DNA from: a bacterium | GTDB taxonomy: Bacteria; Patescibacteriota; Saccharimonadia; Saccharimonadales; DATKHC01 | Length of the DNA: 50,313 nucleotides | Reading direction: 5' to 3' | Assembly (NCBI GenBank): GCA_021781215.1 | Contig: JAJXXC010000010.1 | Coordinates: 1-50,313, forward strand | Shown: in pieces, positions 1-50,313 of the stretch | How positions within the stretch are numbered: position 1 is the stretch's first letter | Layout: each line of letters starts with the position of its first letter | Position numbers and translations under genes: made by a program | Notes under the pieces: model-generated | What the model was told of the DNA's origin: nothing | The model's database searches: none | What the model saw: only the letters and a program-made list of their open reading frames with translations

Positions 1-1
1 A

Positions 2-447
<446 letters not shown>

Positions 448-448
<1 letters not shown>

Positions 449-876
449 TGATTCGCTTCAAGTTAATTACTTTAACTGGGGTAAAATTTGACGAGGATGT
501 TTACGAAGTTATTTTGCCTACACTAGATGGTCAAATTGGCATACTTCCCGGTCATATGCCACTAACGGCTGTTGCTACCATAGGTGTAATTTCGGTTCGA
601 AGAAACGCGAAGGATAAGGACTATAAGCTTGAATACTTTGCCTCTAACCGTGGCATCATTGAAGTTAAGGATGATGTATTAAAAGCAATAGTAGGCGAAG
701 CCGATAATGCTTCTGAAATTGATGAAAATCAGGCAAAAAAAGCTCATGAGCTAGCGTTGACAATGAAGTTAAATAGCAAAAATCAGGTTAGCCTAGAAGA
801 AGCTAGCAATTTAGTCGATTTATTGGCTGCAAAAATTAAGGTTGCTCAACTGCGCAAACTGCAGGAACGAAGATAA
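448..876 (+). CDS. atpC: ATP synthase F1 subunit epsilon
   Basis: MIRFKLITLTGVKFDEDVYEVILPTLDGQIGILPGHMPLTA. Start at 448 overlaps the atpD stop (taATGa) and is preferred over the track start at 415. Confidence 0.93.
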
Positions 877-962
877 TTTAAGGTTATAAAATAATTTGCA
901 AAAACTACTAAACTTAGTTTATGCTTATAAATAATTAAATAACTTAAGGAGGGTTTCGTATA

Positions 963-1694
963 ATGTCACCGCGTAAAATTACAAACATTCTATTAACTGA
1001 GTTTGTTGGAACTTTTGTTTTAGCATTAGCTTTCATGTCAATGTTAGTTAGAACAAACTTTAGTTTCTTCTCAGCGCTTGCTGCAGCTCTAGTCTATGGC
1101 TTATTCATAGTAGTGTTTGGATCTAAAATTGTTGCTCATTTAAACCCAGCCGTAACCATTGGTTTATGGACTGCAAGGAAAATTAATACCATTAGTGCAT
1201 TTTTGTATGTTGTCCTACAAGTAGCAGCTGGATACTCAGCTCTTCGAGTTGGTCAATATTTCCTAAACACAACATTAGCTAAGACTGCTACCGGCGGTTT
1301 TGACTATAGAGTTATGATTGCCGAAGGGCTTGGTGCGTTAGTATTCTCACTAGCACTTGCCGCAGCCTTAAATCACTCAGACCGAGAATTACCTCTAAGC
1401 GAGAAAGCTATGTTAGTAGGATTTGGCTTATTCGTTGGAGTTGTTGTAGCTTCCCTAGCTGGCACCGGAATCATCAACCCAGCAGTAGCTATCTCTCTAA
1501 AATCGTTTAGTTGGGCATACGTCTTAGGACCAATTGTTGGTGCTATAGTCGGTTTCAACTTATACGAAACACTATTAGTTAAAAACTTTAAGGTTGGAAA
1601 TTTACTTACAACTGACGGAACAGTTTTTAGTACAAAGCCTGTTTCAACTAAGTCTGCTGCTAAAAAAGTAGCTAGCAAGACTAAGAAAAAGTAA
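963..1694 (+). CDS. MIP/aquaporin family channel
   Basis: Two NPA motifs (HLNPAVTIG, IINPAVAIS), six-TM pattern, lysine-rich C-terminus. RBS aaggagg at about 947-953. Confidence 0.9.
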   Translation: MSPRKITNILLTEFVGTFVLALAFMSMLVRTNFSFFSALAAALVYGLFIVVFGSKIVAHLNPAVTIGLWTARKINTISAFLYVVLQVAAGYSALRVGQYFLNTTLAKTATGGFDYRVMIAEGLGALVFSLALAAALNHSDRELPLSEKAMLVGFGLFVGVVVASLAGTGIINPAVAISLKSFSWAYVLGPIVGAIVGFNLYETLLVKNFKVGNLLTTDGTVFSTKPVSTKSAAKKVASKTKKK

Positions 1695-1718
1695 TTTAAA
1701 TACAGTTACAAAGTCTAT

Positions 1719-1747
1719 AAAACGGTCTCTTAGGAGGCCGTTTTTAT
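1719..1747. terminator. Bidirectional rho-independent terminator between convergent genes
   Basis: aaaacggtctc-ttag-gaggccgttttt hairpin with A-tract and T-tract; it overlaps the stop of the minus-strand helicase. Confidence 0.8.
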
Positions 1748-4700
1748 ATTTTGCCAGCTATTAAATCGTCCTCTAGCTGGATCATTCCCTTGAGCGAATT
1801 ATCGTACTTACTGGTGTCAATGATATCCAGATTGATTATCTTTTGCCAGATAATCTTGATCAATAGCTTCATTTTTTCCACATCTTGATCTTCAAATTCA
1901 ATTCGGTGGTTGACGATTTTGCCTGATTCATCGGGAGTTAGAAACTCGATGACCCCTTCATTAATTTTAATTGGCTTAGAGCCTACCCGATAATTGTTGC
2001 TTTCGAGTAAAATCTTATAAAACAATAATTGCCTTTTATATCTGTGACCTTTAGGCTCCCTGCTAAGACTTGAGGATGAGGCTGGTGGCGCGGTAGATTT
2101 ATAGTCAACTATACTTATCGAACTGTCTGAATTGAATTTTATAAGGTCAATTTTACCGGTTAACTTCTCTATCTCTGAATTAAGATAGGTCAATGGTATC
2201 TTATATTCACTCTGGTCTTTAGGTGAAAAATCTGTTAAATGGTGGTTGTACCATACTGATAGTTCGAGGCTTGCCTTTTGTTGGTAGAACGTAAGTTCCT
2301 CGCTGGTTAGCGGGCTATTTTTAAACTGATCGTTAAAGTTATTTATAAGTTCTTTTAGGGGAATAACCCGTTGATTATTCGAGTTAATCTTATGAAGATA
2401 GTTTATCGCCTCATGCATTGCAGTCCCGTAGATTAATTTAGGGTTAACCATTTGCGGTACACCAAGTAAATTATTAAAGATAAAATGATTCATATTATTG
2501 GTACCAATTTCCAAATAGTTATTTAAGTGGGTAGCACTGAGCTTAAAATTGTCTAGTATGGGCAGCATAGCCTCTTTGTAGTCATTTTTTCTAGTCAAAA
2601 GCATATTCTGCCAGTCTTGATTGAGAAAACTGATTATTTCAGCTTTATTTGAGTTAGCTATTTCAACAATTTTTATCTTGTCCTGGTCAACCCAATCCAA
2701 ATCTTCGGTCAAATGACCCCGATCATCTGCCTCGTAATTATTCAGATACAATGATTTTTTAGCTCTGGTAATCGATACGTAAAATGGTTTAACGATATTT
2801 TCGGACAAAAATAAAGCTGGTTCAATGAATTTATAAGCTATTGGCAGAACAAATTGACCAAGTGCACTGCCTCTAGTTTTAGCCCATAGCTTGTTATTAC
2901 AATCTAAAATGAATACATAGTCCCATTCTTCCCCTTTAGCTTTATAGGCCGTAGTAACAGCAACCGAATTGGCGCTACTAGCGGTCGAAGAGCGGTCAAC
3001 GAGTTGTATATAATCTTTGTTGATTAATTTGATGAATCTAATAAAATCTATTAATTTTATATTTTCGCCGCTGTAATTTAACCAATTAGTAAAGAAGTGT
3101 TTGAGCTTATTAAATTGGTTGATAAAAATAATAAAATTACTTTCAATAGCCGGGTTGTCTTGATTGAAATGAAAACTCAGCCATGGCAGAGTGACGGATT
3201 CATTATTAGCTAATTCAACTGGCTTAGCACCGATTAAGTAATTAAAGATTAACTCGAAAGAACTGCTTAAAGACAGTCTAGAAATCTCCTTAAATGCTTG
3301 CCATATTTTGACTAGATACTGATCGGTGTGGTTTTCGATAATTGCAGACCATTGTTTATAGTCCCGCCTGGAGCTAAGGGCAATGCTCCACCATAGGTCG
3401 GTCGATAAACCCCAGTATTCGGCTGATAACACCTTCGCCAATAAAGAATTTATCTCTTGGTCAGATGATGCCGCAATAGCTTGAATTAAATTCATCAAAT
3501 CGATAATTTCAGCAATTCTAGGTTGATCTAGAATATTACTATCTCTCTCGTAGGCAAATGGAATCTTCAGTTCGGTTAAGAAAGGTAGGATTTTAGAAAG
3601 CTGAGAATGTTGTTTGGAAATGATGCTTATATCTTTTGGCTGTACGCCAGCTTTAATTAATTCGGCAATCTTAAGGCTAACCTGATAGTAACTTTGGCTA
3701 GGGGCACTGGTTTTAATTGAGAAGATATCGGTATGTCTACCAGAGACGCTAGCAACCAGCGAAATAGCCTGATCATTTTCATTGGCGTTATCTAATACAG
3801 CCTTAGAAAAGTCCAGTAGTTCCTGCCCGCTTCGATAGTTATTAATTAGAGTGATTTGTTGACAATTATTCCATTTCTTGGCAAAGTCGATTAAAAGACT
3901 GCTATCTGCTCCCTGAAAGCTAAAAATTGCCTGATCGGGATCTCCAACAACCATTAAGTTTGGACTGCCTTCATATACCGGGTTATCGCATAAAAGTTTA
4001 AGTAATTGTTCCTGAGCCCCATTAGTATCTTGATATTCATCAACTAACACATATTGATACTGCTCTTGGACATTAAGTTTAAATTCCTGATTAGTGTTTA
4101 GGGCGTTCGAAGCCTTAAGAATCATGTCGTCATAGTCGTAATATCCCATAGACTCTAATTTGGCTTGGTATTGATCCAGCAATACGACTGCGGCCCTAAA
4201 CCTAACGATAGTCTTTTGATCTGTATATATCCGTTGATTTACCCCGCCGTTGGTGGTCCATCTTGTCTTCCAGGCAGTTATTGGTTTAGTAGAATCATCT
4301 TCAACCATTCCATCAATAGCAGCTGCTAATTCGACCAGTGATTGATTGCCTGTCCTAGAAGGGTGTTTCTGATGGTTAGCTTTCAGTCTAGTAAATAGTA
4401 GCTGATAGGCTGGTAATTTCTTCTTACTTACCGTGGTTGATAGAGCCTCGGTTAGAGCTTCAATAGATATTTTGAAAAACTGTTCCGACTGGTCGATATC
4501 TTCTAAAATTACGCTGGATGTTAATCCGGATCTTTTAAGCCACTGGAAAACAGTAGAGATGAACTTAATATAATAAAAGCCATCATCAGATCGCCTGGAT
4601 AACGGATTGCTATGATCTAGGTTTTCTAGTAACTGTTCAATAATCTCAAATACGGTAATTTCGTCTATCGACTTAGACATATTTGTTTGATCAGAATAAT

Positions 4701-5007
4701 CATTTAATTTAGTTATTAGATGCTGACCAAAGCTATGAAAGGTATGGAAGTTAACCCTACTAGATGGTTTACCAATAGTCGAACGTAACCTCTGCCTCAT
4801 GTTTTCGGCTGCACTCTCGGTAAACGTTAGACAAAGAATATTTTCTGGTAGAATATCGGTTTTTTGAAGAATGTTTTCAATTCTCATGGTTATGATCTGT
4901 GTTTTTCCGGTACCCGGACCAGCCCTCACCACTAATGGACCATCAATACAATTAACTGCAGCTAATTGTTGTGGGTTAAGAGATTTTAATCGCGCTTGAA
5001 AATCCAT
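1744..5007 (-). CDS. UvrD/PcrA-type superfamily 1 helicase with C-terminal PD-(D/E)XK nuclease-like domain
   Basis: GPGTGKT Walker A, VDEYQDTN, VVGDPDQAIFSFQGA, NYRSG; C-terminal GKIDLI...ISIVDYKST. Confidence 0.93.
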   Translation of the reverse strand: MDFQARLKSLNPQQLAAVNCIDGPLVVRAGPGTGKTQIITMRIENILQKTDILPENILCLTFTESAAENMRQRLRSTIGKPSSRVNFHTFHSFGQHLITKLNDYSDQTNMSKSIDEITVFEIIEQLLENLDHSNPLSRRSDDGFYYIKFISTVFQWLKRSGLTSSVILEDIDQSEQFFKISIEALTEALSTTVSKKKLPAYQLLFTRLKANHQKHPSRTGNQSLVELAAAIDGMVEDDSTKPITAWKTRWTTNGGVNQRIYTDQKTIVRFRAAVVLLDQYQAKLESMGYYDYDDMILKASNALNTNQEFKLNVQEQYQYVLVDEYQDTNGAQEQLLKLLCDNPVYEGSPNLMVVGDPDQAIFSFQGADSSLLIDFAKKWNNCQQITLINNYRSGQELLDFSKAVLDNANENDQAISLVASVSGRHTDIFSIKTSAPSQSYYQVSLKIAELIKAGVQPKDISIISKQHSQLSKILPFLTELKIPFAYERDSNILDQPRIAEIIDLMNLIQAIAASSDQEINSLLAKVLSAEYWGLSTDLWWSIALSSRRDYKQWSAIIENHTDQYLVKIWQAFKEISRLSLSSSFELIFNYLIGAKPVELANNESVTLPWLSFHFNQDNPAIESNFIIFINQFNKLKHFFTNWLNYSGENIKLIDFIRFIKLINKDYIQLVDRSSTASSANSVAVTTAYKAKGEEWDYVFILDCNNKLWAKTRGSALGQFVLPIAYKFIEPALFLSENIVKPFYVSITRAKKSLYLNNYEADDRGHLTEDLDWVDQDKIKIVEIANSNKAEIISFLNQDWQNMLLTRKNDYKEAMLPILDNFKLSATHLNNYLEIGTNNMNHFIFNNLLGVPQMVNPKLIYGTAMHEAINYLHKINSNNQRVIPLKELINNFNDQFKNSPLTSEELTFYQQKASLELSVWYNHHLTDFSPKDQSEYKIPLTYLNSEIEKLTGKIDLIKFNSDSSISIVDYKSTAPPASSSSLSREPKGHRYKRQLLFYKILLESNNYRVGSKPIKINEGVIEFLTPDESGKIVNHRIEFEDQDVEKMKLLIKIIWQKIINLDIIDTSKYDNSLKGMIQLEDDLIAGKI

Positions 5008-5043
5008 AACCTTAGTATAAATTACTAGGGGTAATTAATATAT

Positions 5044-6726
5044 TTATTTTACAGCTGGTAGTTTTTGATTATTACCAATAATTACCACAAAATCTGCTCC
5101 GGTAGGATTTAGAGTGGTGTTAGAACTTACAACTTTATTTCCAAACATAGCCTCTAAGTAAGTCTTGGTTGCAGGAAATTTATCGAAGGAATTATCAACA
5201 ATTTCAGTTGTGTTATAGATTGATGAGGCATTGCTAATTGAGGTGACGTTACCCCCATTATTGTTTATTTTTGTTTGATAGGCTCCAGCAATGCCTGAAG
5301 TATTGCTTCCGTTTTCGATAATAATGTTGGCATTTTCTCTAGCCAGCGGGTTACTTGAAATTAACTGATTGTAGTATTGAGTCATTTGACTATAGTTACC
5401 AATACCGGCTGTTGGAACTAAAGCATCCTGGCCCGACATAGGATCAACGTAACCGGTTAGAATTGCCTTATTGCATCCATTTTGTCCTAGGGTGAGAGTT
5501 GAGCAAAAAGCAAACGACTGCACATTAGATAGATTTATATTCTTGGATATTTTAACTAGTTGAAGAATATCTGGTAGGCTTAAATCTGTTTGAACGTTAT
5601 TGCCAAGAGCATCAAATAGGCTACCAATTTTAACCGGATTAGCAAGTACGCCAATGGTTTTAGCCTTAGCGGCAAGTGCAGTAAATATTTCTCGTTGATG
5701 GGCGGTTCGATCAAAATCCGAGCTTGGAAAGCCATATGCTCCGGGGCCGTCACCACGGGCACGCGCTAGGTTAAGTGCTTCTTGCCCATTTAGGTTAGCT
5801 AAGCCATTTGGTAGTTTCAGGTTAGTATATGGGTCATATAATCCTCTTGGGTCGGGGCTTTGTATATTAACCGTTACTCCTCCAACTGCATTTACTGAGT
5901 CTCTAAATGCTCCATAGTCGGATAGTGCATAGTAATCTATCGGAATACCAAGATCGGTAGTTATAATATGTTCTAATATTCCCATACCATTTTGAGGATA
6001 TCCAGGGAAATGAGTGCCAACGTTATCATTTGCTGCGTTGATCTTTTCCCAGCCCATGCCTGGAATATTAACCCAGAAATCGCGAGGAATGCTTAACATA
6101 AATGCAGTGTTATTTTGGGTATTAATACTAATAATAACTATAGAATCAGTTAATTGAGCTCCACCATGATTTAGTTGATCAGCAGAGTCTCCGGCTAAGA
6201 GAATATTAACCCTACCACTTGCCTCGCCCTTAAGAGTGGTAGATGAGAATAGACCACTTATGTTACTAATAATATTCCCGCCAAAGACCTTATCGATATT
6301 ATGGAAAAACTTAAAGCCTAGATAGCCGCCTATTACTAGAAAGAGAGTTACTATTATCGCTGCAACTAATTTTAATATTCTTTTTAGTCGTTTTTTCTTA
6401 TGGACTTTAGCCAATTGTTCGTTTTGGTGTCTTTCTCTTCGAGATATTTTTTTGATTTCTGGATTTTGTTCAGCCATAAAATTAGAAGTGACAATGCCTT
6501 GATTAAGAGTTGGTGATATTCTGGCAGCGTCTGGTTTGTTAAGTCTATTACTAGTCTGTCTGTTGAAGCCACCTAAGGGTGTTGATTTTCGGTGCGGTAT
6601 CGTTCCGGTGGTAGAACCGAGTTTAGCATTGATTATTTTCTCAAAAGGGTTTGCGAGTGGTGAGTTTAGTTTTGATGACACAAAACCATCTACACTTTTT
6701 GGCCGTCTTCTTCTGCTACTATCCAT
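5044..6726 (-). CDS. LytR-CpsA-Psr (LCP) family cell-wall protein
   Basis: N-terminal TM, then NILLAGDSADQ...TDSIVIISINTQNNTAFMLSIPRDFWVNIPG...KINAAN; LytR_C-like tail. Confidence 0.92.
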   Translation of the reverse strand: MDSSRRRRPKSVDGFVSSKLNSPLANPFEKIINAKLGSTTGTIPHRKSTPLGGFNRQTSNRLNKPDAARISPTLNQGIVTSNFMAEQNPEIKKISRRERHQNEQLAKVHKKKRLKRILKLVAAIIVTLFLVIGGYLGFKFFHNIDKVFGGNIISNISGLFSSTTLKGEASGRVNILLAGDSADQLNHGGAQLTDSIVIISINTQNNTAFMLSIPRDFWVNIPGMGWEKINAANDNVGTHFPGYPQNGMGILEHIITTDLGIPIDYYALSDYGAFRDSVNAVGGVTVNIQSPDPRGLYDPYTNLKLPNGLANLNGQEALNLARARGDGPGAYGFPSSDFDRTAHQREIFTALAAKAKTIGVLANPVKIGSLFDALGNNVQTDLSLPDILQLVKISKNINLSNVQSFAFCSTLTLGQNGCNKAILTGYVDPMSGQDALVPTAGIGNYSQMTQYYNQLISSNPLARENANIIIENGSNTSGIAGAYQTKINNNGGNVTSISNASSIYNTTEIVDNSFDKFPATKTYLEAMFGNKVVSSNTTLNPTGADFVVIIGNNQKLPAVK

Positions 6727-6897
6727 TTAACTTCCTGTTTAATGACAAAATATTCAGTAATAAATCAATAACAATCAATATGACTAATCATCTATTTATT
6801 GATGTTGATTTAGTCCTTTATTATATAGTATTTAAGCTTTTTCATAAAATCATATTTTAAATAAAAATCGGTAATTCTGAGTATAAAACTGGGCAGA

Positions 6898-8691
6898 TTA
6901 ATTTACATATCCGCCGTTGGCCAATATATCAGTTACCTTACCAAACAGAAAAGCCCCATCTACAGTACCGGCGTATTCATAGGATGGTATGTGGGGGTTA
7001 TTTACTTGAATAAAGACTACGTAATCCGGCTTACCAATACCAATAAAACCAATGTAAGTACCGGTAAAGTCAGTATTCGAATATTTACCATTAATGGCAA
7101 CCTGGGCGGTCCCAGTCTTACCACCTGTTATATATCCAGCCCGTGGTTTGGTCATCTTGTCGATATAATAGTTAGTAGAGACGACCTGCTCCATTAGCGA
7201 TTGTAACTGCTGAGATACAATTGGTTTTATGATGTTTTTCTTAAGAATTATTGGCTTAGAATAAGTTGTTTGGCCGGTAGAAGTGTTAACTATGGCTTTA
7301 ACTAGGTTCGGCTTATAGTAAGTCCCCCCATTTAAGATAGCGGACTCAGCTGATATAAATTCAATTGGCGTAATATCTATACCCTGCCCAAAAGAAGTAT
7401 TAGCATAAGTAAGATTTAGAGCACTGCCAACATCTGGGCTAGGAACGGGAAAAGACGATTCGGCTGGTTGCTGAATACCAGTAATGTGACCAAAATTATA
7501 CTTATTCACCAGGTAGTTGTACCAAATATCTCGAGCCTGTTGATTTACTTGTCCTCCACCCATTTGCATTAACATCCATACGGCACCAGTATTTAACGAT
7601 GCGATGAGAATAGTGGCAATATTTCTTTGCTGCGGACCGCCATCAATTGATACGTCCCTAATAGTAGACCCATCAATGGTCCATTGTGCAGGATCATAAA
7701 ATGAAGAAGTTGGGGTAATTACACCTTGATTTAGGGCGGCCGCAGTGGTAAAGGTTTTCATAATTGAACCCGGTTCAACCAAACTACTAACTGCGGCATT
7801 TTGATAGACACTTTGGTTATTGGCATAGTTTTGATACTGACCGGGATTATAGGTAGGGTAATCAGCCATAGACACAATGTTCCCATCATTTGGATTCATT
7901 ACGATTACCGTACCAGAATCGGCTTTAGTACTGGTAACCACTGAAGCCAGAGCTTGCTCTACCTGCTCTTGGATGGGAATATTAAGAGTTAAAATAACAT
8001 TATCACCATTCACCGGTTGTTTAATGATATTTGACTGGCTATATAAAAGATTGCCCTGAGCATCGGTTATGCCCTTTACGCTACCTTGAGTACCTCCGAG
8101 TATATTATTGTAATATTGTTCGATACCGTTTTGGCCCTGGCCGTTAGCGTTGACAAAGCCTAGAACTTGAGCAGCAAGAGATCCGTCTGGATAAACTCGT
8201 TTCTGTTGAGGCGTAGTGTTGATTCCATAGATATTTAGGTTACTGATCGCATCTTTTTGGCTTTGACTAATTGACTCATTTAAAACTACATACTCAGTAT
8301 TCTTAGTATTTATTAGGCTTAGATAGTTTGCCGTTGTTCCGCCAATAATTTTTTGAATATTAGTAGCGGCGTAAAGTTTGGCTTTGTTGGTGGTAAAATT
8401 TGCAGGATCAGCAAATAATACGTAAGTAGTCTGATTTAGTACTAGAGGTGTAACTACATTGTTGCTGTAGGCTTCAATCATGCCACGTTGGGCGGGTAGT
8501 GCAAACTGTTTAATCTGTGATCTATTCGCAGCCGTCTGGTAGTAGTTATGTTCAATTACTTGAAGTTGAAACAAACGTAGAATAATTATTGCGAAAATAA
8601 CTAATAAAAAACCGTAGACTAATCTAATCCTAAATAGTATGTGCGGTAGTTTAGTGTTTTTTTGTTGAACTAATCTTTTTGTTTGATTCAT
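6898..8691 (-). CDS. Class B penicillin-binding protein (FtsI/PBP2-like)
   Basis: N-terminal TM, EPGSIMKTFT (SxxK), GGKTGTAQ (KTG). Confidence 0.93.
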   Translation of the reverse strand: MNQTKRLVQQKNTKLPHILFRIRLVYGFLLVIFAIIILRLFQLQVIEHNYYQTAANRSQIKQFALPAQRGMIEAYSNNVVTPLVLNQTTYVLFADPANFTTNKAKLYAATNIQKIIGGTTANYLSLINTKNTEYVVLNESISQSQKDAISNLNIYGINTTPQQKRVYPDGSLAAQVLGFVNANGQGQNGIEQYYNNILGGTQGSVKGITDAQGNLLYSQSNIIKQPVNGDNVILTLNIPIQEQVEQALASVVTSTKADSGTVIVMNPNDGNIVSMADYPTYNPGQYQNYANNQSVYQNAAVSSLVEPGSIMKTFTTAAALNQGVITPTSSFYDPAQWTIDGSTIRDVSIDGGPQQRNIATILIASLNTGAVWMLMQMGGGQVNQQARDIWYNYLVNKYNFGHITGIQQPAESSFPVPSPDVGSALNLTYANTSFGQGIDITPIEFISAESAILNGGTYYKPNLVKAIVNTSTGQTTYSKPIILKKNIIKPIVSQQLQSLMEQVVSTNYYIDKMTKPRAGYITGGKTGTAQVAINGKYSNTDFTGTYIGFIGIGKPDYVVFIQVNNPHIPSYEYAGTVDGAFLFGKVTDILANGGYVN

Positions 8692-8786
8692 TGGTTTTTT
8701 TTATTTAATCGATTATATTTTAAGATTATATCTTTAATCTACTGACTTGTGAAGGTTAACTAGTTAATATATGTTATTTTAGAGTT

Positions 8787-9419
8787 ATGTCTCATATTGC
8801 TTCAAATTTACCCAATGCTATTCTAGTCCTCGAGCCTTTCGTGAAACATTATGGTTATTTTGGTGTCGGCGGTCTATTGCTACTTGAGAGTACTGGCATA
8901 CCGATTCCAGGGGAAACTACTCTTATAGCTGCTGCAGTATTCTCAGGGCTCGGTCAGCTGAATATTTTAATAGTTATTATTGTCGGTATTATGGCCTGTG
9001 TTATTGGTGATAATATTGCCTATCTTATCGGTTCAACCGGTGGCCGAAGATTAATTGAGAAATATGGCAAATATATTCTACTTGATCAAGCTAAGTATCG
9101 TCGAGTTGAAGAATTCTTTGAAAAACGCGGTGGAATAGTGGTGATTGGTGCTAGATTTTTCGAAGGGTTAAGACAACTCAATGGTTTTATTGCTGGCAGT
9201 AGTAGCATGAGTTGGTCGTCATTTCTAGCCTTCAATGTTATTGGCGCGGTTTTATGGGTTGGTTTTTGGTCAATTGTCGGCTTTTTTAGTGGTAGTTACA
9301 TTAATACCTTGCTTAAGTACCAGGCATATTTATCGATGGCATTATTAGCAGTAGCTGTGTTCTTCGCACTTAAATTTTTATTAAACAAAAGGAAACGAAA
9401 AAATGCACATAGTAAGTAA
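8787..9419 (+). CDS. DedA family membrane protein
   Basis: GVGGLLLLESTGIPIPGETTLIAAAVF...IGDNIAYLIGSTGGRRLIEKYGKY...FFEGLRQLNGFIAG. Confidence 0.93.
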   Translation: MSHIASNLPNAILVLEPFVKHYGYFGVGGLLLLESTGIPIPGETTLIAAAVFSGLGQLNILIVIIVGIMACVIGDNIAYLIGSTGGRRLIEKYGKYILLDQAKYRRVEEFFEKRGGIVVIGARFFEGLRQLNGFIAGSSSMSWSSFLAFNVIGAVLWVGFWSIVGFFSGSYINTLLKYQAYLSMALLAVAVFFALKFLLNKRKRKNAHSK

Positions 9420-9780
9420 TAGTATTTTTGAATCATTAGTTACTAAGGCGGTAGATAATCTACCTGAGGCTTATCGCCAAAAAGTAGATAATGTGGCATT
9501 TATAGTCGAAGATAATCCATCCCCAGAACAAAGAATTAAACTAGAACTAGCGGATAATCAGACGTTATTTGGACTATATGAAGGGGTACCTCTGCCAGAG
9601 CGACAGGGGTCATTAAAAATTATGCCTGATAAAATTACCATCTTTAAATCACCAATCGAGTCATCGGTTAATGATTTGCCTGGTCTTTATGACGCAATAG
9701 CCAGAACTGTTTGGCATGAGGTAGCTCATTATTTCGGCCTAGATCATAAAATGATTGATCGTCTAAATAATCTATCCTAA
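9403..9780 (+). CDS. Metallopeptidase family protein (zincin-like)
   Basis: TVWHEVAHYFGLDH matches HExxHxxGxxH; overlaps the DedA 3' end. Confidence 0.88.
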   Translation: MHIVSNSIFESLVTKAVDNLPEAYRQKVDNVAFIVEDNPSPEQRIKLELADNQTLFGLYEGVPLPERQGSLKIMPDKITIFKSPIESSVNDLPGLYDAIARTVWHEVAHYFGLDHKMIDRLNNLS

Positions 9781-9802
9781 TCCTTAAGGCACTGTTTAGC
9801 AG

Positions 9803-10258
9803 CTACAGAAGCTCTTCTAAGACCACAGACCAGTCTTTGACCCATGTTATGCCATCTGGTAAATTATTCCTTCTGTGAAGGTTGTGTAGGCCAAATAGAT
9901 AGACCTTGATGCCGTGTTCTACGCAATCAATAGCATTACTCATTTTATCGTCGAGAATAACTTTAGCCCCAATTCGCTTGCAAATCTGCGACTTAAGCCC
10001 TTTTGGACCGATAGGTGTTTTATAGTGTACGAAATCAATCCCCCTAAATGTATTGGGAAAAAACTTCTTAATCCAGCGTTTAGTCGCTCTCTTAAATAAT
10101 GGATGCCGAGCGGTAATAATGTGTAAATCATACTTCTGTTTAATCTGTGCTATTGCCTCAATTGCACCATCGTATGGTTTGGTTGATTTGAATATAGCTG
10201 AACGGTATGGCCCTAGCACCCTATCTAGATCAATGGCAATAATTTCCTTTTCAGACAT
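9803..10258 (-). CDS. HAD-like hydrolase (5'-nucleotidase-like)
   Basis: IIAIDLDRVLG N-terminal motif, LHIITARHPLF, KVILDDKMSNA. Confidence 0.75.
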   Translation of the reverse strand: MSEKEIIAIDLDRVLGPYRSAIFKSTKPYDGAIEAIAQIKQKYDLHIITARHPLFKRATKRWIKKFFPNTFRGIDFVHYKTPIGPKGLKSQICKRIGAKVILDDKMSNAIDCVEHGIKVYLFGLHNLHRRNNLPDGITWVKDWSVVLEELL

Positions 10259-10352
10259 CTAAGTGTTATCCCTCAACATTAACTTAGATTATAATAACAG
10301 ACTTTTGCTTATCACTATTTAAAGTCAGTTATGGTTGCTGTAATTTTAGGGA

Positions 10353-12131
10353 TTAAAGCAGCTTGTTGTTTCGATATCTAGCCACTACGTAGTAAGCACT
10401 TCCGGCGATTGCTGATACAGCGCCAAGTATCGCAGCGAATGTACCTACACCACCAGGGCCGGTATTTACTAGGTGAGAGGCCGGTACTATCACTACACAG
10501 TTAGGAGAGTTAGCTGGATATTGGGCTAATCCCGGAATAGTACACATTGCAGTTGGCGGAGGAGTAAAAGTTACTGATTTTGTACAATTGGCGCTAGATA
10601 CAGTTTGAGTAGTAGTCCCTACTGTAAACGTGTAGGTTGCGGATACTATATAAGTTCCAGCAATTGTATAAGTATGGCTAACTGTTAAATTAGATGGATC
10701 GGTTATAACTTGAACATTATTGTCGCCAAAGTCGTATGATACGCCGCTAAATACAGCCCCACCGGTTGCAGTAAAGGTGCTGGTAGCAATAATTGAATTT
10801 GCACTATTTGGATCATTGCTAACTGTGATTGATGTACAGGCGTAGTTTGGGGTTGATGGCTGAGCGATAGTAACACTCTTAATACAGCCCGGGCTGGTTG
10901 CAGATACGATCTGACCGTTAAGAATAAAGTTAACTGTAGCTGTAATACTCTGCTCGCCATAACTATCGAAAGTATAATTAACGTTAGTATCTCCGGCAGT
11001 TAAAGTATTGCTTGTGCCTGAGGTTAAATTATTAATTTTGTAAGTTACGTTCTGATATACCGGGCCATTTGCGGAATCATGACCGACATTCATGACTACG
11101 GTATTAGGGTTGGATGTTGCTTGACTTAGAGTAAGGTAGGTACATATATAGGACGGTTGTTGTGGTGTTGGTTGAGCAGGTAGAGTAACGCTCCTAACAC
11201 AATTTTGTGGGTTACTAGCCGATACGGTCTTACCATTGAGCGTAAAGTTCACGGTGGCAGTAACCGTTTGCGGTCCAAAACTATTGGCAGAACTATAATT
11301 TACATTGGTATCACCGGAGGTCAGCCAAGTAATAGTATTGTTGGTATCATTTTTGAACTGATAAGTGACATTAGTGTAAACGGCACCATTTGTTTGGGTA
11401 TGGTAGACGGTAGCAATGATATTGTTTGAGTTATATGGATAGTTAGAAATAACTAAACTATCACAAGTATATGTTGGAACTGCAGGAGTTGGGGTTGGCG
11501 CAGGTGCAGGAACTGCAGTAGCTCTTACCGGGTTACCACAGGAAGAGATAATTGCATATTGGAAAAGACCATTTCGCATAACTACAAAAGCTGGCAATGA
11601 GCTAACGGTAAACGAAACTCTCGGCGTTCTAATATAAAAAGGATAACCATCGTAGGGAGCTGGAGTGCTACCACCGTACTGATTAGAAATACTGTCTCGT
11701 CCAGCAGTAACTGCATTAGTAGCAACTATTCTGCCGTTTACTATGACGTCATTGTTAACGTCAACTGAACCTACGTAGGTTACGTTTTGGTTAGCAACAT
11801 CTTTTGTATTATTAATACTTGAGATGTCTTGTTGGGTTATATTGAATGACTTTAAGTAAAGATCAAGAATAGCTGTATGTCCTGGTAGGAAATTAGCTAG
11901 TTGCTGAGTAGATGTTACGCCACAAGTTATTACTGAGTTGGCCTTACAATCCTGCCCGCCATTAATCGATAGCGCACTAGCACTAGGTGTAATAAAACTA
12001 GTAAAAATTGCTGCTGGTAGCATTATAGACAGTAATAAAGTACCCAGAGTTAAAGAGGTTTTCTTTAGAAAGTTAGAGAAACGTTTGTTGTATATCATAC
12101 TGTTATTCTCACCTGTCTTAGTTATTGACAT
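10353..12131 (-). CDS. Secreted or wall-associated protein with three PKD-like repeats and C-terminal TM anchor
   Basis: Signal peptide; three repeats each opening with a Cys (CDSLVISN, CTYLTLSQ, CTSITVSN) and closing with NC/GC..SVT; C-terminus LVNTGPGGVGTFAAILGAVSAIAGSAYYVVARYRNNKLL. An alternative start at 12098 has AGGTGA upstream. Confidence 0.8.
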   Translation of the reverse strand: MSITKTGENNSMIYNKRFSNFLKKTSLTLGTLLLSIMLPAAIFTSFITPSASALSINGGQDCKANSVITCGVTSTQQLANFLPGHTAILDLYLKSFNITQQDISSINNTKDVANQNVTYVGSVDVNNDVIVNGRIVATNAVTAGRDSISNQYGGSTPAPYDGYPFYIRTPRVSFTVSSLPAFVVMRNGLFQYAIISSCGNPVRATAVPAPAPTPTPAVPTYTCDSLVISNYPYNSNNIIATVYHTQTNGAVYTNVTYQFKNDTNNTITWLTSGDTNVNYSSANSFGPQTVTATVNFTLNGKTVSASNPQNCVRSVTLPAQPTPQQPSYICTYLTLSQATSNPNTVVMNVGHDSANGPVYQNVTYKINNLTSGTSNTLTAGDTNVNYTFDSYGEQSITATVNFILNGQIVSATSPGCIKSVTIAQPSTPNYACTSITVSNDPNSANSIIATSTFTATGGAVFSGVSYDFGDNNVQVITDPSNLTVSHTYTIAGTYIVSATYTFTVGTTTQTVSSANCTKSVTFTPPPTAMCTIPGLAQYPANSPNCVVIVPASHLVNTGPGGVGTFAAILGAVSAIAGSAYYVVARYRNNKLL

Positions 12132-12253
12132 TTATAATATAATTTCTATTCATATTTGTCAATAGATTTGTGATAACGGTCACCGATACATATGTCCATC
12201 CACTATAGTAGTCCATTTTGTTCTATTATAAAAATAATTATGCCGACAGAGTT

Positions 12254-13060
12254 CTACTGATTATTTGGTAAGTATTCCTGAACTACGGCATTTTTGCTAT
12301 GAGCTGTAATTGTTGAGTTAAATACACCTCTAGTGACAGTCCAGTTAGTAGTTCCCTGTCCTTGAGTAACTAACATAATTTCGTTATCTATTTTAATATA
12401 ATAATTTACAGTTAGCGGGAATAGCTTGGTCGGTGCTACTTGTATAGTAGTAGCTTTGACACTTAAGTCAGTGGTTAGTTTGGTGATGGCGCTAGAGGGC
12501 AGAATCAGGCTAGAGCCGTTACAGGTCATTAGATTTTTAACTATTACCGGGTTAGTCCAAACACTTGGCCAATAATTTGTTGCCAAAGGACTTGCTTGAT
12601 AAAAAGTATCTACAGGCATCAAACTGGTGGTAAATTTAATGTAGGCTCCATTAATGTTTTGGATATCGCCAATTTGCCAATTATTTCCAAATGATTTTAT
12701 GGTTTTGTCCTGCCCATTTAATCTAATCGAAGCCCCTGGTTCATAGTTGCCGCTTTTAATATATCCTGTATAGTCTTCTGCAACCATAATACCCGTTACT
12801 CTGACCTCTTTGGTATTGGAGTCTTGAGTTACACAAGCAAAATTATCAAAAACTGAATTTGCGTAGTAGGCAGTAATATCTGGGTTCCAAGTGACTGTTT
12901 GTAGTTTCTGAAAATTATCAGATGCAGCATTAGATCTACCATTCTTATGATAAATTAATACGCTCACTGCTACAAAAAAAATTAATAATACAATTACCGC
13001 AAAAAATTCTATATGACTAAAGCCCTGGTTATCTAAATTTTTTGTTCTGTACTTTCTCAT
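12254..13060 (-). CDS. Type IV pilin-like (prepilin N-terminus) protein with C-terminal surface-type domain
   Basis: NQGFSHIEFFAVIVLLIFFVAVSVLIYHK resembles a prepilin cleavage site plus hydrophobic helix; AGGTGA RBS just upstream of the start. Confidence 0.65.
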   Translation of the reverse strand: MRKYRTKNLDNQGFSHIEFFAVIVLLIFFVAVSVLIYHKNGRSNAASDNFQKLQTVTWNPDITAYYANSVFDNFACVTQDSNTKEVRVTGIMVAEDYTGYIKSGNYEPGASIRLNGQDKTIKSFGNNWQIGDIQNINGAYIKFTTSLMPVDTFYQASPLATNYWPSVWTNPVIVKNLMTCNGSSLILPSSAITKLTTDLSVKATTIQVAPTKLFPLTVNYYIKIDNEIMLVTQGQGTTNWTVTRGVFNSTITAHSKNAVVQEYLPNNQ

Positions 13061-13193
13061 ATTTCACCTGTTTGTTAAAATCTAGTGCTTACCCTTAATA
13101 GTTAATATATACCATTATGCTTATTTAAAATCAATTTTGGGGTTATTGCTTTTGATGTAAATTGTTTAATGTTTATTCATCAGTAACTCTTGA

Positions 13194-14522
13194 TTAAGCT
13201 AAATTGGAACTAATTTCGGCTATATATTTATGGTGTAGTTTTTTGAGCTCTTTCGGCCTAATACTCTTTAGTTCATCTACAACTTTTAATGAATTTTGTC
13301 TAAAATCTATGTCGGCTATAGCAATATCTGGATCTACGGCTAACGCTCGACGGTTAATCCCTAGTAGTTTAATGCCATCTAGCGATTTAACTCTTGAAAG
13401 TGCAACATAGCCCATTCCATTAACAAAGGCCTTACTTAAATCAATTTGAGCGGCATCTAGAGTCATACCTTGTGATTTGTGAACCGTGATAGCCCAGGCT
13501 AATCGAAGTGGTACCTGAGTAATTTCGGCTAAAGTTTCCATGCCTTCTTCTATTTTCCAGCTAGATGGAGTGGCGGTAATAATTTTTCCAGAAATGGTTT
13601 TAACGATTGGATAATGATCATCCTTATTAAAACCGATAACTTCGCCCAAAGTTCCGTTAACATAGCCTTTAGTAAAATTATTTTGCACAAACATTACTAT
13701 TGCCCCTTTTTTCAAATGTAATTCACTTGGTGCTAAACAAGTATCTGTCAGTGATTTAACCAAATATTTGTCTCCACTGGATTTCATTTCATATAGGTGG
13801 TCTTTAGTAGTTAGTTTGTCTAGCTCAGAGTCATTGATTAGATCAACATCTATATTGTGAGTATAGAGTTTTGTTGGTTTTATATCAGTCTTAACTTCTT
13901 CATTCATTCTTGCCTGCAGGTTTTTAACTGAATAATCTGAGACTTGGTTTTTTCTAATCTCGTCCAGTAGCCTCAAAAAGTCGTTGTTTTCTTGGCGGTG
14001 TTGTTCGGTTAAATAGCAAATCCTTAAATTCATTTTTTGCCAGACATCGGAGTTGTTAATATATTTGGCTGATTGTTGGCCACGCGAAACCGGTGGAAGT
14101 TGGAATAAATCTCCACAGAGTATTACTTGGATGCCGCCAAATGCTAAATCATTTTGATGAATTTTTTGTAGGACTTGATTAACCATATCTAAACGGAAAT
14201 CATGCAACATTGATACTTCGTCAATTATCAGTACTTTGGTGTTGAGTATCTTGGTTTTGTAGTCTTCTCGGTTAGAAATTTGGGCTAAATCTGAAGGCGT
14301 AAGCACATCTTTAATGCCGATGTGAGCCCACGAATGAATAGTTTTTCCATTCATGTGTGTAGCCGCTATGCCGGTAGAGGCGGTAATACCGACCACTACA
14401 TTATGTTTTTTTAGATATTTTATGTACTTATTTAAAAGATAAGTTTTTCCGCTACCGGCAGCACCGGTTAAAAAAACATTATGTCCTAGCATCAAAATAT
14501 TAAGAGCCTCGTCTTGATTCAT
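13194..14522 (-). CDS. PIF1-like/RecD-like helicase
   Basis: FLTGAAGSGKTYLLNKYI, GITASTGIAATHMNGKTIHSWAHIG, LIIDEVSMLHD, AITVHKSQGMTLD. Confidence 0.92.
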   Translation of the reverse strand: MNQDEALNILMLGHNVFLTGAAGSGKTYLLNKYIKYLKKHNVVVGITASTGIAATHMNGKTIHSWAHIGIKDVLTPSDLAQISNREDYKTKILNTKVLIIDEVSMLHDFRLDMVNQVLQKIHQNDLAFGGIQVILCGDLFQLPPVSRGQQSAKYINNSDVWQKMNLRICYLTEQHRQENNDFLRLLDEIRKNQVSDYSVKNLQARMNEEVKTDIKPTKLYTHNIDVDLINDSELDKLTTKDHLYEMKSSGDKYLVKSLTDTCLAPSELHLKKGAIVMFVQNNFTKGYVNGTLGEVIGFNKDDHYPIVKTISGKIITATPSSWKIEEGMETLAEITQVPLRLAWAITVHKSQGMTLDAAQIDLSKAFVNGMGYVALSRVKSLDGIKLLGINRRALAVDPDIAIADIDFRQNSLKVVDELKSIRPKELKKLHHKYIAEISSNLA

Positions 14523-14653
14523 GTTTCTAATTCTACCGAGTTTAGAGCCATATATCTAATTTGAAATACAAATTATAGCGCTAATGCTTGTCAGAAAGCT
14601 AAGCACAATCGTAGAATGTAAGTAATCTACAAACATGAATGAGGGGTTTTGAA

Positions 14654-15064
14654 ATGAGTGAAAAAATACCAGGAGTAAAAACTCAACAACAAAGAGTATT
14701 TGGGGACGGGTTTGATCTTGAAATGGGTATCGTCGATGAGCAAAGTCTAGCCAGTTTTTTTATTGAAAGACAAGACCGTGTGATTGAGAATGGTGGATAT
14801 GGTTGGTTGCCAGAAGATATTCAGGATTTAAAAGCTGGAAATGATATAAAAATTTATCTATATAGAGATTATAAAATTTTTGCTAAATTAGATTTTGATC
14901 ATGAAACTGGATTAGCTGATGTTCATGTTGTGGCTAAAAGTGGGCAAACTGATCTCTCGCTATTCTTAGGGCACGTCCCATTTGATGTAGCAGTTGATAT
15001 GGCAGAACAATATGTCTCAACAATAGATAGTCATCCAAGGCTGTTTGAAGTTAATTCATTGTAA
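14654..15064 (+). CDS. Hypothetical protein
   Basis: Open frame from MSEKIPGVKTQ; gaggggtttt upstream; no recognised domain. Confidence 0.65.
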   Translation: MSEKIPGVKTQQQRVFGDGFDLEMGIVDEQSLASFFIERQDRVIENGGYGWLPEDIQDLKAGNDIKIYLYRDYKIFAKLDFDHETGLADVHVVAKSGQTDLSLFLGHVPFDVAVDMAEQYVSTIDSHPRLFEVNSL

Positions 15065-16715
15065 TATTGACAGTTTCACCACTCATATTCTTGGCGAAAA
15101 AGCTGTCGTGCGAGATGTAGATAATAGCACCATGATAATTTCGCATGGCTTTCTCTAGCTCTTCAATGCTTGGTAGATCTAGGTGATTTGTCGGCTCGTC
15201 TAGGATTAATATTTGTGGTTCATCAATTAGCATTGAAATTAATTGGACTCGGGCTTTTTGACCTCCGCTTAATCGTTCAATCATCATCTGCCCGTCCGTT
15301 GCTGGATTAAATAAATAGTCACTTAAGAGTTGTTTAATTTTCTGCTCACTAATCGGCAATTTTTTATCATCAAGGATTTGCTCTAGGGCAGCATTAAGCG
15401 TCATATTTAAATATTTGGGGTTGATCTCTTGTTCATATAAGCCAATCCTAATTTCACTCTCGACCTCTATCGTCCCCTTGAAACAAGTTGATGGTATCTT
15501 CTGTCCGTTAGTTTGGGCCATAAGGGCTTGAACTATAGTAGATTTACCGGCTCCGTTTCTGCCATGTAGTCTCAGGCGCTCACCTTCATTCAATATAAAG
15601 TTAATGTTATTAAACAGTGGCTTATTATCATAGCCAAGCGATAAATCACTAACTTGGATCAGTTTTCTTCCGGTGATAGCTTCATTTTTGTTTCTAGTAG
15701 ACACCTTAATGTTTTTGGCTTTGTGTTTATGGTAAGTCGCAGTTAGCTTGTCGTTAAGAGAACTTGCAGACTCTTGATCAATCCAAAACGATGGCTTAAC
15801 CGTATTAGCTAGTTCTAAAATTTGAGCTCGTGCTTTTTGCTCTTGAGATTTAAATCGTCTAATTGTTCCTGGATCACGGGCTCGCTCCTTAAGCCTTTGA
15901 AATCTAATTACATCTTCTTCAAGATTCATAATTCGTCGCTGTGACAGCTCATATTCGTTAACCTGGTTAGTTATCTGGTTTGCATTTGCTCTTAAGTATG
16001 CTTGGTAATTACCTTTGAAACTGAAGCTATGCCCATCACGGATTTCAATAATTCTATCGACAATACTAAGAACATCACGATCATGAGTAATAACTAAAAC
16101 TGATTCCTGTGCGGCTTTTAGCCATTTAGTGAAGGCGGACTTAGCTATATAGTCCATATGGTTTGTAGGCTCATCGATTAGGGCTATGTCACCTCGACTT
16201 CTAATTACTTTGATCAATTCAACCATTCGTTTTTGACCACCACTAAGCGAGCCAATGGTTTGATGGATTTTACTAGGATCAATTTGATAAATTTCAAAAG
16301 CTTGTTTGATTTCATCTTCTAGTTGATAGTATCCAAGCTGATTAAATCGTTCAATCGCATCAGAAAACTCTTGAAGCTTATGTGGTTTATTGCTGTCATC
16401 ATCCGAAAAACCGTCGATCGTTTTAATCAGTTTTGAGTATTCGGGCAGATCACCTTGAATATATTCTAAGACGGTTTTTGCTTCGTGACCGTAGTGTTCT
16501 TGTCGGCTACTGATGGTAATCGTCCCACGTTTTACTGTTACTTCACCGTCGAAATCGGTATCATCACCAGTAATAATGTTGAATAGGGTAGATTTGCCAC
16601 TACCGTTTCGACCAATTAGTCCAACTTTCTCTTTTTCTTGTATTTCAAAAGCTAGGTTATTGTAGAGAATTTTATCACCAAAACTTTTTTCAGATATGTC
16701 AACGGAAAGGATCAT
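15051..16715 (-). CDS. ABC-F family ATP-binding protein
   Basis: Two ABC domains: GRNGSGKST...LSGGQKRMVEL...ALIDEPTNHMD and GRNGAGKST...LSGGQKARVQL...LILDEPTNHLD; no TM. Confidence 0.95.
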   Translation of the reverse strand: MILSVDISEKSFGDKILYNNLAFEIQEKEKVGLIGRNGSGKSTLFNIITGDDTDFDGEVTVKRGTITISSRQEHYGHEAKTVLEYIQGDLPEYSKLIKTIDGFSDDDSNKPHKLQEFSDAIERFNQLGYYQLEDEIKQAFEIYQIDPSKIHQTIGSLSGGQKRMVELIKVIRSRGDIALIDEPTNHMDYIAKSAFTKWLKAAQESVLVITHDRDVLSIVDRIIEIRDGHSFSFKGNYQAYLRANANQITNQVNEYELSQRRIMNLEEDVIRFQRLKERARDPGTIRRFKSQEQKARAQILELANTVKPSFWIDQESASSLNDKLTATYHKHKAKNIKVSTRNKNEAITGRKLIQVSDLSLGYDNKPLFNNINFILNEGERLRLHGRNGAGKSTIVQALMAQTNGQKIPSTCFKGTIEVESEIRIGLYEQEINPKYLNMTLNAALEQILDDKKLPISEQKIKQLLSDYLFNPATDGQMMIERLSGGQKARVQLISMLIDEPQILILDEPTNHLDLPSIEELEKAMRNYHGAIIYISHDSFFAKNMSGETVNITMN

Positions 16716-16785
16716 AACCGATTATTATAGATTAAAAAGCGACATACTCATAGCCAATAACTAGATTAGCCCTACTGATGAAACT

Positions 16786-17550
16786 CTATTTAGTTTCTTT
16801 TTTCATGAATTCACGAACGCTAGAGACCGTGTCCATAAATTGAGCCGGAAATACAATAGTGCTATTTTTATCAGAAGCAATCTCAGTCAGTACTTGTAAA
16901 TTACGAAGTTGTAAAGCTATTGGATGCTTGGAGATTACATCGGCGGCTTTAGCTAACGCATCGGCGCTAAGTTGTTCTCCCTCAGCAGCGATAATCTTTG
17001 CTCGTTTTTCCCTTTCAGCTTGAGCAGCAGCCGACATGGCGTTTTGCATACTCTCTGGAAGTTGTATATCTTTGAGTTCCACCATACTGACGTAAACTCC
17101 CCATTTTTCGGTGGTTTTATCGAGTATGGCCTTGATTGCATCATTAATCTTTATGGTTTGACTTAAAACATCATCTAATAGATTCTGGCCAATAATGTTT
17201 CTAACTGTCGTTTGAGCAATTTGATAGATTGCAGATAAAACGTCCTGAATATCTACTACAGATTTAGCGGCGTCAACAACCTGGTAGTAAGCCACAGCGG
17301 CAACGTCAATCGATACATTGTCTTTGGTAATAACTTTTTGTGAATCAACTGGCAGGGTTACGGTACGCATTCCTATCTTACGGATATTATCTACTAGGGG
17401 GATTATAAAGCAAATACCTGGTTCTTTTATCTGGGGCCTTAACTTTCCTAGTCTAAAAACTACTCCTCGTTCATATTGTTTAATTATTTTTACGCTTGAA
17501 AAAATAATTATTAGTAAAATAATGACTAAAATTACCATAAAACTTCCCAT
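16786..17550 (-). CDS. SPFH/Band 7 (stomatin-like) membrane protein
   Basis: IKQYERGVVFRLGKLRPQIKEPGICFIIPLVDNIRKIGMRTVTLPV...QAEREKRAKIIAAEGE. Confidence 0.94.
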   Translation of the reverse strand: MGSFMVILVIILLIIIFSSVKIIKQYERGVVFRLGKLRPQIKEPGICFIIPLVDNIRKIGMRTVTLPVDSQKVITKDNVSIDVAAVAYYQVVDAAKSVVDIQDVLSAIYQIAQTTVRNIIGQNLLDDVLSQTIKINDAIKAILDKTTEKWGVYVSMVELKDIQLPESMQNAMSAAAQAEREKRAKIIAAEGEQLSADALAKAADVISKHPIALQLRNLQVLTEIASDKNSTIVFPAQFMDTVSSVREFMKKETK

Positions 17551-17613
17551 AATTTCTCCTTAATCTAGTTGTCTATATTCTCTACCTAATACAGAATAAT
17601 ATCAAGGCGAGGG

Positions 17614-19272
17614 CTAGAGGGTTGTAATAAATTTTTCATATTTATCATGGGATGCGAATACACCGATTATGATCAAGTTATCTTTGTCTACGGCATATAT
17701 AATCCGACCTCGTTGTAATTCTTTTGGCGCCTTAACGCCCGGTAGCTGGGTTGGATTTGCACGATATATTTTAACCCTCCTGCCATCAATAATAATATGG
17801 CTGGCTAATTGGTTCGCTGTTGATGCGACACCTTTTGAGGGAAATGGGTTAGTTTTTAGTATTTCAATTGCATGTAAATATATCTCGACCAGACGGATTG
17901 CTTGAGCATCGTTACCAAGTTGTCTTTTTAAAATATCCTCAACACTAAGATCATTCTTAGATTCGAATTGATTTAAATTATTTCGTCTTACTTCGATAAT
18001 TTGCCTTATGGGTTGCGTTTTTTCGCTTTGATACTGAGCATCAAGTCCTACATCATCTACGGATAATTTATTTCTTTGTGCTACTCGACCTTTTTGTTGT
18101 TTTGCAGGGACTCTTAATTCGGGTTGGGCATAATCTTTGTAAAAAAGTCGCCAATATCGGTCAACGGTTTCTTCGATGCTCGATAAGTCAGTCATAAACC
18201 AAGCCCTATGTTTAGTTAGTTGAACCTGCTTTTGTACTGTCAATGTATAGCTTTGTAATTTTTCGGCCATATATGTTTTATATGCTTGTTTGTATTCGTT
18301 TGGCCATTCGTTAAAAGAATTTGACATAAGCTTAATGAATTCATCTACTGAACTAAATAGTTTGGTAGAGATGAATGACATAAGATTATCGCCTCCGTCT
18401 TTAGCTAACCTTGCTCTCATAAAATCATTAGAAAAAATATTTGATGTAGCCAACGACTGCACCATACTGAGCGCATATCCTAATTCAGACTCTGCTCCTA
18501 GTAGTTCGTAATGATTAGACAAGAAACGTACAAAAGTTTTTTCGACTTCAATTTCAGAGTCTGAAAACTTTAGAAATGTTTCAATTAATTTTACGGATGA
18601 TTCTGAATTTTTGACTAATTCATCAAAGATTGATATTTCTATCTTTTTTCCAAGGTTATAAATTGGTTTGTACGTTTTCTTCGCATTTTCTTCGAGTGTC
18701 AGTAATTTATTATTGACTCTTGTGGCTATATTTTTGGATACAGTCATGTTGTCGGGGCTAAATAAATTATTAGTTTTTGTTTGGACTCGTTTTATATCAC
18801 GACCTTTCGCATAGGCATCTTCGGCTAGTCTGGAAATACTTTGACTGAAATCAAAGTCATTACTACTAGCCTTTAGGCGCCCAGATGCTACGAAAAGATT
18901 AACTATTTTGCTAAATCCGGTTGTACCTATTTTGGAAATGTTTTGTTTCTTATCTGGCGTCGTGCTAAGAGCCGCAGCATAGCTAAGCATTAGGTTTTGA
19001 AAATCGGACGCTAATTCACCATCAGATAATGCATCTTCAATTATCGATTGGTGATCATACCAAAGTTCTTGATACTTGGTAATCGGTTCGTATAAGTCAA
19101 ATGGCAATGGACTAGATTCAACATAACCAGACATGCCTTCGGGTGTTGAATTTGGTTCTGGAAATATATCTAGTGCAGTATGGCCAACCCTTCTAAAGAT
19201 TGACAAACCCGTACGACGTGGCTCGGCCGCTGAATTATTAGGTAAACCTTCTCCCATATGTGGCGTAGACAT
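17614..19272 (-). CDS. Uncharacterised protein, possible RelE-like fold at the C-terminus
   Basis: 552-aa ORF with a mostly helical N-terminal part; C-terminus VKIYRANPTQLPG...GRIIYAVDKDNLIIIGVFASHDKYEKF. Confidence 0.75.
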   Translation of the reverse strand: MSTPHMGEGLPNNSAAEPRRTGLSIFRRVGHTALDIFPEPNSTPEGMSGYVESSPLPFDLYEPITKYQELWYDHQSIIEDALSDGELASDFQNLMLSYAAALSTTPDKKQNISKIGTTGFSKIVNLFVASGRLKASSNDFDFSQSISRLAEDAYAKGRDIKRVQTKTNNLFSPDNMTVSKNIATRVNNKLLTLEENAKKTYKPIYNLGKKIEISIFDELVKNSESSVKLIETFLKFSDSEIEVEKTFVRFLSNHYELLGAESELGYALSMVQSLATSNIFSNDFMRARLAKDGGDNLMSFISTKLFSSVDEFIKLMSNSFNEWPNEYKQAYKTYMAEKLQSYTLTVQKQVQLTKHRAWFMTDLSSIEETVDRYWRLFYKDYAQPELRVPAKQQKGRVAQRNKLSVDDVGLDAQYQSEKTQPIRQIIEVRRNNLNQFESKNDLSVEDILKRQLGNDAQAIRLVEIYLHAIEILKTNPFPSKGVASTANQLASHIIIDGRRVKIYRANPTQLPGVKAPKELQRGRIIYAVDKDNLIIIGVFASHDKYEKFITTL

Positions 19273-19412
19273 AATAGTTCCATATTATAGCATAATATCA
19301 AATAAAATTCAAAATTTAATATTAATTTTAGAACAACTACTTAAAATCTACTTGAATAATCTAACTAATCGGATAATACTCTTAAATATAATAACTATTA
19401 AGGAGAGTAAAT

Positions 19413-19694
19413 ATGTGGCAACTTTACGTATATAGTTTCATAGCAGGTTTATTTGGAGTTAATGCAATTCCTCATTTTATAAAAGGAATTTTCGGTAAAA
19501 CATTTCATACACCATTTGGTGAATCATCATCAGCCATGGTCAACGTAATTTGGGGTTGGCTCAATTTTGTGGCAGCTATGTTGTTATTATATTGGGCAAA
19601 TGTTCATCAACATCTGCTTCGCGCGTTCGTAATGGTTGGACTTGGTACGCTGCTGATGTCAATTATTTTGGCAAATTCAAGATCAAAAAAGTAA
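19413..19694 (+). CDS. Small integral membrane protein
   Basis: aaggaga RBS; hydrophobic segments; 93 aa. Confidence 0.75.
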   Translation: MWQLYVYSFIAGLFGVNAIPHFIKGIFGKTFHTPFGESSSAMVNVIWGWLNFVAAMLLLYWANVHQHLLRAFVMVGLGTLLMSIILANSRSKK

Positions 19695-19880
19695 ATGTGA
19701 TATAGGTACAATCATAGATGTCGGTTGTATTAATAGGTATTTACTAACGTATACTCGTCGATAATTACCATCCGCACTTTAGGTGAAGCAGATGTAATCG
19801 TACTTTCATAGCCGTATTGTCCTAACCGTATGGTCAGTTGTCTATCTGCTCTGCATGATTTATAAAAGTGTCGCAGTGTA

Positions 19881-20309
19881 CTATTTTATGGATATATCCC
19901 TAGCCTTGAGTTTTGACGGAGTTGTTTCTTGTATAGTAATCTTTAACATGCCGTCCTTGAATTCAGCTTCAATTTTATCGCTTTCCACTCCTTCTGGAAG
20001 AGTTACTCGCCTCAAGTAGCGATTATTAGTTTCTCGCACAAAGTATCGACGTTTATTCTTCTTTTCGTCCTTTTCCTTATGCTCCGCTGAAATCTCTAAT
20101 ATTCCCTTATCGAGCGTTACCTTAACGTCTTCTTTATTAAAATTTGGTAAATTGACCTCAGATATTAATTTACCGTCTTCTTCGTATAAATCCATAGCCG
20201 CAGTGTCAGTAAACGACGGGGACAAAAACCAATCATGCCACAGAAACCGGTCTAGGTCTCTCTCTGCCTTATTAAAATCATTTAGTGGATCGAATCTAAC
20301 TAATTGCAT
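19881..20309 (-). CDS. Hsp20/alpha-crystallin small heat shock protein
   Basis: MDLYEEDGKLISEVNLPNFNKEDVKVTLDKGILEISAEHKEKDEKK...RRVTLPEGVESDKIEAEFKDGMLKITI. Confidence 0.95.
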   Translation of the reverse strand: MQLVRFDPLNDFNKAERDLDRFLWHDWFLSPSFTDTAAMDLYEEDGKLISEVNLPNFNKEDVKVTLDKGILEISAEHKEKDEKKNKRRYFVRETNNRYLRRVTLPEGVESDKIEAEFKDGMLKITIQETTPSKLKARDISIK

Positions 20310-20342
20310 AATTTACCTCCAATTTTTAATTACTTAATTTTT

Positions 20343-20732
20343 TTAGCTTATAGGTGCGTGGTGAATCGTCGAGGTCCTATCGTCACCTATAATGGAATGA
20401 CGTAAATGTCGAGCTATATCAACTAACCAAACTACACCTAAAACTATTGCTAAACTATAGAACATTGTTCGGCTTCTGCTGAACAGTCCAATAATTGTTA
20501 TGGCCGTAGCAGCCACTCCTAGCATCATTTGACCGATATTTAATATGCTTAGATTCGTAAAGTCAAAATTGTTAAATGCGTATATTAATATACCGCCTAT
20601 TGCTAACACGAGTAAGGCGATTTTCCAGCTATTTATTATTGACCAACTATAGTTATAATATTTGGAATATACTATTGTTCCACCGCCAAAAACCAGTAGT
20701 GTGGTTACTATATCTCTCCATGAAAGTTTCAT
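20343..20732 (-). CDS. Hypothetical membrane protein
   Basis: Four hydrophobic segments; coupled by ATGA overlap to the upstream gene. Confidence 0.65.
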   Translation of the reverse strand: MKLSWRDIVTTLLVFGGGTIVYSKYYNYSWSIINSWKIALLVLAIGGILIYAFNNFDFTNLSILNIGQMMLGVAATAITIIGLFSRSRTMFYSLAIVLGVVWLVDIARHLRHSIIGDDRTSTIHHAPIS

Positions 20733-20986
20733 ATCGCTCCTCCTTTAGATTTATTATTTGTAGCTACTTTTGCGATTTTGATTTTATTATTCAGTTGCGC
20801 CCATCTTCTGGCCCTCAATGCCATAGATTTACTTTTCCAATCCAGGCTTAGCTGGCTAAACCAATCTAGAGGCTCTGTTGCTAGATTATTTCGAGCTTCA
20901 ACGTCGTCATTTAGCTGTCGCATGCTACCTCCTATCACTATTATTTTTAATTCCACTCTTCCCCCATAAGCATTCCTCCGTTCCAT
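20729..20986 (-). CDS. Hypothetical protein, 85 aa
   Basis: ATGA overlap with the downstream gene; aacggagg-like RBS context near the start. Confidence 0.45.
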   Translation of the reverse strand: MERRNAYGGRVELKIIVIGGSMRQLNDDVEARNNLATEPLDWFSQLSLDWKSKSMALRARRWAQLNNKIKIAKVATNNKSKGGAI

Positions 20987-21082
20987 TAGAAATTATCTAT
21001 TTTAGCAATAGATATTTCTATGAGTTGTGCCACAGAGTTAGGTGCATATGTTCACTGGTTGTATAATCAGCCCTGAAGGACA

Positions 21083-21736
21083 GTGAGGGATAGTCAGATA
21101 GCCAAAAAGACGGATAATTTTTTTGCAAGGTATCCTCTGCAGGAATTTGATAAGGGTCAGATTTTCATATATGCCGGCGACAGTCTGGCCAACGTGTATC
21201 AAATAGTCAGCGGTCGAGCCAGAAAATATGATATTACGGCACAGGGCGAAGAAGTAACGATAAATATATTTCAACCTCCTATATATTTCCCGATGGTTTG
21301 GGCTGTGACAAAAACCCCTAATAGATACTTCTATGAAGCCATAACCCCAATTAGTGTTAGGGTTGCCCCGGTCAATGATGTGGTGCAATTTTTAAAGAGT
21401 AATGCTGATATAACATATGATTTGTTAGGACAGATGTATTTACATTATGACGAGCTACAGCTACGTCTAGCTCATATTCTGGGCGGAGATAGTTATAGTC
21501 GTGTTTCGTTCGAACTAATTATTGCTTGTAAAAAATTTGGTGAACTACAAAAAGATGGATCGTATATTGTCGATATGCATGAAAATGATTTAGCTCGTCA
21601 AGCCGGTTTGTCTCGCGAGACGGTTAATCGTGAATTGGTAAAATTAAAAAAGGCTAATTTAATAAAAATAAATCACCGTCATTTAGTAGTTACTAAGTTA
21701 CTTCGTCTCGAAGCAAAACTTGGTGATGATTTATAA
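21083..21736 (+). CDS. Crp/Fnr family transcriptional regulator
   Basis: cNMP-binding-like N-terminus (GQIFIYAGDSLANVYQIVSGRARKYDI) and HTH (ENDLARQAGLSRETVNRELVKLKKANLI). GTG start. Confidence 0.88.
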   Translation: MRDSQIAKKTDNFFARYPLQEFDKGQIFIYAGDSLANVYQIVSGRARKYDITAQGEEVTINIFQPPIYFPMVWAVTKTPNRYFYEAITPISVRVAPVNDVVQFLKSNADITYDLLGQMYLHYDELQLRLAHILGGDSYSRVSFELIIACKKFGELQKDGSYIVDMHENDLARQAGLSRETVNRELVKLKKANLIKINHRHLVVTKLLRLEAKLGDDL

Positions 21737-21810
21737 AACTGGATAATCATTTACTTTTTAAATCATGGGTACGATTAATTAGCAACAAAATAAAAAATTG
21801 TTAACTTGTT

Positions 21811-22230
21811 TTAACTTTTTTGACAATCTGAACAATAGCCCTGAATCTCAATCTGATGGTTTTTAGTTTCAAAGTTATTCTCATTAGCTATCTTGTTTAA
21901 ATATGATTCTAGGCCTTGGTTGTGTATGGCTATGGTTTTGTTACAAGCCAGGCAAATTAAGTGGTGGTGATGATCTTGAAAGGTATCGCTAAGTTCGATC
22001 TTGTATTTCCACCCTAAGCTAACTTTTTGCGCGATACCTACACTTATAAAGGTCTCTATGATCCTATAGACGCTAACCCTATCAATCTCGCTGTTAGTTT
22101 TTTTAATTAATTCGTTCATTGATAGCGGTTGATTTTGACTAAGTATATTGAATATTAATAATCTTTGGTTCGTGACACTGAGCCGATTGCTTTTTAATAT
22201 ATCCTTAAGGATTTGATTTGATCTATTCAT
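21811..22230 (-). CDS. Fur family metalloregulator (Zur-like by context)
   Basis: LSVTNQRLLIFNILSQNQPLSMNELI, DHHHHLICLACN, CSDCQ. Start chosen at 22230 (MNRSNQ). Confidence 0.88.
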   Translation of the reverse strand: MNRSNQILKDILKSNRLSVTNQRLLIFNILSQNQPLSMNELIKKTNSEIDRVSVYRIIETFISVGIAQKVSLGWKYKIELSDTFQDHHHHLICLACNKTIAIHNQGLESYLNKIANENNFETKNHQIEIQGYCSDCQKS

Positions 22231-22267
22231 GTTGCAAATACTACTATAATTGCAACTGATTTGCAAT
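22231..22267. promoter_or_regulatory. Putative Fur-family operator in the divergent intergenic region
   Basis: Three copies of the palindrome TTGCAA at 22232-22237, 22250-22255 and 22261-22266. Confidence 0.45.
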
Positions 22268-22296
22268 TAATTATAACCCTAATGTATTATCTGAAA

Positions 22297-23235
22297 ATGA
22301 ACATTCGTCAGATACTAAAGTATCTATTAATAATTTTTGTTATTTCACTAACTGCCCTAGCCTTCTATGGCTTAGCAAAAACTGGTAATTATAAATCGTT
22401 TAATACCAGCGGTAAAATTCAAATTGTAGCCGGAGAAAATTTTTGGGGTAGTTTAGTATCACAGATTGGTGGTAATAAGGTTAATGTAACCAGTGTAGTC
22501 TCAGATCCAAACGCTGATCCTCATGAGTATGAAACCAATAGCATCGACGCCAGAGCTTTTGCCAATGCCGATTATGTTATTTTAAACGGGGCTGGTTATG
22601 ACAGCTGGGGTAATAGACTACTTTCCGGAACCCCAAATAACAGTCGCAGGGTCTTAATTGTTTCTAGTTTACTTAACAAAAAAAATGGTGATAATCCACA
22701 TTTTTGGTATAACCCAACCTATGTTAATCAGGTAGTCTCTAAAATGGAAACTGATCTGATTGCCTTACGTCCCTCGGACAAGAGTTATTTTCAGAATCAA
22801 TATAAACAGCTACAAATTTCACTAAGAACTTATCAAAATCAAATAGCTTACATTAAGCAACATTTCTCTGGAGTTAAAGTAGCCACTACTGAAGATATTT
22901 TCAATTATTTAGCTAATGCTAGTGACTTAAACTTAGTCTCACCATCAGCTTTTACTCAAGCTGTGGCTGAGGGCAATGACCCACCGACTAGTAGTGTTGT
23001 TCAATTTCGAGAACAGCTTATGAGTGGTCAAGTCAAGCTTCTAGTATATAACCAACAAACCGTGACTCCGTTGACCGATAGCATCAAGCAACTTGCTGCC
23101 CAACAACAGATACCAATCGTTGGGATAACTGAGATAATACAACCGACTGGAACCAGGTTTCAAGATTGGATGAATAAAGAAGTAACAGCCATAAGAAACG
23201 CTTTAGCAGCAAAGGGCTCACTAAATGCCAATTAA
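22297..23235 (+). CDS. znuA: Metal (probably zinc) ABC transporter substrate-binding protein
   Basis: IQIVAGENFWGSLVSQIGGNKVNVTSVVSDPNADPHEYE...NPHFWYNPTYVNQVV. Start at 22297 preferred over 22261. Confidence 0.88.
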   Translation: MNIRQILKYLLIIFVISLTALAFYGLAKTGNYKSFNTSGKIQIVAGENFWGSLVSQIGGNKVNVTSVVSDPNADPHEYETNSIDARAFANADYVILNGAGYDSWGNRLLSGTPNNSRRVLIVSSLLNKKNGDNPHFWYNPTYVNQVVSKMETDLIALRPSDKSYFQNQYKQLQISLRTYQNQIAYIKQHFSGVKVATTEDIFNYLANASDLNLVSPSAFTQAVAEGNDPPTSSVVQFREQLMSGQVKLLVYNQQTVTPLTDSIKQLAAQQQIPIVGITEIIQPTGTRFQDWMNKEVTAIRNALAAKGSLNAN

Positions 23236-24025
23236 TCCGTCAATAATTAGGGCAGATAATTTATCGCTTAGCTATTCAAGCAAAGTTATTTGGAAAGATG
23301 CTAATTTTGAAGTCAAGAGCGGTGAGTTTATAGGCCTACTCGGACCAAATGGTGCTGGTAAAAGTAGCCTATTTAACCTAATTCTTGGCCTATCAAAGCC
23401 TAGCACTGGTGAATTAGAGGTATTTAGTAACCAACCTAAACGTGGCGATTCTAGGATAGGCTATGTGCCCCAAAGACGGACAATTGATGACGATTCACGG
23501 ATTGAAGCATTGGAATATGTTCGCTTAGGCATTTCAGGAACTAAGTTAGGTTTTAGTTTATTTAAACGAGCAAAGCATGAAAGACGAATGGCTTATCAAG
23601 CATTAATTGATGTTGATGCTCAAAACTTGGCTCATCGGGCATTGAGTGAACTTTCCGGCGGAGAACTACAGCGTATTTTTCTAGCTCAAGCATTAGTTAG
23701 CAAGCCAAATCTACTACTTCTAGATGAACCGTTAGCTAACTTAGATATGCGACGTGAAATGCAGTTAATTCAGCTGGTTGGCAACATCGTCCGTAAACAA
23801 AATATCGCCACAATATTAATTGCTCACGATATCAATCCATTGCTACCCGTAGTCGATAAAATTATCTACATCGTTAATGGAAAAATAGCTATGGGTAAGC
23901 CAGTAGATATCATAACTAGCAAAAAATTATCCGAAATGTATAAAGCTCCGATCGAGGTGATTAGAGGTTCGAGAGGCCAGCTAGCGGTATTAGGAGTTGA
24001 GGAGGCTATGCACCATGAATCTTAG
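23225..24025 (+). CDS. znuC: Metal ABC transporter ATP-binding protein
   Basis: GLLGPNGAGKSSLF, LSGGELQRIFLAQAL, LLLLDEPLANLD; overlaps its neighbours. Confidence 0.93.
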   Translation: MPINPSIIRADNLSLSYSSKVIWKDANFEVKSGEFIGLLGPNGAGKSSLFNLILGLSKPSTGELEVFSNQPKRGDSRIGYVPQRRTIDDDSRIEALEYVRLGISGTKLGFSLFKRAKHERRMAYQALIDVDAQNLAHRALSELSGGELQRIFLAQALVSKPNLLLLDEPLANLDMRREMQLIQLVGNIVRKQNIATILIAHDINPLLPVVDKIIYIVNGKIAMGKPVDIITSKKLSEMYKAPIEVIRGSRGQLAVLGVEEAMHHES

Positions 24026-24869
24026 TATATTTGCAACATCATTTAGCTTAAACCTATGGACAGATTTTCAGAATATGTGGCAATACGCTTTTATGAGGAA
24101 TGCATTTGAGGCTGGTACGATCGTAGCAGTAGTGGCCGGAATTGTCGGCTATTTTGTTGTATTAAGACGTTTATCTTTTGCCGCCCACGCATTGTCACAT
24201 GTTGGATTCGCCGGGGCTGCCGGAGCCGTTTTAATTGGTATTAACCCATTAATTGGTTTGTTATTGTTTACTTCAGGTGGTGGCTTAACCATGGCTTCTC
24301 TTGGTAAGAAAGCCGCTAGTCGTGATGTTCAGATCGGTACCGTACTTGCATTTATGCTTGGTCTTGGAGTCTTGTTTATAAATTTATACAAGGGTTATGC
24401 TACGGAAGCCTATTCACTATTATTCGGAGAAATATTAGGAATTAGCGCCAGTAATGTATTGATTACTTTAATTGCCGGCATCTTAATAGCTGTTGCTATT
24501 GCCATTATGTATCGCAAACTACTCTTTACTTCAATTGACGAGGAGGTAGCTGAAGCTAAGGGAATTTCAATGCTAGGTTTGAATATTTTCTTTTTATTAG
24601 TTGTGGCTGTGGCTACATCGATTGCCGTTCAAATTGTCGGAGTATTATTAATATTTGCCTTGTTAGTGACCCCCGCAGCAATAGCTCAAAGGCTAACCCG
24701 TAGACCATCACAGGGCATGCTTTTATCGGTTATAGTTGCCCTGATAGCTACCTGGTTTGGACTATTTATTTCGTATTATTTGCCATATCCGGTTAGTTTT
24801 TTCATCGCTACCCTAGTCTTTATGGTTTATTTGATAGTTAGAATAGCTCAAGCTAGAATATTTATTTAG
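24015..24869 (+). CDS. znuB: Metal ABC transporter permease
   Basis: ABC-3 type: FVVLRRLSFAAHALSHVGFAGAAGAVLIG...IQVIVGVLLIFALLVTPAAIAQRL-type pattern. Start at 24015 preferred. Confidence 0.92.
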   Translation: MNLSIFATSFSLNLWTDFQNMWQYAFMRNAFEAGTIVAVVAGIVGYFVVLRRLSFAAHALSHVGFAGAAGAVLIGINPLIGLLLFTSGGGLTMASLGKKAASRDVQIGTVLAFMLGLGVLFINLYKGYATEAYSLLFGEILGISASNVLITLIAGILIAVAIAIMYRKLLFTSIDEEVAEAKGISMLGLNIFFLLVVAVATSIAVQIVGVLLIFALLVTPAAIAQRLTRRPSQGMLLSVIVALIATWFGLFISYYLPYPVSFFIATLVFMVYLIVRIAQARIFI

Positions 24870-24927
24870 ACAATAGTTTATTGATAAACAATTCAAAATA
24901 GTTGCCAAAACTGTTAAACTTATATAG

Positions 24928-25500
24928 ATGACAAACCTAACAATTGATCATAAAAAAACTGCACTAGTAGTTATAGACTTGCAAAAAGGTATAGTTGCTA
25001 ATAACACTGCGCCATATACTTCTAGCAAAGTTATTGCCAACGCAGCCGCCATTGCCAATAAATTTAGAGAGAACAAAATGCAGGTCTTCCTAGTAAGAGT
25101 TAGCACAGCAAAAGATGATAAAGACAAGCTAATTCCATTGACTGACAGGAAACCATTTAGCAGCCCACAACAACCAGACTGGTCGGAAATAGTTCCAGAA
25201 ATGGGCCAATCAACAGACGATATAGTAATTACCAAACATCAATGGGGTGCTTTTTATGGTACCGAATTAGATCTCCAGCTTAGACGCCGTGGAATTGACA
25301 CCATCGTTTTATGTGGTATTTCAACTAATATAGGTGTTGAAAGCACTGCTAGATTTGCCTATGAGTATGGCTATAATCAGATTTTCGTTGAAGACGCGAT
25401 GTCAGCCATGTCGGCAGATGAACACCATGCAACGGTATCGGCAATATTCCCCAGAATTGGTTTAGTTAGATCGGCTCAAGACGTATTAGCTAGCCTTTAA
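24928..25500 (+). CDS. Isochorismatase-family cysteine hydrolase
   Basis: KTALVVIDLQKGIV...ITKHQWGAFYGTELDLQLRRRGIDTIVLCGISTNIGVESTAR. Confidence 0.93.
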   Translation: MTNLTIDHKKTALVVIDLQKGIVANNTAPYTSSKVIANAAAIANKFRENKMQVFLVRVSTAKDDKDKLIPLTDRKPFSSPQQPDWSEIVPEMGQSTDDIVITKHQWGAFYGTELDLQLRRRGIDTIVLCGISTNIGVESTARFAYEYGYNQIFVEDAMSAMSADEHHATVSAIFPRIGLVRSAQDVLASL

Positions 25501-25514
25501 TCGTTTGTTTTAAG

Positions 25515-26345
25515 TTAATTTTTATCGTAGTTGATAGCTATTAAAGATGTGCCAGATATTGTTAATACAACACCGATACTCATAAGTAGCCATAAACTGT
25601 TTTTAGGATGATCACCCAAAAAAGTTAAACCTATAAAAATTGGAAACAGAGTTTCGCATACTATCATAATTGCATTGACTACTGATGCGCTTGCTCTTTG
25701 TAGGGCAATAGTAAAAAATAATATACCGACTATGCCATAACCAATGATAGACCAAGAAAGTGGGTTTAATAATAGATGAATATATGGTCGAGACAAAAAC
25801 TCAGCCCTGGCCGCAATTGATACGCCGCCAAATCCCAAGCCACCAATTGCTGCTAAGATATAAGTTGAGTATTTTTTTTGGTTCTTAGTATAGAATGAAC
25901 CTATCGCTAGTAATACTAACGGAATTAGGCTAATAAACCACTTTAGATTAATACTTATTGTTTGAGATCTTTCTGGAGACGAAACCAAGGCCAGCATTAT
26001 TAGACCGATTAAAATTATTCCAATTGATAACAAGAATCTAATATTAGGTTTGCGCTTAAATAGATAGCTTTCGACAGCTACCGTAACGATAATACTACAG
26101 GCAATAATTGGCTGGACTAAGAATAGCGGCAATCGGTGAACAGCAATTAGGGTTAATATCCAGGCAGAAAGGTCCAATACAATACCAATTAAATATGGGA
26201 TGTTGTTTCTTAGTTTCCATAACAACATAGGGTGTAATGAAACCGCGGTTTTTTGTTGATCAGCACCAACCTTCTCTAAAATTACTGCAATACCGTTAAA
26301 AACAGCCACACCTATTGCTGCCAATATAGCCAAAGATTGTATCAT
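25515..26345 (-). CDS. DMT/EamA-like transporter
   Basis: About ten TM segments with an internal repeat typical of EamA-type exporters. Confidence 0.75.
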   Translation of the reverse strand: MIQSLAILAAIGVAVFNGIAVILEKVGADQQKTAVSLHPMLLWKLRNNIPYLIGIVLDLSAWILTLIAVHRLPLFLVQPIIACSIIVTVAVESYLFKRKPNIRFLLSIGIILIGLIMLALVSSPERSQTISINLKWFISLIPLVLLAIGSFYTKNQKKYSTYILAAIGGLGFGGVSIAARAEFLSRPYIHLLLNPLSWSIIGYGIVGILFFTIALQRASASVVNAIMIVCETLFPIFIGLTFLGDHPKNSLWLLMSIGVVLTISGTSLIAINYDKN

Positions 26346-26439
26346 AAGACCTACTTTAGCATGATATTCTAATGGCGCTATATCTATTTATAAGATATTT
26401 TAACCGCCATAGAACAAGTCTATATTAACTGGTTTTAAA

Positions 26440-27006
26440 TTAACTCTCTCGAGCTGTCTTTAGTTTTTTAGCCCAAGTAGATAATTCAACCAACATAGTG
26501 TTAGCAGATTCTGACTCTTGCTCAGTAAACTTATATTTTCCATTTTCATCAAGATTAAAATAATAGTTTGGGAATAATACTTGATCACGAAGATCAAACA
26601 TACGTAATTCTCCAGCTATTCCTCTTAGATGCTCAACAGCGCGTGCTCCACCGGCAACTGAACCGTAGCTCACAAATGAAACCGGCTTATAGTTCCACTC
26701 TACGTTTAAGTAGCTAATAGCATTAGCTAAAACTGGTGAATAGCTATGATTATATTCGGGAGTAACGAAAATAAATCCATCAGCTTCGGCAATCATCTTT
26801 GCCCATTTCTTGGTATGATCATGCTGATAATTACCCATCATTGCTGGTTGCGGTTCATTGTAAAAAGGTAGATTTAATTCTTGAAGGTCTATTAATTCAA
26901 CTTCAATATCTTGATGCTTTTTTGCAATATCAGTAATCCAAGTTGCTGGTTGAATATTAAATCTTCCCGGTCTGACTGATCCGGCTATAACTTTAATTTT
27001 TATCAT
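26440..27006 (-). CDS. NADPH-dependent FMN reductase family protein
   Basis: KVIAGSVRPGRFNIQPATWI...FVTPEYNHSYSPVLANAISYL...FVSYGSVAGGARAVEHLR. Confidence 0.93.
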   Translation of the reverse strand: MIKIKVIAGSVRPGRFNIQPATWITDIAKKHQDIEVELIDLQELNLPFYNEPQPAMMGNYQHDHTKKWAKMIAEADGFIFVTPEYNHSYSPVLANAISYLNVEWNYKPVSFVSYGSVAGGARAVEHLRGIAGELRMFDLRDQVLFPNYYFNLDENGKYKFTEQESESANTMLVELSTWAKKLKTARES

Positions 27007-27187
27007 TGTAACTCCTATTTAATTTATCTTGCTTCTAATACTATACATTATATAGTATAGACTAATCAAGTTTAAAAAAAGCTATGAATTATATATTTAT
27101 ATTTACCATTACATAGGTTGGTTTAACTTGTATTAATACCTATTATTTTAGATAATAATTATAAACAATTTGAGACGGGGGTAGTTT

Positions 27188-29833
27188 ATGGCTAAAACTA
27201 AACGTGTCTGGCTTTTCCGCGAAGGCAATGCAACCATGCGTGATCAGTTAGGTGGTAAGGGCGCTAACTTGGCCGAGATGACCAATATTGGCTTACCAGT
27301 ACCCCCGGGCTTAATCATTACTACCGATACTTGTAATCAATATATTAATTTAGGTGAGAAGATTCCCAATGGATTAATGGAAGAGGTAAAAATCGCCTTG
27401 TCTGATGTTGAGTTAGCAATTGGTAAGAAACTTGGAGATCCGTCCAATCCCCTGCTAGTTTCCGTAAGATCAGGGGCTAAATTTTCAATGCCTGGGATGA
27501 TGGATACGATTTTAAATCTGGGCTTAAATGATGAAATTACTGATGCGCTAGTTAAAATCACCAAAAACCCACGTTTTGTATATGATTCATACCGACGTTT
27601 TTTGATGATGTTTTCTGACGTAGCCTTGTCGACTCCAAGTAATAAGCTTTCTAAGCACCATTTCGAAGAACTGTTTAATAACCTAAAAAATGAATTGGGA
27701 GTTAAAGATGATCTAGAAGTTGATATTGATAACCTTAAAGAATTAATCAACCGCTACAAGGCCCATATTTTAAAGGAGACCGGTAAGGCATTCCCTCAGG
27801 ATGTTTATGAGCAACTTAAACTATCAATCGAGGCAGTATTTAAGTCATGGAATAATGAACGAGCTAAAGTATACCGTAAACGTGAAAAGATATCAGATAG
27901 TTTGGGCACGGCAGTAAGTATCCAGTCCATGGTTTTTGGCAATATGGGCAAGGATTCTGGAACCGGCGTAGCTTTTACTAGAAATCCAGCAACCGGAGAT
28001 AACAAAGTATTTGGTGAGTATTTAATGAACGCTCAAGGTGAGGACGTCGTTGCTGGAGTTAGAACACCAGTTCCAATATCAAAACTGGCTAGCAAAATCC
28101 CAGTTATCTATCAAGAATTTCAAAATATATGCAAAAAGCTCGAAACTCATTATAAAGATATGCAAGACATTGAGTTTACCATAGAGCATGGCAAACTCTA
28201 TATCTTACAGTGTCGCAACGGTAAACGTAGCGGAATCGCAGCAGTAAAGATTGCCGTTGATATGGTACATGAAAAACTTATAGATAAAACAGTAGCTCTA
28301 ATGAGAATAGATCCCGAACAATTAAATCAATGTCTGCATCCGATAATTGCACAAAGTAATAACTACACTGTGATTGCCACTGGCCTCCCTGCTGGTCCCG
28401 GTGCGGCAACTGGCTTAGCGGTTTTTGATGCTAATCGGGCAGCAAGACTGGGTAAGGGCGGCAAGGGTCAAAGAGTAATACTAATAAGAGCTGATACTAG
28501 TCCGGATGATCTCAAAGGTATGCTGGCATCTGAAGGTGTGCTGACTGAACGTGGTGGTATGACATCGCATGCTGCTCTAGTTGCTCGTGGCTTTGGTATT
28601 CCAACGATTGCGGGCTGCTCATCAATTAAAGTAGATATCGATAAACGTCAATTAACAATCAATAACATAACTATAAAAGAAGGTGATCCTATTTCTTTGA
28701 ACGGTTCGACCGGAGAAGTGATAGATGGTACCGTTGAAGTAGTAGACCCAGCGTTAACTAGTGAATTCACAGAATTGATGAATTGGGCTGATGCAGCACG
28801 TAAATTAGGCGTAAGAGCTAATGCAGATACTCCAGAAGACGTTTCATTGGCTATTAAATTTGGGGCGGAAGGTATAGGCCTTTGCCGTACCGAACATATG
28901 TTTTTTGCTAGTGACAGGCGCCCAATTGTTCAAGACATGATTTTAGCTAATACTGATGTACAGCGTAAGATTGAGCTAGACAAGCTATTAGTATTCCAAA
29001 GGAAAGATTTTAAGGACATTTTTATGACACTTAACGGTCGACCGGCCACGATTCGTTTAATTGACCCGCCCCTACATGAGTTTTTGCCTAATTTAGAAGT
29101 GCTGATAGAAGAAGTCGCTACAATTAAAGCCAAAGGTAATCACGACAAACAAAAGGAAGACTTATTGAATAAAGTTAGATCAATCCATGAGGTAAATCCG
29201 ATGATGGGTTTACGTGGCTGCCGTTTATCTATAGTATTTCCTGAAATTGTTGAAATGCAGACTAGAGCAATTTTCGAAGGAGCAATTGAAGCTATGAAAT
29301 CTGGAACTAAAGTTCGACCTGAGATTATGATTCCACTCGTAGGTGACGTTAATGAACTAAAGTGGGTAAGAATAAAATTAGAAAAAATCGCAAAACAAGT
29401 AATAGAATCATCCAGCTACAGCATTCCCTATGCATTTGGAACGATGATAGAAGTACCTCGTGCTGCACTAACAGCTAAAGCAATTGCTGAACATGCTGAT
29501 TTTTTTTCATTCGGAACTAACGATCTGACTCAGATGACTTTTGGTTTTTCGCGAGATGATTCAGATAGATTCTTTAAAACTTACTTAGATAAGAAAATTT
29601 TAGATGAAGACCCTTTTGAGACCATTGATCAGCTGGGTGTTGGTCAATTAATGAAGCTAGCTGTAGAGAACGGTCGTTCAGTCAATTCAAAATTGAAATT
29701 AGGTATATGTGGCGAGCACGGAGGTGAACCAAAGTCTATTACTTTTTGTCATAATATTGGCTTAGATTATGTTAGTTGTAGCCCCTATCGAGTGCCAATA
29801 GCTCGTCTAGCTGCTGCTCAAGCTAATCTTTAG
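27188..29833 (+). CDS. ppdK: Pyruvate, phosphate dikinase
   Basis: GGKGANLAEM...; catalytic GGMTSHAALVARGFGIPTIAG; C-terminal TIM-barrel LGICGEHGGEPKSI. Confidence 0.97.
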   Translation: MAKTKRVWLFREGNATMRDQLGGKGANLAEMTNIGLPVPPGLIITTDTCNQYINLGEKIPNGLMEEVKIALSDVELAIGKKLGDPSNPLLVSVRSGAKFSMPGMMDTILNLGLNDEITDALVKITKNPRFVYDSYRRFLMMFSDVALSTPSNKLSKHHFEELFNNLKNELGVKDDLEVDIDNLKELINRYKAHILKETGKAFPQDVYEQLKLSIEAVFKSWNNERAKVYRKREKISDSLGTAVSIQSMVFGNMGKDSGTGVAFTRNPATGDNKVFGEYLMNAQGEDVVAGVRTPVPISKLASKIPVIYQEFQNICKKLETHYKDMQDIEFTIEHGKLYILQCRNGKRSGIAAVKIAVDMVHEKLIDKTVALMRIDPEQLNQCLHPIIAQSNNYTVIATGLPAGPGAATGLAVFDANRAARLGKGGKGQRVILIRADTSPDDLKGMLASEGVLTERGGMTSHAALVARGFGIPTIAGCSSIKVDIDKRQLTINNITIKEGDPISLNGSTGEVIDGTVEVVDPALTSEFTELMNWADAARKLGVRANADTPEDVSLAIKFGAEGIGLCRTEHMFFASDRRPIVQDMILANTDVQRKIELDKLLVFQRKDFKDIFMTLNGRPATIRLIDPPLHEFLPNLEVLIEEVATIKAKGNHDKQKEDLLNKVRSIHEVNPMMGLRGCRLSIVFPEIVEMQTRAIFEGAIEAMKSGTKVRPEIMIPLVGDVNELKWVRIKLEKIAKQVIESSSYSIPYAFGTMIEVPRAALTAKAIAEHADFFSFGTNDLTQMTFGFSRDDSDRFFKTYLDKKILDEDPFETIDQLGVGQLMKLAVENGRSVNSKLKLGICGEHGGEPKSITFCHNIGLDYVSCSPYRVPIARLAAAQANL

Positions 29834-30441
29834 GATAATTGTGCCGGCGTATTTGTATGCTCGATACGAATTTCAACACCACGATGGTTATTAGCTAATA
29901 TTGATTTGTCCATGATGTCAAAGCCAACAACTGTCGGTTTTGGTCCAGCAGATAATGGATATAGTTGTTGCCAATTGTTAGAGATTCCATAAGCTGCGCT
30001 TATACCCCTAACGACTAAATTGGCCTCATCAAAATAGACTATGCTTTCAACTACACCAGTTCTTTTACCTCCATCTGTAAATAAAAATCCAATAGCTTCA
30101 TTTTTGTTCTTAATACCAGCATAGTTTTTAATAGCGTTATTTAGTGTTGGTGAATAAACCACTGCTAAATCTTCTCCATTCTGGCTATTTGCTTGATTTG
30201 AAGATAATATTGCGATTTCGAGGTTTTTACCCCTGACTGGATGGACGATTTTAACTTTGTTTAGCTTTTCTCCTATAACTAATCCCCTTACTGAGCCCAT
30301 TCTATCAGCAGTATTTGTAGCTACTAATGTCGACTTATTACTAGCCTCAACGGACGTAGATAGTCCGAATATACTTATTGACCCAAGAGACAACACTGCT
30401 CCACTAGCAATAATTTTTTTAGATCTCTCAAAATGCATCAA
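29830..30441 (-). CDS. Hypothetical secreted protein
   Basis: N-terminal signal-like segment (IIASGAVLSLGSISIFGLSTSVEAS); convergent 4-bp overlap with ppdK. Confidence 0.7.
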   Translation of the reverse strand: MMHFERSKKIIASGAVLSLGSISIFGLSTSVEASNKSTLVATNTADRMGSVRGLVIGEKLNKVKIVHPVRGKNLEIAILSSNQANSQNGEDLAVVYSPTLNNAIKNYAGIKNKNEAIGFLFTDGGKRTGVVESIVYFDEANLVVRGISAAYGISNNWQQLYPLSAGPKPTVVGFDIMDKSILANNHRGVEIRIEHTNTPAQLS

Positions 30442-30592
30442 ATCATTTTACAGTCGTCATCTATTTTAGTCAATATTCTATAGAGTTGTTGTTATATTTT
30501 ATTTCTTATCTTTATATTTATAACTACCCAATATATTGCTCATGCCCTGCAACTCAGAGTCTATGTATAACGGAATAACAAGCCGTGATTTA

Positions 30593-30994
30593 TTAGCTCT
30601 TGAGGTAATTTTTCAAATTTTCAATAGCTGATTTGGTACTTTCTATGGATTTCTGTAAATCCTTATTGTCTGTGCTGCCATTTTTAATTGCTCTTAACAT
30701 TTCGTTAGCCTGTGATTTAACTTTATTTGCTCGAGTAGTAGCTCTATACAAATCATTTTTGATTGAAAGCTTGCCTTTATCTATTTTGACTTCTGCCTGT
30801 TTAATAATTTCAGTTAGTTCTTTGTATAAATTATTAGCTACTTCTTCAGCTTTTATTTGAGCTTTTTTTGAAGCATTAGATATATCTTTTCTAGTTTTTT
30901 CGCCTGATTGCTTTGCTGTTAGTAGTCCGGCTAAATAACCAATAGCAGAACCAATGACTGCGATTGTGAGTAAATTTTTATATGATTTTTTCAT
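30593..30994 (-). CDS. YtxH-like protein
   Basis: Short N-terminal TM (IAVIGSAIGYLAGLLTAKQSGEKTRKDI), then charged coiled coil. Confidence 0.75.
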   Translation of the reverse strand: MKKSYKNLLTIAVIGSAIGYLAGLLTAKQSGEKTRKDISNASKKAQIKAEEVANNLYKELTEIIKQAEVKIDKGKLSIKNDLYRATTRANKVKSQANEMLRAIKNGSTDNKDLQKSIESTKSAIENLKNYLKS

Positions 30995-31002
30995 AGATTT
31001 TC

Positions 31003-31263
31003 CTAATTAACTTTCTTATCCTTATTAAATTTTGATAAATATTTAAGAACACCGACTATTGGTACAAAACTTTTAATAATATTTGTAATTTTAGTTGTCT
31101 TATTAATTGCGTCAACGATTTCATTTCTTGTTCTTTTAATAGCCATTAATAAGCTTAGAAAATATACTAAAGTTACTATGCCCAGGACGAGAAAAATAGC
31201 TAAAAAGATACTTAGAATAATAAGCAATGCATGTTCAGTATTATTCAAGTTCATAATAACCAA
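31003..31263 (-). CDS. Small membrane protein
   Basis: One long hydrophobic segment; directly upstream of the YtxH-like gene. Confidence 0.65.
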   Translation of the reverse strand: MVIMNLNNTEHALLIILSIFLAIFLVLGIVTLVYFLSLLMAIKRTRNEIVDAINKTTKITNIIKSFVPIVGVLKYLSKFNKDKKVN

Positions 31264-31359
31264 AATATATCCTAATTCATATAATTATGCAATTCTTAAC
31301 AAGTTCGTAATCAAAGCAATGATGACATGCATGTTTTTATAGACAACTGAGTTTTTCTT

Positions 31360-31596
31360 TTAGTTAGTAGTGCCCATAACTACTTTTGTGGCAGTTTGTC
31401 CAATTCTCATTAAGAGTCTCATGTCATTTAAAGGCCTTGCATCTAGATAATCAGCAATATCTGATTCAGCTCGTCTACGATATGACGCTACAAGATTACG
31501 TTCTGAATAATGTCCAAAACTTGATACGCATCCATGTCCTACTGAGGTATAAACGTTATACCAAGGATTAGACAGCTTTGGTTCTATATATGGTTC
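31360..31596 (-). pseudogene. Start-less coding-like frame downstream of, and -1 relative to, the 31584-32039 gene
   Basis: EPYIEPKLSNPWYNVYTSVGHGCVSSFGHYSERNLVASYRRRAESDIADYLDARPLNDMRLLMRIGQTATKVVMGTTN*; no ATG/GTG/TTG in its first 50 codons or so. Absent from the ORF track. Confidence 0.5.
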
Positions 31597-32039
31597 TCAT
31601 CAACTATATCAACGGACAGATTAGGAGTTAGATGCACTACGGCTTGGTTAATAACGTCGTGAATCTTAAATTTACTACCATATCTTTCAAAGGTATATAG
31701 TTGGCCTCTAAATACCGGTTGGCCATTTTCTCTTCTAGTTATTGCATCTTCATAGATGTAGGTGCCAGAAGGTGGGAACGAAACCATAGCTTCGTCACCG
31801 TAAGTATTATGAATTTCTATTTTTAGAGGTCTACTGTCTTCTGGATTCTTGGTAGTTACTTCAAGTATTTGTCCAATAGGTGCGTTATATGAATTTACCA
31901 AAGGCCAAAGCATATCTATCATCGCCATGAATTCTTCTGAGCGCTCACTAGCTTCTGTGGCTAGCTGACCCAGTGATCTCATCGTCTCTAAGACTCTGAA
32001 TTCTAATTCGTGTGGGTTTTTAGTTACTATTTCTGACAT
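31584..32039 (-). CDS. Hypothetical protein
   Basis: 151-aa ORF with coding-like composition (MSEIVTKNPHELEFRVLETMRSLGQ...). Confidence 0.65.
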   Translation of the reverse strand: MSEIVTKNPHELEFRVLETMRSLGQLATEASERSEEFMAMIDMLWPLVNSYNAPIGQILEVTTKNPEDSRPLKIEIHNTYGDEAMVSFPPSGTYIYEDAITRRENGQPVFRGQLYTFERYGSKFKIHDVINQAVVHLTPNLSVDIVDENHI

Positions 32040-32053
32040 ATACGTATATTCAA

Positions 32054-32225
32054 CTACTTTTTAGGTCGGTGAGCAAGCATTAGGGTTATATTTACATATA
32101 GTAATAATTTTTTCTTACTTTCTATTAGTCCAGACAACCTCGTGAACTGATTTCGCCTCGTTAAATCTTTTAAGAGTTGTAAGGCAGATCCGGACCCATT
32201 GTTCCCCTTAGGGCAGCAAGCTGTG
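32054..32225 (-). pseudogene. Diverged gene-end fragment, copy A
   Basis: GEQWVRICLTTLKRFNEAKSVHEVVWT, then frame disruption and ..LMLAHRPKK*; related to 36964-37122. Confidence 0.45.
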
Positions 32226-32574
32226 CTGCTGCATTTATTGATTTGTCAGCATCTGATCCTATGAGGTCGTCATGGAGGCGTGTTATTTGGGCTTTGAGTG
32301 AATCACTGTAGTCTCTAGCTACTGCATGAGCCCCTGCTTTAGCGAAGCCATCCGAAGCGCTGGTCTTTTTAGTACCTTTATCAACTCCACCTATGTCAGT
32401 ACTACCACTTTTTCTAGCGGTATAGGCCTGAGTTTGTGACGCCTCTTCTCGTAGTGTGGTATCTTTACCGTATGTTCTATCAAGGGCGTTATCTATGAAT
32501 GTACCAGCTCCGATTGGACCAAGTGCCCTCCACTTATTTGCAGAAGCGGGGAGTATGGTGTTTGAACTATTCCG
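32170..32574 (-). pseudogene. 134-codon start-less coding-like frame, in frame after the TAA of 32575-32907
   Basis: RNSSNTILPASANKWRALGPIGAGTFIDNALDRTYGKDTTLREEASQTQAYTARKSGSTDIGGVDKGTKKTSASDGFAKAGAHAVARDYSDSLKAQITRLHDDLIGSDADKSINAAAQLAALRGTMGPDLPYNS*; the only ATG is near the 3' end. Confidence 0.55.
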
Positions 32575-32907
32575 TTATTTATTGATTCGTGCTGCAATCG
32601 CATATTGCGTAAAATATCTGTCCAAACTGCTTAGCTCGTTAGTTGATGGGCTTTCTTTGTATATAACTGTAAGAAATTGATCTCTTGATCTAAGAACTTC
32701 TTTTGACCTTATTGACTTAGCGTTAATCAGTTGGTCTATTGTCACATCGAACAAATCTAGAGCACGTATGATTGAGTTTTCCAAGTTCTGTTTATTATTT
32801 TGTTTTTTTGAATTAATTGCTCTACCAACTTCGCTAGAAATATTACCCATTTGATCGAAAATAGACATTTTTGACCATTTGGCTCTATCTACTTGATAAG
32901 TAATCAT
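32575..32907 (-). CDS. Helical hypothetical protein, partner of a DUF5674-like gene
   Basis: VDRAKWSKMSIFDQMGNISSEVGRAINSKKQ...ALDLFDVTIDQL; ATGA overlap with the upstream gene. Confidence 0.7.
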   Translation of the reverse strand: MITYQVDRAKWSKMSIFDQMGNISSEVGRAINSKKQNNKQNLENSIIRALDLFDVTIDQLINAKSIRSKEVLRSRDQFLTVIYKESPSTNELSSLDRYFTQYAIAARINK

Positions 32908-33245
32908 TTTGTAATAATTTCACTTACTATGTCTGTAATTTGATTCTGGATATTGGGGTTTTCTACACTTCTGGACATATTTTGTTGTCTAGGTCGGATA
33001 TTGATCATTGAGTCAAATTCAATAAAATTCTCAGTTCCATAATTTGCAGGATGTAGGTTAATTCCCCATAGACTATTTTGTTGTGATCCGTGTTCTAAAA
33101 GGTATTGTTCTCCGTCAACATGCATCTCAGCGTCAATAACCATAATTTTTTTGTCAATATCAACGACAGCTTTTACTATATTTCCATACATTTTGTCTGA
33201 TAATGTTTGAAGTTCGCTAACTGATATAGAATTCACTTGTTTCAT
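32904..33245 (-). CDS. DUF5674-like protein
   Basis: KAVVDIDKKIMVIDAEMHVDGEQYLLEHGSQQNSLWGINLHP...FIEFDSMINIRPRQQNMSRSVENPNI; family name from memory. Confidence 0.7.
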   Translation of the reverse strand: MKQVNSISVSELQTLSDKMYGNIVKAVVDIDKKIMVIDAEMHVDGEQYLLEHGSQQNSLWGINLHPANYGTENFIEFDSMINIRPRQQNMSRSVENPNIQNQITDIVSEIITK

Positions 33246-33531
33246 AAAATTATTATATATCTAAAATTCGAAAGCGCCCAATCCAAGCGAGGCTTAATAG
33301 CGGATGCTATTATGGTTATTCTCTTGGTGAAATATCAACTTTCAATAAAAACTCATATTATATTAAACAGTTACTAGAGTATTTAAATATTCCATGGCTT
33401 AGGAATTGTTCTGGAATCATACTTTAGATCAAGAAGTAAAGTGTGATGTTAAGGAGATAAGACAACTCATAGATGGAGTGATGTCTGATGAAAATGGATT
33501 AGTGGGCTTATGAGATGCTAGCAGGTTTTTT

Positions 33532-34257
33532 TTATTCGACAATTTTAAGCAAACCATTTCGAAAATCAGCCAATACTGTAGGAAGATCACCTTCTAATTG
33601 ACTGAGTGATAATTTATCTAAAGGAAGCAGATCGTCATCAGTAGCTAATCTTGGGCTATTACTTATAATTTCGTCGCGGTTAAAAAATGCTTCTGCGTAC
33701 CCTCGTAACTTAGAGCCTCGCAGTTCTTCTCGATAGCCCGTAAGTATTTGTTCATCCGAATCATGGTCAGGACGGTAATAATCACATCTTTGGATCAAGG
33801 GAATAACCCACAGTTCTCCGGATTCTGCAATAAAAATTGGTTTAAAGAAGAAAGTTCTGGGCTCCCCCCCCTCATCGTATCCAAAAACTTTCTGAAAACG
33901 TTCTTCAACCAACCACCCCTTAACCGTACCTATATCAGTCGTGAATATTTCTGTACTATTGGCATGAAGCTTACGTTGCTTACGGTTCATGCCACTTAAA
34001 TCTTTGGGTCTTCGTCCAGCTTCAGTCAAAACCAGTGTTGTTGGTTTAATGCTGCCAGGTATTTCATTAACAATAGATTTTGCGTCTTCACGCATCTGAT
34101 TAGCAATAACTAACTGAAGCTCTTTCTTTTTTTTATCTGTTTCTATTTTTTCAGCAAATTCTCTTGCCGCATTTGCTTCTGCTTGAAGCCTAGCATTTTC
34201 TTCATTAGTTCGTAACTCATCTTGATGAGTTATAAATTGTTCCACAAATTTATTCAT
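33532..34257 (-). CDS. Hypothetical protein with N-terminal coiled coil
   Basis: 241-aa ORF, charged helical N-terminus and a globular C-terminal part. Confidence 0.7.
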   Translation of the reverse strand: MNKFVEQFITHQDELRTNEENARLQAEANAAREFAEKIETDKKKKELQLVIANQMREDAKSIVNEIPGSIKPTTLVLTEAGRRPKDLSGMNRKQRKLHANSTEIFTTDIGTVKGWLVEERFQKVFGYDEGGEPRTFFFKPIFIAESGELWVIPLIQRCDYYRPDHDSDEQILTGYREELRGSKLRGYAEAFFNRDEIISNSPRLATDDDLLPLDKLSLSQLEGDLPTVLADFRNGLLKIVE

Positions 34258-34307
34258 AAACTATAGTATAGCATCAATTCGGATTATAATCAATAGTTTT
34301 ATTCTGC

Positions 34308-34423
34308 GACTATACCATGACAGCAAGTAGACAGATTAGATAAGGACTTAGGATTATAGGGGTCTACAGTTAAGCGTTATACTCCCTAAATTAGGAAACC
34401 CTACTTGCTGTCATGGTATAGTC
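34308..34423. repeat. Perfect 23-bp inverted repeat flanking a 70-bp spacer
   Basis: gactataccatgacagcaagtag (34308-34330) and its exact reverse complement ctacttgctgtcatggtatagtc (34401-34423). Confidence 0.95.
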
Positions 34424-34551
34424 TTCGTACTTATTTATGTGAACCGGACAGGTATAATTGAGGTTCTCTCTTTACGTATATCCTACCTTTTACATCCCGA
34501 ACTCACTTATCAAGGTAGTCACTAGTATTCAGATTTTTTGTAATTCTAATA

Positions 34552-34689
34552 TCAGATTGCATCACCCCATTCTATATCCTCAAATATATCTTTTTCACTT
34601 TTGTATCGTGATTCTTTACTTGCAAGTATTCCTACACCTAGGCTTAGACTAAGTTGTTGAGTTTTTATGTCAACATTATGAGGTTGCAT
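34552..34689 (-). pseudogene. Coding-like 45-codon frame, possible 3' end of a broken gene
   Basis: MQPHNVDIKTQQLSLSLGVGILASKESRYKSEKDIFEDIEWGDAI*; overlaps the end of the 34665-34784 frame in another register. Confidence 0.4.
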
Positions 34690-34784
34690 CTCATGTAATC
34701 TATTGCCTTACCATCTATAAAAAATCTTCTATTTTTTCGAGTTCTAGCCCCTCCCAAAAAGACAAGCATAGCTTCCAACTGTGG
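34665..34784 (-). pseudogene. In-frame continuation after the TAA of 34785-35099
   Basis: PQLEAMLVFLGGARTRKNRRFFIDGKAIDYMRCNLIMLT* follows ...QQEAREE* in the same frame. Confidence 0.4.
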
Positions 34785-35099
34785 TTATTCTTCTCTTGCT
34801 TCTTGCTGGCGATCCTTAACATACCCGCCCATTAAATATGAGTCAAAATCTGGTTCCGTAGGAATAGTCTGAGATATGGCAGTTTCGCCTAGAGATTTAA
34901 TGTGAGGGTTAGGAATATTAGTATATCCCATTCTACAACCCTCTATTGAATCTATTTTGATTCCCATGGACCCTTCTTTTGCCTCTCGGACCAACCTATC
35001 TAAATTATTCTGACGCCTAAGCTCACGGACTGACATTCTCTGCTGTTTAGCTCTGTGTTTTTCCTTAGCAGTTATCATCAAACGAGTGCTATCTTCCAT
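34785..35099 (-). CDS. Hypothetical protein, possibly truncated
   Basis: 104-aa ORF, basic N-terminus (MEDSTRLMITAKEKHRAKQQRMSVRELRRQNNLDRL). Confidence 0.55.
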   Translation of the reverse strand: MEDSTRLMITAKEKHRAKQQRMSVRELRRQNNLDRLVREAKEGSMGIKIDSIEGCRMGYTNIPNPHIKSLGETAISQTIPTEPDFDSYLMGGYVKDRQQEAREE

Positions 35100-35290
35100 T
35101 TAGATATAATACAATATTACTTGAAAGCAGTACACTGATGGTTTATGCGACTCGACTACTTCACTTCGGTAGAAATTGATATTTATTTAGGATATTCGGT
35201 CTATAGATTGGCTAGAGGTTATAAAGTCTAACCAAGAGTAGGTTAGTAGCCCCAAGCAAGGCTATAAAAGGCTCAAAGTATATGTTTCTA

Positions 35291-35635
35291 TTACGGTGTA
35301 ACAACTAAAGGTTTGGTCGTTTCACCAAGTCCATTAATACTATTTTGGACAGTAACATTCTCTTCAACGTTAACAATCTCAATAGACTGGAGTATGCCCT
35401 CGACGTTAACTTCGTTAACGCAGGTGGATTCCTTAAAGTAGCTAAATTTAGGTGATTCTTGTTTGTCGGCAACTGTCTGTATAGCTTCATCTAATGGTAG
35501 TTGCGGGCTAATTCTATCACTTAATATTAAATCTAGTAGTTTAAGCCTAGGATTGTGATGTATAGATTTACGTAATAAATGACCACCCAATTCAGTTACA
35601 AGAGGGCAACGTAGACCTGTAAGTTTCATCTCCAT
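35291..35635 (-). CDS. Hypothetical protein
   Basis: 114-aa ORF; overlaps 35592-35783 in another frame. Confidence 0.5.
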   Translation of the reverse strand: MEMKLTGLRCPLVTELGGHLLRKSIHHNPRLKLLDLILSDRISPQLPLDEAIQTVADKQESPKFSYFKESTCVNEVNVEGILQSIEIVNVEENVTVQNSINGLGETTKPLVVTP

Positions 35636-35783
35636 AGCTAAACCTGGGGCTAATACTTACATTTGTATCATCTCTGACTCGACCTGAACAGGTTATGCCT
35701 AGCTCCGACGCGATTCTGTCTCGAATGCTAAAACTAATATCTTTATTACTTACACAATCATTACAATTTGATCTTTCGCCCAT
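35592..35783 (-). CDS. Small Cys-containing hypothetical protein
   Basis: MGERSNCNDCVSNKDISFSIRDRIASELGITCSGRV...; ggaggt RBS just upstream of the start. Confidence 0.5.
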   Translation of the reverse strand: MGERSNCNDCVSNKDISFSIRDRIASELGITCSGRVRDDTNVSISPRFSYGDETYRSTLPSCN

Positions 35784-35875
35784 ACAATACCTCCGATTAA
35801 TTAGTTTAGTTATACATCTATTTTATTACCTGGACAAGCACTCCACTAATTCATTTTCATCAGATAATAGTTAAA

Positions 35876-36334
35876 TTACTCTTCGTATCCAACAACATCA
35901 TCGCTAAAAGTTTGATCGTAAAATGAGACTGTTTCAGGTGCAGTAACTTCTTTCAAGAACGACTCCCCTAATTCTGTTATCCCTAATGTACTATCTATCA
36001 ATCCGTTTGAATTGAGGTGGGCTATAGTTTCAATTATTTCTTGGTGGAGATGAGTAGTACTTTTGCTTTGGAAGGAACCACCAATTACGTGTCTATTCTC
36101 ATCCATCCAATCCCAGAGCTTATATCGAACTACGTCTTCAAGTGTCTTCTCAAGAATTGCAAGACCCCAGGTTCCTACCCCGCCCTCTATATGACTATTA
36201 ATTGTATCGATGGTGGCTAAGATGTAGCCTTTTCTCCCTGTATTTGGAAGGAGTTTTATACTGCCAACTGTCTGAACAAGCTCTATATGTTCCCGGGCAT
36301 CTTCTTCAAAATATTGAAAATGTTTCTGTTCCAT
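35876..36334 (-). CDS. Hypothetical protein
   Basis: 152-aa ORF, no recognised domain. Confidence 0.6.
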   Translation of the reverse strand: MEQKHFQYFEEDAREHIELVQTVGSIKLLPNTGRKGYILATIDTINSHIEGGVGTWGLAILEKTLEDVVRYKLWDWMDENRHVIGGSFQSKSTTHLHQEIIETIAHLNSNGLIDSTLGITELGESFLKEVTAPETVSFYDQTFSDDVVGYEE

Positions 36335-36431
36335 AGCATAATTTTTACTGTTTTTTAATATTTATGCAACCAATAGCGGTTTAGATCTTGATAATCTTGT
36401 ATTTAGAGGGTTATTTATTCGGGAAAACTAC

Positions 36432-36947
36432 TTAGTTACTAAAGCCCATACCAGCATTTGGTTCAAAATCTTTTCTGTTGTCTGATCTTTTCGCGACAAG
36501 AAGTTTGGTAAGCAAATCGGCCCGACTACGTATATTATTAACCTCATATCTGGAGTGCTCAATGTACCGACGACGTGAATATTCGAAACCTACTGTTGAG
36601 GCAATTCCCAATCCCAAGACTGGTACTGCAGCTACTGTACCGCTTTTGATCCATTCACCAGCACCACCTACCAAGGCAATCATCAAGACAGTTGCACCAA
36701 ACATCCTTGTTCGATTAGGAATCCGATGTGCTGCTTCTTCATAGTCTTGTTCGGCTCGATCTCTTATATCTTCAATCATTTTTTCGCTAATCTGTTCTAG
36801 GGTAATTGGCGTATCATCATGTTTTGGTTCCCCGATTATTTGTCTTGGAGTTGCCGAAAAGAGGTATTTGCCATCGGCAAAATATGAGGTGTCGGTTGTG
36901 ATTGACTCTCTAGTTTCTTTTGTGATAATTGGTAACCGTTCATCCAT
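36432..36947 (-). CDS. Hypothetical membrane protein
   Basis: Two adjacent hydrophobic segments (MFGATVLMIALVGGAGEWI, GTVAAVPVLGLGIASTVGF). Confidence 0.65.
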   Translation of the reverse strand: MDERLPIITKETRESITTDTSYFADGKYLFSATPRQIIGEPKHDDTPITLEQISEKMIEDIRDRAEQDYEEAAHRIPNRTRMFGATVLMIALVGGAGEWIKSGTVAAVPVLGLGIASTVGFEYSRRRYIEHSRYEVNNIRSRADLLTKLLVAKRSDNRKDFEPNAGMGFSN

Positions 36948-36963
36948 ATATAGGGTATATTAA

Positions 36964-37122
36964 CTACTTTTTGGTATCGTATGCAAGCATTATCGTTTTA
37001 TAAGTAATAACTTTTTCAGGCTCTAGAGCAACAGTCCAAACAATCTCATCAACTGATTTTGCTTCATTAAATTTCTTTATGGTTGTAGTTAGAATTGGCT
37101 GGGGAATGGTTCTGGAATCAAA
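36964..37122 (-). pseudogene. Diverged gene-end fragment, copy B
   Basis: FDSRTIPQPILTTTIKKFNEAKSVDEIVWTVALEPEKVITYKTIMLAYDTKK*; no canonical start before the last quarter. Confidence 0.45.
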
Positions 37123-37133
37123 TTATTTGATTT

Positions 37134-37547
37134 TTATAACTTATTACGACATTCTGTAGAAAGTGTTACAAGAGGTTTTACTGTCGAAAATCGTGTTGCA
37201 GGTTCATCAACAATCGAACCAAATACTAATTCCTGCATTGGTCCATAGTCAGGTTTCACTATTATTTTCAAATCATTTGGTTTTGCCCTAACAAATCTAC
37301 CTTCAACAATAACTTCACTATCCTCATATGAAGATACGGTCACAGTTGCCCCTGCAAGTTGCATAATATCACAGCCAATGTTATGTAGCTTATACTTTAA
37401 TAGATCTCTGTCCGTTTGAGTTAAGTGCATCTCCCTATTTCGTATCAAAAACGCCTTATGGGCGGCATCTAAAAGTAAACTTAGCCACATAACACCGTTC
37501 TGATCAGAAGACTCTAAATCAGGTAAAAGCTCATTACTCGTGTTCAT
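37134..37547 (-). CDS. Hypothetical protein
   Basis: 137-aa ORF, coding-like composition. Confidence 0.6.
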   Translation of the reverse strand: MNTSNELLPDLESSDQNGVMWLSLLLDAAHKAFLIRNREMHLTQTDRDLLKYKLHNIGCDIMQLAGATVTVSSYEDSEVIVEGRFVRAKPNDLKIIVKPDYGPMQELVFGSIVDEPATRFSTVKPLVTLSTECRNKL

Positions 37548-37608
37548 ATTTAATATTATATAATTATATCTGATGATGCCAATACTGGCTGGCTACAAAG
37601 GGCTTGAA

Positions 37609-37854
37609 CTACAAATCTTTGTAAGTCTTTTCATTTCGGAGATCAATTTTAATAATAAAGATCTTGTCATTATTTTTAGAATAAACTATCCTTATCCGAT
37701 TTTTTCTTACTCGAAATAGATTACTATGCCCTTTTAGTTTTTTAATGTCTAACCCTAGGGTGTCGTCCATTGTAACCCTAAGGATAAGTAACTTAACTAA
37801 ATTACGCTCTTGTTGGGATAGTTTTGCTAATAACTTTTTAATTTTATCAGCCAT
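37609..37854 (-). CDS. RelE/ParE-superfamily toxin
   Basis: KLKGHSNLFRVRKNRIRIVYSKNNDKIFIIKIDLRNEKTYKDL; directly downstream of a Phd/YefM-like antitoxin gene. Confidence 0.85.
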   Translation of the reverse strand: MADKIKKLLAKLSQQERNLVKLLILRVTMDDTLGLDIKKLKGHSNLFRVRKNRIRIVYSKNNDKIFIIKIDLRNEKTYKDL

Positions 37855-37863
37855 AACAATATT

Positions 37864-38097
37864 TTAATCTAAGGCCTTCAATATATCATTTGCAGATATG
37901 CCACCATCAGCTAATTCAGTAAAATCTATAATGGTCGTCCATTGACCCTCATCAGCAATAGGATTTATCTGGAATATTGGTTTTGAGCGTTTGACTACAG
38001 TAAAGCTTTGACCGTTATTAATAGCATCAATATATTTTGGAAATTGATCTCTTAATTGCTTAAGACTTATAGTATTTGCTTGATCTAATGTATTCAT
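37864..38097 (-). CDS. Phd/YefM-family antitoxin
   Basis: ANTISLKQLRDQFPKYIDAINNGQSFTVVKRSKPIFQINP. Confidence 0.83.
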   Translation of the reverse strand: MNTLDQANTISLKQLRDQFPKYIDAINNGQSFTVVKRSKPIFQINPIADEGQWTTIIDFTELADGGISANDILKALD

Positions 38098-38164
38098 ACT
38101 TAAAGTTTAACTAAAGATGAACTTTATGTCAATAGCTTTAATGGCTGAGCACGTTGGTCTAGAA

Positions 38165-38707
38165 TTATTTTGCTTTGCCACCTGATTTGATCTCGATTCT
38201 CGGACCATTATGAGTACCTCTTGGTGTTTGTTCAGTTTTTGGGATATAAGTGTCTATGTCAGTAATCCATATTCTTGCTACGTCATGCCATCTCATTATC
38301 TGTCCGAATTTTTTATGCCCTAAATCTTTCCTAATGGCTAGAATTAAATCACCAAAGTACTCCATGCTATTAATATTCCAGCTTGTGTCACCAGCATCTG
38401 CTTGGCTCTGATCATATTTGTACAAGTGTTGCATGTAATCTCCGGTGCATTTTACTACTTCATTAGAGGCAAAAGTTAGGATTTTCGGAAAATAGTTTTT
38501 TAATGTTTCTACGATATTTTCATTATCTAACTTGTTTGATCCACTATATGTGTCATATAAGAACTTTACATAACCTGAATAAAGAGCTTGTTTTTTGTTT
38601 TTAAGATCCGCTCGTAAGCCTGCGTTTTTAGTATATGACTGTGTAAGGAGTATACTTAATAACCCTGACAACCCTGTTAGCAAAACTATCCAAATTGAAG
38701 TGTTCAT
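38165..38707 (-). CDS. Hypothetical membrane-anchored protein with RKDLGH motif
   Basis: N-terminal TM (IWIVLLTGLSGLLSILLTQ), helical body, LILAIRKDLGHKKFG. Confidence 0.7.
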   Translation of the reverse strand: MNTSIWIVLLTGLSGLLSILLTQSYTKNAGLRADLKNKKQALYSGYVKFLYDTYSGSNKLDNENIVETLKNYFPKILTFASNEVVKCTGDYMQHLYKYDQSQADAGDTSWNINSMEYFGDLILAIRKDLGHKKFGQIMRWHDVARIWITDIDTYIPKTEQTPRGTHNGPRIEIKSGGKAK

Positions 38708-38719
38708 ACTATACGTCTC

Positions 38720-39277
38720 CTATGTAAACAATCTTTTAATTATTTCGGGCAACGCTGCGCCTGCGATTGCTGCGAAAGTAGGGTTTGTAGTAATTGATCT
38801 AAGCTCGTTTAAAATCTTATTTTTTTCTGGTCCATCTTGCAAAGCTTCTTCGGCTTGGCTTATTATTGCCAACATTAGCTCCCCAACTTGAATATTGTTT
38901 GCGGGGCTATTATCACCGAAGGTAACCGGTCCATTAAATGTTGTTGTTCCAAACTTCGAACTTAGGGTTGCTTTTGCTTCTTCTTTTTTCTGAATAATGA
39001 GTCTGGATTGTGCTTGAGTATCATCGGGATTACGGTTTTGAAGCTCTTTGAGTAACTCTTGGACCTTTGATATAGCTTCAACATGTATTTGCTGCCCATG
39101 CTTATCGGACATTATCATTTGCCCAAACCAGAGTGCATTGTGTAGAACTTGGCTTGTAGCTTCGCCAAATGGTGCTACAGCCGCTTTAACGTCGTTCTCC
39201 CACATGGCTACTGAAGGTGAATCATATTTTTGATTCTTTAGCTTTTCACCTTTATCAATAAGTTCTTGTAAATTCAT
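38720..39277 (-). CDS. Hypothetical protein
   Basis: MNLQELIDKGEKLKNQKYDSPSVAMWENDV...TFNGPVTFGDNSPANNIQVGELM; start MNLQ preferred over the track start at 39304. Confidence 0.7.
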   Translation of the reverse strand: MNLQELIDKGEKLKNQKYDSPSVAMWENDVKAAVAPFGEATSQVLHNALWFGQMIMSDKHGQQIHVEAISKVQELLKELQNRNPDDTQAQSRLIIQKKEEAKATLSSKFGTTTFNGPVTFGDNSPANNIQVGELMLAIISQAEEALQDGPEKNKILNELRSITTNPTFAAIAGAALPEIIKRLFT

Positions 39278-39319
39278 ATAATTATTATAGAACATTACGG
39301 TCACCTTTGGTGATCATCT

Positions 39320-39393
39320 TGGCTGGGAAGAAGGGACTCGAACCCCTGCTGCCGGGACCAAAACCCGGTGTCCTACCACTAGACGACTTCCCA
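39320..39393 (-). tRNA. tRNA-Gln(TTG)
   Basis: TGGGAAG...CCGGG-TTTTGGT-CCCGG...AGGGGTTCGAGTCCCT-CTTCCCA-G-CCA: acceptor, anticodon and T arms pair; CCA encoded. Confidence 0.95.
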
Positions 39394-39503
39394 ATAACTT
39401 AGGTAATTATACAAAACTTCTACCCCTTTAGTCCAGTACACCTTAAATGTATGTATTCCAGCACAAGCATTACCTGTTGCATTTTATATAATTAGACTAC
39501 ATA

Positions 39504-40586
39504 ATGACACCTATGGAAGATCAAGGTAGAGATTTAACAATATCTAATAGAACAATATTTAGAATTATCATCATTCTGTTAATTACCTACTTACTACTTA
39601 AATTATTTACAAAATCATATTATATATTTGAATTAATTTTTCTATCATTCATTTTTGCAATAGCTCTTAACCCGGTTGTTAGTAAAATATCGCACAGTCT
39701 TAGAATCAAAAGTCGAGGAATAGCCACAGGAATTGCTTATATTGTAGTCATTGGCATAATTAGCTACATATTAATTTTAGTTACTCCCTCACTGGCAGAG
39801 CAAACAATTAATTACGCAAAGAACTTACCGACTACAATTTCTGATCTTCAAAACCCTAACACCGGTGCTGGAAGATTTGTTAATAAGTACCATCTAAATA
39901 ACCAAGTAAATAGTATTCAGGAATATGCAAAATCTCATACTACTAATCTGCATATACCGGTTTTTTCTACCGCATCAAAGATAGGAAATGTTTTAGAAGC
40001 GATTGTAATTGTTTTAGTTTTAACCTTTATGATGCTGGTTGAGGGACCAAAATGGTTGAATTCATACATGAAGATTAGCTTTGGAAAAAGAGATTGGCAT
40101 GCACGCTTAGCTAAAAAAATGAATCGAATAGTATCAGGATATATTAACGGACAAATTTTATTGGCTCTAATTGGGGCAGCGTTTAGCTTTGTAACTCTTG
40201 CTATAGCCAGCTCCATCTTGAATGTTCAAATTAATACCCTTGCCTTAACGGTAATTATATTTTTTACAGGACTAATTCCACTATTTGGTCATATTATTGG
40301 CACTATAGTCGTTGTTATTGCCTGTCTTTTTGTATCATGGCCACTAGCTTTAATTATGGCAATTGCACTAACATTATATCTTCAAATCGAAAACATTACC
40401 TTTCAGCCGTATATACAAGCTAAATATAATGAGATTACACCATTATTAGTATTTATATCAGCTTTAATCGGTATTGCGGCTGGAGGCTTATTTGGAGCCT
40501 TTATTGCTATACCATTTGCTGGATGTATTAAAGTTGCGATTGAAGAATTTCTAGTTCAAAGAAAACTAATAGATACGAAGAGCTAG
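39504..40586 (+). CDS. AI-2E family transporter (PerM-like)
   Basis: TM-rich, SFIFAIALNPVVSKISH..., FFTGLIPLFGHIIGTIVVV..., QIENITFQPYIQAKYNEITPLLVFISALIGIAAGGLFGAFIAIP. Confidence 0.92.
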   Translation: MTPMEDQGRDLTISNRTIFRIIIILLITYLLLKLFTKSYYIFELIFLSFIFAIALNPVVSKISHSLRIKSRGIATGIAYIVVIGIISYILILVTPSLAEQTINYAKNLPTTISDLQNPNTGAGRFVNKYHLNNQVNSIQEYAKSHTTNLHIPVFSTASKIGNVLEAIVIVLVLTFMMLVEGPKWLNSYMKISFGKRDWHARLAKKMNRIVSGYINGQILLALIGAAFSFVTLAIASSILNVQINTLALTVIIFFTGLIPLFGHIIGTIVVVIACLFVSWPLALIMAIALTLYLQIENITFQPYIQAKYNEITPLLVFISALIGIAAGGLFGAFIAIPFAGCIKVAIEEFLVQRKLIDTKS

Positions 40587-41995
40587 ACTCGATACCAAAT
40601 CTGATCGTTTTCTGTATCATTTATGCCAATTCCAGTGGATGTCAACTGATCCCTAATAGCATCACTGTTTTTCCAATCTCTTTCATTTCTTGATGATAGT
40701 CGACTCTCTAAAAGAGTTTTTTGGTTAGTTGTTATGTCGTCGACATTAGAAAGATTAAGCCCTAATAAATTATCCAAAAATTCAAGGAAACTAATAAAAT
40801 CTGGTAACTGAACTTTGTTTATTCGGCCATTACCGATACTATTGATAAATATGCTTAGTTCAGCCAAGGCATTAGCTGAATTTAAATCATCATACATTGA
40901 TGCTTCGATTAAAGATTGGACTTTATTAAAATCTAAGGTCTTAGATTGATTATTCTCATCTACTTGGAATTTTAATGAAGCAAAGTTTATATAGGATAAC
41001 AATCTACGGCTAGAAGCTTCTAATTTCTCGAAGCTAAAATCTGTCTGATTACGATAATTACCCTGCAGTACAAGTAATCTAAAGGATAGAGGATTCTTTG
41101 TTCGTTTCAATATGTCATCAAGGGTATAGAAATTATTCAAGGATTTGCTCATTTTTTGGTTATCGACTAGTAGATGTTCATTATGAAAGAATAATTTAGC
41201 CAGGTATTGGCTGTCTTTATCGGTTGTACTTTGAGCTATTTCATTCTCGTGGTGAGGAAATCTTAAATCAATGCCACCTGTGTGTATATCAAAGGGCTGT
41301 CCAAGTAGGCTAGTGCTCATAGCCGAGCATTCTATGTGCCATCCCGGTCTCCCTGGATAATTATTACCGTCTATTGGAAAATCCCAATAAGGTTCGCCTG
41401 TTTTCACGAATTTCCATAGAGCAAAATCATGAATTGTTTGTTTATCATATTCATCATTATTGATTCTAGACCTAGAAGAATCTGCAGATGAAAAATCTAG
41501 ATGAGATAATCTACCATATTGTTTCCCACTTTTTCTATATTTATCAATCGAGAAATATATTCCATCATCAGATATGTATGCGAAATCACTATCAAGTAAT
41601 TTATTAATCAGAGCTTGCATTAAGTCAATCGATTCAGTGGCTTTTATAAAAGTATAATTAGCAGTATCAATATTAAGTGATGCGATGTCATCCTTGAATT
41701 TAGCTTCGAAATCACCAGTTAATTTTAATAATGCATCCATGGGGCTTAAATCAGGATATAATTCATGGCTTCGTTTTATAGTTTTATCGTCTACATCCGT
41801 GATATTAATAACGTGTTTTACCCGAGAGTTAGTTCTAATTACTCGTGCTAGAGTATCAGCATATATAAATGAGCTTAGATTTCCAATATGGACATTGCTA
41901 TACACTGTTGGGCCACAAGTATAAATACCAACCCGATTGTCATTAACACAGGTAAATTGTTCTGTTTTATTAGTTAGGCTATTAAATATATTCAT
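40583..41995 (-). CDS. cysS: Cysteine--tRNA ligase
   Basis: YTCGPTVYSNVHIGNLSSFIYAD, RPGWHIECSAMS, DLRFPHHENEIAQS, KMSKSLNNF. Confidence 0.97.
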   Translation of the reverse strand: MNIFNSLTNKTEQFTCVNDNRVGIYTCGPTVYSNVHIGNLSSFIYADTLARVIRTNSRVKHVINITDVDDKTIKRSHELYPDLSPMDALLKLTGDFEAKFKDDIASLNIDTANYTFIKATESIDLMQALINKLLDSDFAYISDDGIYFSIDKYRKSGKQYGRLSHLDFSSADSSRSRINNDEYDKQTIHDFALWKFVKTGEPYWDFPIDGNNYPGRPGWHIECSAMSTSLLGQPFDIHTGGIDLRFPHHENEIAQSTTDKDSQYLAKLFFHNEHLLVDNQKMSKSLNNFYTLDDILKRTKNPLSFRLLVLQGNYRNQTDFSFEKLEASSRRLLSYINFASLKFQVDENNQSKTLDFNKVQSLIEASMYDDLNSANALAELSIFINSIGNGRINKVQLPDFISFLEFLDNLLGLNLSNVDDITTNQKTLLESRLSSRNERDWKNSDAIRDQLTSTGIGINDTENDQIWYRV

Positions 41996-43017
41996 TATTT
42001 TTTAGGTAAATTATCGAGTAATTCTTCTGTATATTTTATACACTCTGATTTAATTTTATCTAATGATTTTTTTTGATCTGCTCCAATTTTAAAGCCACTC
42101 GCGTATATGTGCCCCCCACCATTGAAATGCTCAGCCAGCATCTTGGCTATGGGAGCGCTTGTATTACAACGTATTTTGGCTGTAATATGACCATCTTGAT
42201 AGTCTTTAAAGGCTATGGCTATCATAGTACCCTCAGCAGAGCGCATCTCATCCATGACCAGCATGGGTGGGTTATAGGCATTCGAATATTGCTTAATTTC
42301 TTCCCAGGGTATGGTTATAACGGCGATTGAATTATTCCTATAAAACTCGATTCGTTGCAATAGCCTGCCCTTATAACTAATGAGTTCAGGACTTTTCCTA
42401 CTTAAATTGCGTCTAGCTTCATCTAAGAAAGTTAAATCAACGTCTAGGTCAACCAACTCAGCAATCACCCGGATTGTAGCTGAGGTTGTGCTTTCAGCCA
42501 CTAAACCCAAAGTATCTGACATAATGGCCACCGCTAAGGCTCGAGCAGCATCAATATTTAGCTGATACTTAAGTTTTTTTGACATATTATAGATTAACTC
42601 ACCGGTAGCTGATATGTCCTCAATAATTTGAAGGGTTGCAAAGTCAATTAAATTTTCATTTTCGATTTGATGATGGTCGATAACAATTAATGGTTTTTTC
42701 TTTAAATAATTTATGTCACCATTTTTAACGCTATTATCGAGTAGTGTAATGCTACTACAGTCAACAACAATAGACATATCAAAGCTTTTTGGTAAGTCAC
42801 GGCTGACTTTATCCCAGCCACTTAGGTACTTGAGATAACTCGGTATATCTACGCGGCAATACAAATAAGTTTCCTTACCCATGTCGCCTAAAATCTGTTC
42901 GAGCGCCAAAGCACTGCCTAAGCTATCACCATCTGGATTATCCGCTTGAATAATCAAAATTTTATTAGCACTGTCAATTAATTTTTCAAATTGTCTCAAT
43001 TTGTCATCTAATTTCAT
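41995..43017 (-). CDS. DHH/DHHA1 phosphoesterase (NrnA-like)
   Basis: QADNPDGDSLGSALAL, VIDHHQIEN, FNGGGHIYASGFKI. Confidence 0.93.
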   Translation of the reverse strand: MKLDDKLRQFEKLIDSANKILIIQADNPDGDSLGSALALEQILGDMGKETYLYCRVDIPSYLKYLSGWDKVSRDLPKSFDMSIVVDCSSITLLDNSVKNGDINYLKKKPLIVIDHHQIENENLIDFATLQIIEDISATGELIYNMSKKLKYQLNIDAARALAVAIMSDTLGLVAESTTSATIRVIAELVDLDVDLTFLDEARRNLSRKSPELISYKGRLLQRIEFYRNNSIAVITIPWEEIKQYSNAYNPPMLVMDEMRSAEGTMIAIAFKDYQDGHITAKIRCNTSAPIAKMLAEHFNGGGHIYASGFKIGADQKKSLDKIKSECIKYTEELLDNLPKK

Positions 43018-43619
43018 AATGAAGTTCTGTCCTCAAGAGCTCGACCTAAAGTTATTTGATCTGCATATTCAAGATCTACGCCCACTGATAACCCTCTAGC
43101 CAGTCTGGATATTTTAACATTTTTATTAACTATCTGACTCTGAATATATAGGGCCGTAGATTCACCCTCAACACTAGCATTGGTGGCTAAAATTAATTCC
43201 TCGACTTCATCCTCATCTATTCTAGTCATTAGTGCTTGAATATGTAACTGATCTGGGCTGATGCCATCAATTGGCGAAATTAATCCTCCCAGCACATGGT
43301 AGGTGCCGTGGTAGAGTCTAGTCTTTTCTAGCGCAACTATATCAAATGGTTCAGCGACCACAGCAACTAATTTTTTATTTCTTGATGGATCAATATATAA
43401 GTCAGATAATTCTTTGTCGGCAGGTATTAATGCAAAAGTTTTACTGCAATAGGAAATACTATCGTGTAGATTGATTAATGAATCTGCTATACGCTTACTG
43501 TTCATCGTATCTGATTTAAAAAGATAGTAAGCGTACCGCTCAGCTGTTCTGGGACCTACTCCGGGTAGTGTACCCAGTGAGTCGATTACTTTTTGTAATG
43601 CCGGTGGTAATATCTGCAC
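43014..43619 (-). CDS. recR: Recombination protein RecR
   Basis: LPGVGPRTAERYAYYL, VAEPFDIVALEKT, YHVLGGLISPIDGISPDQL, ATNASVEGESTALYI; zinc-finger cysteines largely missing. Confidence 0.93.
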   Translation of the reverse strand: MQILPPALQKVIDSLGTLPGVGPRTAERYAYYLFKSDTMNSKRIADSLINLHDSISYCSKTFALIPADKELSDLYIDPSRNKKLVAVVAEPFDIVALEKTRLYHGTYHVLGGLISPIDGISPDQLHIQALMTRIDEDEVEELILATNASVEGESTALYIQSQIVNKNVKISRLARGLSVGVDLEYADQITLGRALEDRTSL

Positions 43620-43629
43620 AGTTGTTTTT

Positions 43630-43923
43630 TTATAGTCCTAGTGAGCCTAGCATACCCATCATTGGCTGCATCTTCTCTTGAGCTAATTTTTGGCTTTCAG
43701 CAATAGCATCACGAATAGCGTCTTCAATCCAACGCTCCAATTCAGAGATATCATTTAAATCGATCAGTTCTTTATTTAGTTTTACTTTCTTAATTTTCTG
43801 CTCGCCGTTAATTTCAATAACAACAGCTCCATCACCTTTTTTAATTTCAATTAAGGTATTTTTTAATTCCTTTTGAAGTTTTTTAGCTTTAAGTAACATT
43901 TTAGCTTGATCAACTCTACTCAT
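43630..43923 (-). CDS. YbaB/EbfC nucleoid-associated protein
   Basis: AKMLLKAKKLQKELKNTLIEIKKGDGAVVIEINGEQKIKKVKLN; 97 aa, upstream of recR. Confidence 0.9.
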   Translation of the reverse strand: MSRVDQAKMLLKAKKLQKELKNTLIEIKKGDGAVVIEINGEQKIKKVKLNKELIDLNDISELERWIEDAIRDAIAESQKLAQEKMQPMMGMLGSLGL

Positions 43924-43973
43924 AATTAGTCCTTTCGGTATTAAGTTCGTACAATCTATTTTAGCAAATAATT

Positions 43974-45176
43974 CTACAAATAGTGACTATATAGAGACAG
44001 AACATTAGTGGTATGTGGCCAAACAATAAAATATAACAATACTTGATACAGACAAATACTTGAAATCAATAATACAATCAGTACCCTGGCCGTAAAATCT
44101 GAATAAGGATTTCTTGGAAAAATCTTTTTCCATTCAGTATATAAATAATACACACCGATAGACATCAACAGGCTAAATAGGGGCAACGTTATATATATTG
44201 ATTTTCCACCGTTAAGAGTATAAAGCAACCAGTTTATAGCCACACTTAAATAGATATATGCCGTGATGGTATTTTTACGATTTTTATAAAGCCATATACC
44301 TGAAAAAACTACTAGAATTGTAGAAGCAAATACTATTAATGGTAGCCTTCCTATACTAAAAGCCAGGGTTGGATTATTTTCGAAAAATAGGTACTTGGGA
44401 TAATTTAAAAATTGAATTAGTAATTGGTGAAAATTTATTGCTGAAGGTATAAGTAGTGACAGATAAATTTGACTGTGGTTGAGTGTAAAATCATATATTA
44501 TTGGAGCTACAATTATTATGAAAAATGATAGTGGTAAGATCTTGTATTTTATTGATAGTGATCTAATCTCAGCTTTAATAGTCCTGTAGTTAATGATTAT
44601 AAACAGTAAACCGAACCAAAACATACCAGGTATATATAGAGTAAATCCAAATAAAATAGATGACAATATTACTAAAAGATTAATACTTTTTTTACGGTAA
44701 TATAGAATTGAAATCAATACTCCTATCAAAATTGTAAAACTATAATATCCTAGCGATTGACTGTTCCTTGTGATTTGAAGAAACCATAAGCTTGTGCTAA
44801 ATAGACCGGTCGACAAAACACCTATTAATTTATTGGTAAAAGTTTCAGCAATATAATAAAACATAAAAATAGCTATGATTCCGCATAAATACCCAGATAA
44901 TCTAATCAGAAATAGACCGTGCAAATTCAGATAATTAAGAGCCGTTAAATACCAAGAAAACATAAAGTTGGATACGTGATGCAATAGATAGTGATAATTA
45001 TATCCGTGATTTATGAGATTATTTTGGGTCGATAGTTCTGTAGCAGATAAGCCTTTTGGGGTATCAGTTAATCTGTATGTCAGTAAAATTGATCCAATTA
45101 AAAATAAGGATAATGAATAATACAGCCTAGGTTTGCCTAAATTACTAACCCTTTTAATGAATCTAAATTTTTCCAT
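43974..45176 (-). CDS. Multi-spanning membrane protein, possibly GT-C (family 39-like) glycosyltransferase
   Basis: About ten TM segments; DTPKGLSATELSTQNNLINHG in the first loop; RLSGYLCGIIAIFMFYYIAE. Confidence 0.6.
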   Translation of the reverse strand: MEKFRFIKRVSNLGKPRLYYSLSLFLIGSILLTYRLTDTPKGLSATELSTQNNLINHGYNYHYLLHHVSNFMFSWYLTALNYLNLHGLFLIRLSGYLCGIIAIFMFYYIAETFTNKLIGVLSTGLFSTSLWFLQITRNSQSLGYYSFTILIGVLISILYYRKKSINLLVILSSILFGFTLYIPGMFWFGLLFIIINYRTIKAEIRSLSIKYKILPLSFFIIIVAPIIYDFTLNHSQIYLSLLIPSAINFHQLLIQFLNYPKYLFFENNPTLAFSIGRLPLIVFASTILVVFSGIWLYKNRKNTITAYIYLSVAINWLLYTLNGGKSIYITLPLFSLLMSIGVYYLYTEWKKIFPRNPYSDFTARVLIVLLISSICLYQVLLYFIVWPHTTNVLSLYSHYL

Positions 45177-45223
45177 AAATAATTAAGCTTATTATAACAC
45201 CCAGGCAATGCCCTTAATTTACA

Positions 45224-46588
45224 TTATTCGAACGGTACTTCGCTGTGTTTAGAATCAATACTTCTAAACCTCTGTTTGTCTCGGTCAAAGTATAGTTCAA
45301 GATTTTTGGTTGGACCATTTCTATGTTTTTTGATTAGAATATCTGCTATATTTTTTCTCTGCGATTCCTGATTATAAAAGTCTTCACGGTAGATAAAAGC
45401 AACCACGTCAGCATCTTGCTCAATTGACCCAGACTCCCTAAGATCAGATAGTTGAGGAATTTGTGGGCTTCGACTTTCAACAGATCTACTTAACTGGCTT
45501 AGTGCCAAAACCGGTACATTCAACTCTCGTGCTACACCTTTAAGCCCACGAGATATCTCACTAATTTCTTGTACCCTATTGCCTTCACTACCACTAAACT
45601 TAGAGCCTCCGCTCATTAGTTGTAAATAGTCAACAATAATCAAACCTACTTTTTTAACATGGTCCTGCCTTCTAGCTTTGGTTCGAAGCTCACTAACAGA
45701 GATACCTGGAGTATCATCAATGAAAATATCGGCTTCACTGAGCTCACCCATTGCTTGACCAATTTTTTCGAAATCCTTATCAGTTAAATTACCAGTTCTT
45801 AGTGCCCAAGCGTCGACTCCGGATGACATAGCCAGCATTCTATCTACTAATTGCTCCTTGCTCATTTCAAGAGAAAAGATTAATACCGAGCTATCGCTGT
45901 CTAGAGCGATGTTATGTGCGAAATTTAGCGCCAACGCAGTCTTACCCATTGATGGCCTAGCGGCTAATATAATTAAGTCTGATTTTTGCAAACCGGCAGT
46001 AACAGCATCGAAATCCTTGTATCCAGTAGGAACACCCCTAAGTTTGCCCTTGTCTTTATGTAACTCGTCTAATCTATCAAAACTGTCGGTTAAAATATTT
46101 TCAAGGCTAGTGACGTCTTGCTTTAGGTGCCTCTGGCTAACTTCAAATAACTTTATTTCAGCATTCTCAACTACATCCTGGATGCCAATAGTCTCATCGT
46201 AACCGAGGCCTACAATTTCTTGAGAAGTTTTAATTAATCTTCTTCTTAAGGCCTTTTGGGCGACAATTTGGGCATATTCATGGACATTTGAAGCTGTTGG
46301 TACATAATTGGTTAATTCAGTTAGATATGACGCGCCACCTATCATTTCGAAATAACCCATTTCGCTAAGCTTGTTAGATAAGGTTAAAACGTCTATTGGC
46401 GTATGATTATCATATAAATTAACAATGGCCTGATATATGTGCTGATTCTTTTCATCATAAAAATCATCTTGTTTAACACTATCGGCGACTTTAACAATGG
46501 CTTCGCTATCAATTAATATAGCGCCCAGTAATGAAGACTCGGCGTCTAGGCTTTGTGGAGGTACTAATTTATTGGCTCCCTGACTCAT
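45224..46588 (-). CDS. dnaB: Replicative DNA helicase
   Basis: PPQSLDAESSLLGAILID, ARPSMGKTALALNFAHN, FSLEMSKEQLVDRM, VDYLQLMSG, QLSRSVESR. Confidence 0.97.
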   Translation of the reverse strand: MSQGANKLVPPQSLDAESSLLGAILIDSEAIVKVADSVKQDDFYDEKNQHIYQAIVNLYDNHTPIDVLTLSNKLSEMGYFEMIGGASYLTELTNYVPTASNVHEYAQIVAQKALRRRLIKTSQEIVGLGYDETIGIQDVVENAEIKLFEVSQRHLKQDVTSLENILTDSFDRLDELHKDKGKLRGVPTGYKDFDAVTAGLQKSDLIILAARPSMGKTALALNFAHNIALDSDSSVLIFSLEMSKEQLVDRMLAMSSGVDAWALRTGNLTDKDFEKIGQAMGELSEADIFIDDTPGISVSELRTKARRQDHVKKVGLIIVDYLQLMSGGSKFSGSEGNRVQEISEISRGLKGVARELNVPVLALSQLSRSVESRSPQIPQLSDLRESGSIEQDADVVAFIYREDFYNQESQRKNIADILIKKHRNGPTKNLELYFDRDKQRFRSIDSKHSEVPFE

Positions 46589-46592
46589 ATTA

Positions 46593-48032
46593 TTACTCTA
46601 CCATCTCAGCGCCACCAAAAATATTACTTATGCTTGTAATATCGAGGTCTGCAACCGTATTCTTGATTTCTTCCTCTATTTCATTTGGGGTATCTTTATT
46701 AAGAACAACTTCGATCTTATAATTCTTGCCTGAGAATTTATTTAAAGAATTATTTAAAATGTCTTTATTCTTATTTTCGCTTAACGATTTTTGGTGAAAT
46801 GGAAACTTAGTGCTCAGTATGACTCTATCGTCCTCATAATTCATTTTTGATAGTTTTATTATTGAATATAGTGTTGAGTGTTTGATCCTAAGATCATCCA
46901 TCATCTTGCTCCATACCTCAGGAAATTCTATATTTTGATCAATTGATAGATCCTGTGTAGGTTTATTTATGACAGTCTTTTTTGTTTTTTTGATTTCAGA
47001 TCTTTTAGTCGCATCAGTATCTGTCGTAGACAACTCTGCAAGTTTCTTCTGTGGTTTATCAGGATTTTCTTTGTTAATAATACTTCCATATAAAGCAATT
47101 TCTAACGACGTTAATTGATCATTGGACCGACTAATACTTAATAAATCATTAATAGTTTTAATTATGTCGGCGTTTTCTGCAGTAGTATTTTTATTTATTA
47201 ACTTATCTTTTAAAATTTTTATAAGCTGATTAACGATACTGTCTACAGAATACCCATTTGAATTGATTTCAACAAATACTTCGTGCATTTTTATTATTGA
47301 ATTTGCATCTCTGGCTTCAATAATCCGATTAACTATTTCTCGAGGAGCAGACCCGATGATAAATTCCAAGTCCGACAGAGCAATTTTATTTTTTATATTG
47401 CTAGCTTGGTCTAATAAACTAATGCTGTCACGAAAACTTCCTTCGCCATAGTCAGCAATAAATTCTATAGCCTTTAAATCTATTTTAATTTTTTCTGTAT
47501 CAGCAATCATCGTAAGACGATCAATAATCTTCTGACGTGTAATGGGTCTGAAAGTAAATTGTTGTGTACGACTAACAATGGTTTCTGGAACTTTATGAGC
47601 TTCAGTTGTGGCTAATATAAACACTACATACTCTGGTGGTTCTTCCAAGGTCTTTAGTAGGGCATTAAACGCATCTCTGGTCAGCATGTGAACTTCATCA
47701 ATGATAAATACTTTAAATTTACCATCAGATGGAGCAAGCCATACCCTATCAATCAGCTGCTTCATATCTTCAATCTTACGATTGCTAGCAGCATCTAACT
47801 CAATAATGTCCAAGTAGTTAGTGTCGTCATCTAGATATTCAAAATTATTAATTCTATGAGCCAATATTCTTGCAACCGATGTTTTCCCAACCCCCCTTGG
47901 ACCACTGAAAAGATATGCATGCGAAAGCTTGCCGTTTTTAATAGATCTCTCTAGGGTTCGAGTGATATGGTCCTGTCCAATGACGTCGCTAAAAGTTTTT
48001 GAGCGATACTTTCGATATAATGCTTCAGACAT
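46593..48032 (-). CDS. dnaX: DNA polymerase III subunit gamma/tau
   Basis: ALYRKYRSKTFSDVIGQDHITRTL, SGPRGVGKTSVARILAH, IDEVHMLTRDAFNALLKTLEEPP. Confidence 0.96.
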   Translation of the reverse strand: MSEALYRKYRSKTFSDVIGQDHITRTLERSIKNGKLSHAYLFSGPRGVGKTSVARILAHRINNFEYLDDDTNYLDIIELDAASNRKIEDMKQLIDRVWLAPSDGKFKVFIIDEVHMLTRDAFNALLKTLEEPPEYVVFILATTEAHKVPETIVSRTQQFTFRPITRQKIIDRLTMIADTEKIKIDLKAIEFIADYGEGSFRDSISLLDQASNIKNKIALSDLEFIIGSAPREIVNRIIEARDANSIIKMHEVFVEINSNGYSVDSIVNQLIKILKDKLINKNTTAENADIIKTINDLLSISRSNDQLTSLEIALYGSIINKENPDKPQKKLAELSTTDTDATKRSEIKKTKKTVINKPTQDLSIDQNIEFPEVWSKMMDDLRIKHSTLYSIIKLSKMNYEDDRVILSTKFPFHQKSLSENKNKDILNNSLNKFSGKNYKIEVVLNKDTPNEIEEEIKNTVADLDITSISNIFGGAEMVE

Positions 48033-48099
48033 TTAATTAATAAACCCCAATAGTTAGTAGGATAATTATAACTTAATTAAGCCAAATAAATTAGTAAAA

Positions 48100-48612
48100 T
48101 TAAAGAGCGGCTTCTAGCGCTGCCCACTCAACTATAGTCGATTCATCTTCGGGTACATTTACACTGACCTGATCACCAGGTTTAGCTTTGAAATAAGTTA
48201 CGCTAGCCAAAAGTATTCGATAAGATTTTTCTTGGGTATCGACAAAGTAATGACCGGCCTCTAGTCTAAGCGTACCTATTAATTGTCTTCTGGGAATGGG
48301 ACCTATTTGTTTATACATAAAAGATCCATCTTCGGTGATAGTCAGTTTAAGGATATCACCCTGTACTAACTTAGATTTTGATGCATAGTTTGCTGGGACG
48401 GGATAATTCTTTCCATCAGATCCAAGCATATTTTGACCATCAAATACACCTTCAACAATTTTCCCTAAGGTTTCAGTCTTGTTTATTTGAGTAGTAGTTA
48501 CTTCGTCGCCAACAATACTTAACAAGAGTTCTTTACATGCAGCCAGACTAGTTTCAGCTTCTGTGATTAGAGCCTTTAGTCTTTTTATTTGTTTCTCCGG
48601 TATTTCTGCCAT
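48100..48612 (-). CDS. Conserved-looking hypothetical protein
   Basis: 170-aa ORF, helical N-terminus and beta-rich body; lies downstream of rplJL. Confidence 0.7.
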   Translation of the reverse strand: MAEIPEKQIKRLKALITEAETSLAACKELLLSIVGDEVTTTQINKTETLGKIVEGVFDGQNMLGSDGKNYPVPANYASKSKLVQGDILKLTITEDGSFMYKQIGPIPRRQLIGTLRLEAGHYFVDTQEKSYRILLASVTYFKAKPGDQVSVNVPEDESTIVEWAALEAAL

Positions 48613-48741
48613 ATTTGTCTCTATTTATATAAAAGTGTTGTTGTTGTTTTTTCCCCACACCTTCGATTAAAACTTAGCATGTAATTTATGCATTGTCAAA
48701 ATAAAGTCTGTGTAAAAGTTTATATTTTTAGTCTTATAAGT

Positions 48742-49143
48742 CTATACTAATTCGACTTTTGCACCAGCATCTTCAAGTGCTTTCTTGGCACTATTTGCGT
48801 CTTCAGCCTTAGCTTTTTCAAGAATAGTACTTGGTACATTATCAACTAAAGCCTTTGCCTCACCTAAACCTAGGCCAGTGATGTCTTTAACAGCCTTGAT
48901 GATCGCTACCTTTTGTGCGCCTGCATCATTTAGCATAACTGTAAATTCAGTCTTAGCTTCTTCAGCTGGAGCTGCATCAGCGGCTGCAGGTGCTGCCATC
49001 ATTGCTGCAGGTGCTGCAGCTGAAACGTTCCAATATTCTTCCAGAAATTTAACAAATTTACTAATTTCCAAAGCAGTCATCTTATCTAAAAGATCGACCA
49101 AGTCTTTGAATTCTTTAGGTACTTTTACTTCGTTTTCTGACAT
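48742..49143 (-). CDS. rplL: 50S ribosomal protein L7/L12
   Basis: EFTVMLNDAGAQKVAIIKAVKDITGLGLGEAKALVDNVPSTILEKAKAEDANSAKKALEDAGAKVELV. Confidence 0.98.
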   Translation of the reverse strand: MSENEVKVPKEFKDLVDLLDKMTALEISKFVKFLEEYWNVSAAAPAAMMAAPAAADAAPAEEAKTEFTVMLNDAGAQKVAIIKAVKDITGLGLGEAKALVDNVPSTILEKAKAEDANSAKKALEDAGAKVELV

Positions 49144-49180
49144 TTAATATACTCCTTCGTAATTATTAATATCTTAAAAT

Positions 49181-49711
49181 TTATTTAACTTGTTCCATGC
49201 GTGCATTTAGCACATTTAACACACTTCTAACATTACCCGAAATAACATTCATAATTCCACCCATTGGTGCGGAAAGTGTTCCTACTAATTGAGCTCTCAA
49301 AACATCCATAGGAGGAATAGTTGCCAGTTCCTTGGTGTCTACAGCACTTAGAAGTTGACCATCAATATTAATCGATCCGATAATTTCTAGTGTAGGATTC
49401 TTTTTAGCAAACTCTGCTATAACCTTAGCACTGGCTAGTTCATCTGAGTTATTAGATGCATATATCAACATTCCAGTTAATATAGACGTATCAATATTCT
49501 TGAATTTTGAGCTATCCTGAAGAGCTTTTAAGACAATTCGATTCTTATAAACCTTTACATTCGTAGAAGTTTGTTTAGCAATCTTTCTTAATTCTTGTAA
49601 GGTTTTCACAGGAGTACCAGAGTACTTTGCAATAACTGTTAGTTTCGATTCTTCTAAAATCTTACTAACGTCATCGAATATAATTTTCTTTTTATCCTTA
49701 GATAAAGCCAT
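49181..49711 (-). CDS. rplJ: 50S ribosomal protein L10
   Basis: KDKKKIIFDDVSKILEESKLTVIAKYSGTPVKTLQELRKIAK...VYKNRIVLKAL. Confidence 0.95.
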   Translation of the reverse strand: MALSKDKKKIIFDDVSKILEESKLTVIAKYSGTPVKTLQELRKIAKQTSTNVKVYKNRIVLKALQDSSKFKNIDTSILTGMLIYASNNSDELASAKVIAEFAKKNPTLEIIGSINIDGQLLSAVDTKELATIPPMDVLRAQLVGTLSAPMGGIMNVISGNVRSVLNVLNARMEQVK

Positions 49712-49728
49712 ATCATCCTTTATAAATT

Positions 49729-49825
49729 AAAAAACTTTGGTTTTTACCAAAGCTAAATTACAAATTCTATGATTTATAACCTAGGTAGCATTCTTAAGGT
49801 TTCCCCGCTACTTTCTTTGGTTTAG
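49729..49825 (-). promoter_or_regulatory. L10-type ribosomal protein leader with intrinsic terminator
   Basis: Minus strand: ctaaACCAAAGaaaGTAGCgggg...GCTACctaggtt, then CTTTGGT-aaaa-ACCAAAG-tttttt just before rplJ. Confidence 0.75.
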
Positions 49826-49930
49826 TTAATAATATTACACCCATGAACTGATGTCAATAATAATTTGTTTGTCAACTGGTTAAAAACATTGATTTATATA
49901 AATATTGGCGTATATTAGAATCTGCATTAT

Positions 49931-50313
49931 ATGAGTACAGAAGCTTTAAATACCGAATATAACGATGAGATGCCTATATCAGAAATGAATAGGTTATTTA
50001 TTCCTGATAAATTACTTATCCTTGATAGCCTAACTCCATTCCTGTCTAAAAATCAACCGGATAGCCTATCTAATCTAGAGCCCTTAAATAATAAAAATGT
50101 AGTACGGGCAAAAGAATTAGAAAAACAAATTAATGATACATTCGATAGTTTGGATATGGTTAGAACATTTCACTTTTTGGAAGAATGGAGCTTTTTAGTC
50201 AGGGATGAAAATAAAAATTTAACCTGCCCTAAGGATGAAATACTTACTAGATTATTCAAAGGATTAAATGGTATGACGTTAATCGCTAATAGTAGGGGTC
50301 GCAACAATGAAAA
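49931..50313 (+). CDS. Hypothetical protein, 3' truncated by window edge
   Basis: ATG at 49931, open to the end: MSTEALNTEYNDEMPISEMNRLFIPDKLLILDSLTPFLSKNQPDSLSNLEPL...; missing from the ORF track. Confidence 0.65.
   Translation, partial: MSTEALNTEYNDEMPISEMNRLFIPDKLLILDSLTPFLSKNQPDSLSNLEPLNNKNVVRAKELEKQINDTFDSLDMVRTFHFLEEWSFLVRDENKNLTCPKDEILTRLFKGLNGMTLIANSRGRNNE

Follow-up and report, generated by a model that had tools for sequence, protein, structure and literature searches.

The startless frame at 32173..32574 (minus strand) of the window, the whole stretch of 50,313 nucleotides that was analysed, is very probably a remnant of about 400 bp of a gene coding for a VirB6-like channel protein of a type IV secretion system (T4SS). 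It would have been left by recombination behind a complete pair of genes, coding for a DUF5674 protein and a 110-aa protein, and is probably transcribed and untranslated. A frame overlooked by start-based gene callers is now accounted for, and a false lead to stop readthrough is removed. A second, divergent version of the secretion-system channel gene is also indicated, either formerly present in the lineage or transferred in. Beyond this, the work is routine genome archaeology.

On the minus strand, 134 codons are open from 32574 to 32173, with a TAA codon at either end (32575-32577 and 32170-32172). The sequence-only reading had described a 134-codon in-frame ORF past ...YAIAARINK-TAA, and both its coordinates and its description were right. 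The sole in-frame ATG, GTG or TTG is the ATG of codon 126 (32199), in agreement with the claim that no start occurs until near the 3′ end. Rare-start triplets are present, with ATA at codons 7, 27 and 61, among others, and ATC at codon 21. As in a gene remnant, a translation start is therefore lacking up to codon 126 as far as ATG, GTG and TTG are concerned, rare starts being possible. Given the base composition, the chance of 134 open codons is about 9e-4 per single frame.

The genome itself (716,862 bases in 10 contigs, reported to be 99.99% complete) was then searched and gave exactly two matches, the fragment itself and G000:C6:138037-138432. The latter lies within a large open frame and shares 71% aa identity with the fragment over 132 residues (E = 5.6e-54). 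This resident gene (G000:C6:136432-138648; L003:6433-8652) has a 739-aa product, to residues ~536-667 of which the fragment aligns. The TAA at 32170..32172 (minus strand) ends the fragment a few codons past the last homology to the resident gene. At the DNA level, identity is 70% and all indels are multiples of three. The resident gene is by far the nearest relative of the fragment (71% identity versus 31-33%). Over 122 aligned codons, 25, 16 and 69 differences were counted at first, second and third positions, respectively (chi-square p = 3e-10). The coding origin is settled by the match to the 739-aa protein gene together with these third-position-biased differences.

The several transmembrane segments of the resident protein are reflected by hydropathy peaks, which are confined to residues 6-323. 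Downstream of its gene are found a PrgI-family gene (PF12666, E = 1.5e-8), a 284-aa gene and a VirB4/TraG-type ATPase gene (P-loop_TraG, E = 6e-28). On the other side are a T4SS-pilin-like gene and genes for small membrane proteins. Homologues of PrgI/VirB3, VirB4 and VirB6 are widespread in the type IV secretion loci of Patescibacteria (PMC12102498), and the resident locus is of this kind. We label the protein VirB6-like by position and topology because a curated PF04610 match is absent: no Pfam family was matched by the 739-aa protein, and the full-domain TrbL/VirB6 matches of two relatives of this protein are weak and below the cut-off (E = 0.033 and 0.13). A PDB search using the VirB6-like alignment gave no match. 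The fragment falls within the soluble C-terminal part, with a maximum 19-residue hydropathy of 0.59, and contains no membrane-spanning channel domain.

Homologues from three other families of the order (G015, G122 and G003) showed that the domain extends past the fragment on both sides. In these proteins, the region equivalent to the fragment is flanked by conserved motifs, AVGFT before and NQ.IIN.AL...GV after. Neither motif was found in any frame around the fragment. Homology therefore breaks off inside the domain, as in a gene remnant, with both domain edges lost. The explanation favoured earlier, a 5′-truncated gene joined behind a complete one, is supported by the homologues. It was nevertheless incomplete, as the 3′ end is also cut and the source protein can now be named. 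No remaining parts of a split VirB6-like gene were detected elsewhere within the window. No match to the fragment was obtained in Pfam, PHROGs or NCBIfam, in scans of genome contigs and viral contigs, or by tblastn against plasmids and phages. Among 393 genomes of the order, no orphan copy of the domain was seen; only the resident gene, the fragment and four long proteins carry it.

The gene in front of the fragment is intact. It codes for a conserved 110-aa protein of unknown function (32575..32907, minus strand), starts with ATG and is the second gene of the pair. It overlaps by 4 nt the likewise intact DUF5674 gene (32904..33245, minus strand; PF18924, E = 1.4e-29). A literature search for DUF5674 returned no paper naming it. 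The 110-aa protein occurs in 17 other genomes of the order, with identities of 37-81% (81% in G122), and the DUF5674 gene adjoins it in G122 and at most other homologue loci examined. All 17 homologues have stop-to-stop frames of 106-128 codons, and their matches extend to query residue 108-110. For 15 of the 17, the ends were inspected directly; those of L008 and L012 rest on match extent and stop-to-stop frame. Moreover, the DNA alignment of the pair with that of G122 (82% identity) ends at the stop codon. Since the 17 homologues and this alignment finish there, the TAA at 32575..32577 (minus strand) is the native end of the 110-aa gene, and the upstream protein, which had been thought to look complete, is so.

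To place the fragment in time, it was compared with the resident gene by three methods, giving dN of 0.20-0.22, dS of 1.1-1.9 and dN/dS of 0.10-0.20, a ratio that is approximate because dS is near saturation. On these figures, the neutral share of the path between the two copies would be at most about 10-20%. The low dN/dS therefore indicates that the fragment mostly evolved within an intact, selected gene and that truncation came late. That the frame is open from end to end counts against a dead remnant, but under random substitution it would stay open 27% of the time after about 50 changes and 10% after 100. The still-open frame therefore fits recent truncation, and is no proof of death. Residues shared with an outgroup and kept by one copy alone were more often kept by the resident copy (resident:fragment = 7:4, 5:2 and 11:2); the outgroups are not independent and 11:2 alone is nominally significant. 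This weak excess of fragment-side changes, non-significant in two of three comparisons, would fit recent relaxation. An intact source gene is absent from the nearly complete genome, as the search had only its two matches. The source may be either an old second copy since lost or an imported piece of a relative's gene; the comparison covers one genome of the family.

The two frames are adjacent and in phase, as would be seen if stop readthrough or programmed recoding joined the 110-aa protein and the fragment into one protein via the TAA. However, the in-frame phase is expected by chance in one case out of three, and none of the 17 homologues continues beyond the position of the TAA. The fused homologues without the TAA that the sequence-only reading had proposed to look for were found in 0 of 17 cases. 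In addition, the downstream homology is to an interior domain of a membrane channel and not to any extension, and the RNA fold around the stop is ordinary (z = 0.09). Readthrough, put forward earlier as an option, thus appears extremely unlikely. Adjacency and common phase would equally result from a single gene interrupted by the TAA, through a nonsense mutation or an assembly error. To this option, also raised earlier, we give practically no credence, as each part comes from a family of its own that is complete without the other. The resident VirB6-like protein has no 110-aa-like region, and the domain of the fragment is never seen in the 110-aa family. With a native TAA, neither a nonsense split nor readthrough is needed, and because the gene in front is unrelated and complete, the fragment is better viewed as an ordinary broken-gene remnant.

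Other explanations accept the VirB6-like origin. A functional small protein made from the soluble domain, with a non-standard start such as the ATA of codon 7 (32556), would agree with the intact frame and with strong past purifying selection. We consider it very unlikely in view of the lack of ATG, GTG or TTG before codon 126, the loss of the conserved motifs at both domain edges, the count of 0 orphan domain copies in 393 genomes and the outgroup residues more often kept by the resident copy. A simple duplication within the genome, copying part of the resident gene and followed by neutral evolution, is suggested by the resident gene being the nearest relative by far, but is highly improbable: a dN/dS of 0.1-0.2 with near-saturated dS cannot be reconciled with one copy having drifted neutrally for long. 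The source must therefore have been a separately evolving intact gene, which was either an old paralogue that has since disappeared or an orthologue acquired by import. Finally, the fragment shares with the resident gene a perfectly identical stretch of 26 nt near its 3′ end. This stretch would be a recombination foothold if the fragment were a silent donor cassette recombining into, and diversifying, the variable soluble C-terminal domain of the resident protein, a role for which we see hardly any chance.

Overall, the fragment is most likely a dead remnant. A divergent copy of the VirB6-like gene, lost or imported, would have supplied it, and recombination would have placed an internal piece of about 400 bp, the soluble C-terminal domain minus both domain ends, directly behind the stop of the 110-aa gene. 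The piece would then probably be transcribed as the tail of the DUF5674/110-aa operon and would stay untranslated because ribosomes halt at the native TAA, behind which there is no usable start.

The fragment is located in a variable stretch (about 31.3-39.3 kb) between conserved genes and a tRNA-Gln(TTG) gene (39320..39393, minus strand) that forms its border. The stretch contains mostly orphan ORFs and a Phd-type antitoxin gene; no relative of the 151-aa ORF adjoining the fragment was seen in the other genomes searched from the order. In G122, which belongs to another family, a 28-nt sequence resembling the tRNA-Gln 3′ end lies directly behind the DUF5674 pair, and a cluster of helicase, Fic and toxin-antitoxin-like genes also adjoins the pair. 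A similar degenerate tRNA 3′ end was searched for just past the stop in the present genome, where the best local score (19, the next being 18-16) was at chance level. Between the two genomes, identity is 81-84% for the DUF5674 pair, 71% for the replicative helicase DnaB and 43% for the VirB6-like protein. Horizontal movement of the pair is suggested because its identity exceeds those of the two other proteins.

Some further observations were made in the window. A second protein-like frame at 31363-31551 (minus strand; 63 codons read, 78 open; ...YTSVGHGCVSSFGHYSERNLVASYRRRAESDIADYL...) lacks a start codon near its beginning, and the genomes searched from the order gave no relative; the frame is perhaps another remnant in the same variable stretch. 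At 34308-34423, the variable stretch also carries a unit of 116 bp bounded by perfect inverted repeats of 23 nt. It resembles a MITE, or a mobile unit of the cassette type that lacks a transposase of its own. One end of this unit matches C7:14538-14618 at 95% identity over 81 bp. On C7, a segment of about 980 bp containing three small ORFs lies between similar inverted ends (13639 and 14616), beside a tRNA-Glu gene. Six copies of the end repeat were counted in the genome and none in the control. Two 40-nt repeats, 75% identical (32052-32091 and 36962-37001), each lie just upstream of a minus-strand orphan ORF (31584-32039 and 36432-36947) and are possibly a shared promoter region. The pyruvate phosphate dikinase encoded at 27188-29833 (plus strand) is 74% identical to that of an Armatimonadetes-labelled contig (L130), the best among the matches listed, and gene transfer is possible.

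Like the VirB6/TrbL inner-membrane protein of the patescibacterial MPF-FATA T4SS (PMC12102498; PF04610), the resident protein is polytopic and its gene is near PrgI (VirB3) and VirB4 genes. The fragment differs from such a protein in that it is the soluble C-terminal piece only, with no membrane region, start or ends. As the window gave neither an integrase nor, at the far edge of the stretch, a second tRNA-Gln end, we infer the tRNA-adjacent island from its setting, and in this respect the case departs from gene remnants known from such islands. In being startless, cut at both ends and set amid orphan genes and a Phd-type antitoxin gene by a tRNA-Gln gene, the fragment resembles them.
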